Origin: Petrachloros mirabilis ULC683
Lineage (GTDB): Bacteria; Cyanobacteriota; Cyanobacteriia; Thermosynechococcales; Thermosynechococcaceae
Assembly: GCF_009939295.1 (NCBI RefSeq)
Contig: NZ_WVIC01000029.1
Location: forward strand, 1 to 57,581
Length of the DNA stretch: 57,581 bases
Direction of reading: 5' to 3'
This document shows positions 1-57,581 of this stretch, one piece after another; position 1 is the first letter of the stretch, and each line of letters starts with the position of its first letter. The translations under genes were made by a program, and so were the position numbers. The notes beneath the pieces were generated by a model. That model saw nothing but the letters and a program-made list of their open reading frames with translations, was not told the DNA's origin and searched no databases.

Positions 1-106
1 CCTCCTGAGTGCTCTACCTCAATTTTACTCCACACAAATTCGGGTGGAACTAGGAATAAACCTCCTGTTGGTGTGGTTGGGGTGCGTGAATTTTCCTGAG
101 GGAGCA

Positions 107-1063
107 TTAGCAGCCTGTCGCTAGAGCGGTGTCGGGTTTGAGCAGTTGGATTAGGGTAGTGCGCTCGTCGGGGGTGAGGGTGCGATCGCCAGCCTTGGCA
201 TTCATCACGGCCTGAGCTGAAGATTTGGCACCTGGAATGGTGACGGGCTGGCTTTCATGGGAGATAACAAAACGGAGGGCAGTATTCACCATGTCTTCAC
301 CAGGTGCCAGGATGGTTTTAAGCTGCTCGACCTTGGCCAGGTTGCGGCTCAGTTTTTCTCGATAGGCTGCGGTGCTATACCACTCTGAGCGCACTGCATC
401 CGTAAAAATTGTGTCGGTAGAGTATTTGCCAGTCAACAAGCCCTTACCCATGGGTCCCCGTGCCACCACCGCAATATCATGTTCTTGACAGTAGGGCAGT
501 AGCTTTTTCTCAGGTTTGCGGTTGAGGAGTGAGTAATCTAGCTCAACGACGCCACAGGTGTTGTGGACATTGAACCGCTGGAGCACCTCAGGTTGGTCGG
601 TGGAAATGCCATAGGCACCGATGTAGCCTTGCTGCTTGAGTTGCTCAAAGGCTTCTAGATAGACGGTAGGGTCTTCGATTTTGCCTTCATGGCAAAGCAA
701 AACGTCGATGTAGTCGGTGCGTAGTCGATACAGCGAGGCATGGACGCACAACCGCACCATATCCACTGTGGTCATGGGCACCGTTTGCCCAGAGCGCCTT
801 CCCCAGCGCCCTACTTTAGTGATGATGTGGACTTGGTGGCGAATTCCCTTCAGCGCTTTACCCAGGCGTTCTTCTGATAGCCCACAGGGAATGCCGTAGG
901 ATTCGGCGGTGTCAAACAGGTTTACCCCTTGATCAAAGGCAGCGCGCACGGTGTCTAGAGCTGTTTCTTCGTCAATGGCTCCCCATTGATTGCCGAGATT
1001 CCAGGTGCCTAGGCCAATGGCAGATATTTTAAGGCCAGTCTTGCCAAAGTTACGGTAAAGCAT
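107..1063 (-). CDS. Aldo/keto reductase
   Basis: A 318-residue NADPH-dependent aldo/keto reductase with a TIM-barrel fold, probably cytoplasmic and reducing a carbonyl substrate that the sequence does not identify. The catalytic tetrad is readable: Asp51 and Tyr56 in NLFDTAESYG, Lys83 in IITKVGRW and His125 in DVLLCHEG. The N-terminal GLGTWNLG is the usual first strand, and the length is normal for the family. It is the last minus-strand gene after the glycosyltransferase cluster, separated from it by about 115 bp, so it is probably not part of that pathway. I see no convincing ribosome binding site before the ATG. The family call is firm; the substrate is unknown. Confidence 0.92.
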   Translation of the reverse strand: MLYRNFGKTGLKISAIGLGTWNLGNQWGAIDEETALDTVRAAFDQGVNLFDTAESYGIPCGLSEERLGKALKGIRHQVHIITKVGRWGRRSGQTVPMTTVDMVRLCVHASLYRLRTDYIDVLLCHEGKIEDPTVYLEAFEQLKQQGYIGAYGISTDQPEVLQRFNVHNTCGVVELDYSLLNRKPEKKLLPYCQEHDIAVVARGPMGKGLLTGKYSTDTIFTDAVRSEWYSTAAYREKLSRNLAKVEQLKTILAPGEDMVNTALRFVISHESQPVTIPGAKSSAQAVMNAKAGDRTLTPDERTTLIQLLKPDTALATGC

Positions 1064-1177
1064 GAGAGGTGCAATTCGCTAAAAAGTTTGCTTGATGGGA
1101 GTTGAGATTTGAGGGTCGTAGATCTACAAAGTTTTACCGACGGAATACGAGCCAGCGCCAATGGATTGCAGAGTGGA

Positions 1178-2380
1178 TCATCGCTTCAGAACCAGGGGGT
1201 CTTGAGTGGCAGCGGTTGGTCTTGGCAGATGGTTTGGGGGCAAAGATAGCGTGATGGGGGGATGGTTGCGTCCGTCAGCAATGGCGACGGAGCTACAACC
1301 GAGCTGTTTGGCTAAGGTTCGGGTGTAGTGATTGCACCATGCGCTATTCAGTTTTTTTTCCCAGGCTAGGAGCTGTTTTTCTAATCTTTTTGCTCGCCGC
1401 TGGCCAAGCCAGGCTAGGCTAGCCACGCGGGGTTTAATCAGTTCTTCCCATCGTCGCCAGCCCAGCTTTTGATAGCGTTTCTGAAAGTATCTGCTGTCAG
1501 CTAGGTGCCATTTTTTTTGAAAGTATTGAAGGCTGGAGCGCTCCCAGGCATCGCTCCAGCGTAGTGAGAAGTAGGGTAGATCTGCCCATTGCAAGCGCGG
1601 AGCGGGGGGATGGGTGAGAAAGGTGACGACCGAGGCTGGTTCTAGATAAATTGTGCCGCCAGCTCGGGCTACGGTCATGGCAAAGTCTAGATACTCTTTG
1701 GTGCAGCAAAGTCCTTCATCTAGGGGGCCATGTTCTCTAAAGAATGCGGTTTGTACCAGCATGGCGTGAAATTCTACAAAGCCTGTGGGCTGCCGATGGA
1801 TGCGATCGCGCACCTCATCTATCTGGCGATTTTGGTAGTAAGTTTTCTCGTAAATGTGCCAGCCACCTGAGTTGCTCACAGCAGGCGCATTCTGGACAAA
1901 CCCCTCAAACGCTTCAGCCGCGATGTACTCGCCCCCCGCACAATGAATCGTTTCATGCACGGGTTGGTACTGGCACACCAGGGAGCCGACCACGGTGGCG
2001 TCAGTTTCCTGGGCACAACTTACCAACGCGTCTAGCCATCCCGGTGCAAAAATCACGTCGTTATCGACAAACACCACGTAGGGGCTGCTGACCTGCTGCA
2101 ACCCAAGGTTACGAGCCGCATTGGGCGACAGATAGCGATCGCTGCGTACAATCTGAAAGCCCTTCTTGGCAGCTTGGGTGGCTAAATATCGCTGCAACTG
2201 AGCTGGAGAATTGTTGTCAACATAGATCAGTTGAAACGGAAACGATGTGACTTCGTAGAGACTTTCTAGGGAGTCTTGAGCGAACTGAAATCGCTCCCGA
2301 GGCACCACAATGATAGTGACCTCAGGCTCGGCTGCTGGGGAATTCCAACTCTGGTTTGAACTCTGTTGTAATGCCGTCAT
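1178..2380 (-). CDS. Family 2 glycosyltransferase
   Basis: A 400-residue GT-A glycosyltransferase. The GT2 core spans about residues 20-250: VTIIVVPRER begins the nucleotide-binding fold, IYVDNNSP is the strand/turn binding the nucleotide, and VVFVDNDV (about 102-109) carries the DxD-like metal-binding triad. The C-terminal 130 residues are basic and helical, with the pattern SDAWERSSLQYF followed by KKWHLADS. This protein is clearly paralogous to the C-terminal half of the 832-residue protein at 5980-8478: same order, same WHLA motif, same spacing. It therefore probably acts on the same glycan. It lies downstream of the ABC exporter, separated by a repeat-rich gap of about 370 bp. Donor and acceptor cannot be told. 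Confidence 0.88.
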   Translation of the reverse strand: MTALQQSSNQSWNSPAAEPEVTIIVVPRERFQFAQDSLESLYEVTSFPFQLIYVDNNSPAQLQRYLATQAAKKGFQIVRSDRYLSPNAARNLGLQQVSSPYVVFVDNDVIFAPGWLDALVSCAQETDATVVGSLVCQYQPVHETIHCAGGEYIAAEAFEGFVQNAPAVSNSGGWHIYEKTYYQNRQIDEVRDRIHRQPTGFVEFHAMLVQTAFFREHGPLDEGLCCTKEYLDFAMTVARAGGTIYLEPASVVTFLTHPPAPRLQWADLPYFSLRWSDAWERSSLQYFQKKWHLADSRYFQKRYQKLGWRRWEELIKPRVASLAWLGQRRAKRLEKQLLAWEKKLNSAWCNHYTRTLAKQLGCSSVAIADGRNHPPITLSLPPNHLPRPTAATQDPLVLKR

Positions 2381-2429
2381 ATAAGCATCCTCTGAAATTT
2401 TTACTCGGCTATAGATTCGGCCATAAATC

Positions 2430-2745
2430 CTGAGAAGCGGTTTGAAATGTTTCTGATGCCTTGCACTTGCCCCCTAGCCCCCCCTCGCGCAGCGTGCCCG
2501 CAGGGCGTAATTGGGGGATAATGATCAGAGTTTTTGGCTTTCTCCCCCCAATTTTGGGGGGTCGGGGGGGCTAATGCAGGGATGAATGAGGCTTTTTAGA
2601 CGACCTCTCAGAAGCGGTTTGAAACGTTTCTGACGCCTTGCACCCGCCCCCTAAATCCCCCATTCTGGGGGACTTAAGCGTGATCAAAGCCCTCCAGAGT
2701 AGGGGGTTGGGGGGCAGATAGCCTCTGAGTCAATTGCGGTTCAAC
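2430..2745. repeat. Two tandem copies of the C-rich/G-rich palindromic repeat (family A)
   Basis: The 371-bp gap between the ABC exporter and the GT2 gene holds no gene. It contains two successive copies of a palindromic intergenic repeat. Each starts with a nearly identical arm (AGAAGCGGTTTGAAA and variants, from about 2431 and 2611), followed by CTTGCAC and a run of C-rich sequence, then a mirror-image G-rich run ending near GGGGGGCTAATGCAG in the first copy. The first copy is almost identical over about 80 bp to one at 46.8 kb. Related copies lie near 13.7, 17.0, 42.6, 46.8 and 53.2 kb. This looks like a MITE- or REP-like family; the transcript would form a strong hairpin. Confidence 0.8.
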
Positions 2746-2751
2746 CTGGAT

Positions 2752-4623
2752 TTAACGGCAGTTTACGTAGGCAGAGCCATGGTGATCTGAATGCTCAATG
2801 GCACTCTGGATCTGATACAGCGCCGCGTACCGCTGCCCCAAGCGCATCAACTCGTCGTGGCTGCCTCGCTCTAGAATCTGCCCCTGCTCTAGATAGAGAA
2901 TCTGATCGGCAGACACAGCCCCTTGCAGATTGTGGGTAATCAGAAAGGTGGTGCAGTCCTGGGTGAGGCGCTCTAGGGCTTCGGTGACGGCCTGTTCGTT
3001 TTCGTTATCAAGTCCCACCGTGGGCTCATCGAGAATGACAATGGAGGCTCGGCGTACAGCGGCTCGTGCGATCGCAATCCGCTGTCGCTGCCCCCCTGAA
3101 AGCGTGGCTCCTCGCTCGCCCATGGGCGTGGCGTACCCTTGGGGCAAAGCCATAATAAAGTCGTGGGCATTGGCTAGGCGAGCCGCCGCTTCAATCTCGG
3201 CATCAGTGGCACCCAGCGCTCCATAAGCGATGTTATCGCGCACGCTAACCGCAAACAGCACGCTGTCTTGCAACACAATACTGATCTGGCGACGGAGCGA
3301 TTCGACCCGATACTGCCGCAAATCGTGGCCATCGATGAGAATGTTGCCCTCAATGGGGTCGTACAGTCGCAGCAACAGGCTGACTAAGGTAGACTTACCG
3401 CCCCCCGACGGCCCCACCAGTGCCACCCGCTGCCCCGGCTGCACCCCAAACGAGAGACCGTTGAGAATGCGTTTTGCGGGCTCGTAGCCAAACGCCACGT
3501 TGCGAAAGCACACCTGCCCCTCAAAAGCCGGTGCCTCAATAGCGCCCTGGGTATCTCGAATCTCAGGTATCGTATCCAGAATGTCGATGATGCGCTCACC
3601 CGAGGCCGTAGCCTTGGCAATTTGAGCCATATGTTTGGCCAATTGCTTGGTGGGCTTAAAGGAAGTCTTCAGGTAGGTCATAAACACCAGCAGATCTCCC
3701 GGCGTTGCCGCTCCTTGGGTCACCAACTGCACCCCTCGCCACAGCACCACGGCGGTGGCCAAAGCCACCAAGATTTCCACGGTGCGCTGCAAGCCAGCAG
3801 AAAGCTGCTGAGTGCGCGCCACATCCTCTAGGCTTTTGGTATTGTCGGTGGCGAACAGGCTCTCCAACATGCCTTCTAAAGAAAGTGCCTGCACCACCTT
3901 AATGGCGTTGATCGCCTCCGATGCTGTGGCTGCCATGGCTCCCTCCCGCCGCCGCTGCTGCCGCGCCACCTGATGAATTTGCTGGGTCAGTTTGGTCGCC
4001 GTAAAGATGAACAGCGGGAATACCAGTAGCCCGATCAAGGCTAGCTGGGCATTCATCCAGAACATCACCCCCACCATACTGACTAGGGTGAGCGTATTCA
4101 CCATCAGGGGAACCGCTGCGGTAATGGTGACTTCGCGCAGCCGATCAATGTCATTAATAATTCGTGTGATTAAATCCCCGTTTCTGGCTTTGCTGTGAAA
4201 GGACAGGGACAGCCGTTGCAGGTGACCATAGAGCTTAGCCCGAATCTCGGCAATAATGCGGCTGGAGGCAATAGAAAGACTCACCAAGCTCATGTAAGAC
4301 GCACCAGCCTTGAGCGCTGTTGCCAAGATAATCCCCAAGGTCAAGAGTGTCAGTAGCAGCAGTTGGGGCAAGTTGTTCAGAAAGGGGATAGGCAGGGGCA
4401 GCTCGGTGGCATCGGGAATAATAATGTGATCAAAGATCAGCTTCAGCGGCCAGGGTTCGAGCAACTGAGCCAAAATTTCACCGATCAGTCCCACCCAGGC
4501 TAGGGTCAGCAAAAATCTTTCTTTGCGAATTTCTGGCCAAAACCGTTGCATAATGCGGCGCAGACCCTTGCAGGCAGATTTCACGGTCTTAGGCCGCTTG
4601 CGTTTAATGAGACCTGACTTCAT
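2752..4623 (-). CDS. MsbA-type ABC exporter (permease fused to ATPase)
   Basis: A 623-residue half-transporter. The N-terminal half has six predicted membrane segments (first near residues 38-60, EILAQLLEPWPL marking the elbow), followed by one ATPase domain. Walker A is GPSGGGKST (about 403-411), the signature is LSGGQRQRIAIARA (about 508), Walker B is IVILDEP, and ITHN carries the switch His. Such proteins work as homodimers in the inner membrane to flip or export lipids, glycolipids or peptides. It sits immediately downstream of a GT4 gene and inside a run of six glycosyltransferase-type genes on the same strand, so export of a glycolipid or glycan intermediate is the best inference. The N-terminus is basic. 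The exact substrate is unknown. Confidence 0.93.
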   Translation of the reverse strand: MKSGLIKRKRPKTVKSACKGLRRIMQRFWPEIRKERFLLTLAWVGLIGEILAQLLEPWPLKLIFDHIIIPDATELPLPIPFLNNLPQLLLLTLLTLGIILATALKAGASYMSLVSLSIASSRIIAEIRAKLYGHLQRLSLSFHSKARNGDLITRIINDIDRLREVTITAAVPLMVNTLTLVSMVGVMFWMNAQLALIGLLVFPLFIFTATKLTQQIHQVARQQRRREGAMAATASEAINAIKVVQALSLEGMLESLFATDNTKSLEDVARTQQLSAGLQRTVEILVALATAVVLWRGVQLVTQGAATPGDLLVFMTYLKTSFKPTKQLAKHMAQIAKATASGERIIDILDTIPEIRDTQGAIEAPAFEGQVCFRNVAFGYEPAKRILNGLSFGVQPGQRVALVGPSGGGKSTLVSLLLRLYDPIEGNILIDGHDLRQYRVESLRRQISIVLQDSVLFAVSVRDNIAYGALGATDAEIEAAARLANAHDFIMALPQGYATPMGERGATLSGGQRQRIAIARAAVRRASIVILDEPTVGLDNENEQAVTEALERLTQDCTTFLITHNLQGAVSADQILYLEQGQILERGSHDELMRLGQRYAALYQIQSAIEHSDHHGSAYVNCR

Positions 4624-4716
4624 CTGGGTTGCTCCTTCCTGTTTTGCTTGCAGAACTCGGTATGGTTTGCTAAGGGTCTGCGACCGATCAGAATTTTCCT
4701 GACGGAACTCTGGTAC

Positions 4717-5922
4717 TCAAAGACTGACCTGGATGGGCCACCGCGCCAGCACGGTTTGATATATTTTTTGCCACTGTTGTTGCTCAACGTCCGGTGCCAA
4801 TTGCCGCAGCACCTTTTGCCTTGCGGCCATGCCAAGCTGCTGCCGCAGATTGGGCTGCTCGATGAGTCGGCGCAGGGCTACCGTCAGAGCAGCACTGGAG
4901 GCCGGGGGCACCAACAGTGCGTCTTTCTCGTGGGCTAAAATTTCACCGATGGCATCGACGGTTGTGCCCACAATGGCGCGGGCGGCCAGCATCGCTTCTA
5001 GTAGGGTGTTCGGGCAGCCATCATGAATGGAGGGGATGGCAAAAATATCCATATGGGGTAGATAGGCCAGGGCTTCAGTACGGCTGACTTGACCGGTGAT
5101 CACAAGTTGGGACTTGAGACCACTGGCTTCTAGTTCCTGCTCCCAGTAATGCCGCTCTTTTTCCACAAAATCGCCCACCAGAAGTAGGGTGAGGTGGGTC
5201 TCCGACTTTAGGGTGTTGCAAGCATCGATCAGATATTCCAGCCCTTTTTTGTCTCGAAAGTTGCCCGACGCGCCAATGACGGTGCCTCGCAGTTGATCTA
5301 GCAGGAGGGGCGGGGGCAAAGCTTCAAAGTCAATGGGGGCAATGGAGTTCCAAAACGAGGATGATTTGGTGCCCAGGGAAGGCACCAGCACTCTGGCTCG
5401 ATGCAGCAGGTCTTGACTCACAAAGGTCGCCCAGTCTGAGTTGGCTAGGGTCCAGGTGATTTGTCCGTGCTGCTGGGGACTAAACAGGTGTTTTTGCAGA
5501 TCCGCCCCCCGAATGCTGTTGATTACAGGCAATCCCTGTTCCTGGGCTAGCAGGGTGGTTAAGAACCCCATTTCATTGATAAAGAAGGCATGGAACAGAT
5601 CAAAGTGATACTGGGCATGGAGGCTGGCCAGTTGATCGTAAAGGTCGCAGAGATAGTCTTGGTCTTTGGCGAGGGGCGATCGCACCGCTGGTTTGAGCCG
5701 ATGCACTGTGACGCCGTGGGATGTCGAGGTTTGACGGCTTGCCCGTCGATAAATTCCTTGCTCTGCATCGGCTTTTTCATCCCGAAACACGGCTCGAAAA
5801 ACGGCAACATGCACTTCAAACCCGAGGGTGATCAGCATTTGGGCAATGCGAGCAACTGACTCTCCAACACCCCCTACATCGGGCGGAAATTCTAAGGTGG
5901 TCAGGCAAATTTTGAGTTTCAT
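4717..5922 (-). CDS. Family 4 glycosyltransferase (GT-B)
   Basis: A 401-residue retaining GT-B transferase. The N-terminal Rossmann half begins MKLKICLTTLEFPPDVGGVG, with the glycine loop for the acceptor side. The C-terminal half has VIGASGNFRDKKGLEYLID and the GT4 Glu-x7-Glu region in PSIHDGCPNTLLEAML. I chose the ATG at 5922 because MKLKIC is the normal family start; the reading frame could be extended nine codons to a GTG at 5949, which looks less natural. It lies 57 bp downstream of the fused glycosyltransferase and 93 bp upstream of the ABC exporter, all co-directional, so it probably adds a sugar to the same exported product. Confidence 0.9.
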   Translation of the reverse strand: MKLKICLTTLEFPPDVGGVGESVARIAQMLITLGFEVHVAVFRAVFRDEKADAEQGIYRRASRQTSTSHGVTVHRLKPAVRSPLAKDQDYLCDLYDQLASLHAQYHFDLFHAFFINEMGFLTTLLAQEQGLPVINSIRGADLQKHLFSPQQHGQITWTLANSDWATFVSQDLLHRARVLVPSLGTKSSSFWNSIAPIDFEALPPPLLLDQLRGTVIGASGNFRDKKGLEYLIDACNTLKSETHLTLLLVGDFVEKERHYWEQELEASGLKSQLVITGQVSRTEALAYLPHMDIFAIPSIHDGCPNTLLEAMLAARAIVGTTVDAIGEILAHEKDALLVPPASSAALTVALRRLIEQPNLRQQLGMAARQKVLRQLAPDVEQQQWQKIYQTVLARWPIQVSL

Positions 5923-5979
5923 TGGTTTATCTATTGATAGACAGCACACTCAAGGCAATATCCTCTTAAAAAAATGGCG

Positions 5980-8478
5980 CTAAGCCACAATTTTTTCATC
6001 CACTTTTTGATCCACTGGCATACGAGGTTTCTCTAGGGCTAAAGATTGTCCTTGGCTCAAAATTTTGGCTCGGTGCTTGAGGTGGCGCTGATAGAAAAAG
6101 TTGTTGAGCTTTTGCTCTAACCCGCCCAAGCACTTCTCTAGCCAGGTGTTGCCTCTGCCTAAGGTCAAGCGCCGAACCAGGGGTTGTACCAGCAGCTCTC
6201 GCCGTCGGTTGCCAATAATGACGTAGCGTTTTTTGAAGTAGGAGTCTTCTGCTAGGTGCCACTTCCGGCGTAGATGATCGAGACTGGCTCGATCCCAGGC
6301 GTTGCTCCAGCGCACCATGAAGTAGGGCAGGTCATACCATTTGAAGTCGGGTAAGCGGTTGGCACCAAACAATTCAATCAGTCCTGCCTTATTCTGGGCA
6401 ATGCCAACGGTATCTGTGGTGACAATGGCGGTGCGATCGCAGTAGATCTTGCCACCCGCTTCCGTGACCGACAGGCAAAAATCAATGTGCTCTCGCGTGG
6501 CCAACATGCCCTCATCGAGCAGGCCAACTTTGCCAAATACCGCCGTGCGCGCCATCAGACAGTGAAATTCCACGTAGTCGCACTGCACCCGATGCATTTG
6601 ATCTTGCACCTGGGCGATCGCTTTGCCGGTCAGGTAAGCTTTTTGGCGCAGACGACGCTTGATGCGGCCATCGGGTTTGACATCATTGAGGATATAAGTT
6701 TCACCGCCAGCATTGTGAATCACCCCATGTTCTGGCTGACCAATGCAAGTTAATGGCCCGACCACATCAGCGCCGGTTTCTGCGGCACAGTTCACCAACT
6801 GCGTCAGCCAGCCCAGCTCAACCACCACATCATTTTCAATAAAGACGACATACTCAGCGATGGCCGTCTTCAAGACCTGGCGTAGCCCCACATTTCGCGC
6901 CTGATTGGGGGAAATATAGTAGGGGGTGCGAATTAGCTTAAACCCTTTCTCTTTCGCCTGGGCGTTTAGGTAAGCTTGGATGGGGGGTGGGGTGCAGACA
7001 TCCACATAGACCAGCTCAAAGGGATAGCGAGTATTGCGGTAAATACTTTCTAGAGAGGCTTGGGTATGACTAAATCGCTCTCGGGGGCCAACCACAATCG
7101 TGACTGTGGGTGTGGTTTGCTGATGGCAATTAAATTCAACATGAGTTTGATAGCTCTGGCCTGCCCTCACCCCAACCCCTCTCCCAACGTTGGGAGAGGG
7201 GCTATAACCTTGAATTTCTACTCTGTTCCCCCTCGCCCAGAATTGGGAGAGGGGGCTAGGGGGTGAGGGCGGAGATGTCGTCGAATTCACGCTCAATTCA
7301 GGCTCTAAAAGCCTTTGCAATCTAAGGGCAGATTCCTGGGCACCTTGCAGGTTAAAGGAGTGCGCCACGGGGGGGTGGCTGAGCGCTGTCAAAATATGTT
7401 GGGTCAGGCGCTCGGGGGCTAAATCATCGGCACCCAGCACCTGCAAAATGCCCTGACTTTCGAGCTTGCGGGCACGCAGGGTTTGTTCCCCAGACTGATC
7501 TGCTGAGGGCGATGGATAAATTAGCGATCGCACCCCGGTTTTGAGAATATTCATGGTGGTGTTATAGCCCCCCAGACTAATCGACAGATCGGCTCGCTGG
7601 AGATAATCCAGCAATCGAGGCGTAAAGCGGCGAACCACCAAGTTGGGAGTATTAGCAGCCAACCCTTGCAACTGCAAAAATTCAGCTTCGGGCAAATAGG
7701 GACCCGCAAAGGCATAGATGGTATGGGGAATGTGTTGTTTGAGGGTGGGAGCAAGGGCTGCGATCGCACCCAACAACGGATACCCATGGCGTCCCCCTCC
7801 GACGCTCACCACCAGGCTGGGTTCAGGTCGGCTCAAGTCCAGGCGATCGGCCTCGCCCAGGGGCAAAGACTCATCTATCTGCTGGGTCACCAACCCGGTA
7901 TAAAAGACCGGGCAGTGCAGCCCATCCAGCTCTGCAAAACACTCCTCTAGCCGTTGCAACTGCGGATCGGAGTGATACAAAATCAAGTCGTAATAGCGGT
8001 TAATCCACTTACAGGTTCGGGCCTGCTTTTTGGCACGGACGCTCTGGGACATGGCCTGGGTCATCATAATATCGCGCAGACAGCACACCACCTGGGTGGA
8101 GACATTCGATGCCTCAATATGCTTGAGCAGCGGCATCAGCTCAAATCGGAGCGTATGCTTACTGAACGGAAAGCCCTCAGTAATCACACAATCAGGCCGA
8201 ATTCGGTCAAAGGCTGCCAAAAGGAGCGATTTACGGCGTTCCTGAACCACTTCTAGGGGTTGAGTGGCATCCACCCCCTTCAGGACTATCCCCTCCATAT
8301 ACAGCCCAGGTAAACGCACTTCACTCACCCCAGCCGGAAGCTGAAAGCCTGGTACCGCCTGCCCTCCATGGATGAAGAACACCTGAAACTGTTGGGCAAG
8401 GCTGCGCATAATTTCAGTGCTGCGCACCAGGTGGCCAATGCCAGCGAGATGCTGGCTATAAAATAGGATCTTTTTCAT
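5980..8478 (-). CDS. Two-domain glycosyltransferase: MurG-like GT-B fused to GT2
   Basis: An 832-residue protein made of two complete enzymes. Residues 1 to about 395 form a MurG/GT28-like GT-B domain, with an N-terminal GIGHLVRS loop and a C-terminal donor site around ISLGGYNTTMNILKTG. Residues about 455-790 form a GT2 domain (VTIVVGPRER, YISPNQARNVGL, VVFIENDVV) with the same basic C-terminal helices as the GT2 gene at 1178-2380. The first domain is paralogous to the two free-standing genes immediately upstream (8533-9729 and 9726-10967). The linker, about residues 403-439, is rich in Pro, Ser, Gly and Arg and is encoded by a palindromic intergenic repeat in frame. In the GT2 half the usual DxD reads END. 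Both domains look intact, so a bifunctional enzyme is likely. Confidence 0.85.
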   Translation of the reverse strand: MKKILFYSQHLAGIGHLVRSTEIMRSLAQQFQVFFIHGGQAVPGFQLPAGVSEVRLPGLYMEGIVLKGVDATQPLEVVQERRKSLLLAAFDRIRPDCVITEGFPFSKHTLRFELMPLLKHIEASNVSTQVVCCLRDIMMTQAMSQSVRAKKQARTCKWINRYYDLILYHSDPQLQRLEECFAELDGLHCPVFYTGLVTQQIDESLPLGEADRLDLSRPEPSLVVSVGGGRHGYPLLGAIAALAPTLKQHIPHTIYAFAGPYLPEAEFLQLQGLAANTPNLVVRRFTPRLLDYLQRADLSISLGGYNTTMNILKTGVRSLIYPSPSADQSGEQTLRARKLESQGILQVLGADDLAPERLTQHILTALSHPPVAHSFNLQGAQESALRLQRLLEPELSVNSTTSPPSPPSPLSQFWARGNRVEIQGYSPSPNVGRGVGVRAGQSYQTHVEFNCHQQTTPTVTIVVGPRERFSHTQASLESIYRNTRYPFELVYVDVCTPPPIQAYLNAQAKEKGFKLIRTPYYISPNQARNVGLRQVLKTAIAEYVVFIENDVVVELGWLTQLVNCAAETGADVVGPLTCIGQPEHGVIHNAGGETYILNDVKPDGRIKRRLRQKAYLTGKAIAQVQDQMHRVQCDYVEFHCLMARTAVFGKVGLLDEGMLATREHIDFCLSVTEAGGKIYCDRTAIVTTDTVGIAQNKAGLIELFGANRLPDFKWYDLPYFMVRWSNAWDRASLDHLRRKWHLAEDSYFKKRYVIIGNRRRELLVQPLVRRLTLGRGNTWLEKCLGGLEQKLNNFFYQRHLKHRAKILSQGQSLALEKPRMPVDQKVDEKIVA
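7163..7270. repeat. In-frame palindromic repeat encoding the interdomain linker
   Basis: A 108-bp (36-codon) element inside the fused glycosyltransferase gene. It begins GCCCTCACCCCA and ends with the mirror image TAGGGGGTGAGGGC, with an inner palindrome CTCTCCCAACGTTGGGAGAG. On the coding strand it gives a linker containing SPLSQFWARG and SPSPNVGRGVGVRAG, peptides that commonly arise when such cyanobacterial intergenic repeats are translated. A degraded copy lies near 11.2 kb, and fragments are near 16.9 and 53.15 kb. The length is a multiple of three and no stop is introduced. Confidence 0.85.
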
Positions 8479-8532
8479 GGGGATCTCTCCTTGAGTTCAC
8501 TGGGGCGCTACTCACTTCAACAAAGTGGCCAT

Positions 8533-9729
8533 TCAACAGGCCGAACCTGAAACAGCTACCTTGCAACCAGCCAGGTCTTTTAGATAAGTAGCCGTCTTTT
8601 CAACCCCCTGAAAATCGAACGATCGGGGGGTGGGTTGCTGCCTCAAGCACTCTAAAACCCGTTCAGCAAAGCGCTCTGGTTGTAAATCCTCTGGGCGAAT
8701 CACCCGGATAATGCCCAATGCTTCTAAGCGTTCGGCTCGTAGGCTTTGCTCTTGATCGTCATTGCCAGTGAAAGGCAACATCATCGCCCGCACGCCACAG
8801 GTCAGCACATTCATGGTGGTGTTGTAGCCCGCCATGCTAATAGACAGGTCGGCCTGGGTTAAGTAACTCAGCAGATTGGGGGTATAGCGCTGGAGCACCA
8901 CATTGGGGCACTGAGCCGCCTGGGCTTGCAGTTGTGTAAACACCGCTAAGGGCACAAAAGGACCCGCAAAAATCAGTAGTTGGTGGGGCAAGTGCGCTAG
9001 AAACGGGGCGGCTGCGGCCACACAAAACAGCAGTTCATGGCCAAACCGTCCGCCGCCCACGCTGGTGACAATCAGGGGTCGGTCGGGGTTGATCTGAGCC
9101 AAGTCCGCGTCTAGTCCAGCGTCTAGTTCAGCAGGTTGTTGCACCACATAGCCGGTGTAATGAACGGGACAATGTAAATCTTGCACCCGAGAAAAACTCA
9201 ACTCTAGGGGCTGAAACGTGGGGTCGCCATGGATGAGCAATAGATCAAAATACTGATTCATTAACCGACAGATTTTGGCTTCATGGCGGGTCTGGTCTTG
9301 CTTGGTGACCACAATATCGCGCAGGCTACAGACAACTTTGCACCCCCTAGCCTTGGCAGCTTCTAGGCAGGGAATCAGCTCCGCTGAAAAGCGCCGCCGT
9401 CCAAAGGGAAACAACTCAACCACCAAAATGTCGGGTTGAACTTCATCTAAAAGCGTCAGCAACTGCGCTGTGCGAGCCGCAAATACGTCTGCCAAGCTTT
9501 GGTTGGCGTCAATGACTTCTAGGGACTGAAACGCTGGATCCGTTGCGATCGCAGGCAAGTTCACCACCCTGACCCCAGCAGGAGTCGGGAACGCTTCTAT
9601 CACCCGACCCCCGTTCACGAAGCACACCTCAAAGTCAGCCAGGAGCCCGCGCACAATTTCCATGCTGCGAATCAGGTGGCCAATACCCAAAATATGCTGG
9701 CAATAGAACAGAATTTTTGGCTTTTTCAT
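8533..9729 (-). CDS. MurG-like GT-B glycosyltransferase
   Basis: A 398-residue GT-B-fold transferase, paralogous to the N-terminal half of the 832-residue protein downstream. Both start with a lysine-rich strand followed by ILFYCQHILGIGHLIRS. Both carry RDIVVTK near residue 140, TSVGGGRFG near 225 and the donor-site stretch LSISMAGYNTTMNVL near 300, typical of MurG/UDP-glucuronosyltransferase-like enzymes. It overlaps the upstream gene by four bases (9726-9729), which argues for translational coupling, and lies 54 bp before the fused gene. It probably transfers one sugar of the glycan made by this cluster. The specific donor is not visible. Confidence 0.85.
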   Translation of the reverse strand: MKKPKILFYCQHILGIGHLIRSMEIVRGLLADFEVCFVNGGRVIEAFPTPAGVRVVNLPAIATDPAFQSLEVIDANQSLADVFAARTAQLLTLLDEVQPDILVVELFPFGRRRFSAELIPCLEAAKARGCKVVCSLRDIVVTKQDQTRHEAKICRLMNQYFDLLLIHGDPTFQPLELSFSRVQDLHCPVHYTGYVVQQPAELDAGLDADLAQINPDRPLIVTSVGGGRFGHELLFCVAAAAPFLAHLPHQLLIFAGPFVPLAVFTQLQAQAAQCPNVVLQRYTPNLLSYLTQADLSISMAGYNTTMNVLTCGVRAMMLPFTGNDDQEQSLRAERLEALGIIRVIRPEDLQPERFAERVLECLRQQPTPRSFDFQGVEKTATYLKDLAGCKVAVSGSAC

Positions 9730-10967
9730 GAGACGGCAACCTCGACGTTAGAAAACACATGGGGGTGAATGAACCGATCAAAACAGCAGGGTTTTGGCTT
9801 AAGCAGCCCCAGCATTAAGTTGGTAATTCGGGGCAGGGCATCCATATCGATGGCAGTGGGGGGCTGACTCATTGGCGCGGCCAACTGAGACAGCAGCGAC
9901 TGCATCAGCGCCTCTGGGGTCAGATGGTCTGGGTGGATGACTTCAAACAGACCCATCTGCGCCATACGCTCAGCCCTGATCCACTGCTCCTGAACCGGCT
10001 CAGTTCGGGGCACGATGATGGCGCGCTTGCCCAGCGACAGAATTTCACAGACGGTGTTGTAGCCCCCCATAGACACCACGGCATCGGCAGCGACCATATA
10101 GCTGGCCAGGTCATCGGTAAAGTCAAGCCACTGGGTTCGGGGAGTGGTCTCAATGTGCCGGAGCAGCATGGGTTTTTGGGCGGCGGGTAGTTCTGGACCC
10201 CCAATAATCACACTGGTCAGGGTTTGGTCAGGGGGCAACATGGCCAGGGCTTGCAGATAGGTGTTCACCAGGCGAAAGCCATCGCCACCCCCGCCGGGGG
10301 TCACCAGAACCAGGGGGTCGGTGGCACTCAGCCCTAAAGACTGACGCATCTCTAGGGCACTGCGCCGTCCACAGCCCCGGCGCACATAGCCCGTGAACCG
10401 AGTTTTAGCTCGCAGCCCTGGCGGAAACTGATAGTGCTGGGGAGCATCGAAAATATCGGGGGTGCCCACAATCCACACTTGGTCGTAGTGGTTTTCAGCG
10501 GTGGTGTAGTAGTGGTGGTGCTGCCACTGAGCCACGGTCGCCTCGGGGCTGTCTAAAATATCGCGCAGCAGCAGCACTCGTCGGGCCTCGGGGCGGTAGC
10601 GCTGGAGGTCGTCAAGGGTTGGCTGGAGTTCTCCTTTGAGGCCGTCGGGCTTTTTATCGACCAGCAGCAGATCGGGTTGGAAATGAGCAGCCACCGTGCG
10701 AATCAACTGCGATCGCAGTTGCACCGTTTCATCAACCTCAGTATGCAGAAACCGAACCCCCAGGGTGCCCACCTCATCCCGCCCCAGACAGGGCAGCTTA
10801 ATGTAATCAAGTCCCTTAGGCAGCCGCAGTTGGTGCAGCGCCGCCGAGCCAGAAACCACCAGAATAGAAAGATCTGGCAGTGCCTTGAGCAGGTAGTCGC
10901 AAATCGCCATCATGCGGCGAATATTGCCTAGCCCAAAGGCATCGTGGGAGTAAACCATGAGTTTCAT
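9726..10967 (-). CDS. MurG-like GT-B glycosyltransferase, first gene of the glycan cluster
   Basis: A 413-residue GT-B-like transferase, more distant from the next two. It has the N-terminal MVYSHDAFGLGNIRRM loop, LVTPGGGGDGF near residue 240 and the donor-site motif VVSMGGYNTVCEIL near 310. I place the start at 10967 (MKLMVYSHD) rather than six bases upstream, because GGGGA lies seven bases before this ATG on the minus strand, while the upstream ATG nearly abuts it. It is the first gene of the minus-strand run, so the cluster's promoter should lie between about 10970 and 11360. Overlap with the next gene suggests coupled expression. Function is inferred from the fold and the neighbours. Confidence 0.83.
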   Translation of the reverse strand: MKLMVYSHDAFGLGNIRRMMAICDYLLKALPDLSILVVSGSAALHQLRLPKGLDYIKLPCLGRDEVGTLGVRFLHTEVDETVQLRSQLIRTVAAHFQPDLLLVDKKPDGLKGELQPTLDDLQRYRPEARRVLLLRDILDSPEATVAQWQHHHYYTTAENHYDQVWIVGTPDIFDAPQHYQFPPGLRAKTRFTGYVRRGCGRRSALEMRQSLGLSATDPLVLVTPGGGGDGFRLVNTYLQALAMLPPDQTLTSVIIGGPELPAAQKPMLLRHIETTPRTQWLDFTDDLASYMVAADAVVSMGGYNTVCEILSLGKRAIIVPRTEPVQEQWIRAERMAQMGLFEVIHPDHLTPEALMQSLLSQLAAPMSQPPTAIDMDALPRITNLMLGLLKPKPCCFDRFIHPHVFSNVEVAVS

Positions 10968-11170
10968 AGGCATATCCCCATAGGGACAGTAAAAGCACGA
11001 AATGTGAAGCTCTGATGAGCAACTGATGCCTACTATTCCTGATACCTTTAAGAGCCGGATGAATTTTTTATGAGAACCCCTTCATGAGAACTCATGAAAC
11101 TAAAATGAGAGGTTTCTTAACTGTCAGGTAGGCGCGATCGCCATCTTCAATTTGTGGAGTTCGACAGCTC

Positions 11171-11262
11171 TCGCCTGCGCTCACCCCAACCCCTCTGCCA
11201 ACATTACACTTTGCAGGCACACCCCGCGAGGGGCTAAAACCTTGAATTTCAGTCCTGCCTGC
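11171..11262. repeat. Degraded copy of the CTCACCCCAACCCCTCT repeat
   Basis: Part of the gene-poor gap 10974-11517. GCTCACCCCAACCCCTCTGCC matches the start of the repeat found inside the fused glycosyltransferase gene, and GAGGGGCTAAAACCTTGAAT matches its middle. The inner palindrome has been replaced and the right arm is lost, so it is a decayed copy. Apart from this and the CHAT remnant that follows, I see no gene in the gap; it should hold the promoter of the glycan cluster. Confidence 0.6.
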
Positions 11263-11339
11263 TAGCGTGAGTGATCTACTTTTGCCAAAGGTAGTTGTGG
11301 CTGAAGTATTCTAGTGGTGGTCTGTCTGCCTCGTCGGAT

Positions 11340-11456
11340 TGCATAAACCGCTGCACCAGCGACCGTCTACCAGTCCCTCAGCAGACAACGGTTAGTCAGA
11401 ACTATCGCCATCCCTACTACTGGGCACCCTTTATCCTCACGGGCAATCGCTGGTAG
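11340..11456 (+). pseudogene. Remnant of a CHAT-domain protein (C-terminal tail only)
   Basis: Reading the plus strand in the frame ending with TAG at 11454-11456 gives a tail ending YRHPYYWAPFILTGNRW. This is the conserved end of CHAT protease domains. The intact CHAT protein in this window (13963-15756) ends HPYYWASFVLIGNGL at the same place. No upstream start, TPR region or catalytic His/Cys is left; the open frame covers only about 40 codons. This is the 3' scar of a deleted CHAT gene next to the STAND gene. Confidence 0.65.
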
Positions 11457-11517
11457 AAGACAGCCTGGGGCTTGATAGACTGGTGGATATTCTCTCTGTC
11501 CAGCGTTTTGGGGTTTA

Positions 11518-12438
11518 ATGGCAGACTCGCTTCGGGCTTCTGAACAGGGACTCAAAATTGTGGATGAGGCTCGCCGCAAAAGGGGCTGGAATAAAACGGC
11601 GGCCTCTTGGTGCAATGCAGCAGCTACGGCTGAAGCTACACTGAAACGGTTCTGGCGTGGTTTGCCGATTTTGCGGGATACGTTTATTGAGATTTGTGCG
11701 GCGGTAGGGGTTACCGATTGGGAGGCGATCGCAGCCTCTGAGTTAGACCTGACCATGGAGCATTGGTGGGCGGGTCGCCGTGCCTTGCTCCGGGACTTAA
11801 CGGCGGTGTTGCAGGGGGACTGTCGCCTGCTAGTGATTACGGGTATCACGGGACTGGGTAAAACCGCTCTGGGCAATCGTCTGGCTGTAGATTTTGGAGA
11901 TCCCTGGCAAAAAGATGGGGTCAATTTTGATGCCTATGAACAGCCCCCTACCTTTGTCACGGTGGCAACGCAGTGGTTACAGTCATGGCACGAGGCACCC
12001 ACAACGGAGGAGCAGCAAAACCCAGAAATGCTGCGGCACCGGCTGATCCAAAAACTCAAACAGGAGCCCTATTGGCTCCAAATTGACCCCCTCAAGATTC
12101 ACGCCTATACCCGCACCTTGGCCAGGCAGGTGCAGGCCAGGGTCGAAAAAGCCTTTGAGCGGCTGCGTCGAGATGCCTTTGATGCCTATGTGCTTTTGTG
12201 TCAAGTGGCCATTTATCGAGAGCCCGTGTCTGAGACCTTCTGGCTTAGCCATCTCCAAGACTATCCCTGGTACTTCGAGCCAGCACGACAGGAAGCCGCC
12301 CTCGATGCCTTGCGCGATCGCTACCTGGTTGAAGAACAACTCATCGAGGACGAAGTTCGCCTGAGGCTGCATACCTTGATTCGGAGCGTGGCACTGGAGC
12401 ACCTCAAGAAGCTAGAGATGCCCCAGCCGCCGTCTTAA
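11518..12438 (+). CDS. STAND-type (NB-ARC-like) NTPase, apparently shortened internally
   Basis: A 306-residue protein. Residues 1-80 form an N-terminal helical domain (KRGWNKTAASWCNAA then ATLKRFWRG, resembling a winged-helix/HTH module seen in cyanobacterial STAND proteins). A P-loop follows at about 105-112 (GITGLGKT), and EPYWLQID (about 181-188) resembles a Walker B strand. The chain then jumps at once into a region normally far downstream, KIHAYTRTLARQV and VEKAFERLR, the winged-helix segment that follows the ARC part of NB-ARC. The sensor-1 Arg and the GLPL-like motif are missing, as are any C-terminal sensor repeats. From memory of the family this looks like an in-frame internal deletion. 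Full-length members are signal-responsive switches in defence or cell death. Activity of this form is doubtful. Confidence 0.6.
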   Translation: MADSLRASEQGLKIVDEARRKRGWNKTAASWCNAAATAEATLKRFWRGLPILRDTFIEICAAVGVTDWEAIAASELDLTMEHWWAGRRALLRDLTAVLQGDCRLLVITGITGLGKTALGNRLAVDFGDPWQKDGVNFDAYEQPPTFVTVATQWLQSWHEAPTTEEQQNPEMLRHRLIQKLKQEPYWLQIDPLKIHAYTRTLARQVQARVEKAFERLRRDAFDAYVLLCQVAIYREPVSETFWLSHLQDYPWYFEPARQEAALDALRDRYLVEEQLIEDEVRLRLHTLIRSVALEHLKKLEMPQPPS

Positions 12439-12441
12439 TTC

Positions 12442-12897
12442 TCAAGTCTCGGCAAGTTTAGCTTCAAGCTGCCTTAAATCAAGATAGCGATCCGCAAGCT
12501 GAATCAATTGGGGGCTGGTATCTTCACTGTGGCTCAAGAGTTCCACCCGCAATCTGGCGCGATGGATGAGGTTGACGGCCACCATAAAATCGCTATCACC
12601 ACTGGCCAGTACCAGGGTGTCATAGGCGCGTTTGAAGGTCAGCTCAATGATTTTGAAGGCGATTTCTAGATCGACATTACACTTCTCACGGTGATCAGAT
12701 TGCTGCACCTTGGGTTTGGTGATCACGGTATAGCCGAGTTGTCTCAGATTTCCGACATTGTAGTCATCTTGAGCTGTGTAAGCAAAGGCTCGGACTGCGG
12801 TCGCTTCCGACTGCACAAGCTGCAAGAGTTTGGCGTAGTCAATTTTGGTCTTGGACAGTTTTTTCATCGAGCGTTCGATGTTGGCACAGTCCACCAC
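12442..12897 (-). CDS. NYN/LabA-like (DUF88) nuclease-fold protein
   Basis: About 151 residues with the NYN (PIN-like) fold. The first acidic site is VDCANIERS, the middle strand-helix is DDYNVGNLRQLGYTVITKP, and KCNVDLEIAFKI and LVLASGDSDFMVAV supply the Asp residues that bind metal in LabA/DUF88 proteins. Family members are ribonuclease-like; LabA itself affects clock output in cyanobacteria. The only available starts are two adjacent GTG codons (12897 or 12894) directly before the first catalytic Asp, so the first beta strand is very short. Either the start is unusual or the 5' end has been lost. It converges with the STAND gene, with three bases between the stop codons. Confidence 0.72.
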   Translation of the reverse strand: MVDCANIERSMKKLSKTKIDYAKLLQLVQSEATAVRAFAYTAQDDYNVGNLRQLGYTVITKPKVQQSDHREKCNVDLEIAFKIIELTFKRAYDTLVLASGDSDFMVAVNLIHRARLRVELLSHSEDTSPQLIQLADRYLDLRQLEAKLAET

Positions 12898-13096
12898 TAG
12901 AATACTTCAGCTCACTTTTGACTCAGTTTTTGTAACCACACTTAGAGGCAGTTTAACTGGACTGTACATAGTTTCCGCTTGGGTCTTGGGCACCGAGCCA
13001 GCCTCGCACGACTATCCCCTGCCAAAGCTGGGATATGCCAGTTCTGCCAGTCGTCAGAAGTACCTGAGCTTGGTGACGCCCAGCCAATAGGGGATG

Positions 13097-13166
13097 TTGT
13101 TCTTTTGGATAGATTATTTGAGCAACTCAACAGTCACCATAGCTATAAACAGAAGTCTCAATCACA
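13097..13166. repeat. Composite repeat: module P (13097-13141) and module Q (13136-13166)
   Basis: Two short modules meet here. Module P starts TTGTTCTTTTGGATAGATTA and runs about 46 bp; it recurs at 13799-13843 with about six mismatches. Module Q (ACCATAGCTATAAACAGAAG, 31 bp) recurs at 15762-15792 with one mismatch. The junction overlaps the 3' end of the small antitoxin-like gene. No gene is recognised in the rest of the gap 12898-13126. Confidence 0.75.
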
Positions 13167-13357
13167 CGGTCTGGCTCCTTGCCGTCCAAAATAATCCGTT
13201 GCAAACGCTCCACAATCTCTGGGGAGAAAAATTGCTCCCCAGTTTCCTCATTCACACGAGCAGGAACATTCTCAACCAGGAAGAACTTTCCATTCAGTTC
13301 TAGCGTATAAATTACCTGCTTTTCCACTAGCGGTTCTTGCCAATCACTACCCATCAT
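13127..13357 (-). CDS. MqsA/YgiT-like antitoxin without the zinc finger
   Basis: A 76-residue protein containing the segment VPARVNEETGEQFFSPEIV, the conserved motif that follows the CxxC zinc finger in YgiT/MqsA-type antitoxins. The zinc-binding cysteines and the C-terminal HTH of MqsA are absent; this short form is common beside DUF4258 toxins. It overlaps the 3' end of the upstream DUF4258 gene by 11 bp, so the toxin is translated first. The last codons run into repeat module Q (13136-13166), which means the C-terminus (YSYGDC) may have been altered by repeat insertion. DNA-binding ability is not evident. Confidence 0.7.
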   Translation of the reverse strand: MMGSDWQEPLVEKQVIYTLELNGKFFLVENVPARVNEETGEQFFSPEIVERLQRIILDGKEPDRVIETSVYSYGDC

Positions 13358-13676
13358 TGTTGCTGGTTCTCCTTACTGTGAAGTTGTCATTCCATCGCTC
13401 AGGATCGGGTTCATATACAGTGATAATTTTAATCAAGGGTCGAGTGGGATAGCTGCATTGAACATGAATTGCCCGCCCCACCTGAGTCACGCCACAAATG
13501 AGACAACTTGAACCATACTTATCGGTGGGATAGTCTTCAATAAGTTGACCGTTAGCAATTACTTCCTTAATCTCATGTACTCGAATCTGACGCAAGATAG
13601 ACTGATCAGCAGCGTGCTTTGAGAACTCAAACTCATTGCTGGCAATCTTACGGCGAATTTCTTTAATTTCTAGCAT
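13347..13676 (-). CDS. DUF4258 toxin-like protein
   Basis: A 109-residue DUF4258 protein, a RelE/BrnT-like fold often acting as an mRNA-cleaving toxin. Recognisable parts are FEFSKHAADQSILRQI (the family's H-A motif near residue 20), EVIANGQLIEDYP and KIITVYEPDPERW at the C-terminus. The start at 13676 (MLEIKEIRRK) fits the family; a 14-codon upstream extension would be encoded by a family A repeat fragment and is discarded. Paired with the MqsA-like gene it forms a candidate type II toxin-antitoxin module in the accessory island. No activity is proven by the sequence. Confidence 0.75.
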   Translation of the reverse strand: MLEIKEIRRKIASNEFEFSKHAADQSILRQIRVHEIKEVIANGQLIEDYPTDKYGSSCLICGVTQVGRAIHVQCSYPTRPLIKIITVYEPDPERWNDNFTVRRTSNNDG

Positions 13677-13682
13677 GAACCT

Positions 13683-13785
13683 GACCCTATTCCCCCCAGA
13701 ATTAAGCCTTTCGGGCACGCTGCGCGAGGGGCGCTAGGGGGGCGAGTGCAAGATCTAGGCACCTTTTCAAATACTCTCTGAGACA
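13683..13785. repeat. Half copy of the family A repeat
   Basis: CCCCCCAGAATT followed by a GCGCTAGGGGGGCGAGTGCAAG arm and ACTCTCTGAG. The right arm matches the half element at about 42705-42765 (GGCAAGTGCAAGGTCTAAGC) and, inverted, the left arm of the copy at 46.72 kb. It lies just upstream of the DUF4258 gene and may supply or disturb its promoter. Confidence 0.65.
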
Positions 13786-13798
13786 ACGCGGGCTTATC

Positions 13799-13843
13799 TT
13801 GTTCTTTCAGATATATTATTTGAGAGACTCAACAATCACCATA
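13799..13843. repeat. Second copy of module P
   Basis: TTGTTCTTTCAGATATATTA and the following 25 bp match 13097-13141. It lies 120 bp upstream of the CHAT-TPR gene. With the Q copy just after the CHAT gene (15762-15792), the P and Q modules bracket the toxin-antitoxin and CHAT genes. Confidence 0.7.
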
Positions 13844-13962
13844 CGGGTTACATTTCTTGTTACAACCCAAAGAGGTTACAGTTTTGGCAACTCTGGCAAG
13901 TTTACTCAGTCCTTGAACTAGGATTAAGACATCTTTGGCACCCAGTCTATTTGGGTTTTTCT

Positions 13963-15756
13963 ATGAAGAAATCTCTACGCTTGAGCCTGCTGAGCTTCCT
14001 AATGGTTGGAGCTGACTTCACCGAATCTGGAGCCTGGGGAAATCAAGCGTCCCAATGGAGTCGGGGCATGGTGCTGGCTCAGACCTTAGGGGTTGAGCTA
14101 GAACAGCAGGCCGACCAACTCAATCAAGCGGGCATAGCGCTCTATCAACAGGGAGAAGTGCAGGCGGCATTGGCACAGTTTCAGAAAGCTGCCGAAATCT
14201 ACAAACGCTTGGGCGATCGCAGCGGCGAGGCTACCACCCTCAACAATATTGGCTGGATTTTCTCAGAAACCCAGCCCGAACTGGCCATCATCTTCCTTAA
14301 GCAATCTGTTAACACCACCGAATCTTTGCGCGACGAGATTCGGGGGCTGCCCACAGACCTGCAACAGACCTATACCCAAACCGTTGAATTCTCATATCGC
14401 AAACTGGCCGACCTCCTGTTGCAAGCCGATCGGGTACTCGAAGCTCAGCAGGTGCTCGACCTGCTCAAAGTTCAGGAACTCGAAGACTATCTCAGCACCG
14501 TCCGGGGCAATGCCGAAACTCGCAAAGGGGTCATTGTTCTGCGCTCTGAGCAAGAGATTCTGGCTCAATTTGATGCTCGCCAAACCAGCGCCATCGAGTT
14601 GGGCAATGAACTCGCCCAACTGCGCCAGATTCCCGAAGCCCAGCGTACCCCTGCCCAGCAACAGCGCCTTGTCCAGTTAGACACACTGCAAAACACCCTC
14701 AACCAAGACTTCAATGAATTTCTGCGCAGCCCTTCTGTGCAGGCTGCCCTAGATCAACTCAGCCGCACCGCCCTGCGCCAAGCCGTTGACCTCGCTGACC
14801 TGAACGCCCAACGCCAACAGCTCCAAGACCTAAATGCGGTTCTGCTCTATCCTTTCATTCTCGATGACCGCCTGGAGCTGATTATCACCACCCCCCAATC
14901 CGCCCCCCTGCGCCGCACCGTTCCCGTTGCTAAAACTGACCTAAATCGCACCATTGTCACCTTTCTCCATGACCAAGAGCAATGGCTGATTCAACGGTTT
15001 CGGGTCAACAACATCACAGCTAAATCCTTGAGCAGCCTCAGCCGCCAATCGGCATTGAACTTGAACATCCTGGCTGGAGCCTTTGTGAAGGGTGCCTACC
15101 AGTTCCGAGTGGGCACCGAGCAATTTAACTTCAATGGGTTGCCCTTTGCCGGACAAGAAGTGGCTCAGTTAGTGGCGGCTTTTCCGGGGACAACTCACTT
15201 TGTTGATCGTGACTTTAGCCTGGCGGCGGTGCAGCCGCGCATGGGTGACCACAGCATTTTGCACCTGGCCACCCATGCGGCTTTTGTGCCGGGGCAACCA
15301 GAAGATTCATTTGTGTTATTTGGCAATGGAGACCGGGCGACACTGCGCGATATTGCCAATTGGTCATTGTTTAATGTGGATTTAGTGGTGCTGAGTGCCT
15401 GCGAAACGGGTCTGGGTGGCAATTTTGGCAACGGGGAAGAGATTCTGGGGTTGGGGTATCAATTCCAGCAGCAGGGGGCAAAGGCGACGATTGCTTCTTT
15501 GTGGAAGGTAGATGATGGGGGCACCCAGGCGCTGATGGAGGTCTTCTATAACCTTTTGCAGCCAGGGAATGTGTCCAAGGTGGAGGCACTGCGGCAGGCG
15601 CAGTTGGCGCTGATTCATAGTCAGCAGCCAACTTCAGGGGGCAGGCGGGGGGCAGCACCTGATTGGGAGGAACTGGCTTTGCCCCCAGGGGTGCAGAAAA
15701 GTCTCAATCACCCCTACTACTGGGCTTCGTTTGTCTTAATTGGCAATGGTCTGTGA
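13963..15756 (+). CDS. CHAT-domain protein with TPR region and signal peptide
   Basis: A 597-residue protein. MKKSLRLSLLSFLMVGADF is a Sec-type signal peptide, so export to the periplasm is likely. Residues about 50-170 hold degenerate TPR helices (QAGIALYQQGEVQAALAQF). A helical middle follows, then a caspase-like CHAT domain from about 330. The catalytic dyad is visible: His in LHLATHAAF (about 435) and Cys in VVLSACETGLG (about 485). The C-terminus HPYYWASFVLIGNGL is the usual end. I use the ATG at 13963; the frame is open to a TTG four codons earlier. CHAT proteases of cyanobacteria are thought to act in signalling or cell death. The gene is bracketed by short repeats, suggesting it was moved in. 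Confidence 0.9.
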   Translation: MKKSLRLSLLSFLMVGADFTESGAWGNQASQWSRGMVLAQTLGVELEQQADQLNQAGIALYQQGEVQAALAQFQKAAEIYKRLGDRSGEATTLNNIGWIFSETQPELAIIFLKQSVNTTESLRDEIRGLPTDLQQTYTQTVEFSYRKLADLLLQADRVLEAQQVLDLLKVQELEDYLSTVRGNAETRKGVIVLRSEQEILAQFDARQTSAIELGNELAQLRQIPEAQRTPAQQQRLVQLDTLQNTLNQDFNEFLRSPSVQAALDQLSRTALRQAVDLADLNAQRQQLQDLNAVLLYPFILDDRLELIITTPQSAPLRRTVPVAKTDLNRTIVTFLHDQEQWLIQRFRVNNITAKSLSSLSRQSALNLNILAGAFVKGAYQFRVGTEQFNFNGLPFAGQEVAQLVAAFPGTTHFVDRDFSLAAVQPRMGDHSILHLATHAAFVPGQPEDSFVLFGNGDRATLRDIANWSLFNVDLVVLSACETGLGGNFGNGEEILGLGYQFQQQGAKATIASLWKVDDGGTQALMEVFYNLLQPGNVSKVEALRQAQLALIHSQQPTSGGRRGAAPDWEELALPPGVQKSLNHPYYWASFVLIGNGL

Positions 15757-15761
15757 GCTTG

Positions 15762-15792
15762 ACCATAGCTATAAACAGAAGTTTCAATCACA
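15762..15792. repeat. Second copy of module Q
   Basis: ACCATAGCTATAAACAGAAG and the next 11 bases match 13136-13166 with one mismatch. It starts six bases after the CHAT stop codon. Same orientation as the first copy. Confidence 0.75.
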
Positions 15793-15892
15793 AATCAACG
15801 GTATCAGCTATCTCAACGCCCATAACGACAAGCATCGCCCTCTACGAAAGAGCGCAATCGGCACTGATTTACTCCAACTGTTCTATATGAGA

Positions 15893-15924
15893 TTGACCAA
15901 TTCCTCTCAAAATGAGAGAATTGG
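15893..15924. promoter_or_regulatory. Palindromic operator and possible promoter of higBA
   Basis: CCAATTCCTCTCA (15897-15909), three A residues, then TGAGAGAATTGG (15913-15924) form an almost perfect inverted repeat 28 bp before the higB ATG. A -35-like TTGACC (15893-15898) and a weak -10-like GAGAAT (15916-15921), 17 bp apart, overlap it. An XRE-type antitoxin such as HigA normally represses its own operon through this kind of palindrome. Confidence 0.5.
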
Positions 15925-15951
15925 AAATGAAATCGTGCAGTAGTTCACTCA

Positions 15952-16251
15952 ATGCATCTCATCTCGATTCGCAATTTGCGAAAAGATTCGTCACAATATC
16001 CTCATCTCAAACAGATAATAAATGAATGGTATTCAACACTTAGAAAAGCAGAATGGCAAAGCTTAGAGGATGTGCGTAGAATCTACAAAAATGCTGAAGC
16101 TGTCGGCAATTTCACAGTTTTTAATATCAAGGGAAACAATTATCGACTCATCGTTGGAATTGACTATGAAAATCAGGTAGTTTACTATAAATATCTTCTG
16201 ACTCATGCTGAATACAATAGGAATAAATGGAAAAATGACCCTTACTTTTGA
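15952..16251 (+). CDS. higB: HigB-type mRNA interferase toxin
   Basis: A 99-residue RelE/HigB-superfamily toxin that would cleave translated mRNA at the ribosome. The short basic protein starts MHLISIRNLRKDSSQYPHL. It has WQSLEDVRRIYKNAEAVGN in the middle, the core strand NNYRLIVGIDYENQVVYYKY, and ends THAEYNRNKW, the HigB-type C-terminal Lys/Tyr/His pattern. It precedes its antitoxin and overlaps it by 17 bp, the usual inverted order of higBA. Base composition is more AT-rich than in neighbouring genes, which fits recent transfer. Confidence 0.88.
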   Translation: MHLISIRNLRKDSSQYPHLKQIINEWYSTLRKAEWQSLEDVRRIYKNAEAVGNFTVFNIKGNNYRLIVGIDYENQVVYYKYLLTHAEYNRNKWKNDPYF

Positions 16252-16633
16252 TAAATCAGCTTACTGCAATCTATTAACCAAGGTTATTCCTAAGATAATT
16301 GAAACTGAAGATGAATATGAGTATGTGATGTTAGTAACAGAAAAATTGACTTTTCAAAAAGATAGAACTCCCGAAGAAACGGCTCTGTACAAGCTTTTAG
16401 TAACACTTATTGAGACTTACGAGTCAGAGAAATATGCCCTTGATGAAGTGAGACCTCATGAAGCACTACAACATATCATGGAAGCAAGCGAAACTCGACA
16501 ATCTGATTTAGTAGGGATTATTGGATCCAGCGGTGTAGTATCTGAAATCGTAAATGGAAAGCGATCAATTAGTAAATCACAGGCCAAGGCTCTAGGAGAA
16601 TATTTCAAGGTTTCATCTAGCTTATTTATCTGA
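16235..16633 (+). CDS. higA: HigA-type XRE antitoxin
   Basis: A 132-residue antitoxin. An N-terminal helical part (about 1-70) is followed by an XRE helix-turn-helix, ALQHIMEASETRQSDLVGI then SGVVSEIVNGKRSISKSQAK. It would neutralise HigB and repress the operon. I place the start at 16235 (MTLTFDKSAY); an earlier start would add ten codons inside higB. The gene ends one base before a MITE-like repeat (16634). Confidence 0.88.
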   Translation: MTLTFDKSAYCNLLTKVIPKIIETEDEYEYVMLVTEKLTFQKDRTPEETALYKLLVTLIETYESEKYALDEVRPHEALQHIMEASETRQSDLVGIIGSSGVVSEIVNGKRSISKSQAKALGEYFKVSSSLFI

Positions 16634-16743
16634 ATACAGCGGTTCTCACCTGAGTGAGGTACGAGGTGTGGGGGTTCCACCCCCACGCAGGGGGCACTGC
16701 CCCCTGCACCCCATGTACTCCATTGATCTGTAAACCGCTGTAT
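16634..16743. mobile_element. MITE-like element B, copy 1
   Basis: A 110-bp element with perfect 11-bp terminal inverted repeats, ATACAGCGGTT at the left and AACCGCTGTAT at the right. The inside includes GTGGGGGTTCCACCCCCACG and GGGGGCACTGCCCCCTGCAC, which are further hairpins. A second copy in the opposite orientation is at 52472-52579. There is no coding capacity. This is the first of several elements stacked in the 507-bp gap between higA and the DUF4058 gene. Confidence 0.8.
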
Positions 16744-16827
16744 AGCAATCCTAAATTAGTTATGAACAAAGACAGCCGGGGGGTAGTGCAGAGTCTATGA
16801 GTTTTAAAATCATTTGGGATCGCTATA
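16741..16827. mobile_element. MITE-like element C
   Basis: Left end TATAGCAATCCTAAATTAG and right end, read on the other strand, TATAGCGATCCCAAATGATT form imperfect terminal inverted repeats of roughly 25 bp. The element is about 87 bp and abuts element B. Its left-end sequence also occurs alone at about 33784 and, inverted, at about 17126-17139 just before the DUF4058 ATG. No gene inside. Confidence 0.65.
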
Positions 16828-16884
16828 GTTGTAAATAGCATTCTGTAGATTTTTCTGTTCAGCAAGCTGTCCTCAACAAGCACC

Positions 16885-17061
16885 CTGATTGACTGACAAA
16901 AGTTGTACGCCCTCACCCCCAATCCCTCTCCCAAGGGGCTTCGGTGTAAACACAAGTCTGAGAAAAACGATTTCACCCTGCATTTGCCCCCTACATCCCC
17001 CATTCTGGGGGACTGTGAGATAGTCAGAACCCCCCAAATTGAAGTTTTGTCAGTCAACCAG
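16885..17061. mobile_element. MITE-like element D with TGACTGACAAAA ends
   Basis: Left end CTGATTGACTGACAAAA (16885-16901) and right end TTTTGTCAGTCAACCAG (17045-17061) are inverted copies of each other with one mismatch, giving a 177-bp element. The inside carries a fragment of the CTCACCCC repeat and a family A-like C-rich/G-rich palindrome. Solitary right ends, 17/17 identical, lie at 21173 and 33968. Confidence 0.7.
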
Positions 17062-17140
17062 ATAAGCATCTCAACTTTTCACCATCAATGTTCATGTCAA
17101 ATGTTAGTTTAGTTGGCGGAAATTCATTGAGGATTGCTAT

Positions 17141-17860
17141 ATGTCCCTCCAGGATCACTTTCGCCCTCCTCTTAGTACTCAACGGCACTGGCACAGTTTT
17201 CACAATGCCTGGTCAACCTATCTGGCCGAGAATCTGAACCAGATTCTGCCAGAGGGTTACTTTGCCGAGCCAAATGTCCAGTTTGGCATTGAAATTGATG
17301 TGGCCACCTGGAGTGAAGATCCTTTACCAACTGCTGCGCCTGCGATCGCGGGTTCCCCCCAATGGATGCCGCGATCGCCCACGGCAACCTTACCCTTTCA
17401 ACCCACGACTGACAACATCGAAGTTCAAATCTTTAATGCCCAAGCGGGGCCAACGCTGGTTGGAGCCATTGAGCTTGTGAGTCCGGCCAACAAAGATCGT
17501 CCCAGCCATCGCACTGCGTTTGTCTCAAAATGCCAAACCTACTTGCAACAAGGCATAGGACTGGTGATTGTGGATGTTGTGACAACCCTGTCAGCAAACC
17601 TACACAATGAGCTGATGCAGCAGCTAGATCTACCAGTCGAGTCATTTCCATCTGATCTGTATGCCATTGCCTATCGCGTAGCCGATACAGATGGCACCTC
17701 CCACTTGAGTGTTTGGCAGGAACCGTTGACCATTAGCCAACCCCTTCCCATTCTGCCGCTCTTCCTCAAAAGTGGGATTTTCTTGCCCCTTGATCTAGAG
17801 CAGACCTATCGCTACACCTGCTCCAGGCAACGGATCTCGATCAGCGCACAAAAGCATTAA
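17141..17860 (+). CDS. DUF4058 family protein
   Basis: A 239-residue DUF4058 protein, a family almost confined to cyanobacteria and planctomycetes and of unknown function. The signature regions are there: RHWHSFHNAWSTYLAENLN near the N-terminus, NVQFGIEIDVA, IELVSPANKD in the middle and LDLEQTYRYTCSR at the end. The conserved acidic/His residues and the ELVSPANK motif recall restriction-endonuclease-like folds, but this is not demonstrated. Its 3' end overlaps a convergent metalloprotease fragment by 20 bp. The start ATG follows directly on repeat sequence, so its native promoter may have been displaced. Confidence 0.82.
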   Translation: MSLQDHFRPPLSTQRHWHSFHNAWSTYLAENLNQILPEGYFAEPNVQFGIEIDVATWSEDPLPTAAPAIAGSPQWMPRSPTATLPFQPTTDNIEVQIFNAQAGPTLVGAIELVSPANKDRPSHRTAFVSKCQTYLQQGIGLVIVDVVTTLSANLHNELMQQLDLPVESFPSDLYAIAYRVADTDGTSHLSVWQEPLTISQPLPILPLFLKSGIFLPLDLEQTYRYTCSRQRISISAQKH

Positions 17861-18203
17861 GCGATCGCACGTTGTCGGCCAACTGCGGAATTCCCAAAAT
17901 CCGAGTCAGAAACCGCTGCTGGGGGTTAGACCAACGGTTGACGCGCGGACATCCGCCCGAAACAGGACAGTCATAAGACATAATTGTTCGGAACTGGTTT
18001 TCAGTATCCTGATAGCCATGGGCAAAGGCGCTACTGCCCTCGCAGTCACCACTGCTGTCTCGGTCGTCGCAAGCACCCAGATTGTGCCCCAGTTCATGGG
18101 CAAAGGTGATGTTATTCACAGCACAATCAACCTGCACCACATGAAATGGGTTCTCAATAAAAAACCCAACCGCAGCAAGCTGCGGAGTATCTAAAGAGAG
18201 CAA
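17841..18203 (-). pseudogene. Fragment of a metzincin (reprolysin-like) zinc metalloprotease
   Basis: About 120 residues from the catalytic domain of a metzincin. The zinc motif reads HELGHNLGACDD, so the third ligand position is Asp rather than the usual His, as in snapalysin-type HExxHxxGxxD sites. The Met-turn is TIMSYDCPVSGG. Only the C-terminal half of the domain is left: there is no signal peptide, no propeptide and no ATG, and upstream the frame closes at about 18237. I treat it as a truncated gene. Secreted proteases of this class normally have several hundred residues. Confidence 0.7.
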
Positions 18204-18423
18204 AGAACTGGCTAAAGCTGCACGCCGACTCCAATTTCACCCATAACCCCCTCTTAAAGCCAGAATTGCCCTCAGGGAACAGCCGAATGGGCACTTCTAA
18301 CCTTAAACTGCGTCCTTAAAGCTTTCAGATTGGCTAACTCGCGGGTCGGTGTCTTAGTCAAACCGTAATCAAGCGACAATTCCCCCTCAGGATCTCCCCT
18401 AAGATCGAGCTATTGCCCTCATT

Positions 18424-19929
18424 TTGTCCCAGCACAGCCCTAAATCCGTGAAAAGTTCTGTTTCTCTAGCGGGTTTACCTCAAACCCCTTCCTTAAAGGC
18501 ATCTTGGCAACGTCTCGTGGGTGAAACCCGTACCCGCATCTTGTTGCTCTATGTCTTAACCATGCTGGCCGCAGTTGGGGTGGCAGTGCCCATTTTTCGC
18601 ACCCTCCTGTTTCAAGATGTTGATCGGCGCGTGCAAACCAGACTTCTGGCCGAACTAGAAGACTTTCAGGCCACTTACCAACGCTGGGATGCAGCCGCAC
18701 CCGAAACAGATGAAGCGTTGCATGCCTTCATAGAAGACTTTCTCGCCTCAGAGATCCCCGAAGACGATAACTTTCACATCGTGATTCTTAACGGTGAGTT
18801 TTTTAGAGCTAACCCCATGCCCCTGCCCGCAGTGATTCAACCCAGGTCTAAGCTGGTGCAGCAGTGGACAACCCTCACAGAAGCAACCCAGGGGAAAATT
18901 TCGGATGTTGACCCCAAGGTGGGTAGCGTTTTGTACCACACCTATGTGCTAGAAACCAACGATATTCCCCGTGGCCTATTTGTCGCTGCTCATCTATCCG
19001 CCGGAGAGCGCACCGAAGCTTTAGCCAGCGTTGCCGTTTTTATCAAGGTGGCGATTGGTGTAGTAGCACTCTCGTTTTTGCTGGCCTGGGTGGCCAGTCG
19101 GCAATTGTTCAAGCCCGTGCAAGAGCTAGCGCTCACTGCCCGAAGCATCAGTGAGACTGATTTGTCTGGCCGCATCGAGGTGCAGGGAAGTGGCGAATTG
19201 GCCGAGCTGATTGACATCTTCAACGCCATGATGAATCGGGTACAGAGTGCCTTTGAGAGCCAGCGTAATTTTATTAATGATGCCGGTCATGAATTATTAA
19301 CCCCGCTCACCATTATTCAAGGCCATCTGGAAGTGATGGGAGATGACTCAGAAGATCAAGCCGCCACCTTGACCCTGGTCATGGATGAACTTGACCGCAT
19401 GAGCCGTTTTGTCAATGATTTGCTGCTGCTGGCCAAAGCCGAGCAGCCAGACTTTCTCCAGTTAGAAACCATTGAGGTGGCCGAGTTTACTGAAGCTGTC
19501 TTTGCCAAAGTTGCCGTTTTGGCAGATCGTCAATGGCAATTGGGAAACTGTGGCAAAGGGATTTTAGTCGGCGATCGCCAACGCCTCGCCGGAGCCTTAA
19601 TTAATCTGGCCAAAAATGCGGCTCAGCATACCCAACCGACGGACATCATTGAGCTGGGGTCGGCCACCTTGGGCAATCAGGTCAGGTTTTGGGTGCGTGA
19701 CACGGGTGAAGGCATTGCCCCTAGGGATCAAACTCGCATTTTTGAGCGCTTTGCCCGTGCCGCCAACAGTTTCCGCAAATCGGAGGGGGCTGGGCTGGGG
19801 CTGGCTATCGTTTTGACGATAGCCAACAGCCATTACGGCACGGTTGAGTTAGTGAGTCAGTTGGGTGTCGGCTCCACCTTCACCCTCGTCATACCCCTAG
19901 ATTGTCCAGAAATGGAGCGAGTTACATGA
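18424..19929 (+). CDS. Membrane sensor histidine kinase
   Basis: A 501-residue two-component kinase. It has TM1 near residues 38-60 (ILLLYVLTMLAAVGVAVPIF), a periplasmic sensor of about 145 residues, TM2 near 205-225, a HAMP domain to about 275, HisKA with H-box FINDAGHELLTPLTII, and HATPase with N-box LINLAKNAAQH, DTGEGI and GAGLGLAI. There is no in-frame ATG before TM1, so the start is TTG at 18424 or GTG at 18448. It overlaps the response regulator by four bases (ATGA), which couples translation. The signal sensed is unknown. It lacks the KaiB-like sensor domain of SasA, so it is not SasA. Confidence 0.9.
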   Translation: MSQHSPKSVKSSVSLAGLPQTPSLKASWQRLVGETRTRILLLYVLTMLAAVGVAVPIFRTLLFQDVDRRVQTRLLAELEDFQATYQRWDAAAPETDEALHAFIEDFLASEIPEDDNFHIVILNGEFFRANPMPLPAVIQPRSKLVQQWTTLTEATQGKISDVDPKVGSVLYHTYVLETNDIPRGLFVAAHLSAGERTEALASVAVFIKVAIGVVALSFLLAWVASRQLFKPVQELALTARSISETDLSGRIEVQGSGELAELIDIFNAMMNRVQSAFESQRNFINDAGHELLTPLTIIQGHLEVMGDDSEDQAATLTLVMDELDRMSRFVNDLLLLAKAEQPDFLQLETIEVAEFTEAVFAKVAVLADRQWQLGNCGKGILVGDRQRLAGALINLAKNAAQHTQPTDIIELGSATLGNQVRFWVRDTGEGIAPRDQTRIFERFARAANSFRKSEGAGLGLAIVLTIANSHYGTVELVSQLGVGSTFTLVIPLDCPEMERVT

Positions 19930-20603
19930 CTCACATTCTCATTGTCGAGGACGAATCGCGGATTATTACCTTTTTGGAAAAGGGGTTGCAAGCCAGTGGC
20001 TTTATCACCACTCCGGCCATGAATTGCGCCGAGGCCACCGCTATTGCCTTAGACAGCAACATCGATTTGCTGCTGTTGGATTTGAGTTTGTCGGGACAAA
20101 ATGGGCTAGATTTGCTCAAAAATCTGCGGGGGCAGGGTTTTCAAGCTCCGGTAATTATTCTCACAGCCCGCAATGGCATTGAGGATAAAGTGGCAGGATT
20201 TGAGCTGGGTGCTGACGACTATCTGACAAAACCCTTCCGGTTTGAGGAACTCCTGGTGCGCATTCAGGCTCGACTCCGAACCAGCCAGGTGCCCAGTGAA
20301 CCCAAGGTATCCCGCCTGACCCATGGCGATATTGTGCTGGATTTGCGCACGCGACGGGTGAGCGCGGGGGGCGAGTTGATTGACCTCTCGGCTCGTGAAT
20401 TTACCTTGCTAGAAACCTTTATGCGTCACCCAGATCAGGTGTTAAGCCGTCAACACCTTTTAGATTTAGTGTGGGGCTACGGTCATGAACCCGGTTCTAA
20501 TGTGGTGGATGTTTATGTCGGGTATCTGCGCAAAAAGCTGGGGGGCAATCTAATTCAGACCGAGCGAGGCATGGGCTATCGTTTGGTTACTTCGTCCCTC
20601 TAA
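19926..20603 (+). CDS. OmpR/PhoB-family response regulator
   Basis: A 225-residue regulator. The receiver domain (residues 1-118) has the acidic pair in IVEDESR, the phospho-acceptor Asp in LLLLDLSLSG, Thr in ILTARNG and Lys in YLTKPFRFEE. The winged-helix DNA-binding domain (about 130-225) includes IDLSAREFTLLE and VVDVYVGYLRKKLG. I use the ATG at 19926, which overlaps the kinase stop codon; the usual start MTHILIVEDES supports this. It is the cognate partner of the kinase just upstream. Confidence 0.92.
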   Translation: MTHILIVEDESRIITFLEKGLQASGFITTPAMNCAEATAIALDSNIDLLLLDLSLSGQNGLDLLKNLRGQGFQAPVIILTARNGIEDKVAGFELGADDYLTKPFRFEELLVRIQARLRTSQVPSEPKVSRLTHGDIVLDLRTRRVSAGGELIDLSAREFTLLETFMRHPDQVLSRQHLLDLVWGYGHEPGSNVVDVYVGYLRKKLGGNLIQTERGMGYRLVTSSL

Positions 20604-20646
20604 TCTAAGAAAATTCTCATCTTAGACTTAGATCTAATTTAGATCT
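20604..20646. promoter_or_regulatory. Two adjacent inverted repeats between the response regulators
   Basis: TCTAAGA (20604-20610) pairs with TCTTAGA (20620-20626), and AGATCTAA (20630-20637) pairs with TTAGATCT (20639-20646). They begin directly after the OmpR-type regulator's stop codon and end 38 bp before the next receiver gene. They could be operator half-sites for the regulator, or an RNA hairpin that dampens readthrough. There is no T-tract, so a classical terminator is unlikely. Confidence 0.45.
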
Positions 20647-20684
20647 TTGCAGTTTACTGCATATAGAGTTGCACATTACGGTAA

Positions 20685-21065
20685 ATGTATCACGTCTTGA
20701 TTGTCGAAGATGAGCCTAAGATTGCTGCCTTTATGCAAAAGGGGTTGCACCAGGCTGGCTACAGCAGCGCTGTAGCTCATGATGGTTACTCTGCTCTGGT
20801 TGAAGCGATGACGGGTCGTTTTCAACTGATTTTGCTTGACCTAGGGCTGCCAGGGATGGATGGTCAAGCGGTGTTGCAGCGGCTGCGATCGCAAGGTAAT
20901 ACCTGTCCTGTGATCATCGTCAGTGCTCGTACCCTGAGCAGTGCTGAAACCACAAGCATGCAGCAGCTTGCCAACGGCTGGGTTCATAAACCCTTCAGAA
21001 TCAAAGACTTGCTCGCTCAGATGCAACAACGCCTACCGGCTCAGGAATACTGCACAGCAAGCTAG
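20685..21065 (+). CDS. Stand-alone receiver-domain protein
   Basis: A 126-residue single receiver domain (CheY-like) without an output domain. Acidic pair in IVEDEPK, Asp in LILLDLGLPGMDG, Ser in IIVSARTL and Lys in WVHKPFRIKD. The sequence from MYHVLIVEDEP to about residue 110 closely resembles the N-terminal half of the preceding OmpR-type regulator, including a similar KPFR segment. It probably arose by duplication with loss of the DNA-binding half, and may act as a phosphate sink or competitor for the same kinase. Confidence 0.88.
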   Translation: MYHVLIVEDEPKIAAFMQKGLHQAGYSSAVAHDGYSALVEAMTGRFQLILLDLGLPGMDGQAVLQRLRSQGNTCPVIIVSARTLSSAETTSMQQLANGWVHKPFRIKDLLAQMQQRLPAQEYCTAS

Positions 21066-21172
21066 GGATCTGTCAGCTTTAATTTGATAGGTAAATTGAG
21101 TGAGAGAAGGGCTAGGGTGTAGACATGTAGAGGCTTTTCTGCGAGTGGGCTTCTGGAACTTTGGCTAAGAAG

Positions 21173-21189
21173 TTTTGTCAGTCAACCAG
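21173..21189 (+). repeat. Solitary TTTTGTCAGTCAACCAG end
   Basis: A 17-bp sequence identical to the right end of element D (17045-17061) and to 33968-33984. It lies in the 170-bp convergent gap between the receiver gene and kaiC. I see no left partner nearby. Nothing else is recognised in this gap. Confidence 0.6.
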
Positions 21190-21235
21190 CTGAATCCCTT
21201 TCAAAATCAGGATTAAGGCAGACATTTATAGGAGT

Positions 21236-22801
21236 TTACAAATCCTCAGGCGTCATCAATCCCTGAACATCCTGGACAATGCGAGACAGTTCTGACTTTT
21301 CATCTAAACTCACTCGCGTGGGTGTACCACTAATAATCCCCTCAAAGTTGCTGAAAGAATCTTTAATCTCAGGCCCCTGAGCACTAATCGAGTATTCACG
21401 AATGCCTTTGTCATGCCAAGAACCACGCATCTTAAATACATTAATTGCTCGGGACATTTCCCCTCGAATTTCTACATACTGCAACATCAAAATTGTGTCA
21501 GTAATGGTAGAAATATGAGACTCCGTAATGGAATGAGAGCCTAAAAAGTGATCTGTAGTATTCGTAAAAAATCCTGTAATTTCTTCCTGCTTCGCAAACC
21601 CCGTAACCCCAATGACAAACTGTCGAAAGGCATTATTGCTTACGCCCCGTGCCAGGGCAGACAAAGAGTCAATAGAAATTCTGGATGGCTTGAACTCGGC
21701 AATCTCAGACTTAATAATTTGGAGATGATCTTCAAGACCTGCTGACTCGGGGTAAGCACAAAGAATTTTGAGTAACCCCTGCTGCTCCATCTCTTCAAAA
21801 TCAATGCCCCAAGAGAAAGCATTCCGCGAAAGCTGGGCACGTGACTCTTCGTAGGCAAACAGAATGGCTCGTTCCCCATTGCTACAAGCATTTTCGAGGA
21901 ACTTGCTGACCAATAGAGTTTTACCAGTTCCCGTTGCCCCCGTGACTAAAATGATGGAGTCCTTAAAAAAGCCACCCCCACACATTTCATCCAAGGTTGT
22001 AACACCCGAAGAAACTCGTGCATTGGACGAACGCTGGGTTAAACGCATAGCCCCCAACGGAAAAATGTTGATCCCATCCTTGGTAATGGTGAAAGGGTAC
22101 TCGCCTTTCATATGGCTCGTTCCCCGCAGTTTCAGAATTTCAAGGGTACGCCGTCGGCGCTCACCTTCAAGGACGTTGCGCAAGATCACAACATTGTCTG
22201 AGACAAATTCTTCTACCCCGTAGCGAGCAACCCCACCATACTCGTCAATCCGCTCTGTGGTCATAACTGTGGTGACCCCGATTTGCTTTAAGCGCGCCGT
22301 GAGACGGAAAATCTCCCGACGAACCACGGATGCCGCATCATACTGCTGAAAAATGGCCGTGACTGAATCAATGGCGACCCGCTTCGCTTTGTACTTACGA
22401 ATGGCATACTGGATACGCTCAATCAGCGCCGAGAGGTCAAAGTCGCCAGCAACTTCTTGCCCTTCTGGATCGGGTGACGCATCTAAGATAAAAAGCTTGC
22501 CATCTCCCGAGAGCTGCTGAAGATCCCAGCCAAAGCTGAGGGCATTTTGAATGATGTCTGTGGGCGACTCTTCAAAGGTGACAAAAATACCGGGTTCATC
22601 AAAGTTCAGGATGCCATGATAGAGAAACTGGATCGCAAAGAGAGTCTTGCCAGTTCCTGAGGTGCCGCTAATCAAGGTGGTACGGCCTTTAGGAAGACCA
22701 CCGTGGCTAATGTCGTCAAATCCTTCAATCAGAGTTCGGATTTTTTGTACTTCAACTCGCGCTGATGGTTTGACGACATTGCTAGGATTCTGTTTCGTCA
22801 T
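21236..22801 (-). CDS. kaiC: Circadian clock ATPase/kinase KaiC
   Basis: A 521-residue KaiC, the hexameric ATPase whose autophosphorylation cycle keeps circadian time. There are two RecA-like domains: CI with Walker A GTSGTGKT (about 46-53) and CII with GATGTGKT (about 288-295). The CII phosphorylation site is conserved in SITESHISTITDT (the Ser/Thr pair near 431-432), followed by QYVEIRGEMSRAINVFKMRG. The KaiA-binding C-terminal tail is present. The length matches the standard KaiC1 type (519 in Synechococcus). It is the last gene of the kaiABC operon, 132 bp after kaiB. Confidence 0.98.
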   Translation of the reverse strand: MTKQNPSNVVKPSARVEVQKIRTLIEGFDDISHGGLPKGRTTLISGTSGTGKTLFAIQFLYHGILNFDEPGIFVTFEESPTDIIQNALSFGWDLQQLSGDGKLFILDASPDPEGQEVAGDFDLSALIERIQYAIRKYKAKRVAIDSVTAIFQQYDAASVVRREIFRLTARLKQIGVTTVMTTERIDEYGGVARYGVEEFVSDNVVILRNVLEGERRRRTLEILKLRGTSHMKGEYPFTITKDGINIFPLGAMRLTQRSSNARVSSGVTTLDEMCGGGFFKDSIILVTGATGTGKTLLVSKFLENACSNGERAILFAYEESRAQLSRNAFSWGIDFEEMEQQGLLKILCAYPESAGLEDHLQIIKSEIAEFKPSRISIDSLSALARGVSNNAFRQFVIGVTGFAKQEEITGFFTNTTDHFLGSHSITESHISTITDTILMLQYVEIRGEMSRAINVFKMRGSWHDKGIREYSISAQGPEIKDSFSNFEGIISGTPTRVSLDEKSELSRIVQDVQGLMTPEDL

Positions 22802-22933
22802 TGCTCACTCTGCACATGCTAAAACGGATCAAAACAGCTCAAATTTAATTACGACTTGTTAAAAAGAAGCCTCCTCCCTTGCCATGGAGAACAGCCTGGG
22901 GCATTATGCTGCCCGAGTCTAGGGCTCCTGGAA

Positions 22934-23245
22934 TCAAAGAGCATTCTCTTCAGAGAGTTCCTCAAACAGCAAGTCTAACCCAATTAGGACTCGCTCACGA
23001 TCTGACAAGTCACCAATGATTTTACGCACGGGAGGGGGTAATACCTTGGAGAGCGTGGGGGTTGCTAAGATTTTATCTTCTTCTGCAAGCTGAGGATTCT
23101 TGAGCACGTCGATAACTTTGAGGGCGTAGACGCCTTGAAACTCTCGCTCAAGAATATCATTTAGTGTTTTCAAGGCTCTGACGGAGTTAGGGGTATTGCC
23201 AGCAACATAGAGCTTAAGGACGTAGGTCTTTCTGAGAGCACACAT
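22934..23245 (-). CDS. kaiB: Circadian clock protein KaiB
   Basis: A 103-residue fold-switching clock protein that binds phosphorylated KaiC and sequesters KaiA. The sequence is typical: [18 protein letters not shown] at the N-terminus, [20 protein letters not shown] in the middle, and [20 protein letters not shown] in the switch region, followed by an acidic tail. The length equals that of canonical KaiB. It lies 53 bp after kaiA and 132 bp before kaiC; in other cyanobacteria kaiBC is often transcribed from its own rhythmic promoter, which would lie within the 3' part of kaiA. Confidence 0.98.
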
Positions 23246-23298
23246 ATCAATACCAGTGTGAATGAAGAATAGATCAAAAATTCAAGAGAATTCGAGAC

Positions 23299-24213
23299 TT
23301 AGTGATCTCTGGGGATCGAGCGACGGTACATTTCACACAGGTGGGAAATGGCATCAATGAGCGTTAGGCGGTAGTCCAGCAAAATCTCCTCGCTGCGGCC
23401 TTCTAGTTTAAGCTTCTTGGCCAATAAATCCATCAATTCCATATGGATTTCTAACACTTGGGAGACAGAGATGTCTGCAAAAAAAGCTTTATTGACAAAC
23501 TCATCAATTCTTTGATTGACGCCACTATCTTTGCGAAAATAGTTCAAGATAATGGCTTGGTAGTCTACCTTAAGCTCCCTCAGAAGCTTTTGCCGCTCTG
23601 AATTTGACAGATTACGTAGAAAATGCTGAGGGTTACGCTTGTAGTAGATGCCTAGGTAGCCTAATCTCTCCTTTAGCTTTTCAGATAGTAGGTTTTGCTG
23701 TGTGTTAAATTGCTGCTGCATCAATTGACCAGATTCTGGTTCAGTCAATCGACAGGCAGTAGCCAATCGCAGAAAGGATGTCAGGGCTGTATCGATATGC
23801 TGCGGAAGTTGGGGCAACTGACCTTGGGTGAGTATAACTTCAGCATTGTGGTACTGGGCTTCTGCGTTGTGAATGGAAGACGGTTCTGAAAGGTCTGGTT
23901 CAGGGCTTTCTGGGCTTTGGGTCGCTAAGGTTGCCTCCTGCACGATGATTGCAGGCAGAAAAGTGCCATCGCGGTGAAGACTACGGATGACCTGGGGCAG
24001 GGCATGGTTTTGCTCTAGGATGAGGCAATCAACATGATGTTTTTGCTGGCCGAGATGGTTCAGAAAATCCTGAGCATTTTGGCTGCTGACTAGAGTGTAG
24101 CGATCATGACTTAGGCATTTTGGCAAGGTTTGAAGGAGCGTCTCAGAGACTAGTAGGGTGTGAACAGCGATTTGAGGGCGTTTCTGCACGGCAGAGCAGG
24201 GGCGATGAGCCAA
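23299..24213 (-). CDS. kaiA: Circadian clock protein KaiA
   Basis: A 304-residue full-length KaiA. The N-terminal pseudo-receiver (about 15-140) lacks the phospho-Asp pattern (VDCLILEQNHALP). The C-terminal four-helix dimer domain is well conserved (LLRELKVDYQAIILNYFRKD and VLEIHMELMDLLAKKLKLEG) and stimulates KaiC autophosphorylation. The only upstream start is TTG at 24213, since an in-frame stop lies at 24220-24222. A perfect 8-bp palindrome sits just before this start. KaiA is variable in length among cyanobacteria, and this long form with a linker rich in Ser, Pro and Glu (about 110-125) is acceptable. Confidence 0.95.
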   Translation of the reverse strand: MAHRPCSAVQKRPQIAVHTLLVSETLLQTLPKCLSHDRYTLVSSQNAQDFLNHLGQQKHHVDCLILEQNHALPQVIRSLHRDGTFLPAIIVQEATLATQSPESPEPDLSEPSSIHNAEAQYHNAEVILTQGQLPQLPQHIDTALTSFLRLATACRLTEPESGQLMQQQFNTQQNLLSEKLKERLGYLGIYYKRNPQHFLRNLSNSERQKLLRELKVDYQAIILNYFRKDSGVNQRIDEFVNKAFFADISVSQVLEIHMELMDLLAKKLKLEGRSEEILLDYRLTLIDAISHLCEMYRRSIPRDH

Positions 24214-24220
24214 GATGTCT

Positions 24221-24238
24221 TAAGATTTTAATCTTAAA
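24221..24238. promoter_or_regulatory. Palindrome upstream of kaiA
   Basis: TTAAGATTTTAATCTTAA is a perfect inverted repeat (8-bp arms, 2-bp centre) whose near edge is eight bases upstream of the kaiA TTG start. It could be an operator for a repressor or a 5'-UTR hairpin hiding the ribosome binding site. The rest of the 197-bp divergent gap to the amidotransferase gene holds two GGGGAATTC repeats (about 24295 and 24323) and the strong AGGAGG site of the gene at 24411. Confidence 0.4.
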
Positions 24239-24410
24239 TTTATCATTTGAAGCCCAGACAACATTGTTTTCCGACCCGTTCTTAGCGGTAAATGGGGGAA
24301 TTCCCTTAAAGAATTGGGGAATTCTCCGCATCAGACAAGAGCTGCGCTGAGGGTTAAACCGCGACAGGCTTGATATTCACTGAGGCTAAGGGGCAAGACA
24401 AAGGAGGAAA

Positions 24411-25160
24411 ATGGCTACAAGACGCGAACAACTCCGAATTCTGTATCTCCAAATTCGGAATGATCAGGTGACCCGAGCTGAGGAACTCCAGGAGTTCGTT
24501 CGCTTTAGCCAACTGGATTTGTCGCAGTTTATGATTTTGAATGTGTTTGATTCACCTTGCTTTGCACCTCAGTGTGTCGATGCCTTTGATGCGCTCTTTG
24601 TGGGAGGCTCTAGTGATGCCTCGGTGTTGCAACCGCAAAAATATCCCTTCGTGGAGGATGCAAAGCGGCTCCTGGCTTACTGTGTTCAGCAGGGAGTGCC
24701 GGTGTTTGCCTCCTGTTTTGGGTTTCAGTTGGTGGTAGAGGCGTTGGGAGGGCAAGTCATCCTGGATCGCGATCGCATGGAAATGGGGGTGTATCCCATG
24801 CATCTCAACCCCCAAGCTTCCGAAGATTTACTGCTTCACGATACCCCTAGCAGCTTTATGGCTGTTTCGGGTCATCAAGAGCGTGCCTTAACCCTACCTC
24901 AGCAAACCATTGCCCTTGCCTACTCTCAACGGTGCCCCTACCATGCCCTCAAAGTGATGGGAAAACCCTTTTATGGCTTTCAATTTCATCCTGAAGTGGA
25001 CTGTCACGACCTAGTGGCGCGAATTACCCGTTATCAAGAGCGGTATCTGGATAGCCCTGAACATTTACAGCGCATTGTTGACAGCCTAGTGGAGACCCCC
25101 CATGCCAACCAGCTCATTGCCAAATTTGTGGATCGCATCTTACTTGGCGCGCAGCCCTAG
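24411..25160 (+). CDS. Class I glutamine amidotransferase (GMP synthase-like)
   Basis: A 249-residue stand-alone class I glutamine amidotransferase. The catalytic nucleophile is Cys in FASCFGFQLV (about residue 103) and the His/Glu pair is in YGFQFHPEVD (about 195). Members of this GMP-synthase-like group cleave glutamine or gamma-glutamyl compounds, and the physiological substrate is usually unknown. The oxyanion strand reads DALFVGGSSDAS. A strong AGGAGG lies three bases before the ATG. It is divergent from kaiA and 123 bp upstream of glgB. No synthetase partner is adjacent, so it may act as a free hydrolase. Confidence 0.85.
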   Translation: MATRREQLRILYLQIRNDQVTRAEELQEFVRFSQLDLSQFMILNVFDSPCFAPQCVDAFDALFVGGSSDASVLQPQKYPFVEDAKRLLAYCVQQGVPVFASCFGFQLVVEALGGQVILDRDRMEMGVYPMHLNPQASEDLLLHDTPSSFMAVSGHQERALTLPQQTIALAYSQRCPYHALKVMGKPFYGFQFHPEVDCHDLVARITRYQERYLDSPEHLQRIVDSLVETPHANQLIAKFVDRILLGAQP

Positions 25161-25283
25161 CAGCAGCCAGGGGTTTATCCTAGGGAAGCGGGGCAGTCTA
25201 AACCTCCCAGTCAGACTTGACGACCTCAAATCCATAAATTCAAGCTTTTACAAATTTCATTGATCGAGCCCATAGGTAACTGC

Positions 25284-27605
25284 ATGACACTTTCTGTCTC
25301 CCCCGAACAAGTCAACCGCATTGTCTGGAACCAGCACCATGACCCCTTTGAAATTCTGGGGCCTCACACCATCGAAATCAACGGTAAGCCTGGATGGGTG
25401 GTGCGAGCCTACTTGCCCAACGCCAAAGCAGTATCGGTTCTCTGCCCTCAGCAGCGCACCGAACATCCGATGCAGCCGCTACACCATGAGCACTTTTTTG
25501 AGTGCCAAATTGAGTTAGACGGTGCCCTCAACTACCAACTGCGGATCCAAGAAGGAGATCACGAGCGGGTCACCTACGATCCCTATTCATTCAAGTCTCC
25601 CTTTTTGACTGACTACGATCGCCACCTGTTTGGGGAAGGAAACCACCACCGCATCTATGAAAAGCTAGGGGCACATCTCACCACTCTCGATGGGGTTGCA
25701 GGGGTATACTTTGCGCTATGGGCACCCAATGCTCGCAACATTTCAGTGATTGGCGATTTTAACTTCTGGGATGGTCGCAAACATCAAATGCGCAAGGGAG
25801 TCGGTGGCATTTGGGAGCTGTTTATTCCCGAATTATCAGAAGGGGAGCACTACAAATACGAAATCAAAAATGGTGAAGGCCACATCTACGAAAAATCTGA
25901 CCCCTACGGCTTTCACCAAGAGGTGCGCCCTAAAACCGCCTCCATCGTAGCTAATCTGGAACGCTACCCCTGGCACGATCAAGATTGGATGGAGCAACGT
26001 CGCCATCACGATACCCTGTCAGAACCAATTTCTATCTACGAAGTGCATTTAGGCTCTTGGAAGCATGGTGCGGCGTCCGATCCGCCCATCCAAGAAAGCG
26101 GCGAACTGGGACAGTCTATTTCTGTGGCTGAGCTGAAGCCTGACGCCCGCTTTCTGACCTATCGGGAACTGGCCAATCAATTGATCCCCTACGTCAAAGA
26201 GCTAGGATTTACCCATATCGAGTTGCTGCCTATTGCCGAGCATCCCTTTGATGGCTCTTGGGGCTACCAAGTTACCGGATACTATGCCTGCACCTCTCGG
26301 TACGGCACCCCTCAGGACTTTATGTATTTTGTGGATCAGTGTCACCAACATGACATTGGCGTGATTGTGGACTGGGTGCCCGGACACTTCCCTAAAGATG
26401 GTCACGGTCTAGCCTTCTTTGATGGGTCGCACCTCTATGAACATGCTGATCCTCGTAAAGGAGAGCATAAAGAATGGGGCACCTTGGTCTTTAACTATGG
26501 CCGCAACGAAGTTCGTAACTTCCTAGTAGCCAATGCTATCTTCTGGTTTGACAAGTATCACATCGACGGAATTCGCGTCGATGCGGTTGCTTCAATGTTG
26601 TATTTAGACTACTGCCGTGAACCGGGCGAATGGGTTGCCAACGACTATGGCGGTCGAGAGAATATCGAAGCCGCTGACTTTTTACGTCAGGTCAACAACG
26701 TTCTGTTTAGCTATTATCCCGGCATTCTCTCTATTGCAGAGGAGTCAACAGCTTGGCCAATGGTATCTTGGCCAACCTATGTAGGGGGCTTGGGCTTTAA
26801 CCTTAAGTGGAATATGGGCTGGATGCATGACATGTTGGATTATTTCAACATGGATCCCTGGTTCCGTCAGTTTCATCAAAATAATGTCACGTTTAGCATC
26901 ATGTATGCATTCAGCGAGAATTTTATGCTGGCGCTCTCCCACGATGAAATTGTCCACGGCAAGAGCAATATGTTGGGTAAGATGCCAGGGGATGAGTGGC
27001 AGAAATTTGCCAATATGCGCTGTCTGTACGGATTTATGTTCGCCCACCCCGGCAAAAAGACCCTGTTCATGAGCATGGAATTCGGTCAGTGGAATGAGTG
27101 GAATGTCTGGGCAGATCTAGATTGGTACCTGCTGCAATATGATTCGCACAGCGAGATGAAGCTGTTTCTGTCGGAACTCAACGCCCTGTATAAGCGAGAG
27201 TCAGCCCTCTATACCCAAGACTTTAGTAACGATGGATTTGAGTGGGTTGATTGCAGCGACAACCGTCACAGCGTAGTCTCCTTTATCCGGAAGGCAAAAG
27301 ACTCAGAGGAGTTTCTGCTGGCTGTGTGTAACTTCACACCTCAGCCCCATAGCCACTATCGAGTAGGCGTTCCCCAATCGGGCTTTTACGAGGAGCTACT
27401 CAACAGCGATGCTAAGCACTACGGGGGCAGTAATATGGGCAATTTGGGGGGCAAGTGGACGGATGAGTGGTCGATCCACAATCATCCTTACTCCTTGGAT
27501 TTATGTCTGCCCCCCCTATCAACGCTGTTCTTTAAGCTCAATCCCCAAAAGACTCAAGCTGCCTTCAACTCGGAGGGGGCAGCAGCGCTATCGTCTGAGA
27601 CTTAA
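25284..27605 (+). CDS. glgB: 1,4-alpha-glucan (glycogen) branching enzyme
   Basis: A 773-residue GH13 enzyme that makes alpha-1,6 branches in glycogen, the night-time carbon store. It has an N-terminal CBM48-type module (about 1-130), a second beta domain ([20 protein letters not shown]), then the catalytic barrel. Catalytic residues are the Asp in [16 protein letters not shown], the Glu in [10 protein letters not shown] and the Asp in [14 protein letters not shown]-terminal beta domain ends near 760. The length is normal for cyanobacterial GlgB. I choose the ATG at 25284 ([10 protein letters not shown]), not the TTG eight codons upstream. A strong hairpin follows 26 bp after the stop. Confidence 0.96.
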
Positions 27606-27630
27606 AAATCAAACCCTAGTGGGGTCAAGA

Positions 27631-27662
27631 AAATTTTGAGGGATCGAAAACCCTCAAAATTT
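27631..27662 (+). terminator. Hairpin after glgB (repeat copy 1)
   Basis: AAATTTTGAGGG, an 8-bp loop, then CCCTCAAAATTT gives a perfect 12-bp stem, followed by a T-rich stretch (CATTTTCCTTTT). It fits an intrinsic terminator for glgB. A near copy follows the next gene (28526-28557), and similarity continues for about 60 bp (CGATCAAC... to TGACAGGCCACT), so it is also part of a repeat. Confidence 0.7.
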
Positions 27663-27861
27663 AACCCCATTTTCCTTTTCTCGATCAACCTAACTCTCAA
27701 ATCAAGGCTGACAGGCCACTCGCTAAACAGAAGACAAAACAGCCAGCGGACTTGGCCTATCTGGGTTCGCTGGTTCGCCTGAAGTCAGGCTAGATTGGTG
27801 AACGGAGCATAACCTGTCAGACTAAGAGTCTGGGATCGTCATTGATGAAAAGGATTGCAGG

Positions 27862-28449
27862 ATGGGCGCAACGCTGCAACAAATTGCTGAGTATTTAGAT
27901 GAACGGGGATTGCCGTACCGTGAACAGCCGCAAAAAGCCCGGCTGGTCACCCGGGCTAGGAGCAAGCATGCCGCAGACTTGCTCATTGTGATTCAACTGG
28001 ATGAAGAGGGGCGATTTTTTAAGCTATTTGTGCCAGAAGTGTTGGCTGGGGTGAAGGATCACCCCTTTAAGGCGGCCATTTTGCAAACGATGCTAAGCAT
28101 TTCTTGGGAAACCAAGATGTTGCAGTGGGAGTATGACCCTCTAGATGGTGAGATTCGCGCCATCATTGAGTTTCCCCTAGAAGATTCTGTTTTGACTCAG
28201 CGGCAGTTTAATCGCTGCTTTGACGGCTTAATCGAAATTGTAGATGACTGGGCTATGCCTCGCCTTCTTGAGGTGATGATGACGGGCATCGATCCGGGGG
28301 ATGAGGATCTGATGATTGGGGAGCGGCTGCTGCTGGCCATTCAAGAAGAAGCCCCAGGAATGCTGGATTTACTGGAAAAGGCGATGGAGGCTCGCAAGCG
28401 CCGGGGACAGTTTCCGCCGTGCCGAGAGCCTCAAGCTGATTCAGACTAA
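27862..28449 (+). CDS. YbjN-like conserved cyanobacterial protein
   Basis: A 195-residue soluble acidic protein with the layout of a YbjN/TY-Chap domain: LQQIAEYLDERGLPY at the start, LLIVIQLDEEGRFFKLFVPE, then FKAAILQTMLSISWETKMLQ and YDPLDGEIRAIIEFPLED. Such proteins are proposed to be chaperone- or regulator-like; nothing here points to a substrate. No signal peptide or membrane segment. The start is supported by AGG upstream (GATTGCAGG). It sits alone between two copies of the same terminator-like repeat. Confidence 0.7.
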   Translation: MGATLQQIAEYLDERGLPYREQPQKARLVTRARSKHAADLLIVIQLDEEGRFFKLFVPEVLAGVKDHPFKAAILQTMLSISWETKMLQWEYDPLDGEIRAIIEFPLEDSVLTQRQFNRCFDGLIEIVDDWAMPRLLEVMMTGIDPGDEDLMIGERLLLAIQEEAPGMLDLLEKAMEARKRRGQFPPCREPQADSD

Positions 28450-28525
28450 CCTACCCCAACTGTGGATTGTGCCGATGGGGCTAGCCATCCTGATGGACTG
28501 AACCCACCTAAGTTTTCCGTCAGGA

Positions 28526-28557
28526 AAATTTTGAGGAGTCGCAGACCCTCAAAATTT
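28526..28557 (+). terminator. Hairpin after the YbjN-like gene (repeat copy 2)
   Basis: AAATTTTGAGG, a 10-bp loop, then CCTCAAAATTT, with an 11-bp perfect stem nearly identical to the one after glgB. The downstream sequence again reads toward TTGACAGACTACT. It separates the YbjN-like gene from the oxidase operon. Confidence 0.65.
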
Positions 28558-28681
28558 AACCCCCATCAATTTTGGGCACTCATCGATCCTTCCTTCAAAA
28601 CAAAGTTGACAGACTACTAAGGGAGAAGGTTTGTTATGGTCATAAACAGTTCTGACCTTGAAACTGAATCGGGAGCGTGTT

Positions 28682-29179
28682 GTGTTTGAGTATCTGCCCC
28701 CACTCAATGATCACAATTTGCCCTATCCCGATACAATTCACCCGATTGTGGTGCATTTTGTGATCGCGATGGTGCTCTTTGCAGTTTTTTGCGACATCAT
28801 CGGCTATTTCACCAAAAATGCGCGCCTGTACGAGGTGAGCTGGTGGAATCTGGCCTTTGCCACGGTCTCAATCTTCATTGCCATTATTTTTGGCCAAGTT
28901 GAGGCGGGGCTGGCCGAACCCTACGCCGCCGCTGTCAAAGATCTCAACCTGCATACGCTGTTGGGTTGGTCGCTGTCGGGTATTCTGGCAGCGATGACGG
29001 GCTGGCGTTATATTATTCGTGTTCGCACCCCTGAAACCTTGCCCCTGCCTTTTTTAGGGGCGGGATTAGTGCTGACGGGGTTGGTCTGTTTTCAGATCTA
29101 CCTGGGCGACAAGCTGGTTTGGATCTACGGCCTGCATTCGGCACCTGTTGTTGAGGCGACACGGAATGGAATCCTATGA
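28682..29179 (+). CDS. DUF2231 membrane protein (first of pair)
   Basis: A 165-residue DUF2231 protein with four membrane segments (about 22-42, 55-73, 90-108, 122-142). HPIVVHFVIAMVLFAVFCDI carries the family's His-containing first helix. The frame is open back to a TTG at 28658, but I choose GTG 28682 because GGGAG lies six bases before it. It overlaps the next DUF2231 gene by four bases (ATGA). Pairs of these proteins commonly precede cyanobacterial alternative oxidase genes; a role in electron transfer or assembly is inferred from context only. Confidence 0.8.
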   Translation: MFEYLPPLNDHNLPYPDTIHPIVVHFVIAMVLFAVFCDIIGYFTKNARLYEVSWWNLAFATVSIFIAIIFGQVEAGLAEPYAAAVKDLNLHTLLGWSLSGILAAMTGWRYIIRVRTPETLPLPFLGAGLVLTGLVCFQIYLGDKLVWIYGLHSAPVVEATRNGIL

Positions 29180-29778
29180 TGCGATTGCTTGCTGCCATTG
29201 GAGCCAATGGGCTGCCCTATCACCTGCCCATTCATCCCAATCTGGTGCATTTGACCCTCGGTCTGTTTATTGTGGCTATTGCCTTTGATCTGGTGGCGGT
29301 GCTGTTTCCTCTGGAGAAACCGGTCTTTAAGTTTTTGGCGATTCCGGCTACCCGCTCAGGTCTGTTTGATGTGGGCTGGTATAACTTGGTGGCGGCAGCG
29401 GTGATTACGTTTTTTACGGTGGCTGCTGGGTTTTATGAAATTTTGCTAGCAGATCCGCCGATGGATGGGATCAGCCCTTGGGGGTTAGGGACGATGGATA
29501 CCTTGATCTGGCACGGCTTGGGTGGTGTGCTGATCTTAGGTTTGATTGTGGGTATGACGGTGTGGCGAGGCTTTCAACGTTATATATGGCGACAAGATCG
29601 AGGTCAGCAGGTGCAGTGGAGCTATTTACTGGCGGGTCTTGCTATTTTCGTGCTGATGTTTCTGCAGGGAACCTTGGGCGCACACTTGGGCGGTGACTTT
29701 GGGGTTCATGTCAGTGCCGATCGCATCTTGCAGGCGGGGCAAGATCCCAATGTTTTATTGAATGTGCTGTTTAGGTAG
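29176..29778 (+). CDS. DUF2231 membrane protein (second of pair)
   Basis: A 200-residue paralog of the preceding protein, with about four to five membrane helices. HLPIHPNLVHLTLGLFIVAI again places His residues in the first helix, and WHGLGGVLILGLIVGM and GTLGAHLGGDFGVHV hold further His residues that could bind heme. It overlaps the upstream gene by four bases and ends eight bases before ctaC, so the four genes form one operon. Function is unknown; the His-rich helices and context suggest a membrane redox partner of the oxidase. Confidence 0.8.
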   Translation: MMRLLAAIGANGLPYHLPIHPNLVHLTLGLFIVAIAFDLVAVLFPLEKPVFKFLAIPATRSGLFDVGWYNLVAAAVITFFTVAAGFYEILLADPPMDGISPWGLGTMDTLIWHGLGGVLILGLIVGMTVWRGFQRYIWRQDRGQQVQWSYLLAGLAIFVLMFLQGTLGAHLGGDFGVHVSADRILQAGQDPNVLLNVLFR

Positions 29779-29786
29779 CGGCTGAG

Positions 29787-30677
29787 ATGAAATCACGTCT
29801 CCTTCTAACTTTAGTGATCCTGGCGGTGCTCAATGGTCTTGTCAGTCTTTGGGTGGGTCAAAAAGCCTATGGCTGGATGCCGGTTCAAGCTTCTGCTGAG
29901 GCCGTTTTGGTGGATAACTTGTTTAGCTTTTTGACCACCCTTGGCACTTTTATTTTTCTGGGCGTTGTGGGGGTGCTCGTCTATGCTGTGCTGTTCCAGC
30001 GGGTGGGCAAATATGACGTGGGTGATGGACCACCCATTGAAGGAAATGTGCGCCTAGAGGTGGTCTGGACGGCGATCCCCTTGGTGTTGGTGCTCTGGAT
30101 TGCGGCCTATAGTTTCCGCATCTATGACCAGATGGGCATTTTGGGGCCGATGGATCACAGGATGGGGATGGCGGTGGCAGCGGTGGTGGTGGATCAACCG
30201 ATTGAGGTGCGATCGCGCCAATGGGCCTGGGAATTTCACTACCCCGAACACCATGTCACCAGCACTGAACTCCACCTACCCGTGAATCAGCGGGCTAAAC
30301 TGCTGCTGACCTCCGAAGATGTCCTCCATGGGTTCTATATTCCCGCCTTTCGGATCAAACAGGACATCATTCCGGGACGCGACATCGATTTTGAATTCAC
30401 CCCCACCCGGGAGGGGCGGTATCGGCTGCGCGACTCAGACTACAGTGGCACCTACTTTGCCGCCAACCAGTCCCACGTAGTAGTGGAGTCTCCAGAAGCT
30501 TACCAGCAGTGGCTAGAGGCCGCCGCCCAACAGCCCCCCACCGTAGCTGAAAATCCGGCCTTCCAGGAATTCAGCCGCTCCGTGGAAAACCCCATCAGCC
30601 TGGGGTGGCCCTCCGTGCAGCCCGCCCCGGCTCCCGTTGTCAATTACGCCAGCTCCGAGGCCAATTCCTATGAGTAA
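29787..30677 (+). CDS. ctaC: Terminal oxidase subunit II lacking the CuA site (ARTO-type)
   Basis: A 296-residue cytochrome oxidase subunit II: an N-terminal signal/anchor, two membrane helices (about 45-70 and 90-112), then a cupredoxin domain. EVLHGFY-type sequence (DVLHGFYIPAFRIKQDIIPG, about 178-197) is conserved, but the CuA loop reads RYRLRDSDYSGTYFAANQSH. Both cysteines are replaced and the following His/Met ligands are lost. Loss of CuA marks the cyanobacterial alternative respiratory terminal oxidase, which is thought to take electrons from quinol instead of a c-type cytochrome or plastocyanin. The C-terminal 40 residues are Pro/Ala-rich. It overlaps ctaD by eight bases. Confidence 0.92.
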   Translation: MKSRLLLTLVILAVLNGLVSLWVGQKAYGWMPVQASAEAVLVDNLFSFLTTLGTFIFLGVVGVLVYAVLFQRVGKYDVGDGPPIEGNVRLEVVWTAIPLVLVLWIAAYSFRIYDQMGILGPMDHRMGMAVAAVVVDQPIEVRSRQWAWEFHYPEHHVTSTELHLPVNQRAKLLLTSEDVLHGFYIPAFRIKQDIIPGRDIDFEFTPTREGRYRLRDSDYSGTYFAANQSHVVVESPEAYQQWLEAAAQQPPTVAENPAFQEFSRSVENPISLGWPSVQPAPAPVVNYASSEANSYE

Positions 30678-32361
30678 TGCGTCTATTGAGACCCCCCTCG
30701 CTCCCCCTGGTCAGCCCCAACCCGGTGCCCCCGACAACTGGCGGCGCTTCTTCACCTTCAGCACCGATCACAAGGTAATTGGGATTCAGTACCTGGTCAC
30801 GGCCTTTGTCTTTTTCTTGATTGGGGGCTTGTTGGCCATGGTCATGCGCGGGGAACTCATCACCCCCGCCGCCGATTTGGTGGATCGCACCGTCTACAAT
30901 GCCCTGTTCACCATGCACGGCACCATCATGCTGTTTCTGTGGACGTTTCCCATGCTCAACGGGTTGGCCAACTATCTAGTCCCCCTGATGATTGGGGCAC
31001 CGGACATGGCCTTTCCCCGTCTGAATGCGGCGGCGTTTTGGCTGGTACCCGTATTTGGTTTCATCCTGATGGCCAGCTTTCTGGTGCCTGGTGGCCCTTC
31101 CCAGTCTGGCTGGTGGGCCTATCCCCCGGTGAGCCTGCAAAACCCTACGGGTCATCTGATCAATGGCCAATCCCTGTGGCTGCTGGCCGTGGCGCTCTCG
31201 GGCATCTCCTCGATTATGGGCGCGGTTAACTTTGTCACCACCATTGTGCGGATGCGGGCACCGGGTATGGGCTGGTTTAAGATGCCCGCCTTTGTGTGGA
31301 CGGTGATGAGTGCCCAAATTATTCAGTTGTTTGGCCTCCCGGCCCTCACCGCCGGGGCGGTGATGCTGCTGTTTGACCTCACCGTGGGCACCCACTTTTT
31401 TGACCCAGCGGGGGGCGGAGATCCGGTGCTGTACCAGCACTTTTTCTGGTTTTATTCTCACCCTGCCGTCTACGTGATTATCTTGCCCATTTTTGGGGTG
31501 TTTTCCGAGGTGTTTCCGGTCTATGCCCGCAAGCCTCTGTTTGGCTACAAGGTGGTGGCGGTTTCATCGGTCGTGATTACCGTTCTCAGCGGCATGGTCT
31601 GGGTGCATCACATGTTCGCCAGTGGCACCCCCGGCTGGATGCGGATGCTGTTTATGTTCTCCACCATGCTGATTTCGGTACCCACCGGCATCAAGGTGTT
31701 TGCCTGGGTGGCCACGGTGTGGGGCGGCAAACTGCGACTCGACACCCCCATGCTCTTTGCCCTGGGCGGCCTGGTAATGTTTCTGTTTGCGGGCATCACC
31801 GGCATCATGCTGGCGGCGGTGCCCTTTGACATTCACGTCAACAACACCTACTTCATCGTGGGGCACTTTCACTACGTTATTTACGGTGCCACCGTGATGG
31901 GAGCCTACGCTGCCATCTATCACTGGTTTCCCAAGATGACAGGGCGCATGTACTACGAAGGGTTGGGCAAACTGCACTTTGCCTTGACGTTCATTGGAGC
32001 CAACCTCAACTTTTTTCCCATGCACCCCCTGGGCTTGCAGGGGATGCCGCGACGGGTAGCCTCCTATGACCCCGAATTTGCCTTCTGGAATGTTCTGGCC
32101 AGTCTGGGGGGATTCCTGCTGGGGGTGTCAACCCTGCCCTTTATCTTGAACATGATTAGTTCCTGGGTGCAGGGCAAAAAAGCCCCTGATAACCCTTGGC
32201 GCGCCATTGGCTTGGAGTGGCTAGTGTCTTCACCGCCCCCCGTAGAGAACTTTGCTGAAATTCCAGTGGTGGTGTCTGGCCCCTACGGTTATGGCACCGA
32301 TAACCCCCTGGTTGCCAACTCCTCTGGAGAAGCCCATACCCATAAGCGCAACGAATCTTGA
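30670..32361 (+). CDS. ctaD: Terminal oxidase subunit I (heme-copper, A2-like)
   Basis: A 563-residue, 12-helix catalytic subunit that reduces oxygen to water. Heme and copper ligands are present: His in TMHGTIMLFLW, His and cross-linked Tyr in FYSHPAVYVIILP, the His pair in VHHMFASG, and HFHYVIYG. The D-channel Glu of the usual HPEVY is Ala, with the YSHP pattern of A2-type enzymes instead. The start at 30670 (MSNASIETPL) overlaps ctaC; an 11-codon extension is discarded. Subunit III (ctaE) normally follows but is not found: sequence after the stop leads into an integron-like cassette region. Confidence 0.95.
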   Translation: MSNASIETPLAPPGQPQPGAPDNWRRFFTFSTDHKVIGIQYLVTAFVFFLIGGLLAMVMRGELITPAADLVDRTVYNALFTMHGTIMLFLWTFPMLNGLANYLVPLMIGAPDMAFPRLNAAAFWLVPVFGFILMASFLVPGGPSQSGWWAYPPVSLQNPTGHLINGQSLWLLAVALSGISSIMGAVNFVTTIVRMRAPGMGWFKMPAFVWTVMSAQIIQLFGLPALTAGAVMLLFDLTVGTHFFDPAGGGDPVLYQHFFWFYSHPAVYVIILPIFGVFSEVFPVYARKPLFGYKVVAVSSVVITVLSGMVWVHHMFASGTPGWMRMLFMFSTMLISVPTGIKVFAWVATVWGGKLRLDTPMLFALGGLVMFLFAGITGIMLAAVPFDIHVNNTYFIVGHFHYVIYGATVMGAYAAIYHWFPKMTGRMYYEGLGKLHFALTFIGANLNFFPMHPLGLQGMPRRVASYDPEFAFWNVLASLGGFLLGVSTLPFILNMISSWVQGKKAPDNPWRAIGLEWLVSSPPPVENFAEIPVVVSGPYGYGTDNPLVANSSGEAHTHKRNES

Positions 32362-32730
32362 GTCGGGAGTGCGTCAACATTTAGTCTGGGTCTTTATGGC
32401 CAACGTTGGATCTATGCTATGGAGTTATGGGCCGACTGGGCTCTCCATCTCATCGCGCTCAAACCCCATAAACGGCTCTATTTTCAGCGCGGTTTCTATG
32501 CTCTGTCCTTTATTCAGCAAGCTCTCTAGGTATGTTGTCACCCGTTAAGCCCACGGATCTACTCCGTCAGGTGGCGGCATCTCGCGCTGCTGGCACTCGG
32601 TCGCATCGCCGCATTAATCGGGCGACATCCCGCTCGCGCATGTCGCATGCCGTCTGCGGCAGCATACAAAAACGAACAACGGCACGTCTGATACGCTTGC
32701 ATACGGCTTGCTCCAAAGCGACTAACAGCC

Positions 32731-32806
32731 GCCTAACAACGCCCATGCACCCGATTTTGGTTGAGTTCGAGAGGGTATAAGCGGCGGGTGATGGGCATCG
32801 TTAGGC
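32731..32806 (+). other. attC-like integron recombination site 1
   Basis: A 76-bp imperfect palindrome. The left box is GCCTAAC (32731-32737, fits RYYYAAC) and the right box GTTAGGC (32800-32806, fits GTTRRRY). Inside, AACGCCCATGCACCCG pairs with GCGGGTGATGGGCATC except for two mismatches next to the boxes (an unpaired spacer) and one extra G on the left arm, like the extrahelical base that fixes attC strand choice. The centre, about 30 bp, is unpaired. Size, boxes and asymmetry all match attC sites. Confidence 0.75.
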
Positions 32807-32843
32807 ATTCAACCTACTCTCCAGTTGTTTAAGGGCAGCGTCA

Positions 32844-32888
32844 TTGACAATCAATGTGGGATTAGCTAGTATGACAGCGTAATCCCAC
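32844..32888 (+). promoter_or_regulatory. Promoter and palindromic operator of the mazEF cassette
   Basis: TTGACA (32844-32849), a 17-bp spacer and TAGTAT (32867-32872) form a near-consensus sigma-70 promoter 43 bp before the antitoxin ATG. GTGGGATTA (32856-32864) and TAATCCCAC (32880-32888) are perfect 9-bp inverted arms that flank the -10 box. This is the expected place for autorepression by a ribbon-helix-helix antitoxin. The promoter lies inside the cassette. Confidence 0.7.
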
Positions 32889-32914
32889 CAAGCTGTCGCA
32901 GGCAGCTCACAGCC

Positions 32915-33139
32915 ATGAGTAAGAAAGTTAGTATAACCTTGGATGACGAGGTTCTAGATTTTGTAGATCGGTTAGCAAGCAATCGTAGCAGTTTTATAAA
33001 TGATGTGCTCTGGCAAGAGAAGAGAAAGATTTTCATGAAAGAGCTAGAAGATGCTTATAAAGATCAGGCTAGTGACCCAGAGTTCCAGGAAGAAATTTCT
33101 GTCTGGGATATTGCGGTGGGTGATGGTTTAAATGCCTAA
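32915..33139 (+). CDS. Ribbon-helix-helix antitoxin (MazE-like)
   Basis: A 74-residue antitoxin. SKKVSITLDDEVLDFVDRLA is the ribbon-helix start, and NRSSFINDVLWQEKRK completes the DNA-binding fold. The C-terminal 35 residues are acidic and probably unfolded until bound to the toxin. It overlaps the toxin gene by eight bases, the usual coupling. With the promoter/operator upstream and attC-like sites on both sides, it is part of a self-contained cassette. Some would name it by another RHH antitoxin family, so I give no symbol. Confidence 0.85.
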   Translation: MSKKVSITLDDEVLDFVDRLASNRSSFINDVLWQEKRKIFMKELEDAYKDQASDPEFQEEISVWDIAVGDGLNA

Positions 33140-33506
33140 CGGAAACTTAACCTACAAGCGAGGAGAGATATGGTGGGTTGATCTAAAACCTGTTATTGGT
33201 CATGAAACCGACAAAGAACGCCCTTGTCTGATCTTGCAGAACGATATTGGCAACCAAAATGTTACAACGACAATAGTTGCCCCCTTGTTGCCTGGAACAA
33301 AGACTTATCCATTCGTCGTAAATATTAAACCAACCTCGCAGAATAGACTAAATGGAAATCGACATATCAACTTAAGTCAAATGAGGGCTGTAGATGCTCA
33401 GAGAATCAAGAACAAACAAGGTACTTTAGAAGAGATCTATTGGGAAGAAATCGAGAAAGCAGTATGTATTGAGCTTGGTTTCAGTGTAGCGTTTAAATCC
33501 TCGTAG
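33132..33506 (+). CDS. mazF: MazF/PemK-family mRNA interferase toxin
   Basis: A 124-residue endoribonuclease toxin. YKRGEIWWVDLKPVIGHETD is the N-terminal strand and loop, KERPCLILQNDIGN the conserved R-P strand, TTTIVAPLLPG the next strand carrying the Thr/Ser site, and NINLSQM-like HINLSQMRAVDAQRI the family motif. Inhibition by the RHH protein encoded upstream is expected. It ends three bases before the next attC-like site, a spacing typical of integron cassettes, which usually carry one or two genes and little else. Confidence 0.92.
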   Translation: MPNGNLTYKRGEIWWVDLKPVIGHETDKERPCLILQNDIGNQNVTTTIVAPLLPGTKTYPFVVNIKPTSQNRLNGNRHINLSQMRAVDAQRIKNKQGTLEEIYWEEIEKAVCIELGFSVAFKSS

Positions 33507-33509
33507 CTT

Positions 33510-33599
33510 GCCTAACAAGCGACTGCATTCGGAACGGTTTTTCCAACTGTTTTATGCTGCAAAGTTGAGTACTATCCGGTGAGCCGCCAGCCGTTAGAC
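33510..33599 (+). other. attC-like integron recombination site 2
   Basis: A 90-bp element with GCCTAAC (33510-33516) and GTTAGAC (33593-33599) boxes. After the left box the sequence AAGCGACTGCATTCGG resembles typical attC left arms, and the right arm CCGGTGAGCCGCCAGCC pairs with it only partly. An inner hairpin CAACT/AGTTG is present. The pairing is weaker than in site 1, but position and boxes are right: it begins three bases after the mazF stop. Confidence 0.6.
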
Positions 33600-33640
33600 T
33601 ACTAGCGTATTCAGTTCTCTGAAAAGCTCTCTGACTACAT

Positions 33641-33774
33641 CAGGGTCATTTCATTCTAGGTTTAGGCAACGAGTTTAGGTAATTCCAGCCACAGATCGAT
33701 CAAATTCCTGATACCTATAATGGCGTATTCTCGTAGAGGCATAAAGCTTCAGAATTTAGAATGAAACAGCCCTG
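33641..33774. mobile_element. MITE with 18-bp terminal inverted repeats and 10-bp target duplication
   Basis: CAGGGTCATTTCATTCTA (33641-33658) and TAGAATGAAACAGCCCTG (33757-33774) are inverted repeats with two mismatches. The element (134 bp) is flanked on both sides by CTGACTACAT (33631-33640 and 33775-33784), a perfect 10-bp direct repeat, so it is a recent insertion with a visible target duplication. No coding capacity. It probably depends on a transposase elsewhere; 10-12-bp duplications are typical of IS4-type elements. Confidence 0.82.
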
Positions 33775-33967
33775 CTGACTACATATAGCAATCCTAATTG
33801 AGACAAAAACTGATAATATATAAGCATTGTCATTTAATATTACTTAATTACTGGGAATGCACAAGTCCTGCATTACAAAATGGAAGAACAAATTTGAAGC
33901 ACGCGTTGCTGTACTCTCCCTGTCTAGCTAGGAATTCGAGCTGATCGACGGCACACATGCTTAGTGG

Positions 33968-33984
33968 TTTTGTCAGTCAACCAG
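33968..33984 (+). repeat. Solitary TTTTGTCAGTCAACCAG end
   Basis: Third identical copy of the 17-bp end of element D, directly before the tnpB remnant. No left partner was found within a few hundred bases. Confidence 0.6.
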
Positions 33985-33991
33985 GGTGTGA

Positions 33992-34264
33992 CGGTCTAAC
34001 CAGTACGAGTTAGCAACGTTTGCCAACGACAAGCAGTACAGCGCTGATCTCAGTGCAAGCTACAATATCGCGGCTCGATACCTGGCTTACAAACTAAAGC
34101 TGACCCACCGAAAGGATGGGCAGGTAGCGAAAGGCAAAAGTTCCTGCGCGAGAATGCTGGTCACCCTCTCTCTGCTATGGGATTGGCGGATCCGCTTGTG
34201 GACGCGAAGCGTCATGAGCGGAGCATTCACTCCTACCCTCACTGATATAAGAGATTATGGATGA
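33992..34264 (+). pseudogene. Remnant of a TnpB (IS200/IS605-type) nuclease gene
   Basis: A plus-strand open frame without a start encodes about 90 residues including QYSADLSASYNIAARYLAYK. The D-x-SAS-x-NIA pattern is the RuvC-III motif and C-terminal end of TnpB, the RNA-guided nuclease of IS200/IS605 elements. The rest of the protein, its zinc finger and RuvC-I/II are gone, and the frame is closed by TGA at 33989-33991. It is an old scar of an insertion sequence. The 750 bp between mazF and the YihY gene hold no functional gene. Confidence 0.68.
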
Positions 34265-34311
34265 CAGGGGTTTCCGGTGAGGTCATCCTGGCAGCAGTCT
34301 GTGGAGATGAC

Positions 34312-35295
34312 ATGAATTTTCGTCGTTTATGGCCAATTCGATTCTGGGAAACCTGTGGGGGACTCTGGCGACAGTGGTTCCCTCGCTTGACATCTGGAAT
34401 CACGCCCTGGACCTATGTCTTGCATCTTTGTCGGTGGTCAACGCTCTATCGATCAGGGTGTAAAGCGCTGGAGAATCGTCTGCCTGGTCTGGCGTCGGAG
34501 ATGGCATACAATACAATGCTGTCTTTTTTTCCGGCTATTCTGGTGCTGTTGACGGCGATTGGGTTGTTCGGCTCGGCTACAGAGGCGACATTTCAAGATC
34601 TGATGACGCAGTTGGGTGAGGCCGCGCCTACGGATGTGGTGCAGTTGATCGAGTCGGGGGTGCGATCGCAACTCTACCAGACCCAGAGCCGCAGTTTATT
34701 TTCGATCAGTTTTGTAGCCGCCATCTGGATTGCTTCGAGCGGTGTTAACTGCGCCATGTACGCCCTAGATCGAATTCATCAGACCCCCCCTCAGCAAACG
34801 CGCCCCTTTTGGCGGGCTCGACTGGTGGCCATTGGCTTAACCTTGGGAACCATCTTGCTTTTAACCCTGGCTTCATTTTTAGTGCTCATCAGTGGCATTA
34901 TCGTGCGATTGATTGCTAACCGGGTTCCTGAGTTGGCGGTCTTGGCCACTGCATGGGACTGGCTCACCTGGCCCCTAGCCATAGGCATGGTCATTCTGGG
35001 GGCAGCCTTTCTCTATCGCTATGGCCCCAGTCGATGGTATCAAGATGTGCCCATTTTGCCGGGTGCACTCCTAGCGTCGCTGATGTGGCTTGGAGTTTCT
35101 AGCCTTTTTCGTCTCTACGTGGCCAACTTTGGAGCCTATAACCGCATCTACGGCACCATCGGTACGGTGATTATTTTGCTGCTCTGGCTGTACTGGAGTT
35201 CCCTGGCTCTGTTGCTGGGTGCCCAGGTGAATGTCACGGTTTCCCAAGGTGTGCGGCGCAAACGACTTCGGATGCAAGGTCATTCTTACCATTAA
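34312..35295 (+). CDS. YihY/BrkB family membrane protein
   Basis: A 327-residue inner-membrane protein with about six helices. It has the family's LASEMAYNTMLSFFPAILVL near residue 65, FVAAIWIASSGVNCAMYALD in the middle, and NFGAYNRIYGTIGTVIILLL near 275, the conserved YG-x-G motif. Members were once called ribonuclease BN or BrkB; the function is not settled, and a lipid- or envelope-related transport role is proposed. I choose ATG 34312 (MNFRRLWPIRF), preceded by GGAG at five bases; the frame is open to an ATG at 34261 that overlaps the tnpB remnant. Confidence 0.88.
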   Translation: MNFRRLWPIRFWETCGGLWRQWFPRLTSGITPWTYVLHLCRWSTLYRSGCKALENRLPGLASEMAYNTMLSFFPAILVLLTAIGLFGSATEATFQDLMTQLGEAAPTDVVQLIESGVRSQLYQTQSRSLFSISFVAAIWIASSGVNCAMYALDRIHQTPPQQTRPFWRARLVAIGLTLGTILLLTLASFLVLISGIIVRLIANRVPELAVLATAWDWLTWPLAIGMVILGAAFLYRYGPSRWYQDVPILPGALLASLMWLGVSSLFRLYVANFGAYNRIYGTIGTVIILLLWLYWSSLALLLGAQVNVTVSQGVRRKRLRMQGHSYH

Positions 35296-35394
35296 GTTGA
35301 GGCATAAATTTACAGAGCGCTACTCAAACCGCCCCTAAGATTCTCAAGCAATCATATCGAGAGTCATCAGAAAAAATACATTACATTATTTGAT

Positions 35395-35781
35395 CTAGGT
35401 CTCTCTAGCGCTGGTGCTGGGGGAGGTGTACCAATATGCCCATGCTATCAATACAAACTGAAGTGGTAGTCTGAGCCAGAGGACTAGGGCACTAAGATCT
35501 GGGTAAAGCTCTGAGTTGAGAGCCATGTGGATATTAGCGGGAAAAACTGCAATCAGTAAGGCAATCAAGCCCCATGCCGCGACAGGCATAAACTTTGGTA
35601 CGAGTAGCAGCAATCCCAGGACAATTTCGAACAATCCGCTGAGGTAAACCAGCTCCAAGTGCCAAGGTAAATAGGGGGGCATAATATTCAAGTAGAAATC
35701 CGCATTGACAAAGTGATTCACCCCAGCCACCACAAAGAATGCAGTCAATACGTATTTTAAGAACAGCTTAGCTTTATGCAT
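35395..35781 (-). CDS. DoxX-family membrane protein
   Basis: A 128-residue protein with four membrane helices (about 8-25, 45-62, 68-85, 100-118). AFFVVAGVNHFVNADFYLNI, then YLSGLFEIVLGLLLLVP is the DoxX-like arrangement with a conserved Gly-Leu-x-Glu. The biochemical role of this family is poorly known, with links to oxidative stress and quinone-related oxidation. It converges with the YihY gene and diverges from the esterase gene. No operon partner. Confidence 0.8.
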   Translation of the reverse strand: MHKAKLFLKYVLTAFFVVAGVNHFVNADFYLNIMPPYLPWHLELVYLSGLFEIVLGLLLLVPKFMPVAAWGLIALLIAVFPANIHMALNSELYPDLSALVLWLRLPLQFVLIAWAYWYTSPSTSARET

Positions 35782-35897
35782 AGGTATTAGCCTAGCGTTT
35801 TTAGGCAGCGAATAAAATACTTCAGAGAACGATGCCCCGCTGGGTAATCGGTAGGATCTAGGATGCGAATAGATGCAAGCATGTTAGGAAACCCAGT

Positions 35898-37136
35898 ATG
35901 CGTCCTACTAGGCGAATCTTTAATCAAGCCCACGGCTTCATGAGTGCCTATTGGGTTCAGGTCTTGATTTGGCTTTTGGCGGGGGGAAGTGTCTTATTGA
36001 GCATTTGGATTGTCTTGCCAGCACCAACTCGGTTTTTGCTGCCATTGGGGGTGGTGATGCCAGAGGTGAGTCCTTGGCTGGTTGCTTTAAGTGGAATCTC
36101 TCTTGTGGCCGTCCTCTTCACCCAGTCTCAAGCGAAACTAGCCAGTCTAGCCTTGGTCTTTGCCTTATTGCTGAGCCTGCTGCCGTTGATCCAGTTTCCA
36201 GCGGCAAATGCTCGCATGGCCACCGAAATGCAGTCCGTGCTGGGGTCAGACTACTTAAGCCAAATTCCCAGATCATTACAGGGGCGGATGCGATCGCATT
36301 CCTTTCAATTGCAGGATATATGGGGGGGCATTGCCCTAGCGCCTATATCGATAGAGCGGGGACTGGTGTTTGCCGAACCGGATGGGGTTCCCCTGAAGCT
36401 CAACGTTTACCGTCCGACAACTGCGAGTAACTATCCCACCCTCGTGATTATTTATGGAGGCGCTTGGCAAGGGGGTACTCCCAACAGCCACGAGACCTTT
36501 AGCCGCTATATTGCTGCCCAGGGTTATACCGTGGTTGCCATTGACTATCGCCATGCCCCTCAGTATCTTTTTCCATCTCAACTAGAAGATGTGCAAACAG
36601 CTCTGACGTACCTAAAACTCCATGCTGCGGCACTCGGGATTGACCTGACTCGACTTGCCTTAATGGGCCGATCTGCGGGGGCACAATTAGCTACCATTGC
36701 TGCCTACCAACAATCGCAAAGCCTCCCGATTCGCGCCGTGATTAATTATTATGGGCCGGTAGATTTAAGGGCAGGCTACGACCACCCCCCAGTCCCAGAC
36801 CCGATTGAGGCTCGCACTGTACTCAAAGCCTTTCTGGGAGGCTCTCCTGATCAGGTTCCTGACTTGTACCGTCAGGCATCCCCGATTCATTACGTCAGAC
36901 CCCATTTACCCCCAACCCTCTTGGTGTATGCAGGACGCGATCATGTAGTAGAGCCGCGTTTTGGGCGGCAACTGCAAAGCCAACTCCAAGTCAAGGGCAA
37001 TCAAGCTGTCTTGATAGAAGTGCCCTGGTCTGAGCATGCCTTTGATCTTCTCTTTAATGGAGTCGGTAATCAGATGGCGCTGTACTACACCGAGCGCTTC
37101 TTAGCCTGGGCTCTGTACTCCAGATTTGAAAATTGA
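35898..37136 (+). CDS. Membrane-anchored alpha/beta-hydrolase (esterase/lipase)
   Basis: A 412-residue protein with three predicted N-terminal membrane helices (about 18-35, 50-66, 72-90), then an alpha/beta hydrolase domain from about 150. The oxyanion-hole strand is VIIYGGAWQGG, the nucleophile elbow GRSAGAQLA (Ser), and the remaining triad members are probably Asp in AGRDHVVEP and His in WSEHAFDLL. This is the layout of HSL/BD-FAE-type esterases. The substrate is unknown; membrane tethering suggests lipids or cell-wall esters. Its stop lies 38 bp from the end of the convergent bchH-like gene. Confidence 0.88.
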   Translation: MRPTRRIFNQAHGFMSAYWVQVLIWLLAGGSVLLSIWIVLPAPTRFLLPLGVVMPEVSPWLVALSGISLVAVLFTQSQAKLASLALVFALLLSLLPLIQFPAANARMATEMQSVLGSDYLSQIPRSLQGRMRSHSFQLQDIWGGIALAPISIERGLVFAEPDGVPLKLNVYRPTTASNYPTLVIIYGGAWQGGTPNSHETFSRYIAAQGYTVVAIDYRHAPQYLFPSQLEDVQTALTYLKLHAAALGIDLTRLALMGRSAGAQLATIAAYQQSQSLPIRAVINYYGPVDLRAGYDHPPVPDPIEARTVLKAFLGGSPDQVPDLYRQASPIHYVRPHLPPTLLVYAGRDHVVEPRFGRQLQSQLQVKGNQAVLIEVPWSEHAFDLLFNGVGNQMALYYTERFLAWALYSRFEN

Positions 37137-37174
37137 TCTGCCAGCCAGGGTTTAGCCCTGGTTTCAAGTGCAGC

Positions 37175-40100
37175 TCAGCGTTGCTGGATGCCTTCAAGTT
37201 CTGCATCGGCGATCGCATACAGTGCCCGCAGTTGTTCCAACTTGTCGGGGTCTGGGTGCCAGAAGCCGCGCCCGTGGGCTTCCAGCATTCGCCCGACGAT
37301 GTTACGAAAGGCTTCTGGGTTGGCCTCCCGTAGGCGTTGAGCCATCTCAGCATCCAGGGCATAGGTATCGGCAGCTTGATCGTAGACCCATCCTTCCTGG
37401 AAGCGGGTGGTGCCGCTCCAGCCCATGAGGGCCGTCATCCGCTGAGATATTTCGTAGGCTCCGCCAGAGCCCTGACGAGCCATGGCTTCAGCCCACTTGG
37501 GGTTGAGGAGCTTGGTGCGATACTCCAGACGCAGCAGGTCTTCTAGTTTGCGGGGGGTGGTGTCTTTGGAGAAGCTTTCCACGAAGCTGGCGGTAATTTT
37601 CTGACCCTGCTGCTGCTCGGCGGCTTGTTTCAGGGCACCGGTGTTGGCGTAGTATTCCTGAATATCGGTGAGGCCATATTCCACTGAGTCAATTTGCTGC
37701 ACCACCCGCCCGGTGCTGTTGAGCAGGGTTTGCAGCACTTCGGGTCGAGCCTGACCCTTGTCCTGGCGACCGTAGCTAAAGGTGTTGCGATCGCGCCAAG
37801 TCTGAGCCAGTTCTTTCTCCGATTCCCAGGTGCCATCGGTGATCCGCTCATTCACCAGGGAGCCAAAGTCCCCGGCGGGGTTAGAAAACAGCCGCGCTGA
37901 GGGATTGCTAACCCCCTGAGCTTGGAGCGCCCGGGCATGTTTGCGAATAAAGTTCTGGTCTTCGGGTTCCTCTGCGCTAGCCGCCCGGGCAAATAAATCA
38001 TCCAATAGCTCCAGGATGTTGACAAAGCTGTCTCGAAAAATGCCGGAGAGGTTGGCCAGAATGTCGATGCGGGGGTGATCTAGCTCGGTCAGGGGGCGCA
38101 GCTCATAGCGCACCACCCGCCCCGTTCCTTCTTGAAGGGGTTCGGCCCCCACCAGCTCCAACAGAATGCCCAGAGACTCGCCTCGGGTTTTAATGGCATC
38201 CAGCCCCCAGAGCATCACCGCCACGGTTTCGGGATAGGTGCCCTGCTCCGCCTGGTGCTGAGCCAGAATCTTGTGGGCAATTTCCCGACCCCGAGCATAG
38301 GCTGCCGGGGAGGGCATCCGGTAGGGATCCAGGGCATGGATATTGCGACCGGTGGGCAAAACGCCGGGGCCATCGCGGAGGAGGTCGCCCCCCGGTGCTG
38401 GGGGAATATATTCCCCGTTGAGGCCGCGCAGGAGATGGGTGAGTTCATCGGGGGTCTGGGCGAGGCGATCGCGGATCTCCAGAGCCGTGTTCAGTAGGGC
38501 GAGATCGCAGCGATCCCCCCAGATGGAGCGGATGGCATCGCCCTCCTGACCCGTGGCTATGGCTGCGATCGCCCCCTCCGGCAACCGCTCTTCAAAGTAA
38601 GCCCGCAGGTAGCTAGCCAGCGCCTCCTGATCGGGAGGCGTACCCAGAACATGTAGCCCTGCCGAGAACAGCCGATTTTCCAGGACTTGCAAATAGTCGT
38701 AGACCGTCACCAAGTAGCGATTAAAGGCCGAGACACTAAACAGCCGCATGTTTTCTGGAGTAAATTCAATCCCCAGTTTCTGGGCCTCGGGCAAAGGACA
38801 GTCGGCCTCGATGCCCGCATCCACAATCTTTTTGCAGATGGCTTCCCGCAGGATCGCATTTTTCTGGGGATCTTCGCGGTACTCGGTGATCAAATCCCGC
38901 AAGACCGCCAGCTCCTTGTACAGCTCCGCCCGACCGTAGGGAGGCACATTATGGGAAATCAGCACGCCATAGCCCCGCCGCTTGGCCAGCATCGACTCGG
39001 AGGGATTATTGGCCGCATAGAGGTAGAGATTGGGCAAATTTCCCAGGAGCACATCTGGCCAGGAATAGCCCGTATTTCCCAGGGGGGCACCGGGCAGCCA
39101 CTCCACAGTGCCGTGCATGCCAAAGTGGATCACCGCATCGGCCTGGAACTCGTGCTGGAGCCACTGATAAAAGGCCGCATATTGAGGATGAGGGGTCATA
39201 TCCCGCTCAAACATCAGCCGCATTGGATCCCCGGCAATTCCCAGGGGGGGCTGCACCCCAATCCAGACATTGCCCAAAGAGATGCCCCCCACCCAAAAGC
39301 GATCGCCATCGGTTTTAATGCCGGTGTCCGTCAGGGATTGCCACTGCTGTTCAATGCGGTGGGTGAGCAAATAGCCCAGCCATTTTTCCAGCTTCCGTAC
39401 CGGTACCGTGGCTAGGGCCTGGCGCTGCTCATAGGCTGGCACCGAACCGGGCTGATCGGCATAGGCATTGTCGGCGGCCTGCACCTGGGCAATCAACGCC
39501 TCGCCGTCGGCAGGCAGATCGCCCACGGTATAGCCCTGAGCCTTGAGGGCATGCAGGAGCTTGATCAGCGACTGGGGCACATTCAGCAGGGCCGCGGTGC
39601 CCGTCGCCCCATATCCCGGCGGGAACCCGTACAGCAAAATGGCAATCTTGCGCTCGGCCACAGGCTTGCGGCGCAGAGCAATCCAGCGCTTCAGCCGCCC
39701 TGTGAGCCGCTGTACCCGCTCCGGTATCAGATAAATATCATTGCCCACCAGTCCCCCCAGGGGAATGGTGTCGATGGCCCCATCCAGTTCTGGCAGGGCG
39801 TACAGCACCACACTTTGGAGACCGCCAATGCCCTGGCGCGTCCAGGAGTGAATATCCTGAATCAGCAGGGGAGCGGCAATCACATAGGGCACATTCTTGG
39901 CCTGAAGAATACGCTGAGCCACTGCCACCTGTCGCCCCGCCTCCATGGAGCCTGCAGGCCCCCCCACCAGCGGAAACCCAATGGTGGAGACAATGGCATC
40001 CACTGCCACTGCCTCCGGCGAGAGAGAGGGAAGCTCCACCTGCCCCTGGAGCCGCTGCTGTTGCTCATAAATCGTGGTCATCCAGTCGCGCACCGCCACA

Positions 40101-40927
40101 TGCCCCTCAACGCCGTTGATAAAGATGGGGATGGGAACCAGTTGAGCAGCCTCAAAATGACGAATCAACTGGGGAATATAGGGCTGGTGGGTAATCACAT
40201 GCTTGCGGTAGAGGAGAATGCCCACCGTCGGCCAATCCTCGGAGTCGGTATAGGTTTGGCGATACCAGTGCAGATAGGCTTGGGGCGATGCGAAATAGCC
40301 CGTGGCGTCCGGATGCAACAGCCCCATATTGGGCGTCTCTGTGGGCGGGGGAATCTCACCCACAGAGAGTCCTAAGTATTTCTCGGCTAGCACCCAGAAC
40401 AGCGCTGCTACATTTTCTGGGCCGCCCGCATTCCAGTAGCCATAGATAATCAGCCAGTTACGTAGGTCTTGCACCTTTTGCACGGGCACATATTTGAGCA
40501 GTTTGGGGCCGGCTTTTAAGAAACTGAGGTAGCCAGCTAGTTTGTCTTCTTCCCGACCGCTGCTGAACTTGTCCAGAATAAACTTGACCGGTTTGGGCAT
40601 TCCCTTGGGGCGATCGCCAATGGCAAAGTGACCCAGTTGGGTGGTACTCATCAGCTCCAACGCTGACTCAAACACTAGGCGGATGGGGATAGATTGGATG
40701 CGATCGCGCAGCTCCATCACCTGGTCATAGTCAAACAACAAACTGGCAAAAAACACATCGGCTCCGTCTAGAGCTTGCCAGATCGTGTCTGGATCGGTTG
40801 CTAGGCTGCGATCGCTAAATACTCGAATCTCTAGATCTGGGCAGCCCAACTGAGCCTGCTGAGCCGCCTGTTGATATAACTCCAGGTTAAAGGACTCAAA
40901 TCCAGCAATCAGAACAATTCGTGCCAT
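37175..40927 (-). CDS. bchH: Magnesium chelatase subunit H-like protein (BchH/ChlH/CobN superfamily)
   Basis: A 1250-residue porphyrin-binding large subunit. It starts MARIVLIAGFESFNLELYQQ, shorter than the usual ChlH N-terminus. The CobN/Mg-chelatase domain begins near 180. Conserved stretches include GMHGTVEWLPG, TGRNIHALDPYRMPSPAA, PETVAVMLWGLDAIKTRGES and GWSGTTRFQEGWVYDQAADT. In the chelatase, subunit H binds protoporphyrin while the I/D ATPase inserts Mg(2+). Cyanobacteria usually also have a longer ChlH of about 1330 residues, so this is probably a second, BchH-type paralog; a cobalt chelatase role cannot be excluded. No chlI or chlD is adjacent. Confidence 0.87.
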   Translation of the reverse strand: MARIVLIAGFESFNLELYQQAAQQAQLGCPDLEIRVFSDRSLATDPDTIWQALDGADVFFASLLFDYDQVMELRDRIQSIPIRLVFESALELMSTTQLGHFAIGDRPKGMPKPVKFILDKFSSGREEDKLAGYLSFLKAGPKLLKYVPVQKVQDLRNWLIIYGYWNAGGPENVAALFWVLAEKYLGLSVGEIPPPTETPNMGLLHPDATGYFASPQAYLHWYRQTYTDSEDWPTVGILLYRKHVITHQPYIPQLIRHFEAAQLVPIPIFINGVEGHVAVRDWMTTIYEQQQRLQGQVELPSLSPEAVAVDAIVSTIGFPLVGGPAGSMEAGRQVAVAQRILQAKNVPYVIAAPLLIQDIHSWTRQGIGGLQSVVLYALPELDGAIDTIPLGGLVGNDIYLIPERVQRLTGRLKRWIALRRKPVAERKIAILLYGFPPGYGATGTAALLNVPQSLIKLLHALKAQGYTVGDLPADGEALIAQVQAADNAYADQPGSVPAYEQRQALATVPVRKLEKWLGYLLTHRIEQQWQSLTDTGIKTDGDRFWVGGISLGNVWIGVQPPLGIAGDPMRLMFERDMTPHPQYAAFYQWLQHEFQADAVIHFGMHGTVEWLPGAPLGNTGYSWPDVLLGNLPNLYLYAANNPSESMLAKRRGYGVLISHNVPPYGRAELYKELAVLRDLITEYREDPQKNAILREAICKKIVDAGIEADCPLPEAQKLGIEFTPENMRLFSVSAFNRYLVTVYDYLQVLENRLFSAGLHVLGTPPDQEALASYLRAYFEERLPEGAIAAIATGQEGDAIRSIWGDRCDLALLNTALEIRDRLAQTPDELTHLLRGLNGEYIPPAPGGDLLRDGPGVLPTGRNIHALDPYRMPSPAAYARGREIAHKILAQHQAEQGTYPETVAVMLWGLDAIKTRGESLGILLELVGAEPLQEGTGRVVRYELRPLTELDHPRIDILANLSGIFRDSFVNILELLDDLFARAASAEEPEDQNFIRKHARALQAQGVSNPSARLFSNPAGDFGSLVNERITDGTWESEKELAQTWRDRNTFSYGRQDKGQARPEVLQTLLNSTGRVVQQIDSVEYGLTDIQEYYANTGALKQAAEQQQGQKITASFVESFSKDTTPRKLEDLLRLEYRTKLLNPKWAEAMARQGSGGAYEISQRMTALMGWSGTTRFQEGWVYDQAADTYALDAEMAQRLREANPEAFRNIVGRMLEAHGRGFWHPDPDKLEQLRALYAIADAELEGIQQR

Positions 40928-41084
40928 GCCACCCTTGCCGTCTGTGCAGCCTACCCTTAAATTCTGACACTCTTCCCTACCAATTGCGGGGAAATCCGGT
41001 TGTTTAGGGTTTTAAGGCAGACAGCCGCAAGTTGGTGACTGATGTCCTTAGTGGTATTTTTCCGCGCTGGGTTTGAGCATCGCT

Positions 41085-41579
41085 TCACAGCTTCGGTTGG
41101 TGATTTCGAGTTGTACGTTGAGATGGAGGTTCAGGAAACTCGATAGCCTCTTGAAGAATTTGTTCAGTTGAGAAGGGGCAGGGTTGAGGTAGTTCTTGCG
41201 GGTTTAGGCCAGTTTCGCTGCCGAACAGGTTCAGGGCATCTTGATAGCCTTCTGCAATCGCATTAGAGAGATGAGCTTCCAAGCTAGGGTTTTCCTTCAG
41301 GTGCTTTAAAACTTGCCTGCGCTGATTGCGAATAGTGTAAAACCAACTGCTAGAACGCTGCTGAGGTTGGTAATACCACTTCAGCAGATGTCCCAGTAGC
41401 ACTCCTAAGCGATTTTCCAATTCTCGTCGTTCCTGCCTTCCCAATGTTTCGATCTCCTCAACTAGATTGAAAATATCTAATTGATCTAGCTTCCCAGAGC
41501 GCAAGTATTCAGCCTGTTGTTGCGTCCAGGCATAGAAGTCAGCATCGTAGAGCGTGTTGACATGAGGCTGAGTTTGCAT
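41085..41579 (-). CDS. DUF29 family protein
   Basis: A 164-residue DUF29 protein. The N-terminal LYDADFYAWTQQQAEYLRSG and the core DIFNLVEEIETLGRQERREL, followed by NRLGVLLGHLLKWYYQP, define this family, common in cyanobacteria and of unknown function. It is largely helical and soluble. A second family member lies at 52582-53052; both have the same IEEIE-x-L-x(3)-RREL core. The downstream 157-bp gap to the bchH-like gene shows no other gene. Confidence 0.85.
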   Translation of the reverse strand: MQTQPHVNTLYDADFYAWTQQQAEYLRSGKLDQLDIFNLVEEIETLGRQERRELENRLGVLLGHLLKWYYQPQQRSSSWFYTIRNQRRQVLKHLKENPSLEAHLSNAIAEGYQDALNLFGSETGLNPQELPQPCPFSTEQILQEAIEFPEPPSQRTTRNHQPKL

Positions 41580-41659
41580 GATTACCCCCTCTTGGCGGGT
41601 TTGCGTCCAGTTTCAGTTTAACTTGGTCGGCGGGAAGCCCCAAAGCGCATACTGCTCAA

Positions 41660-42544
41660 ATGGCAGTCATTCAAAGTAACATATACTCGCAGTCTCAGCA
41701 GACAACCCGCCAGATGAGAACATTACAGGAAAACAAAAATTCTGATGTGGCACCCCCCCCTTATACCCCCAAAATATTACTAACAAGTATCCGATCTACC
41801 CTAGGTCAACGGGTGAATCAATGGCTGGGAAAACTGGGACTTAAACTAGTTCAGTCCAACCCCTATGAAGACTATAGAGACTATATTCCATTGCAAAAGA
41901 CCATAGACGATGCAAAGTCACAAGGACTCCCCCTGGGGGATTACATTGATATTGCATTTAACGTGCCGGGCAGCACACAGTTGACCATAGATAAAATGAG
42001 AGCAATAGGGGTTTTTGATTTACCCATATCTCAGGTTTGTGAAATTGGCCCAGGCACCGGTCGATACCTGGAGAAAGTCATGCAAATCATCCAGGTAAAG
42101 CACTATGAAATTTATGAAACTTCAGAGGAATGGAAAAACTGGCTCATTCAGCAATATCCAGTCACCCCTCAGGTGACAGATGGCTGTAGCCTACGCCAGA
42201 CTCCAGATCATTGTATTGATCTGATGCATACCCATAAAGTATTAGCGGGTCAACCCTCTCTCACGATTTGTTCCTACCTGGCTGAAATGGCTAGAGTTAC
42301 AAAACCAAGTGGTAAAATTGTTTTTGATATTGTCACCGAAAATTGTATGGATGACGCGACCTTAGCCGCCTGGTGGAGCGAAGCTGGAAGCTATCAACAT
42401 TACCCCTGTCTTTTTCCTAGACAATTTGCAATTGACTTTCTTGCGGGTAGAGATTGCAAGTTTGATGGTAGTTTTATCATTCCCATGAAACCTGGAAATA
42501 CTGAATACTTAGTCTTTACGAAAAAATCCGGTAAACCTGTCTAG
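41660..42544 (+). CDS. SAM-dependent methyltransferase (class I)
   Basis: A 294-residue protein with a Rossmann-type methyltransferase core. Motif I is VCEIGPGTGRYLEKVM (about residue 132), motif II YEIYETSEEWKNWL, and the MARVTKPSGKIVFDIVTE strand is motif V/VI. About 80 N-terminal residues precede the fold and resemble the leader found in sugar- or lipid-modifying methyltransferases. The target is unknown. The gene is plus-strand and stands alone between a DUF29 gene and menA; its GC content is lower than that of the neighbours. It ends just before a repeat tract. Confidence 0.82.
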   Translation: MAVIQSNIYSQSQQTTRQMRTLQENKNSDVAPPPYTPKILLTSIRSTLGQRVNQWLGKLGLKLVQSNPYEDYRDYIPLQKTIDDAKSQGLPLGDYIDIAFNVPGSTQLTIDKMRAIGVFDLPISQVCEIGPGTGRYLEKVMQIIQVKHYEIYETSEEWKNWLIQQYPVTPQVTDGCSLRQTPDHCIDLMHTHKVLAGQPSLTICSYLAEMARVTKPSGKIVFDIVTENCMDDATLAAWWSEAGSYQHYPCLFPRQFAIDFLAGRDCKFDGSFIIPMKPGNTEYLVFTKKSGKPV

Positions 42545-42559
42545 AATCTAGGGATTTAA

Positions 42560-42770
42560 AATCTTTGCGTTCGCCCCCCTAGCCCCCCAAGTTTGAGGGG
42601 AAATAGTCCCAGTTTTTGTTGATCTCCCCCCAGAATTGGGGGGTCGGGGGGGCTAATGCAGGGTGAAATGGGTTCATCCAGAGATGTGTGTACATCGTAG
42701 CAGAATTGGGGGGCTAGGGGGGCAAGTGCAAGGTCTAAGCAACTTCTCAAACAAGCTCTTAGGTACAGAG
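42560..42770. repeat. Family A repeat, one full copy and one half copy
   Basis: CGCCCCCCTAGCCCCCCAAG, a spacer and CTCCCCCCAGAATTGGGGGG, followed by GGGCTAATGCAGGG and a GATGTGTGTACATCGTAGC end similar to the right end of the element at 53.3 kb. A second G-rich arm (AATTGGGGGGCTAGGGGGGC) with GTGCAAGGTCTAAGC follows. They fill the 235-bp gap between the convergent methyltransferase and menA genes. Confidence 0.75.
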
Positions 42771-42779
42771 GGGAAGAGG

Positions 42780-43688
42780 TTAAATTAGAAACCCTAATGT
42801 TAGCAAAGCCCCGCTCCAAAAGTGCCAGGCAACGGCTATAAATTTACAGCTACTCACCTGATGAGGTTGATTGTGGTACTCCGCTACAAAACGACGCAGC
42901 TTCCAGGCGGAGGGAATGCTGCCCAAGGCTAGGAGAGTCCAGGTTGGGAAAATGTGTATGCCCCAAAGTAGAACCAGAAATCCATAGACAGCTCCGCAAA
43001 GCATGGGCAGAAGCTGAGCGCCTCGGGCTGTGCCCATGCGTACAATGGGAGACCGCTTGCCAGCCGCAATATCATCTTCGACTTGATGAAAATGGGAGCA
43101 AAACAAGATCACGCTGGTGGTTAATCCTAAAATTACAGAGGCAGCCAGATTCGTAACTGACCAGGTTTGGGTCTGGCTATAGTAAACCGCTGAGAGCGTT
43201 AGGGGTCCGTATGCCAAAAAGCACAAAATTTCTCCCCAACCTTGATAGCCCCACCGGAAGGGGGGGCCTTGATAGACATAACCGAGCAGACAGCAAAGTC
43301 CTATTATTCCTAACACGGTGACATCTTGCTGCCACCAGGCAATCATCAAAATTCCGCAAATCCCTAGCCCTAGACACAGGTTGCTCAGTCTAAAAATGAG
43401 TGTTTTATTGCCGGTGAGATTCACTAGGGAATGGGGTTTGTTGATGTCAATTCCGGTTTCAGCATCGAACACATCATTGCTCAGGTTACTCCAGGCCACG
43501 ATCAAGATTCCCGCACTCAAAAAGGTGAGGAAGATGCGCCAGTCGATTTGAGCTGTTTCTGCCCAGGCAATGGCAGTTCCAAGGCTAATGGGAATCGCGG
43601 CTACGCTGTACATGGGCGGTTTGATCGCGGCTAGCCACAACTGGCGTTGTGATGGCGACTGGGGGTGAGAAAGGGACTCTGTGGTCAT
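42780..43688 (-). CDS. menA: 2-carboxy-1,4-naphthoquinone phytyltransferase
   Basis: A 302-residue UbiA-superfamily prenyltransferase with about eight membrane helices, adding the phytyl tail in phylloquinone synthesis for photosystem I. LWLAAIKPPMYSVAAIPISL is the cyanobacterial MenA N-terminus. The first Asp-rich motif is NDVFDAETGID and the second FCSHFHQVEDDIAAGK; the latter binds the Mg-diphosphate. I start at 43688 (MTTESLSHP), like other cyanobacterial MenA; the frame extends 12 codons to an ATG at 43724. It diverges from menF, so the 300-bp gap between them should carry both promoters. Confidence 0.95.
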   Translation of the reverse strand: MTTESLSHPQSPSQRQLWLAAIKPPMYSVAAIPISLGTAIAWAETAQIDWRIFLTFLSAGILIVAWSNLSNDVFDAETGIDINKPHSLVNLTGNKTLIFRLSNLCLGLGICGILMIAWWQQDVTVLGIIGLCCLLGYVYQGPPFRWGYQGWGEILCFLAYGPLTLSAVYYSQTQTWSVTNLAASVILGLTTSVILFCSHFHQVEDDIAAGKRSPIVRMGTARGAQLLPMLCGAVYGFLVLLWGIHIFPTWTLLALGSIPSAWKLRRFVAEYHNQPHQVSSCKFIAVAWHFWSGALLTLGFLI

Positions 43689-43992
43689 GACATAGCTTAA
43701 AACTGTGGCTGGAATGTCCTTCATTTTAAGCCAGAGCCTTGATGCTCTTGGAATTTGTAACGACTAGAAACGGTGGCTCTGAGATGGGAGGTGCTGGGGG
43801 ATTGCTTCCAATCTAGCTTCAAACTATTTGGTGGATCTTCTGCTGTGGAACCTAAAGACATTCGCCCCACCTGTGCCTGGAAAGGTTATATGTAGAAGAG
43901 GGGTCGGTGCTGCTTGGGTCAGACGACAACCGAAGGGGTCACGATTGGCTTCGTAAGTCTGAGGAAATCGGTTACCCTTTACCTCACCTGTA

Positions 43993-45429
43993 ATGGACAG
44001 TTTCATGCCCGTTATTCCGTCTCCTGCCCATTCTTTCCAGGACTGTCAATCGCTGCATGATTTTTTTGTGGCTTGTCAGGCGTCTGTTCTGGAGTCAGAG
44101 CCCGTTTTCTGGGTGAGTGTGACGCTGCGGTTGCCCTCAGTTGATCCGCTTGCTGTCTTAGATGCTCTGCAATTGCCTCAACAGCCGAGCTTTTATTGGG
44201 AGCAGCCTGAAGAAGACACTGCGATCGCAGCCCTAGACTCGGTAGCGCTGCTGCAAGTTGATGGAGAGCAACGATTTAAGCAGGCGCAGTGGTTTATGGA
44301 GCGCACCTTGCAGCACACGATCACGGCAGGGGATACGAATCTACCCTTTGGGGGGCCACACTTTTTTTGTAGCTTCACCTTTTTTAACGAGACCTCCACT
44401 GTTCTGCCGCCTTACTTTCCGGCTGCGACAGTTTTTTTGCCCCGGTGGCAAGTGACTCGTCATGGCAATCAGTCGCTACTGGTTGCCAATGTTCGGCTAG
44501 AGGCTCACCTGCGCCCTGAGCACCTGACCCAAGAGATCTGGCAACAGTGGCAGCGAATTAAGCGGCTAACACCCTACGTGGCGACTCCCTGGAATCGATC
44601 GGCGTTACAGCTAGAATGTCCGTTGATTCAAGAAACTGATTGGTTTATCCAGGCTGTGCAATCAACCCTAGGTGCGATCGCAGCTGGAGATCTCCAAAAA
44701 TTGGTGTTAGCCCATGCCCTGGATGTCCCGACCACCACAGCGATTCCTGTCAGTCATGCCCTCAACGCCCTCAGAACCCGGTATCAAAACTGCTATGTCT
44801 TTGCCGTCAGCAATGGCGAAGGGCAAACCTTTTTGGGCGCTAGCCCAGAACGTTTATTGAAAGTGACCCATCGGCAATTGATTACCGATGTGCTCGCTGG
44901 CTCAGCACCCCGAGGTGCCACCCTGCTTGAAGATGCCTCCCTGGGCAATCAACTTCTCAGCAGCGCTAAGGATGTGCATGAACACCAAGTTGTCCTGGAA
45001 TTTATCCGGACTTGCTTACGTCAGCTTCACCTAGATCCTCAGCAAGCTTCCTTTCCCCACTTGCTGCAACTGTCAAATATTCAGCACCTGCGAACCCTAA
45101 TCACTGCAACTCTCCCGCCCTCGCTACACATCCTTGAAATTTTGGCAGCACTGCATCCCACCCCAGCCGTTGCCGGAATGCCCCGAACCCTAGCCCAGGA
45201 TCTACTGCGCCGGTATGAAACCTTTGAACGTCATCTCTATGCCGCCCCATTGGGATGGGTCAACACCCAAGGGAATGGTGAATTTGCCGTCGGAATTCGC
45301 TCAGCCTTAATCAACAGCACCATGACTCGTCTCTATGCGGGAGCCGGTATCGTAGCTGGGTCAGATCCAAAGCGGGAACTAGCCGAAATTCAGTTGAAGC
45401 TGCACACCCTGCTGGATGCCTTGCTCTGA
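43993..45429 (+). CDS. menF: Isochorismate synthase
   Basis: A 478-residue chorismate-utilising enzyme converting chorismate to isochorismate, the first step of phylloquinone/menaquinone synthesis. The C-terminal catalytic domain starts near 230: LGAIAAGDLQKLVLAHALDV contains the general-base Lys, then FLGASPERLL, VLAGSAPRGAT, AKDVHEHQVVLEFIRT and LHPTPAVAGMP, with the Mg-binding Glu residues near the end (LYAGAGIVAGSDPKRELAEI). The divergent partner menA acts later in the same pathway. The long N-terminal half (1-220) is typical of cyanobacterial MenF. Confidence 0.93.
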   Translation: MDSFMPVIPSPAHSFQDCQSLHDFFVACQASVLESEPVFWVSVTLRLPSVDPLAVLDALQLPQQPSFYWEQPEEDTAIAALDSVALLQVDGEQRFKQAQWFMERTLQHTITAGDTNLPFGGPHFFCSFTFFNETSTVLPPYFPAATVFLPRWQVTRHGNQSLLVANVRLEAHLRPEHLTQEIWQQWQRIKRLTPYVATPWNRSALQLECPLIQETDWFIQAVQSTLGAIAAGDLQKLVLAHALDVPTTTAIPVSHALNALRTRYQNCYVFAVSNGEGQTFLGASPERLLKVTHRQLITDVLAGSAPRGATLLEDASLGNQLLSSAKDVHEHQVVLEFIRTCLRQLHLDPQQASFPHLLQLSNIQHLRTLITATLPPSLHILEILAALHPTPAVAGMPRTLAQDLLRRYETFERHLYAAPLGWVNTQGNGEFAVGIRSALINSTMTRLYAGAGIVAGSDPKRELAEIQLKLHTLLDALL

Positions 45430-45579
45430 GGTTTCAGTTTCCATTGCACTTCTTCTCAACCCCAGGCATTGCCTTGATCCCTGGGTAGATCAGGCTGGCC
45501 AACCCATTTGTTTGCGTCCACCTCCCTAGTAAAGTGATATTAGCTTGCTGGAGATGAACAAAAAGGGAGGACTTTTGTC

Positions 45580-46716
45580 ATGCTGACATACCTGCTGGTG
45601 TGGATTGTCGGGCTGGGAAGCCTGGGAATTTATCTGGCGGCTTTTATATTCCCAGAGGTGCGGCGCAATAATGATTTGCTTTGGAGTGGGATAGGGTTGT
45701 TTTATGCCCTAATGCTCTGGATTTACGCCGGACGGGTCACAGGCGGCCTGCTCCTCGGCGAAGCAGCAGGCGTTGCCTTGCTGGTGTGGTTGGGCTGGCA
45801 AACGATGACCCAGCGACGGGCTCTGATGCCCCCCGATCAACAAACTCCTGTCCCCCCATACTTACAAAAAGCAGCGAGCTTGGCACAACAAGCATTAGAC
45901 AAGGTAACCCAAACCGCCGAGTCTTCGCTCTCGGGTTCAGGGCAAAAGAGTGAGGAAAATAGCGCTGCCAATTTACTGGCTGGGCTGACCCCTCTGAAGG
46001 AAAAAGTGCAGTCTCTGTTCAAAGGCAAATCCCAGGCAGAGACTGAAGTACCCCCTCCACTTCAACCAGAAGTTGATGACATTTGGGAAGAAGACACTGA
46101 CACCAGTGCGCCGGAGACTGCCGTTCCCGTTTCAGCCCCTCCAGAACCACCTGTTGCAGCCACAGACATGGCTCAGGAAGACACAGTCGTAGAAATCAAT
46201 GAAGTCCCAGAGCCAGTTGCAGAGGCGACTCCACTCCAAAGCTCATCTGAACCAGCAGCACCAGTGATTGTAGAAGAAGCACCACCACCTGCTGAAACAC
46301 CGGCTATCGATTTAGTTGAGGAAGCTACACCTCCTGAAAACCTCTCTGTAGAAGTTGAGGCACCCTCCGCACAGACAGACAGCCCGGCTTTGGAAGAGGT
46401 CGTGACTGACGATGACGTTACAGATGCCCCCTCCGCTGTGAAGGAAGAAATCTCTGAATTGGGTTCCGAAGCAGATTCGGCCATTGCCGCCGAGGCAGAT
46501 GCCATCGCCGAGGTAGAAAACCCCGTGCCGGTGCCTCCGCCAGCCTCGATGCCAGAGACCTCTGATATATCCCCAGCAGAGATCGAGACTACGATGGAGA
46601 CGCCTGCTGAAGATGGGACTGACGATCCAGAGGCTCTGCCATCAGAATCGTCTGACGTCGAGACGGTGGCAGTTGAGGAAGACCCCAACTGGCCCCCTCC
46701 AGCACAAGACCCTTAG
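45580..46716 (+). CDS. ycf66: Ycf66 family protein with long acidic tail
   Basis: A 378-residue protein. Residues 1-85 form the Ycf66 domain with two or three membrane helices (LTYLLVWIVGLGSLGIYLAA and ALMLWIYAGRVTGGLLLGEA), known from cyanobacteria and some plastids; its function is not established. Residues 120-378 are a low-complexity, acidic, Pro/Glu/Ala/Val-rich tail without predicted fold. The strong GGGAGG site nine bases before the ATG supports the start. Long antisense open frames over the tail are a by-product of this composition. Confidence 0.88.
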   Translation: MLTYLLVWIVGLGSLGIYLAAFIFPEVRRNNDLLWSGIGLFYALMLWIYAGRVTGGLLLGEAAGVALLVWLGWQTMTQRRALMPPDQQTPVPPYLQKAASLAQQALDKVTQTAESSLSGSGQKSEENSAANLLAGLTPLKEKVQSLFKGKSQAETEVPPPLQPEVDDIWEEDTDTSAPETAVPVSAPPEPPVAATDMAQEDTVVEINEVPEPVAEATPLQSSSEPAAPVIVEEAPPPAETPAIDLVEEATPPENLSVEVEAPSAQTDSPALEEVVTDDDVTDAPSAVKEEISELGSEADSAIAAEADAIAEVENPVPVPPPASMPETSDISPAEIETTMETPAEDGTDDPEALPSESSDVETVAVEEDPNWPPPAQDP

Positions 46717-46870
46717 AGCTTGCTTGACAAGTTGCTTAGACCTTACACTCGCCCCCCTAGCCCCCCAATTTTGGGGGGAAATGGTCAGAGTTTTTGGCTT
46801 TCTCCCCCCAGAATTGGGGGGTCGGGGGGGCTAATGCAGGGATGAATGAGGCTTTTTAAACAGCCTCTTA
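46716..46870. repeat. Family A repeat, full copy
   Basis: Begins AGAGCTTGCTTGACAAGTTG right at the ycf66 stop, continues with ACACTCGCCCCCCTAGCCCC and CTCCCCCCAGAATTGGGGGG, and ends GCTTTTTAAACAGCCTCTT. Over about 80 bp (AGTTTTTGGCTTTCTCCCCC onwards) it is almost identical to the copy at 2.53 kb, so one of them moved recently. It may also terminate ycf66 transcription. Confidence 0.78.
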
Positions 46871-47069
46871 ATGTTGATGGAGGGTAGCTTACTGCAAAGC
46901 CTTCCACCCAGAGTTCTCATCCGTTGATTCACAGTCCGGCTTGCGCTCATCCCATCACAGTCATGCCATCGGTGAATAGGTGGATGACGGTCATCCTTGG
47001 GTGACCTTGAAGCCAGGGGAGCATCTCCCCGATAATGAAGAGAACGATTGCCCCATTACTTGCAAACCC

Positions 47070-49928
47070 GTGACCGATTCAGGACGCTACAAAGATACCG
47101 TCAACTTGCCTCAGACCTCCTTTGAGATGCGCGCCAATGCTGTGAAGCGTGAGCCGCAACTGCAACAGTTTTGGACTGAACAGCAAGTGTATGAGCGACT
47201 GGCTCAGGACAATCCTGGTGAGCCGTTTATTCTCCACGATGGTCCCCCCTACGCCAATGGAGATCTGCACATCGGTCATGCCCTCAACAAGATTCTCAAA
47301 GACATCATCAATAAATATCAGCTTTTGCAGGGGCGCAAGGTGCGCTACGTCCCTGGCTGGGACTGCCACGGCCTGCCCATTGAGCTGAAGGTGTTGCAAA
47401 CCCTTGACGCGGAGGTGCGATCGCAGCTAACCCCATTTAAACTCCGCCGCAAAGCCCGCGACTTTGCCCTTAAAACAGTCGATAAGCAGCGACAAAGCTT
47501 CCAGCGATATGGCATCTGGGGCGACTGGAGTCATCCCTACCTCACCCTTGCTCCCGCCTATGAAGCCGCCCAAATCGGTGTCTTTGGCCAGATGGTACTC
47601 AAGGGCTATATCTATCGGGGGTTAAAGCCCGTGTACTGGAGTCCCAGTTCCCAAACCGCCCTAGCGGAAGCAGAGTTGGAATATCCTGAGGGGCATAGCT
47701 CTCGCAGTATTTATGTGACCTTCCCGATCACAGGCTTGTCTGCTAAGGCTCAAGCCGTCCTGGGTTCGGCATTCCCAGATCTCAAGGCTGCCATTTGGAC
47801 GACAACCCCCTGGACGATTCCGGGGAACTTAGCAGTATGCCTTAACCCTAATCTCACCTATGCAGTGGTGCGTTACGAGGGGGGGCATTTACTGGTGGCA
47901 GCAGATTTGGTAGAGCGGCTGTCCCATACCTTGGGCACATCCCTGACTCTAGAAAAGACGTTGCTGGGGAAAGTGCTAGAGCATTCTACCTATCGCCATC
48001 CTCTCTTTGACCGCGAGGGACCGCTGGTGCTGGGAGATTACGTCACGACCGACTCAGGAACCGGTCTGGTACATACAGCCCCAGGGCATGGACAAGAAGA
48101 CTATCAAGTCGGACAGCACTATGGGCTGGCCTTGCTCTCCCCGGTGGATGCCCAGGGCTGTTTTACGGCAGAAGCGGGACCCTTCGCAGGGCTAAATGTG
48201 TTGGATGGTGGCAATGAAGCCGTGATTCAAGCCCTCACCGAAGCCGGATCCTTACTGAAGGAAGAAGCCTATATCCATAAATATCCCTACGATTGGCGCA
48301 CTAAGAAACCCGTAATCCTGCGAGCTACCGAGCAGTGGTTTGCATCGGTGGAAGGATTTCGGGAAGCTGTATTGGCTGCCATTGCCAACATTCAGTGGAT
48401 TCCTGCCCAAGGAGAAAATCGCATTACCGCCATGGTCTCCGAGCGCGCCGACTGGTGCATTTCTCGCCAGCGCAGTTGGGGCGTGCCCATTCCCGTGTTC
48501 TATGACGAAGAAACGGGGGAACCGCTGCTGAACGAAGCCACCCTCAGCCACATCCAAGCTATTGTGGCTGAGCAAGGTTCTGATGCCTGGTGGCAACTCC
48601 CCGTTGCCGAGTTGTTGCCTGAACCCTATCGCAGCAATGGCCGCCCCTACCGCAAAGGCACCGACACCATGGATGTGTGGTTCGACTCTGGCTCTTCCTG
48701 GGCCGCTGTGCTAGAGCAGCGTCCAGAACTGCACTACCCAGCAGATCTTTACCTGGAAGGTTCAGATCAGCACCGGGGTTGGTTCCAGTCTAGTCTGCTC
48801 ACCAGTGTCGCGGCAGCTGGACAGGCTCCCTACAAAACCGTACTCACCCATGGGTTTGTCTTGGATGAGCACAACCGCAAAATGAGTAAATCCCTAGGCA
48901 ATGTTGTTGATCCCGCTATTGTCATTGAGGGTGGCAAGAACCAGAAGCAAGATCCCCCCTATGGCGCTGATGTGCTGCGTCTGTGGGTGGCTTCGGTAGA
49001 CTATGCTTCCGATGTGCCCCTGGGTAAGACGATCTTGAAACAGTTGGCCGATGTCTATCGCAAGATCCGCAACACAGCTCGCTTCTTGCTTGGCAACCTT
49101 CATGATTTTGACCCAGCCACTCAAGCAGTGCCCTACGACCAGCTTCCCCAGTTGGATCGCTATATGCTGCACCGCATGACCGAGGTGTTCACTGAGGTCA
49201 CGGATGCTTTTGAGAGCTACCAGTTCTTTCGGTTTTTCCAGACGGTGCAGAACTTCTGCGTGGTGGATCTGTCCAATTTTTATCTGGATATTGCCAAGGA
49301 TCGACTGTATATTAGCCATCCCGATGCCCCTCGACGGCGCAGTTGCCAAACCCTCTTAGCCCTGGCACTGGAAAATCTGGCTCGCGCCATTGCCCCGGTG
49401 CTGTCACACATGGCCGAGGACATCTGGCAGGCACTTCCCTATGCAACCCCATATAAATCAGTCTTTGAGGCTGGCTGGGTGAGGCTCGATCCCCAGTGGT
49501 CGGATCCTGACCTGGCCACCCGGTGGGTGCAGTTGCGCCAGGTGCGCCAAGAGGTGAATAAGGTGTTGGAACAGGCTCGGACTGAAAAGCTAATTGGCTC
49601 TTCCCTGGATGCTAAAGTTCTGCTCTATGTCAGCGATTCGGATCTGCAAACGATCCTGGCCGCCCTCAATCCCCCGGTGGGCAAAGATGCAGAGGTTGTG
49701 GATACCCTCCGGTATTTGTTCCTGACCTCCCAAATTGAACTCCTATCGTCTCCCGATGCCTTGGCTTCTGTGCCCCATCACCTGAAAACTGAGTCTTTGG
49801 GGGTGGGGATTGTAACCGCCGAGGGTCAGAAGTGCGATCGCTGCTGGAACTATTCTGTGCATGTCGGCGATCACCCAAACCATCCTCACCTATGTGAGCG
49901 GTGTGTCCCCGTTATTGCAGGGGCTTAA
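47070..49928 (+). CDS. ileS: Isoleucyl-tRNA synthetase
   Basis: A 952-residue class Ia aminoacyl-tRNA synthetase. The HIGH motif is in PPYANGDLHIGHALNK, the editing domain spans about 190-390 (TTPWTIPGNLAVC, HTAPGHGQEDY), KMSKS is in HNRKMSKSLGN, and the C-terminal zinc knuckle is KCDRCWNYSV with LCERCV. The frame is open to a GTG at 46980, but SGRYKDTVNLPQTSFEMRAN is the usual cyanobacterial N-terminus, so I prefer GTG 47070. No strong ribosome binding site is seen at either. Essential gene in its normal bacterial form. Confidence 0.95.
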   Translation: MTDSGRYKDTVNLPQTSFEMRANAVKREPQLQQFWTEQQVYERLAQDNPGEPFILHDGPPYANGDLHIGHALNKILKDIINKYQLLQGRKVRYVPGWDCHGLPIELKVLQTLDAEVRSQLTPFKLRRKARDFALKTVDKQRQSFQRYGIWGDWSHPYLTLAPAYEAAQIGVFGQMVLKGYIYRGLKPVYWSPSSQTALAEAELEYPEGHSSRSIYVTFPITGLSAKAQAVLGSAFPDLKAAIWTTTPWTIPGNLAVCLNPNLTYAVVRYEGGHLLVAADLVERLSHTLGTSLTLEKTLLGKVLEHSTYRHPLFDREGPLVLGDYVTTDSGTGLVHTAPGHGQEDYQVGQHYGLALLSPVDAQGCFTAEAGPFAGLNVLDGGNEAVIQALTEAGSLLKEEAYIHKYPYDWRTKKPVILRATEQWFASVEGFREAVLAAIANIQWIPAQGENRITAMVSERADWCISRQRSWGVPIPVFYDEETGEPLLNEATLSHIQAIVAEQGSDAWWQLPVAELLPEPYRSNGRPYRKGTDTMDVWFDSGSSWAAVLEQRPELHYPADLYLEGSDQHRGWFQSSLLTSVAAAGQAPYKTVLTHGFVLDEHNRKMSKSLGNVVDPAIVIEGGKNQKQDPPYGADVLRLWVASVDYASDVPLGKTILKQLADVYRKIRNTARFLLGNLHDFDPATQAVPYDQLPQLDRYMLHRMTEVFTEVTDAFESYQFFRFFQTVQNFCVVDLSNFYLDIAKDRLYISHPDAPRRRSCQTLLALALENLARAIAPVLSHMAEDIWQALPYATPYKSVFEAGWVRLDPQWSDPDLATRWVQLRQVRQEVNKVLEQARTEKLIGSSLDAKVLLYVSDSDLQTILAALNPPVGKDAEVVDTLRYLFLTSQIELLSSPDALASVPHHLKTESLGVGIVTAEGQKCDRCWNYSVHVGDHPNHPHLCERCVPVIAGA

Positions 49929-50187
49929 AAGCTCTACATTGATGCCGTCGTCGCATGGCAATCTGGCAATACTGAACCCCTTCTATTCCTGGTTTCTCAA
50001 TGCATCAAAGTCTCAGCCTTGGAAATTCTGTACTTAGTAGCCCAGAGCAGGAGATGGCCTTCAAGGTGTGCATGAACCTTCAACAGAAATTTATGTTAGG
50101 TTGCTCAAGTTACCTGTTGAGGCGCAGGCGGTAAATTGCCTGTTTGATACATGGGCTATAACTAGCACAAAATTATCTAGAAAATAT

Positions 50188-50829
50188 TTATTCTTGTGTG
50201 ACGGGTAAAGGAATCGAGTAGCCCTCTCCCAAAATGTGCGCGACGAACCCTGTGCGAGCATAGAAAGCGCGAGAGGTGCTTCCATGGCCTTGCCCTTTTG
50301 TTCTTGGCTGCACAAGTTTGCCCATTTTGCCACTAAGATTTGAAAATCCTTGAGTTTTTATTGTTTCTCGAACAAGGTTGTAATCTGCTTTCACCTGATC
50401 ATAAATTTCAGGATTATCAAGATCGAAAGAAGCTACTGAATGCACAAGAGAGCGCTCATCTGCTTGGCTCTCGAAGATACGCGCCACAACAACGATTTTC
50501 TGTAACTTGTTGAAGAGGTGGCTTTCCTCAAACTCTTTGTTTACAACCTCTACAGGATCAATCATAGTGATAGCCATCGTTTCTTTTACCCTAAGCGCTC
50601 CTGTTCGTCGGGCTACTAATGGAACTAGCTTTAGCTCCCAACTGCCAAAGTTGGGTGATCGAGATGAGTTGAGAGCCAAGCCCAAATAACGCTCAATCGT
50701 ATGGCCAGCCCAGCCTTTATTTTTCTTGTTGTCTTGGCTCCAAACCGTGACATTAAATTGGCCTGCTAGCTGCCGAAGATCCTGACCTACCAGCGTGTTG
50801 AGCCTGCTAATCGCGTCTACTCTTTCCAT
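50188..50829 (-). CDS. Type II restriction endonuclease (MvaI/BcnI-like)
   Basis: A 213-residue protein resembling the monomeric MvaI/BcnI restriction endonucleases. SPNFGSWELKLVPL fits the catalytic D/E-x-K strand (Glu-Leu-Lys), and the C-terminal region GQGHGSTSRAFYARTGFVAH is the family's conserved DNA-contact segment. TIERYLGLALNSSRSPNFG is typical just before the active site. It overlaps the methyltransferase gene upstream by 13 bp, so the methyltransferase is made first, as protective order demands. The recognition sequence cannot be read from the protein; family members cut CCNGG-type sites. Confidence 0.78.
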   Translation of the reverse strand: MERVDAISRLNTLVGQDLRQLAGQFNVTVWSQDNKKNKGWAGHTIERYLGLALNSSRSPNFGSWELKLVPLVARRTGALRVKETMAITMIDPVEVVNKEFEESHLFNKLQKIVVVARIFESQADERSLVHSVASFDLDNPEIYDQVKADYNLVRETIKTQGFSNLSGKMGKLVQPRTKGQGHGSTSRAFYARTGFVAHILGEGYSIPLPVTQE

Positions 50830-51689
50830 AGATGACCTTGCTTCAAGGCAGGTGGCAATTCAACTTGAACAAGGTTACTCAATCGTTTAATTGATAGTTC
50901 AATATGACCTGTATCTGCTTCACAACCAATAAACTTCCGACCTAGGGATAAAGCGGCAACTCCGGTAGTAGAAGATCCTGAAAAAGGATCAAAAACTAAA
51001 TCACCTGGATTTGTACTTGCTCGAAGACACCGTGCAACAAGATCAATAGGCTTTTGTGTTGGGTGCTTCCCGTAGAATTTTTCAGCTTTACTAGGGGAAG
51101 ACATTCGCCAGACATTTTTCATCTGCTTATCGCCATTTTCAGCCTTCATCTCATCATAATTAAAGGTGTAACGCTCTTTTCCTTTACGTGCCTTAGTCGC
51201 CCATAATATTAGTTCTGTTGAATGAGTAAAACAGCGACATCCTAAATTGGGAGGTGGAGCGGGTTTTTCCCAGATAATGTCATTCAGAATGCGAAATCCA
51301 AGCTGCTGCATAGCAAATCCAACTGATGGATATACATGCAGAGTACCCGTTACCCATATAGTGCCCGCTGGCTTAAGTAGACGATAGCAAGCAGCCAACC
51401 AAGCTTTGTTAAACTCATGATCTAGCTCAACACCTTGACTACGATCCCATTCACCTTTATTCACTTTAACCATACGCCCAGCGACACAGGTAATCCCGTC
51501 ATTTGAAAGGTTATAGGGGGGATCAGTCCAGATGCAGTCTACGCTCTCAGCAGGCAGCGAAGCCATAAGTTCTAAACTATCACCGTGGTACAGGCAGGAA
51601 AGTCCATTACTAGACTTCCATACAACTTCTGGCTTGTTTGTCTCTACCACATCTTGGATGTTTTGTTCAAGTTGTACCTGTACTGTCAT
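50817..51689 (-). CDS. DNA methyltransferase of the restriction-modification pair
   Basis: A 290-residue amino-methyltransferase of the beta class. The catalytic motif IV (IWTDPPYNLSNDG, about residue 55) comes first and the SAM-binding motifs follow at the C-terminus (HPTQKPIDLVARCL, LVFDPFSGSSTTGVAAL). DPPY is seen in both N6-adenine and N4-cytosine enzymes, so the base modified is not settled. It protects host DNA from the endonuclease encoded directly downstream. AT-rich intergenic sequence before it suggests acquisition. The 229-bp upstream gap contains a damaged attC-like site. Confidence 0.9.
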   Translation of the reverse strand: MTVQVQLEQNIQDVVETNKPEVVWKSSNGLSCLYHGDSLELMASLPAESVDCIWTDPPYNLSNDGITCVAGRMVKVNKGEWDRSQGVELDHEFNKAWLAACYRLLKPAGTIWVTGTLHVYPSVGFAMQQLGFRILNDIIWEKPAPPPNLGCRCFTHSTELILWATKARKGKERYTFNYDEMKAENGDKQMKNVWRMSSPSKAEKFYGKHPTQKPIDLVARCLRASTNPGDLVFDPFSGSSTTGVAALSLGRKFIGCEADTGHIELSIKRLSNLVQVELPPALKQGHLWKE

Positions 51690-51884
51690 TAGATTTTCTT
51701 TTTGACTGGCTATAGGTCAAGGGTACTATTTATTATAAAACGGGATCAAAAGTAAATTACTTTGCTACACCCAAATGGTCACGATAAACACTACAGGTAG
51801 TATAGCTGCTGGTTACAATTTCAACATATAGTGCTATATAGTTTTCTGAATCATATTTTGAGACAACGCCGAGATCCATACGCT

Positions 51885-51982
51885 GCCTAACACTGCGTTG
51901 ATGCGGACGGAGCGGAAGCTATCGACGAATATTCGAGGCTATCTGCCGCCGCACAACTTGATGGTTTGTATAGGGAATGACC
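51885..51982. other. Damaged attC-like site
   Basis: GCCTAAC (51885-51891), a 5-bp spacer, then GTTGATGCGG (51897-51906) that pairs with CCGCACAAC (51949-51957) with a single bulged A. This resembles the R box, L boxes and extrahelical base of an attC. The expected right GTTRRRY box after the L arm is absent (GGTTTGT there). I regard it as a degraded or truncated site. Confidence 0.35.
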
Positions 51983-52006
51983 CAGGACTGTTCGAGGTTT
52001 TTCAAT

Positions 52007-52330
52007 TCAAGACAGATCCGGCGATAATTTGCCACCCCCAAATGCCGTGAAATCATAACCTGTGGAAGAATCAAATGCTTCACCCAGACTTGTTTGGCGA
52101 TTCCAGAGGCCAACTTCAACGGCTAAATTTAAGTTTCTTTTACCACCTTCGCCACCCGTGGGAGGCATAACAGTCAATTCTCCATCTTTGATTAATTCCA
52201 GGCGTAGATCTGGGTTATCAATGCAAAGTTGATCAAAGTGCTCCGGTGTCACCTTCAAAGCAACATTCTGAACATTTAAGAGCAAGGGATGTCGATCAAC
52301 CGATGGTGTTGGAACAGTGGCGGTGGTCAT
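52007..52330 (-). pseudogene. Truncated Uma2-family (DUF820) gene
   Basis: A 107-residue remnant of the Uma2 family, PD-(D/E)xK-like proteins abundant in cyanobacteria. The N-terminus is right: VALKVTPEHFDQLCIDNPDL, LELIKDGELTVMPPTGGEGG, LNLAVEVGLWNRQ. It reaches GGGKLSPDLS, where the catalytic Asp of the RSPDVSW motif lies, then stops at TGA. The second half (the E-x-K strand and about 80 residues) is missing, and the following sequence does not resemble the family. The break lies about 30 bp from the damaged attC-like site, so recombination there may have removed the 3' half. Confidence 0.65.
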
Positions 52331-52471
52331 AGGCTCCCCAAACAGACATGAAATCTTAAAGGTATAACAATATAATTTTATCAGTCACTTATTGATAATG
52401 TACCTAAACAAACAGAACAGTGGCCATAGACAGGGCTGGTGAAACATTGTTCACAACTGATTAAGGATGGC

Positions 52472-52579
52472 TATAGCGGTTTACAGATCAATGGAATACA
52501 TGGGGTGCAGGAGGCAGTTCCCCCTGCGTGGGGGTTCCATCCCCACACCCCATATCTCACTCAGGTGAGAACCGCTATA
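52472..52579. mobile_element. MITE-like element B, copy 2
   Basis: A 108-bp element with 10-bp perfect ends TATAGCGGTT and AACCGCTATA, in the opposite orientation to 16634-16743 and about 90% identical to it. The inside again has GCGTGGGGGTTCCATCCCCA. It ends two bases before the DUF29 stop codon. The 250-bp gap to the Uma2 remnant holds nothing else. Confidence 0.82.
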
Positions 52580-52581
52580 TC

Positions 52582-53052
52582 TTATTCAAGAGATGTTGAA
52601 TTTGCCTGCCAATAGCTTTTGAACAAAAGAGAACTAGGCTCCAGATCAAATTTCCAAGTATCAGGGAACTCTGTCTGCTGATATTCAAAGCAGACATCAT
52701 CGAGGGCATTTTGATAAGCTGTATTGAATACTTCGTCAAAATAGGGTTTTAGGCTAGGCGAATCTTGCAGTAGGTCTTGGATTTGACGGCGTTGCTCTCG
52801 AATTGTGAGTTCCCATCCATGAAATTTCTCTGGACTATCTATATAGATCCGTTTGAGTAAATGAGCTAACAAGACCGTCAATCGGTTTCTTAATTCCCGC
52901 CGGTCATGTTTCGTCAACCCTTCAATCTCCTCAATTAGATTATCCAGATCTAATTGCTCAAAATTCCTAGCTTTAAGCTGAGAAGCTGTTGTTTCACACC
53001 ACTCCACAAAATCTAGATCGTATAATTCTTGAATTTTGAGGCTTGCATCCAT
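52582..53052 (-). CDS. DUF29 family protein
   Basis: A 156-residue helical protein. DLDFVEWCETTASQLKARNF, DLDNLIEEIEGLTKHDRREL and NRLTVLLAHLLKRIY give the DUF29 signature. It is a paralog of the gene at 41085-41579 with the same length and the same core. Function unknown. It stands alone between MITE elements, about 310 bp from the CRISPR-like operon on the same strand. Confidence 0.85.
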   Translation of the reverse strand: MDASLKIQELYDLDFVEWCETTASQLKARNFEQLDLDNLIEEIEGLTKHDRRELRNRLTVLLAHLLKRIYIDSPEKFHGWELTIREQRRQIQDLLQDSPSLKPYFDEVFNTAYQNALDDVCFEYQQTEFPDTWKFDLEPSSLLFKSYWQANSTSLE

Positions 53053-53162
53053 ATCAACACCTCTCCAGTCTGACTAGACGTTCTGCAATAATCGTACAAC
53101 TGCACCAGCAAGTAAGCCACATTGGCCAGGAGTGGAGCAAGGGGAGACAGCCCTCTCCCAGA

Positions 53163-53342
53163 GGGCTACCGTGTACATACAAGTCTTGAAAAATTCAAAA
53201 TCTTTGCACTCGCCCCCCTAGCCCCCCAATTCTGGGGGGAACTAGTTCTAACTTTCGGATTTCTCCCCCCAATTTTGGGGGGTTGGGGGGGCTAATGCAG
53301 CGTGGAACACGGAGAACTAGAGATGTGTGTACACGGTAGCCC
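53163..53342. mobile_element. Family A element with visible terminal inverted repeats
   Basis: GGGCTACCGTGTACATACA (53163-53181) and TGTGTGTACACGGTAGCCC (53324-53342) are inverted with one mismatch, enclosing the usual CCCCCCTAGCCCCCCAATT and CTCCCCCCAATTTTGGGGGG arms and GGGGGGCTAATGCAG. This 180-bp copy shows that family A can behave as a MITE. It lies between the DUF29 gene and the 3' end of the RAMP operon, a 313-bp gap without a gene. Confidence 0.78.
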
Positions 53343-53365
53343 AGAGGGAGGGACTGCCACCTCGG

Positions 53366-54010
53366 CTAATCTGCACACTTCACACTTTTAAGACTGCCAT
53401 CCTCTTTCAGGGCCTTTACTACAACCGTCACCGCTTGCCCTTCTGACAAGGTTTTGAACCGTTTTGGCTCCTTTTCGGTTAACTTGATCGCCCCCAGCAA
53501 CTCATAGGTAACCTTATTGCCCTTGATGCCAATCACCACCGCCGAAAGCGTTTGACCTTCCACAAACTCATGGGCTGCCTGCACCGCCTGCACCTCTGCC
53601 GCTCGCGCTGAAGGCACCGTGGGCAAAGTGACTTCCCCTACCGGGGGAGCCGCCAGGTAGTACGGCATCAGCCGAGCCGTCCAACCCAGCACTTGCAGCA
53701 TCGTGTGCACATCCTCTTGGTAGACACTCAGCCCCTGCTGGCAAACCTCAGCAATGTGTTCAAAGTAGCCCTGGGTTTGTTGACTGTGGCCAATGCGCCT
53801 GCCGTGGCGGGCCAGGGTCTGAAGATAGTCAAAAAAGTGTTTCCCGGCATTCTCTCGGTCAGCATAGGCGCGGAGGTAGGCAATCGCTTTGCGTAGCTCA
53901 TTGAAGTCTGTCTCTGCCAGTACCAGTTGACGTGCGATCGCATCTGCCAACTGCCACTGCACCTCATTCAACTCAGCCTCAGCCATCTGGGTCTCAATCA
54001 GTTGCATCAT
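53366..54010 (-). CDS. CRISPR operon protein: small-subunit-like helical domain plus OB-like C-terminus
   Basis: A 214-residue protein I do not recognise as a named family. Residues 1-125 are helical. ELRKAIAYLRAYADRENAGK followed by RIGHSQQTQGYFEHIAEV recalls the Csm2/Cmr5 (Cas11) small subunit, with its lone Ser-Gln before a helix. Residues about 150-214 alternate Val/Gly strands (GQTLSAVVIGIKGNKVTYEL, EGQAVTVVVKAL) like an S1/OB RNA-binding fold. The start at 54010 (ATGATG) overlaps the upstream RAMP stop, so it is translated as part of the operon. Inference: a structural subunit lining or capping the crRNA complex. Confidence 0.6.
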   Translation of the reverse strand: MMQLIETQMAEAELNEVQWQLADAIARQLVLAETDFNELRKAIAYLRAYADRENAGKHFFDYLQTLARHGRRIGHSQQTQGYFEHIAEVCQQGLSVYQEDVHTMLQVLGWTARLMPYYLAAPPVGEVTLPTVPSARAAEVQAVQAAHEFVEGQTLSAVVIGIKGNKVTYELLGAIKLTEKEPKRFKTLSEGQAVTVVVKALKEDGSLKSVKCAD

Positions 54011-55056
54011 CAGTACATGCCCTCCGGTGCGCTGCGAGTGGTCGGCCACTTGAGAATGTCCGCCAACGCTTCTAATTGTGGTTTTTCGATCAAGGTGCGA
54101 TGGGCGGCTGCGATCGCACCCTCCATCCAATGCTTCAGGGCTTGCTCCATGAGGCGATCCGACTCCGGCAGCGCATAGGTGGTATAACGAGCCTTCAGAT
54201 TGTCAGGCTTTTCTAAAGCCACCACTTCGATGGTCATTGTCCCCATGCCAATGGGCTTGCCACCGCCTACTTTCAGCGCCAGGGGATATTTGGCGTCTTG
54301 CCCCAAGGCAATCAAAAGGGTGCCGACCTCCGCCGCCGATAGGTTCATAAACTGGAGCGTCGTCCCAAACACATACTCAGTCCCCGCCTGCTGCACCGGA
54401 ATTCCCCGGTCGCCACCGCTGACGGCTTTGACAGCATGGTAATAAAACTTGCGACCCACCGCTCGGCCATTGCGAAAGTAGGCCGGACTCTGATCTGGTC
54501 GGGGGCGATAGAGCGACGGCATAAACCCTGTACTTGACTTTGCCGCCTCACAGGTGGCATCGGTAAAGTGAATCAACCCCTGCCAGCTCAGCGCCCCAAA
54601 GACTAAGCTGGCTGGGCAGAGTTCTTCCTTGCGGTTACAGGGCAAGCGTTCCTGGGGCATCTTTTGCCGATAGCGCCCAGTAGTCACTGCCAGAGTGCTA
54701 TTGGTAAGAGTTTCAAACACCGAGCGCACCACTCCCTTCAGCGAACTGCCCGGAATCGTGAGCTGCTGCTGTTGGCTCTGGGCCATGGTTTTAATCAGGG
54801 GTACGCGATCGCCCACATCCTCCCCCCGAGCCACAATCCCGGTTGAGATATGCACCGCCGTTTTGACTGTCAGCTTTAGCTCCAGCTTGCCATGCAACCG
54901 ATCTGGGCGATAGCGATCGTGGCCATGGTGATCTTTCGGATTTTTGAGGTTGGGGGCTTTGCTGGGGAAGGCGACAAATCCATAGGGCTTGGGGGCTGAT
55001 TCGGCATTCGACCGGGATTGATCTGGGCGTCGAGGAGGTTGAGACGAATTGGGCAT
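54010..55056 (-). CDS. RAMP-superfamily CRISPR effector subunit (Cas7-like, long form)
   Basis: A 348-residue RAMP (RRM-fold) protein. The signature helix-loop LTIPGSSLKGVVRSVFETL (about 98-116) and the C-terminal Gly-rich loop ALKVGGGKPIGMGTM (about 262-276) are clear. A basic, disordered N-terminus of about 50 residues and an insertion with RAVGRKFYYHAVK are unusual and fit the TIGR03986-like group of type III RAMPs. Such proteins bind crRNA and contact the target. It starts four bases after the stop of the Csx19-like gene. It carries CNRKEELCPASLVFG, a Cys pair possibly for zinc. Confidence 0.82.
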   Translation of the reverse strand: MPNSSQPPRRPDQSRSNAESAPKPYGFVAFPSKAPNLKNPKDHHGHDRYRPDRLHGKLELKLTVKTAVHISTGIVARGEDVGDRVPLIKTMAQSQQQQLTIPGSSLKGVVRSVFETLTNSTLAVTTGRYRQKMPQERLPCNRKEELCPASLVFGALSWQGLIHFTDATCEAAKSSTGFMPSLYRPRPDQSPAYFRNGRAVGRKFYYHAVKAVSGGDRGIPVQQAGTEYVFGTTLQFMNLSAAEVGTLLIALGQDAKYPLALKVGGGKPIGMGTMTIEVVALEKPDNLKARYTTYALPESDRLMEQALKHWMEGAIAAAHRTLIEKPQLEALADILKWPTTRSAPEGMY

Positions 55057-55060
55057 AGCC

Positions 55061-55489
55061 TTACCTCACACTTAATGCAGCAAAATGAACCGTAGCAGTC
55101 TGGGCATCGAGAAAATACCGCTGCCCCAGCTTCAACGCCTGATAGCGCAGCCCCCGAGGAAAGCGCGTCTCGGTTTCGGGATACAGAAAAGCGCTGTGGT
55201 CTTGGGTGAGCCAAGTCTGGCCCACCGGCTCAAACTCGGGTACTGCGCCCGCGATGCTGAGCAGCAAGAGGCTGTAGCCCTGACCTTGGGGTTTCCAGCG
55301 CAGTTCTAACTGGGGGGTCAGCAGTTGCCCCTCAGGGCTAGGGAACTCTGGGGGGAGTGCCTGACAAAAACCACTGACTTGGTGGGGCCATTTGAGAAAT
55401 AGCCAAGACCCTTCGGTCTGAAACGGCTCTAGCTGGGCTGTGAGTGCCGCCGCATCCGCAACAGTTTGAGTTCCCACAAAGGCACTCAT
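55061..55489 (-). CDS. Small CRISPR operon protein, Csx19-like candidate
   Basis: A 142-residue protein between two RAMP genes. The C-terminal half (SAFLYPETETRFPRGLRYQA, then LGQRYFLDAQTATVHFAAL) has the spacing I associate with Csx19/TIGR03984 proteins of type III-D systems: a P-x-x-L-x-Y turn, a Y-x-D strand and a final aromatic strand. The N-terminal part is acidic with SWLFLKWPHQ. I choose ATG 55489 because it overlaps the upstream stop codon as ATGA; nine more codons are open upstream. The assignment is tentative because similarity is low. Confidence 0.5.
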   Translation of the reverse strand: MSAFVGTQTVADAAALTAQLEPFQTEGSWLFLKWPHQVSGFCQALPPEFPSPEGQLLTPQLELRWKPQGQGYSLLLLSIAGAVPEFEPVGQTWLTQDHSAFLYPETETRFPRGLRYQALKLGQRYFLDAQTATVHFAALSVR

Positions 55490-56436
55490 GCTGCCACCCC
55501 CAACACTTGCGACCAAGCACGCACCGCCTGCTCAAAAAAGCTCTGGACTTCCTCTGCCCCTGACCAAGTGAGCTGCACCCCAAACCCCAGGGGCATCCGA
55601 TCCGCCGCCACTGGGGTTGCCTGCTCATCCGGGCGAGGGAAGCCATAGGCTTGGGCCTCTGCTTCATTCAAAAACTCACCCACCCCCAACAGGCAATTCT
55701 TGCCCCAGGTTTGTCCAGACCCCATGGCCTGGATGTGGTCATCGCTGAGCATACAGCCCGGATACTGCACCACGGCTGAGTTGAGTTTGACTTCAACCAG
55801 CCCCATGCCCCGCGACTTGGCAAACCCCAATCCAAACCAGCCATCGTTTAGATCGCGCAGCACCAAACCAATCAGCCCTAACTGCGCCAGGGTAAAGTTT
55901 TTCAGGTGAATTTGGGTGCGAAAATCGCCAGCGGTACACACCTGGTAGTTAAAGGGGCCAACGGCCACTGAGCCAAACACCCGATCAATCGCCACTCCAT
56001 TGCGTTCTTCCACCTTGAGTTGCTTGCGATCCACGGGGTAGGCATCCTCAATCCGCAGGCGGCTGGCAATCGCGGTACTGCCAAATAACTGATCCGTAAA
56101 AGACGAGAGCCGATAAACCTTTTGGGTATCCTTCTCCTTTTCCAGAGCTTGAAAAAGACTCCGGTTTAAGGGATCGCTGGCCCAGATTTGCCCAGGATTA
56201 GAGGATGACTTGTCCCCTCCCACCGTTCTGACAATCCGCTCCGCATGGGCACGAATCGCTCCTTTCAGGGAGCTACCGGGTAGATAAATGGAGCGACCCC
56301 CCCCATGGTAGGTTTCCACAAATTCCATATCCGGCTTGGTGGGGTCAGCCCCCTCTTTGCCCGACTTAATCAGGATGGGGCCACAGGCCGACAGGGTTAG
56401 GTCAAGAGTGCAGTGATTCACAAAACGTTTGTGCAT
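55486..56436 (-). CDS. RAMP-superfamily CRISPR effector subunit (Csm3/Cas7-like)
   Basis: A 316-residue Cas7-type protein. The N-terminal strand is CTLDLTLSACGPILIKSG, the signature IYLPGSSLKGAIRAHAERIV (about 50-69), then LFGSTAIASRLRIEDAY and the Gly-rich GFGLAKSRG-like loop (LGFAKSRGMGLVEVK, about 212). RNGVAIDRVFGSVAVG is the segment between. Proteins like this form the backbone along the crRNA in type III complexes, and an Asp in the first loop cleaves target RNA. It starts 24 bp after the preceding RAMP stop and overlaps the next gene. Confidence 0.87.
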   Translation of the reverse strand: MHKRFVNHCTLDLTLSACGPILIKSGKEGADPTKPDMEFVETYHGGGRSIYLPGSSLKGAIRAHAERIVRTVGGDKSSSNPGQIWASDPLNRSLFQALEKEKDTQKVYRLSSFTDQLFGSTAIASRLRIEDAYPVDRKQLKVEERNGVAIDRVFGSVAVGPFNYQVCTAGDFRTQIHLKNFTLAQLGLIGLVLRDLNDGWFGLGFAKSRGMGLVEVKLNSAVVQYPGCMLSDDHIQAMGSGQTWGKNCLLGVGEFLNEAEAQAYGFPRPDEQATPVAADRMPLGFGVQLTWSGAEEVQSFFEQAVRAWSQVLGVAA

Positions 56437-56460
56437 GGGTTTCTATTGCGAATTTTCAGG

Positions 56461-57351
56461 TTATTCAACGACTGTCGTTGTTGAACCAGACTGTCTCTGG
56501 CTGCTCTGCATTTCCTCAGTGAGTTTGGCGATCAGGGATTGAACCCAGTCCTGCTTGTGCTCAGCAAAGGTTTCTAGATTGAGTTGGTAATGGTCTTTCT
56601 CGCCTGCAACTAGGCGCTGTAGGTAGCGGAGCAACTGCTCGGGTTGATCCTCGGGGTAGTCCATCCACCAAGTCTGGGTGAGGTCGAGTTTAACCACGCC
56701 CAGCCCCCGCGAGCGCCCACCTCCCAGGGGAATTTGCTCGGTTTCAAACTGGTGCAGGCCAATCATCAGCAAGCCCAGTTCCCAGTCTTCGGCATTTTCG
56801 ACTACAACCTGGAAGTGAAAGGGGGTGCCTGCCGGAACCACCTGAAAGTCATAGAGTTTGCCCTCGGCAGCGGTTTCGGTATCGCGGTCAATGGCAACCC
56901 CATCTCGCTCTTGGTACTGTCCAAACCAGGCGTCAGGCAACACGGTTAGATCCCGCACCTGGAACTTGCTGGCGATCCAGGGAGAGCCAAAGAGCCGTGA
57001 GACCAGATCGGTTTCCGCCACAATGGCTGCGGTGAGGGCAGCATCGGTGCCATGCTGCGCCTTCAGGTTTTGGATCTCCCTGGCGGTCAGTGACCATTCG
57101 GACTCAAGGGCTGGATCGGCCACTAGCTTACGATGATTGCCAACAATCCCTCGGAGAAAGCTTTCAAGGCGCGATCTCAGCGCCCCCTTAAAGCTCGACC
57201 CTGGAATGAATGGACGCCCCAGGGCGTCTTTGACCACCGGCAAATCAGACCCAATCGGCTCCGCTGAGCGCCCCTGGGAAATCCGCAAAGCGGTGACGGT
57301 GGTGAGAATGCCCGCCAGTTCGAGTCGATTTTGGAAAACATTAAACATCAC
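56461..57351 (-). CDS. RAMP-superfamily CRISPR effector subunit (Csm3/Cas7-like)
   Basis: A 296-residue Cas7-type protein, the first RAMP of the operon. LRISQGRSAEPIGSDLPVVK contains an Asp at the place of the Csm3 catalytic residue. RPFIPGSSFKGALRSRLES is the RAMP signature (about 48-66), LFGSPWIASKFQVRDL the middle block, and LGGGRSRGLGVVKLDL the Gly-rich loop (about 215-230). A Gln/Ser/Thr-rich C-terminal tail follows. It is paralogous to the next RAMP. It lies 21 bp downstream of a vapC-like gene on the same strand. No cas10, cas6 or cas1/2 is visible on this side of the window edge. Confidence 0.88.
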   Translation of the reverse strand: MMFNVFQNRLELAGILTTVTALRISQGRSAEPIGSDLPVVKDALGRPFIPGSSFKGALRSRLESFLRGIVGNHRKLVADPALESEWSLTAREIQNLKAQHGTDAALTAAIVAETDLVSRLFGSPWIASKFQVRDLTVLPDAWFGQYQERDGVAIDRDTETAAEGKLYDFQVVPAGTPFHFQVVVENAEDWELGLLMIGLHQFETEQIPLGGGRSRGLGVVKLDLTQTWWMDYPEDQPEQLLRYLQRLVAGEKDHYQLNLETFAEHKQDWVQSLIAKLTEEMQSSQRQSGSTTTVVE

Positions 57352-57372
57352 TTTGTGACCTAAAGTTAGAGA

Positions 57373-57581
57373 CTAACGAGTCATCTGAAGTAATACATTT
57401 AGGGTTAGCTCCCCCCAAGCTGTGTCTGCAGTCAATACGGGAATTTGCAGTCTCATGCCTAAAGCCAAACAGGCCCGGTCACCGAGGGAAAGCCCCGTCT
57501 CTTGGTCAGAGGTCTTAATTGAGCAATCGTAACTACTCAGGCTTAAAAGAATCACTATTTTTCGAGAATCATCGTGGAAAC
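57373..57581 (-). CDS. vapC: PIN-domain toxin VapC, 3' part (runs off the window)
   Basis: The last 69 residues or so of a PIN-domain ribonuclease; the 5' part lies beyond the right edge. TGLSLGDRACLALGMRLQIP and VLTADTAWGEL carry the third and fourth acidic residues of the PIN active site (D in SLGDR, D in LTADTAW), as in VapC. The frame stays open to position 57581, so the partial coordinates reflect the window only. A vapB antitoxin should lie just upstream. Whether it shares a promoter with the RAMP operon cannot be seen. Confidence 0.85.
   Translation of the reverse strand, partial: FHDDSRKIVILLSLSSYDCSIKTSDQETGLSLGDRACLALGMRLQIPVLTADTAWGELTLNVLLQMTR

Follow-up and report, generated by a model that had tools for sequence, protein, structure and literature searches.

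The open reading frame at positions 5980–8478 (minus strand) of the window, a 57,581-nucleotide stretch of Petrachloros mirabilis ULC683 DNA, joins two glycosyltransferases through a palindromic repeat, and the locus makes it possible to separate a repeat that caused a fusion from one that merely moved into a linker. The frame runs through 832 residues without a stop codon and comprises a GT28-type (MurG-like) half (residues 1–392; 7303–8478, minus strand), a linker (residues 393–454) and a GT2 half homologous from residue 455 to residue 832 (5983–7116, minus strand, stop codon not counted). Pfam places the GT28 C-terminal domain PF04101 at residues 224–370 (48 bits, gathering threshold 22) and the GT2 domain PF00535 at residues 473–576 (33.9 bits, gathering threshold 23.3). 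Since the GT28 half scores far under the cut-off of the MurG equivalog model, it is not MurG itself. Pairwise dN/dS values between the fused frame and its relatives are 0.02–0.12 for the two halves, with dS saturated in most comparisons.

We predicted the structure of the fused protein with AlphaFold, using a 12-row alignment in which the stop codons of the relatives were read through. Both halves are folded in the model (mean pLDDT 75.4, pTM 0.50), and the linker between them is predicted to be disordered, with pLDDT values of 24–43 and all of residues 394–454 below 50. The simplest reading would be a single protein in which a floppy tether connects two glycosyltransferase domains, and we infer that one 832-residue product is made from the fused frame.

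An earlier note on this DNA had described the fused frame with an in-frame repeat between its two enzymes, which the open frame, the Pfam matches and the genomic copies of the repeat core confirm. The core at 7163–7270 (minus strand), with its GCCCTCACCCC/GGGGTGAGGGC ends, lies in frame between the GT28 and GT2 domains and folds with −73.1 kcal/mol, compared with a mean of −43 for shuffled sequences (z = −8.0). A gapped pattern derived from the core ends finds 44 copies in the ULC683 genome and none in the reversed control, so the core is not a chance repeat. The note had taken these 108 bp to be the whole repeat; the core and its ends are real, but alignment of the copies extends the full repeat to 154 bp (7139–7292, minus strand), a length determined by script over 45 distinct copies, and adds an 8-bp duplication outside it. 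The terminal inverted repeats (TIRs) are GCGTGAATTCGA and TCAAACTCATGT in the linker copy and ACGTGAGTTCGA and TCGAACTCACGT in the family consensus. The element encodes residues ∼396–447 and thus most of the present linker, as had been proposed.

The element has the features of a miniature inverted-repeat transposable element (MITE). Its consensus TIRs match the ULC683 genome 53 times in the forward and 47 times in the reverse orientation (3 and 0 in the reversed control), and the paired pattern identifies 43 copies (control, 0). We inspected 45 copies, and a translated search gives about 50. The longest frame of the element is ∼50 codons, within the MITE size class (under ∼600 bp, no transposase gene), and the copies are dispersed. 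Target-site duplications are exact over 7 bp in 22 of the 45 copies and over 8 bp in 7; a further six copies, including that in the linker, show 6-bp, 9-bp or one-mismatch forms. Leaving the linker copy aside, 34 copies have a recognisable duplication of 6–9 bp, of which 29 are exact over 7 or 8 bp; in 9 or so of the 45 none was recognised, and some of these have ends shifted by a small indel. Among the solitary TIRs and the ten stretches of genome G374 that we inspected, no transposase-bearing partner or autonomous insertion sequence with matching TIRs was recognised. A degenerate second copy of the same family lies in non-coding DNA upstream of the glycosyltransferase cluster (11157–11262). 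At four loci (L196–L199) the element is shortened or interrupted (∼104, 146, 150 and 179 bp) and retains both TIRs intact.

The linker copy is flanked by TGAATTGA on the GT28 side (7293–7300) and TGAATTTA on the GT2 side (7131–7138), both read on the minus strand. The two are identical at seven of eight positions, the one differing base counting against a clean duplication. Over its 154 positions the copy shows 18 and 19 differences from the two consensus variants, and in the translated search no other full-length copy in the sense frame is as dissimilar (76% versus at least 88%); it is therefore probably an old one. These differences also bear on whether two genes were joined at the repeat by a sequencing or assembly artefact. 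The genome is repeat-rich and consists of 79 contigs, which would favour such an error, but a diverged copy with an intact target duplication, in flanks whose gene order agrees with that of relatives, makes it extremely improbable.

To compare the locus with its relatives, we scanned genome contigs and further genomes for GT28 and GT2 matches on the same strand and at most 1500 bp apart, and a script counted the stop codons in the GT28 frame between the two genes. After removal of duplicate loci, roughly 30 distinct pairs remained. All of them have at least one stop between the two genes and lack the repeat core; the orthologous cluster, to which the earlier note had looked for the order of events, thus holds separate, adjacent genes. 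The closest pairs are those of CCP2 (L085), Kaiparowitsia (L081), J069 (L078) and D1_MAG (L079), with 73–76% identity in the GT28 half and 80–82% in the GT2 half. Open frames of around 811–906 residues in some relatives might suggest further fusions, but the adjacent pairs were checked and contain stops inside those frames. None of the pairs scanned is fused, and a widespread fusion is rejected. Likewise, no element-free fusion was found in the roughly 30 pairs, all of which come from other genera. At the L086/L183 and L083/L207 junctions, GT28 and GT2 are in phase and only one stop codon divides them, so that a single substitution would suffice for a read-through fusion. Another pair, from a Phycisphaerae metagenome-assembled genome (L094, JANQQK010000020.1; sample IP29b), forms a long branch amid cyanobacterial sequences, owing to either a binning error or a transfer.

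In phylogenetic trees, both halves of the fused protein group with the adjacent separate pairs of CCP2, Kaiparowitsia, J069, D1_MAG and G071 (support 100/100 for GT28 and 100/99 for GT2). The window does contain separate genes of both kinds at 1178, 8533 and 9726, which the earlier note had regarded as the counterparts of the halves. However, these are paralogues that fall in other clades, and the trees rule them out as sources. Since the orthologues of the halves are adjacent separate genes in relatives, the fusion is, as judged from these comparisons, derived and lineage-specific, and among the loci examined it is known only from the ULC683 genome.

How the two genes were joined can be read from the junction. 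The GT28 stop of the four closest relatives comes 26–43 codons past the position of residue 390–392; downstream of it are a gap, a stretch resembling a ribosome site and the GT2 start. A junction alignment shows that the same DNA, ∼170–240 nt, is missing from the fused locus. When the element and one copy of the duplication are cut out by script, the fusion remains in frame and open, and the junction reads ...RLLEPE[L/F]NCHQQTTPTVTIVV... (NCHQQTTPTVTIVVG). The proposal that the stop and start codons were removed by the incoming repeat is therefore not supported, because excision leaves an in-frame fusion that the element did not create. Stop, gap and start went instead with the ∼170–240 nt that the four closest relatives have and the fused locus lacks. 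The element, which has matched target duplications and thus looks like an ordinary insertion adding 162 bp, lengthened a linker that already existed or formed at the same time. Recombination between two repeats is excluded as the cause of the fusion by the matching 8-bp duplications on both flanks.

We consider it fairly probable that deletion and fusion of GT28 and GT2 came first and that the element inserted into the linker second, leaving both enzymes in frame on a tether. In the ancestor, GT28 and its downstream GT2 neighbour would have lost ∼170–240 nt, comprising the GT28 tail, the stop, the intergenic gap, the ribosome site, the GT2 start and part of the GT2 leader. What remained would be a single reading frame whose linker measured about ten residues, and the 154-bp MITE-like element would then have inserted into this linker, duplicating 8 bp. 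Both enzymes would have stayed in frame and gained a long, disordered tether rich in Pro, Ser, Gly and Arg.

The reverse course is unlikely. Here the element would have entered first, either between the genes or within the GT2 leader, and GT28 would have been joined to it afterwards by a deletion with one end beside the element, so that the element was already present at the fusion. This course would account for the position of the element exactly at the deletion junction, and the element owns a stop-free frame. Moreover, the TGAATTTAA motif of the duplication is also present in the GT2 leader of CCP2, although the match is short. Against this, the duplication is kept on the GT28 side, which does not fit a simple element-adjacent deletion, and the frame does not need the element. 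The CCP2 match itself cuts both ways: if it reflects homology, an element landing in the separate GT2 leader would be read in the CCP2 frame, in which its second codon is a stop, so that GT2 would have lost its own start before the element entered. Deletion before insertion is simpler for this reason and appears to be the likelier order, with the argument depending on the short leader match. An identical sequence would be expected from entry of the element into the GT2 leader and a subsequent deletion reaching to just upstream of it, and likewise from a point mutation that abolished a flanking stop once the element was in place. On the preferred order, deletion and then insertion, the repeat gave the linker its peptide but probably did not itself cause the fusion.

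What allowed the insertion to be accommodated is its coding frame. Only one of the six frames of the element consensus is free of stops, and the linker copy uses exactly that frame. Because the element and the 8-bp duplication together add 162 bp, or 54 codons, and the element sits in its only stop-free frame, GT28 and GT2 stay in frame. The predicted tether has a Pro/Ser/Gly/Arg-rich composition. In the translated search, the linker copy lies in an 838-residue open frame and one other copy in a 339-residue frame; around all other near-full-length copies in the sense orientation, the open frames measure 51–192 residues. The open frame of the linker is at most weak evidence of selection: when we simulated element copies with 12–18 substitutions, 54–66% stayed open by chance, and the stop-free state is thus not significant. 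We infer that the long tether is tolerated rather than selected. It is quite doubtful that the element helped to create a working enzyme with both glycosyltransferase activities, in which the stop-free frame provided the tether that made the fusion workable and an internal start perhaps adds separate GT2.

The internal start in question is a GTG at residue 437 (7168–7170, minus strand), inside the element. It is preceded by a Shine–Dalgarno-like GGGAGAGGGG ∼6 nt upstream of 7170–7168 and would leave GT2 with a leader of ∼18 residues, close to the leader lengths in relatives. This GTG could supply some separate GT2. That GT2 is also or even mainly translated from it, so that two enzymes are still made from a continuous frame, is nevertheless unlikely, since the Shine–Dalgarno-like stretch sits in a 13-bp hairpin and is not itself evidence of initiation, and no stop precedes the GTG, so that ribosomes on GT28 run on into GT2.

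The 339-residue frame provides a second coding case of the element in the ULC683 genome. It encodes the molybdate permease ModB (TIGR02141, over the cut-off; L017, G000:C5:116542-119675), which an element copy at C5:118029-118182 lengthens in frame by 54 codons near the C-terminus, flanked by an exact 8-bp duplication. The fusion linker and ModB are the only 2 of 45 inspected copies that lie in frame within a clear gene.

The family is not restricted to ULC683. The ACGTGAGTTCGA/TCGAACTCACGT TIR pair occurs with differing interiors in four genomes of other cyanobacterial genera (24 copies in G003; also G031, G209 and G374; loci L223–L226 and L229–L231), and three examples in G374 have exact 7-bp duplications. 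The identical TIRs suggest that one trans-acting transposase family may mobilise all of them. The hairpin core without TIRs is widespread among relatives.

Coding MITEs are already established, and what sets this one apart is that it links two enzymes. In the accounts cited here, Rickettsia palindromic elements (RPEs; Ogata et al. 2000) are protein-coding mobile repeats inserted in frame (PMC10969869, PMC2229807). They resemble our element as palindromic mobile repeats of ∼100–150 bp with a stop-free frame, placed in frame in genes whose protein domains are kept, whereas, as described, they differ in sequence and host. As described there, RPEs are often intragenic and interrupt one protein; our element joins two enzymes, and with two clear in-frame gene cases among 45 copies it falls short of such a frequency. 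The enterobacterial repeats RU-1 (ERIC), RU-2 and RU-3 are, according to the account cited, likewise MITE-like coding repeats whose frame is fused to those of genes, usually at the C- or N-terminal ends, and one RU-1 copy apparently did away with the regular stop codon of an amidase gene (PMC2759123). Our element lies instead between two enzyme domains, with the stop loss explained by a separate deletion. The cyanobacterial MITEs Nezha and those of Anabaena, as outlined in PMC10969869, are short, TIR-bearing, multi-copy and non-autonomous; the present family shares these properties by description only and is defined by its ACGTGAGTTCGA TIR and 7- to 8-bp duplications. REP/REPIN palindromes are similarly GC-rich, high-copy hairpins, but true TIRs and duplicated target sites set our element apart. 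A limited search of the open-access literature, as far as the sources found describe their elements, revealed no case in which a coding MITE links the two enzymes of a fusion.

Protein-coding MITEs are known mainly as internal or terminal inserts of individual proteins, whereas here one forms the tether between enzymes that all relatives checked encode separately. Since the target duplications let the empty site be inferred, the locus is a clean, testable case of mobile repeats lengthening interdomain linkers. The window additionally contains a second family of palindromic repeats of ∼100–150 bp with CCCCCC...GGGGGG cores, at 2511–2608, 42554–42701, 46732–46879 and 53193–53340.
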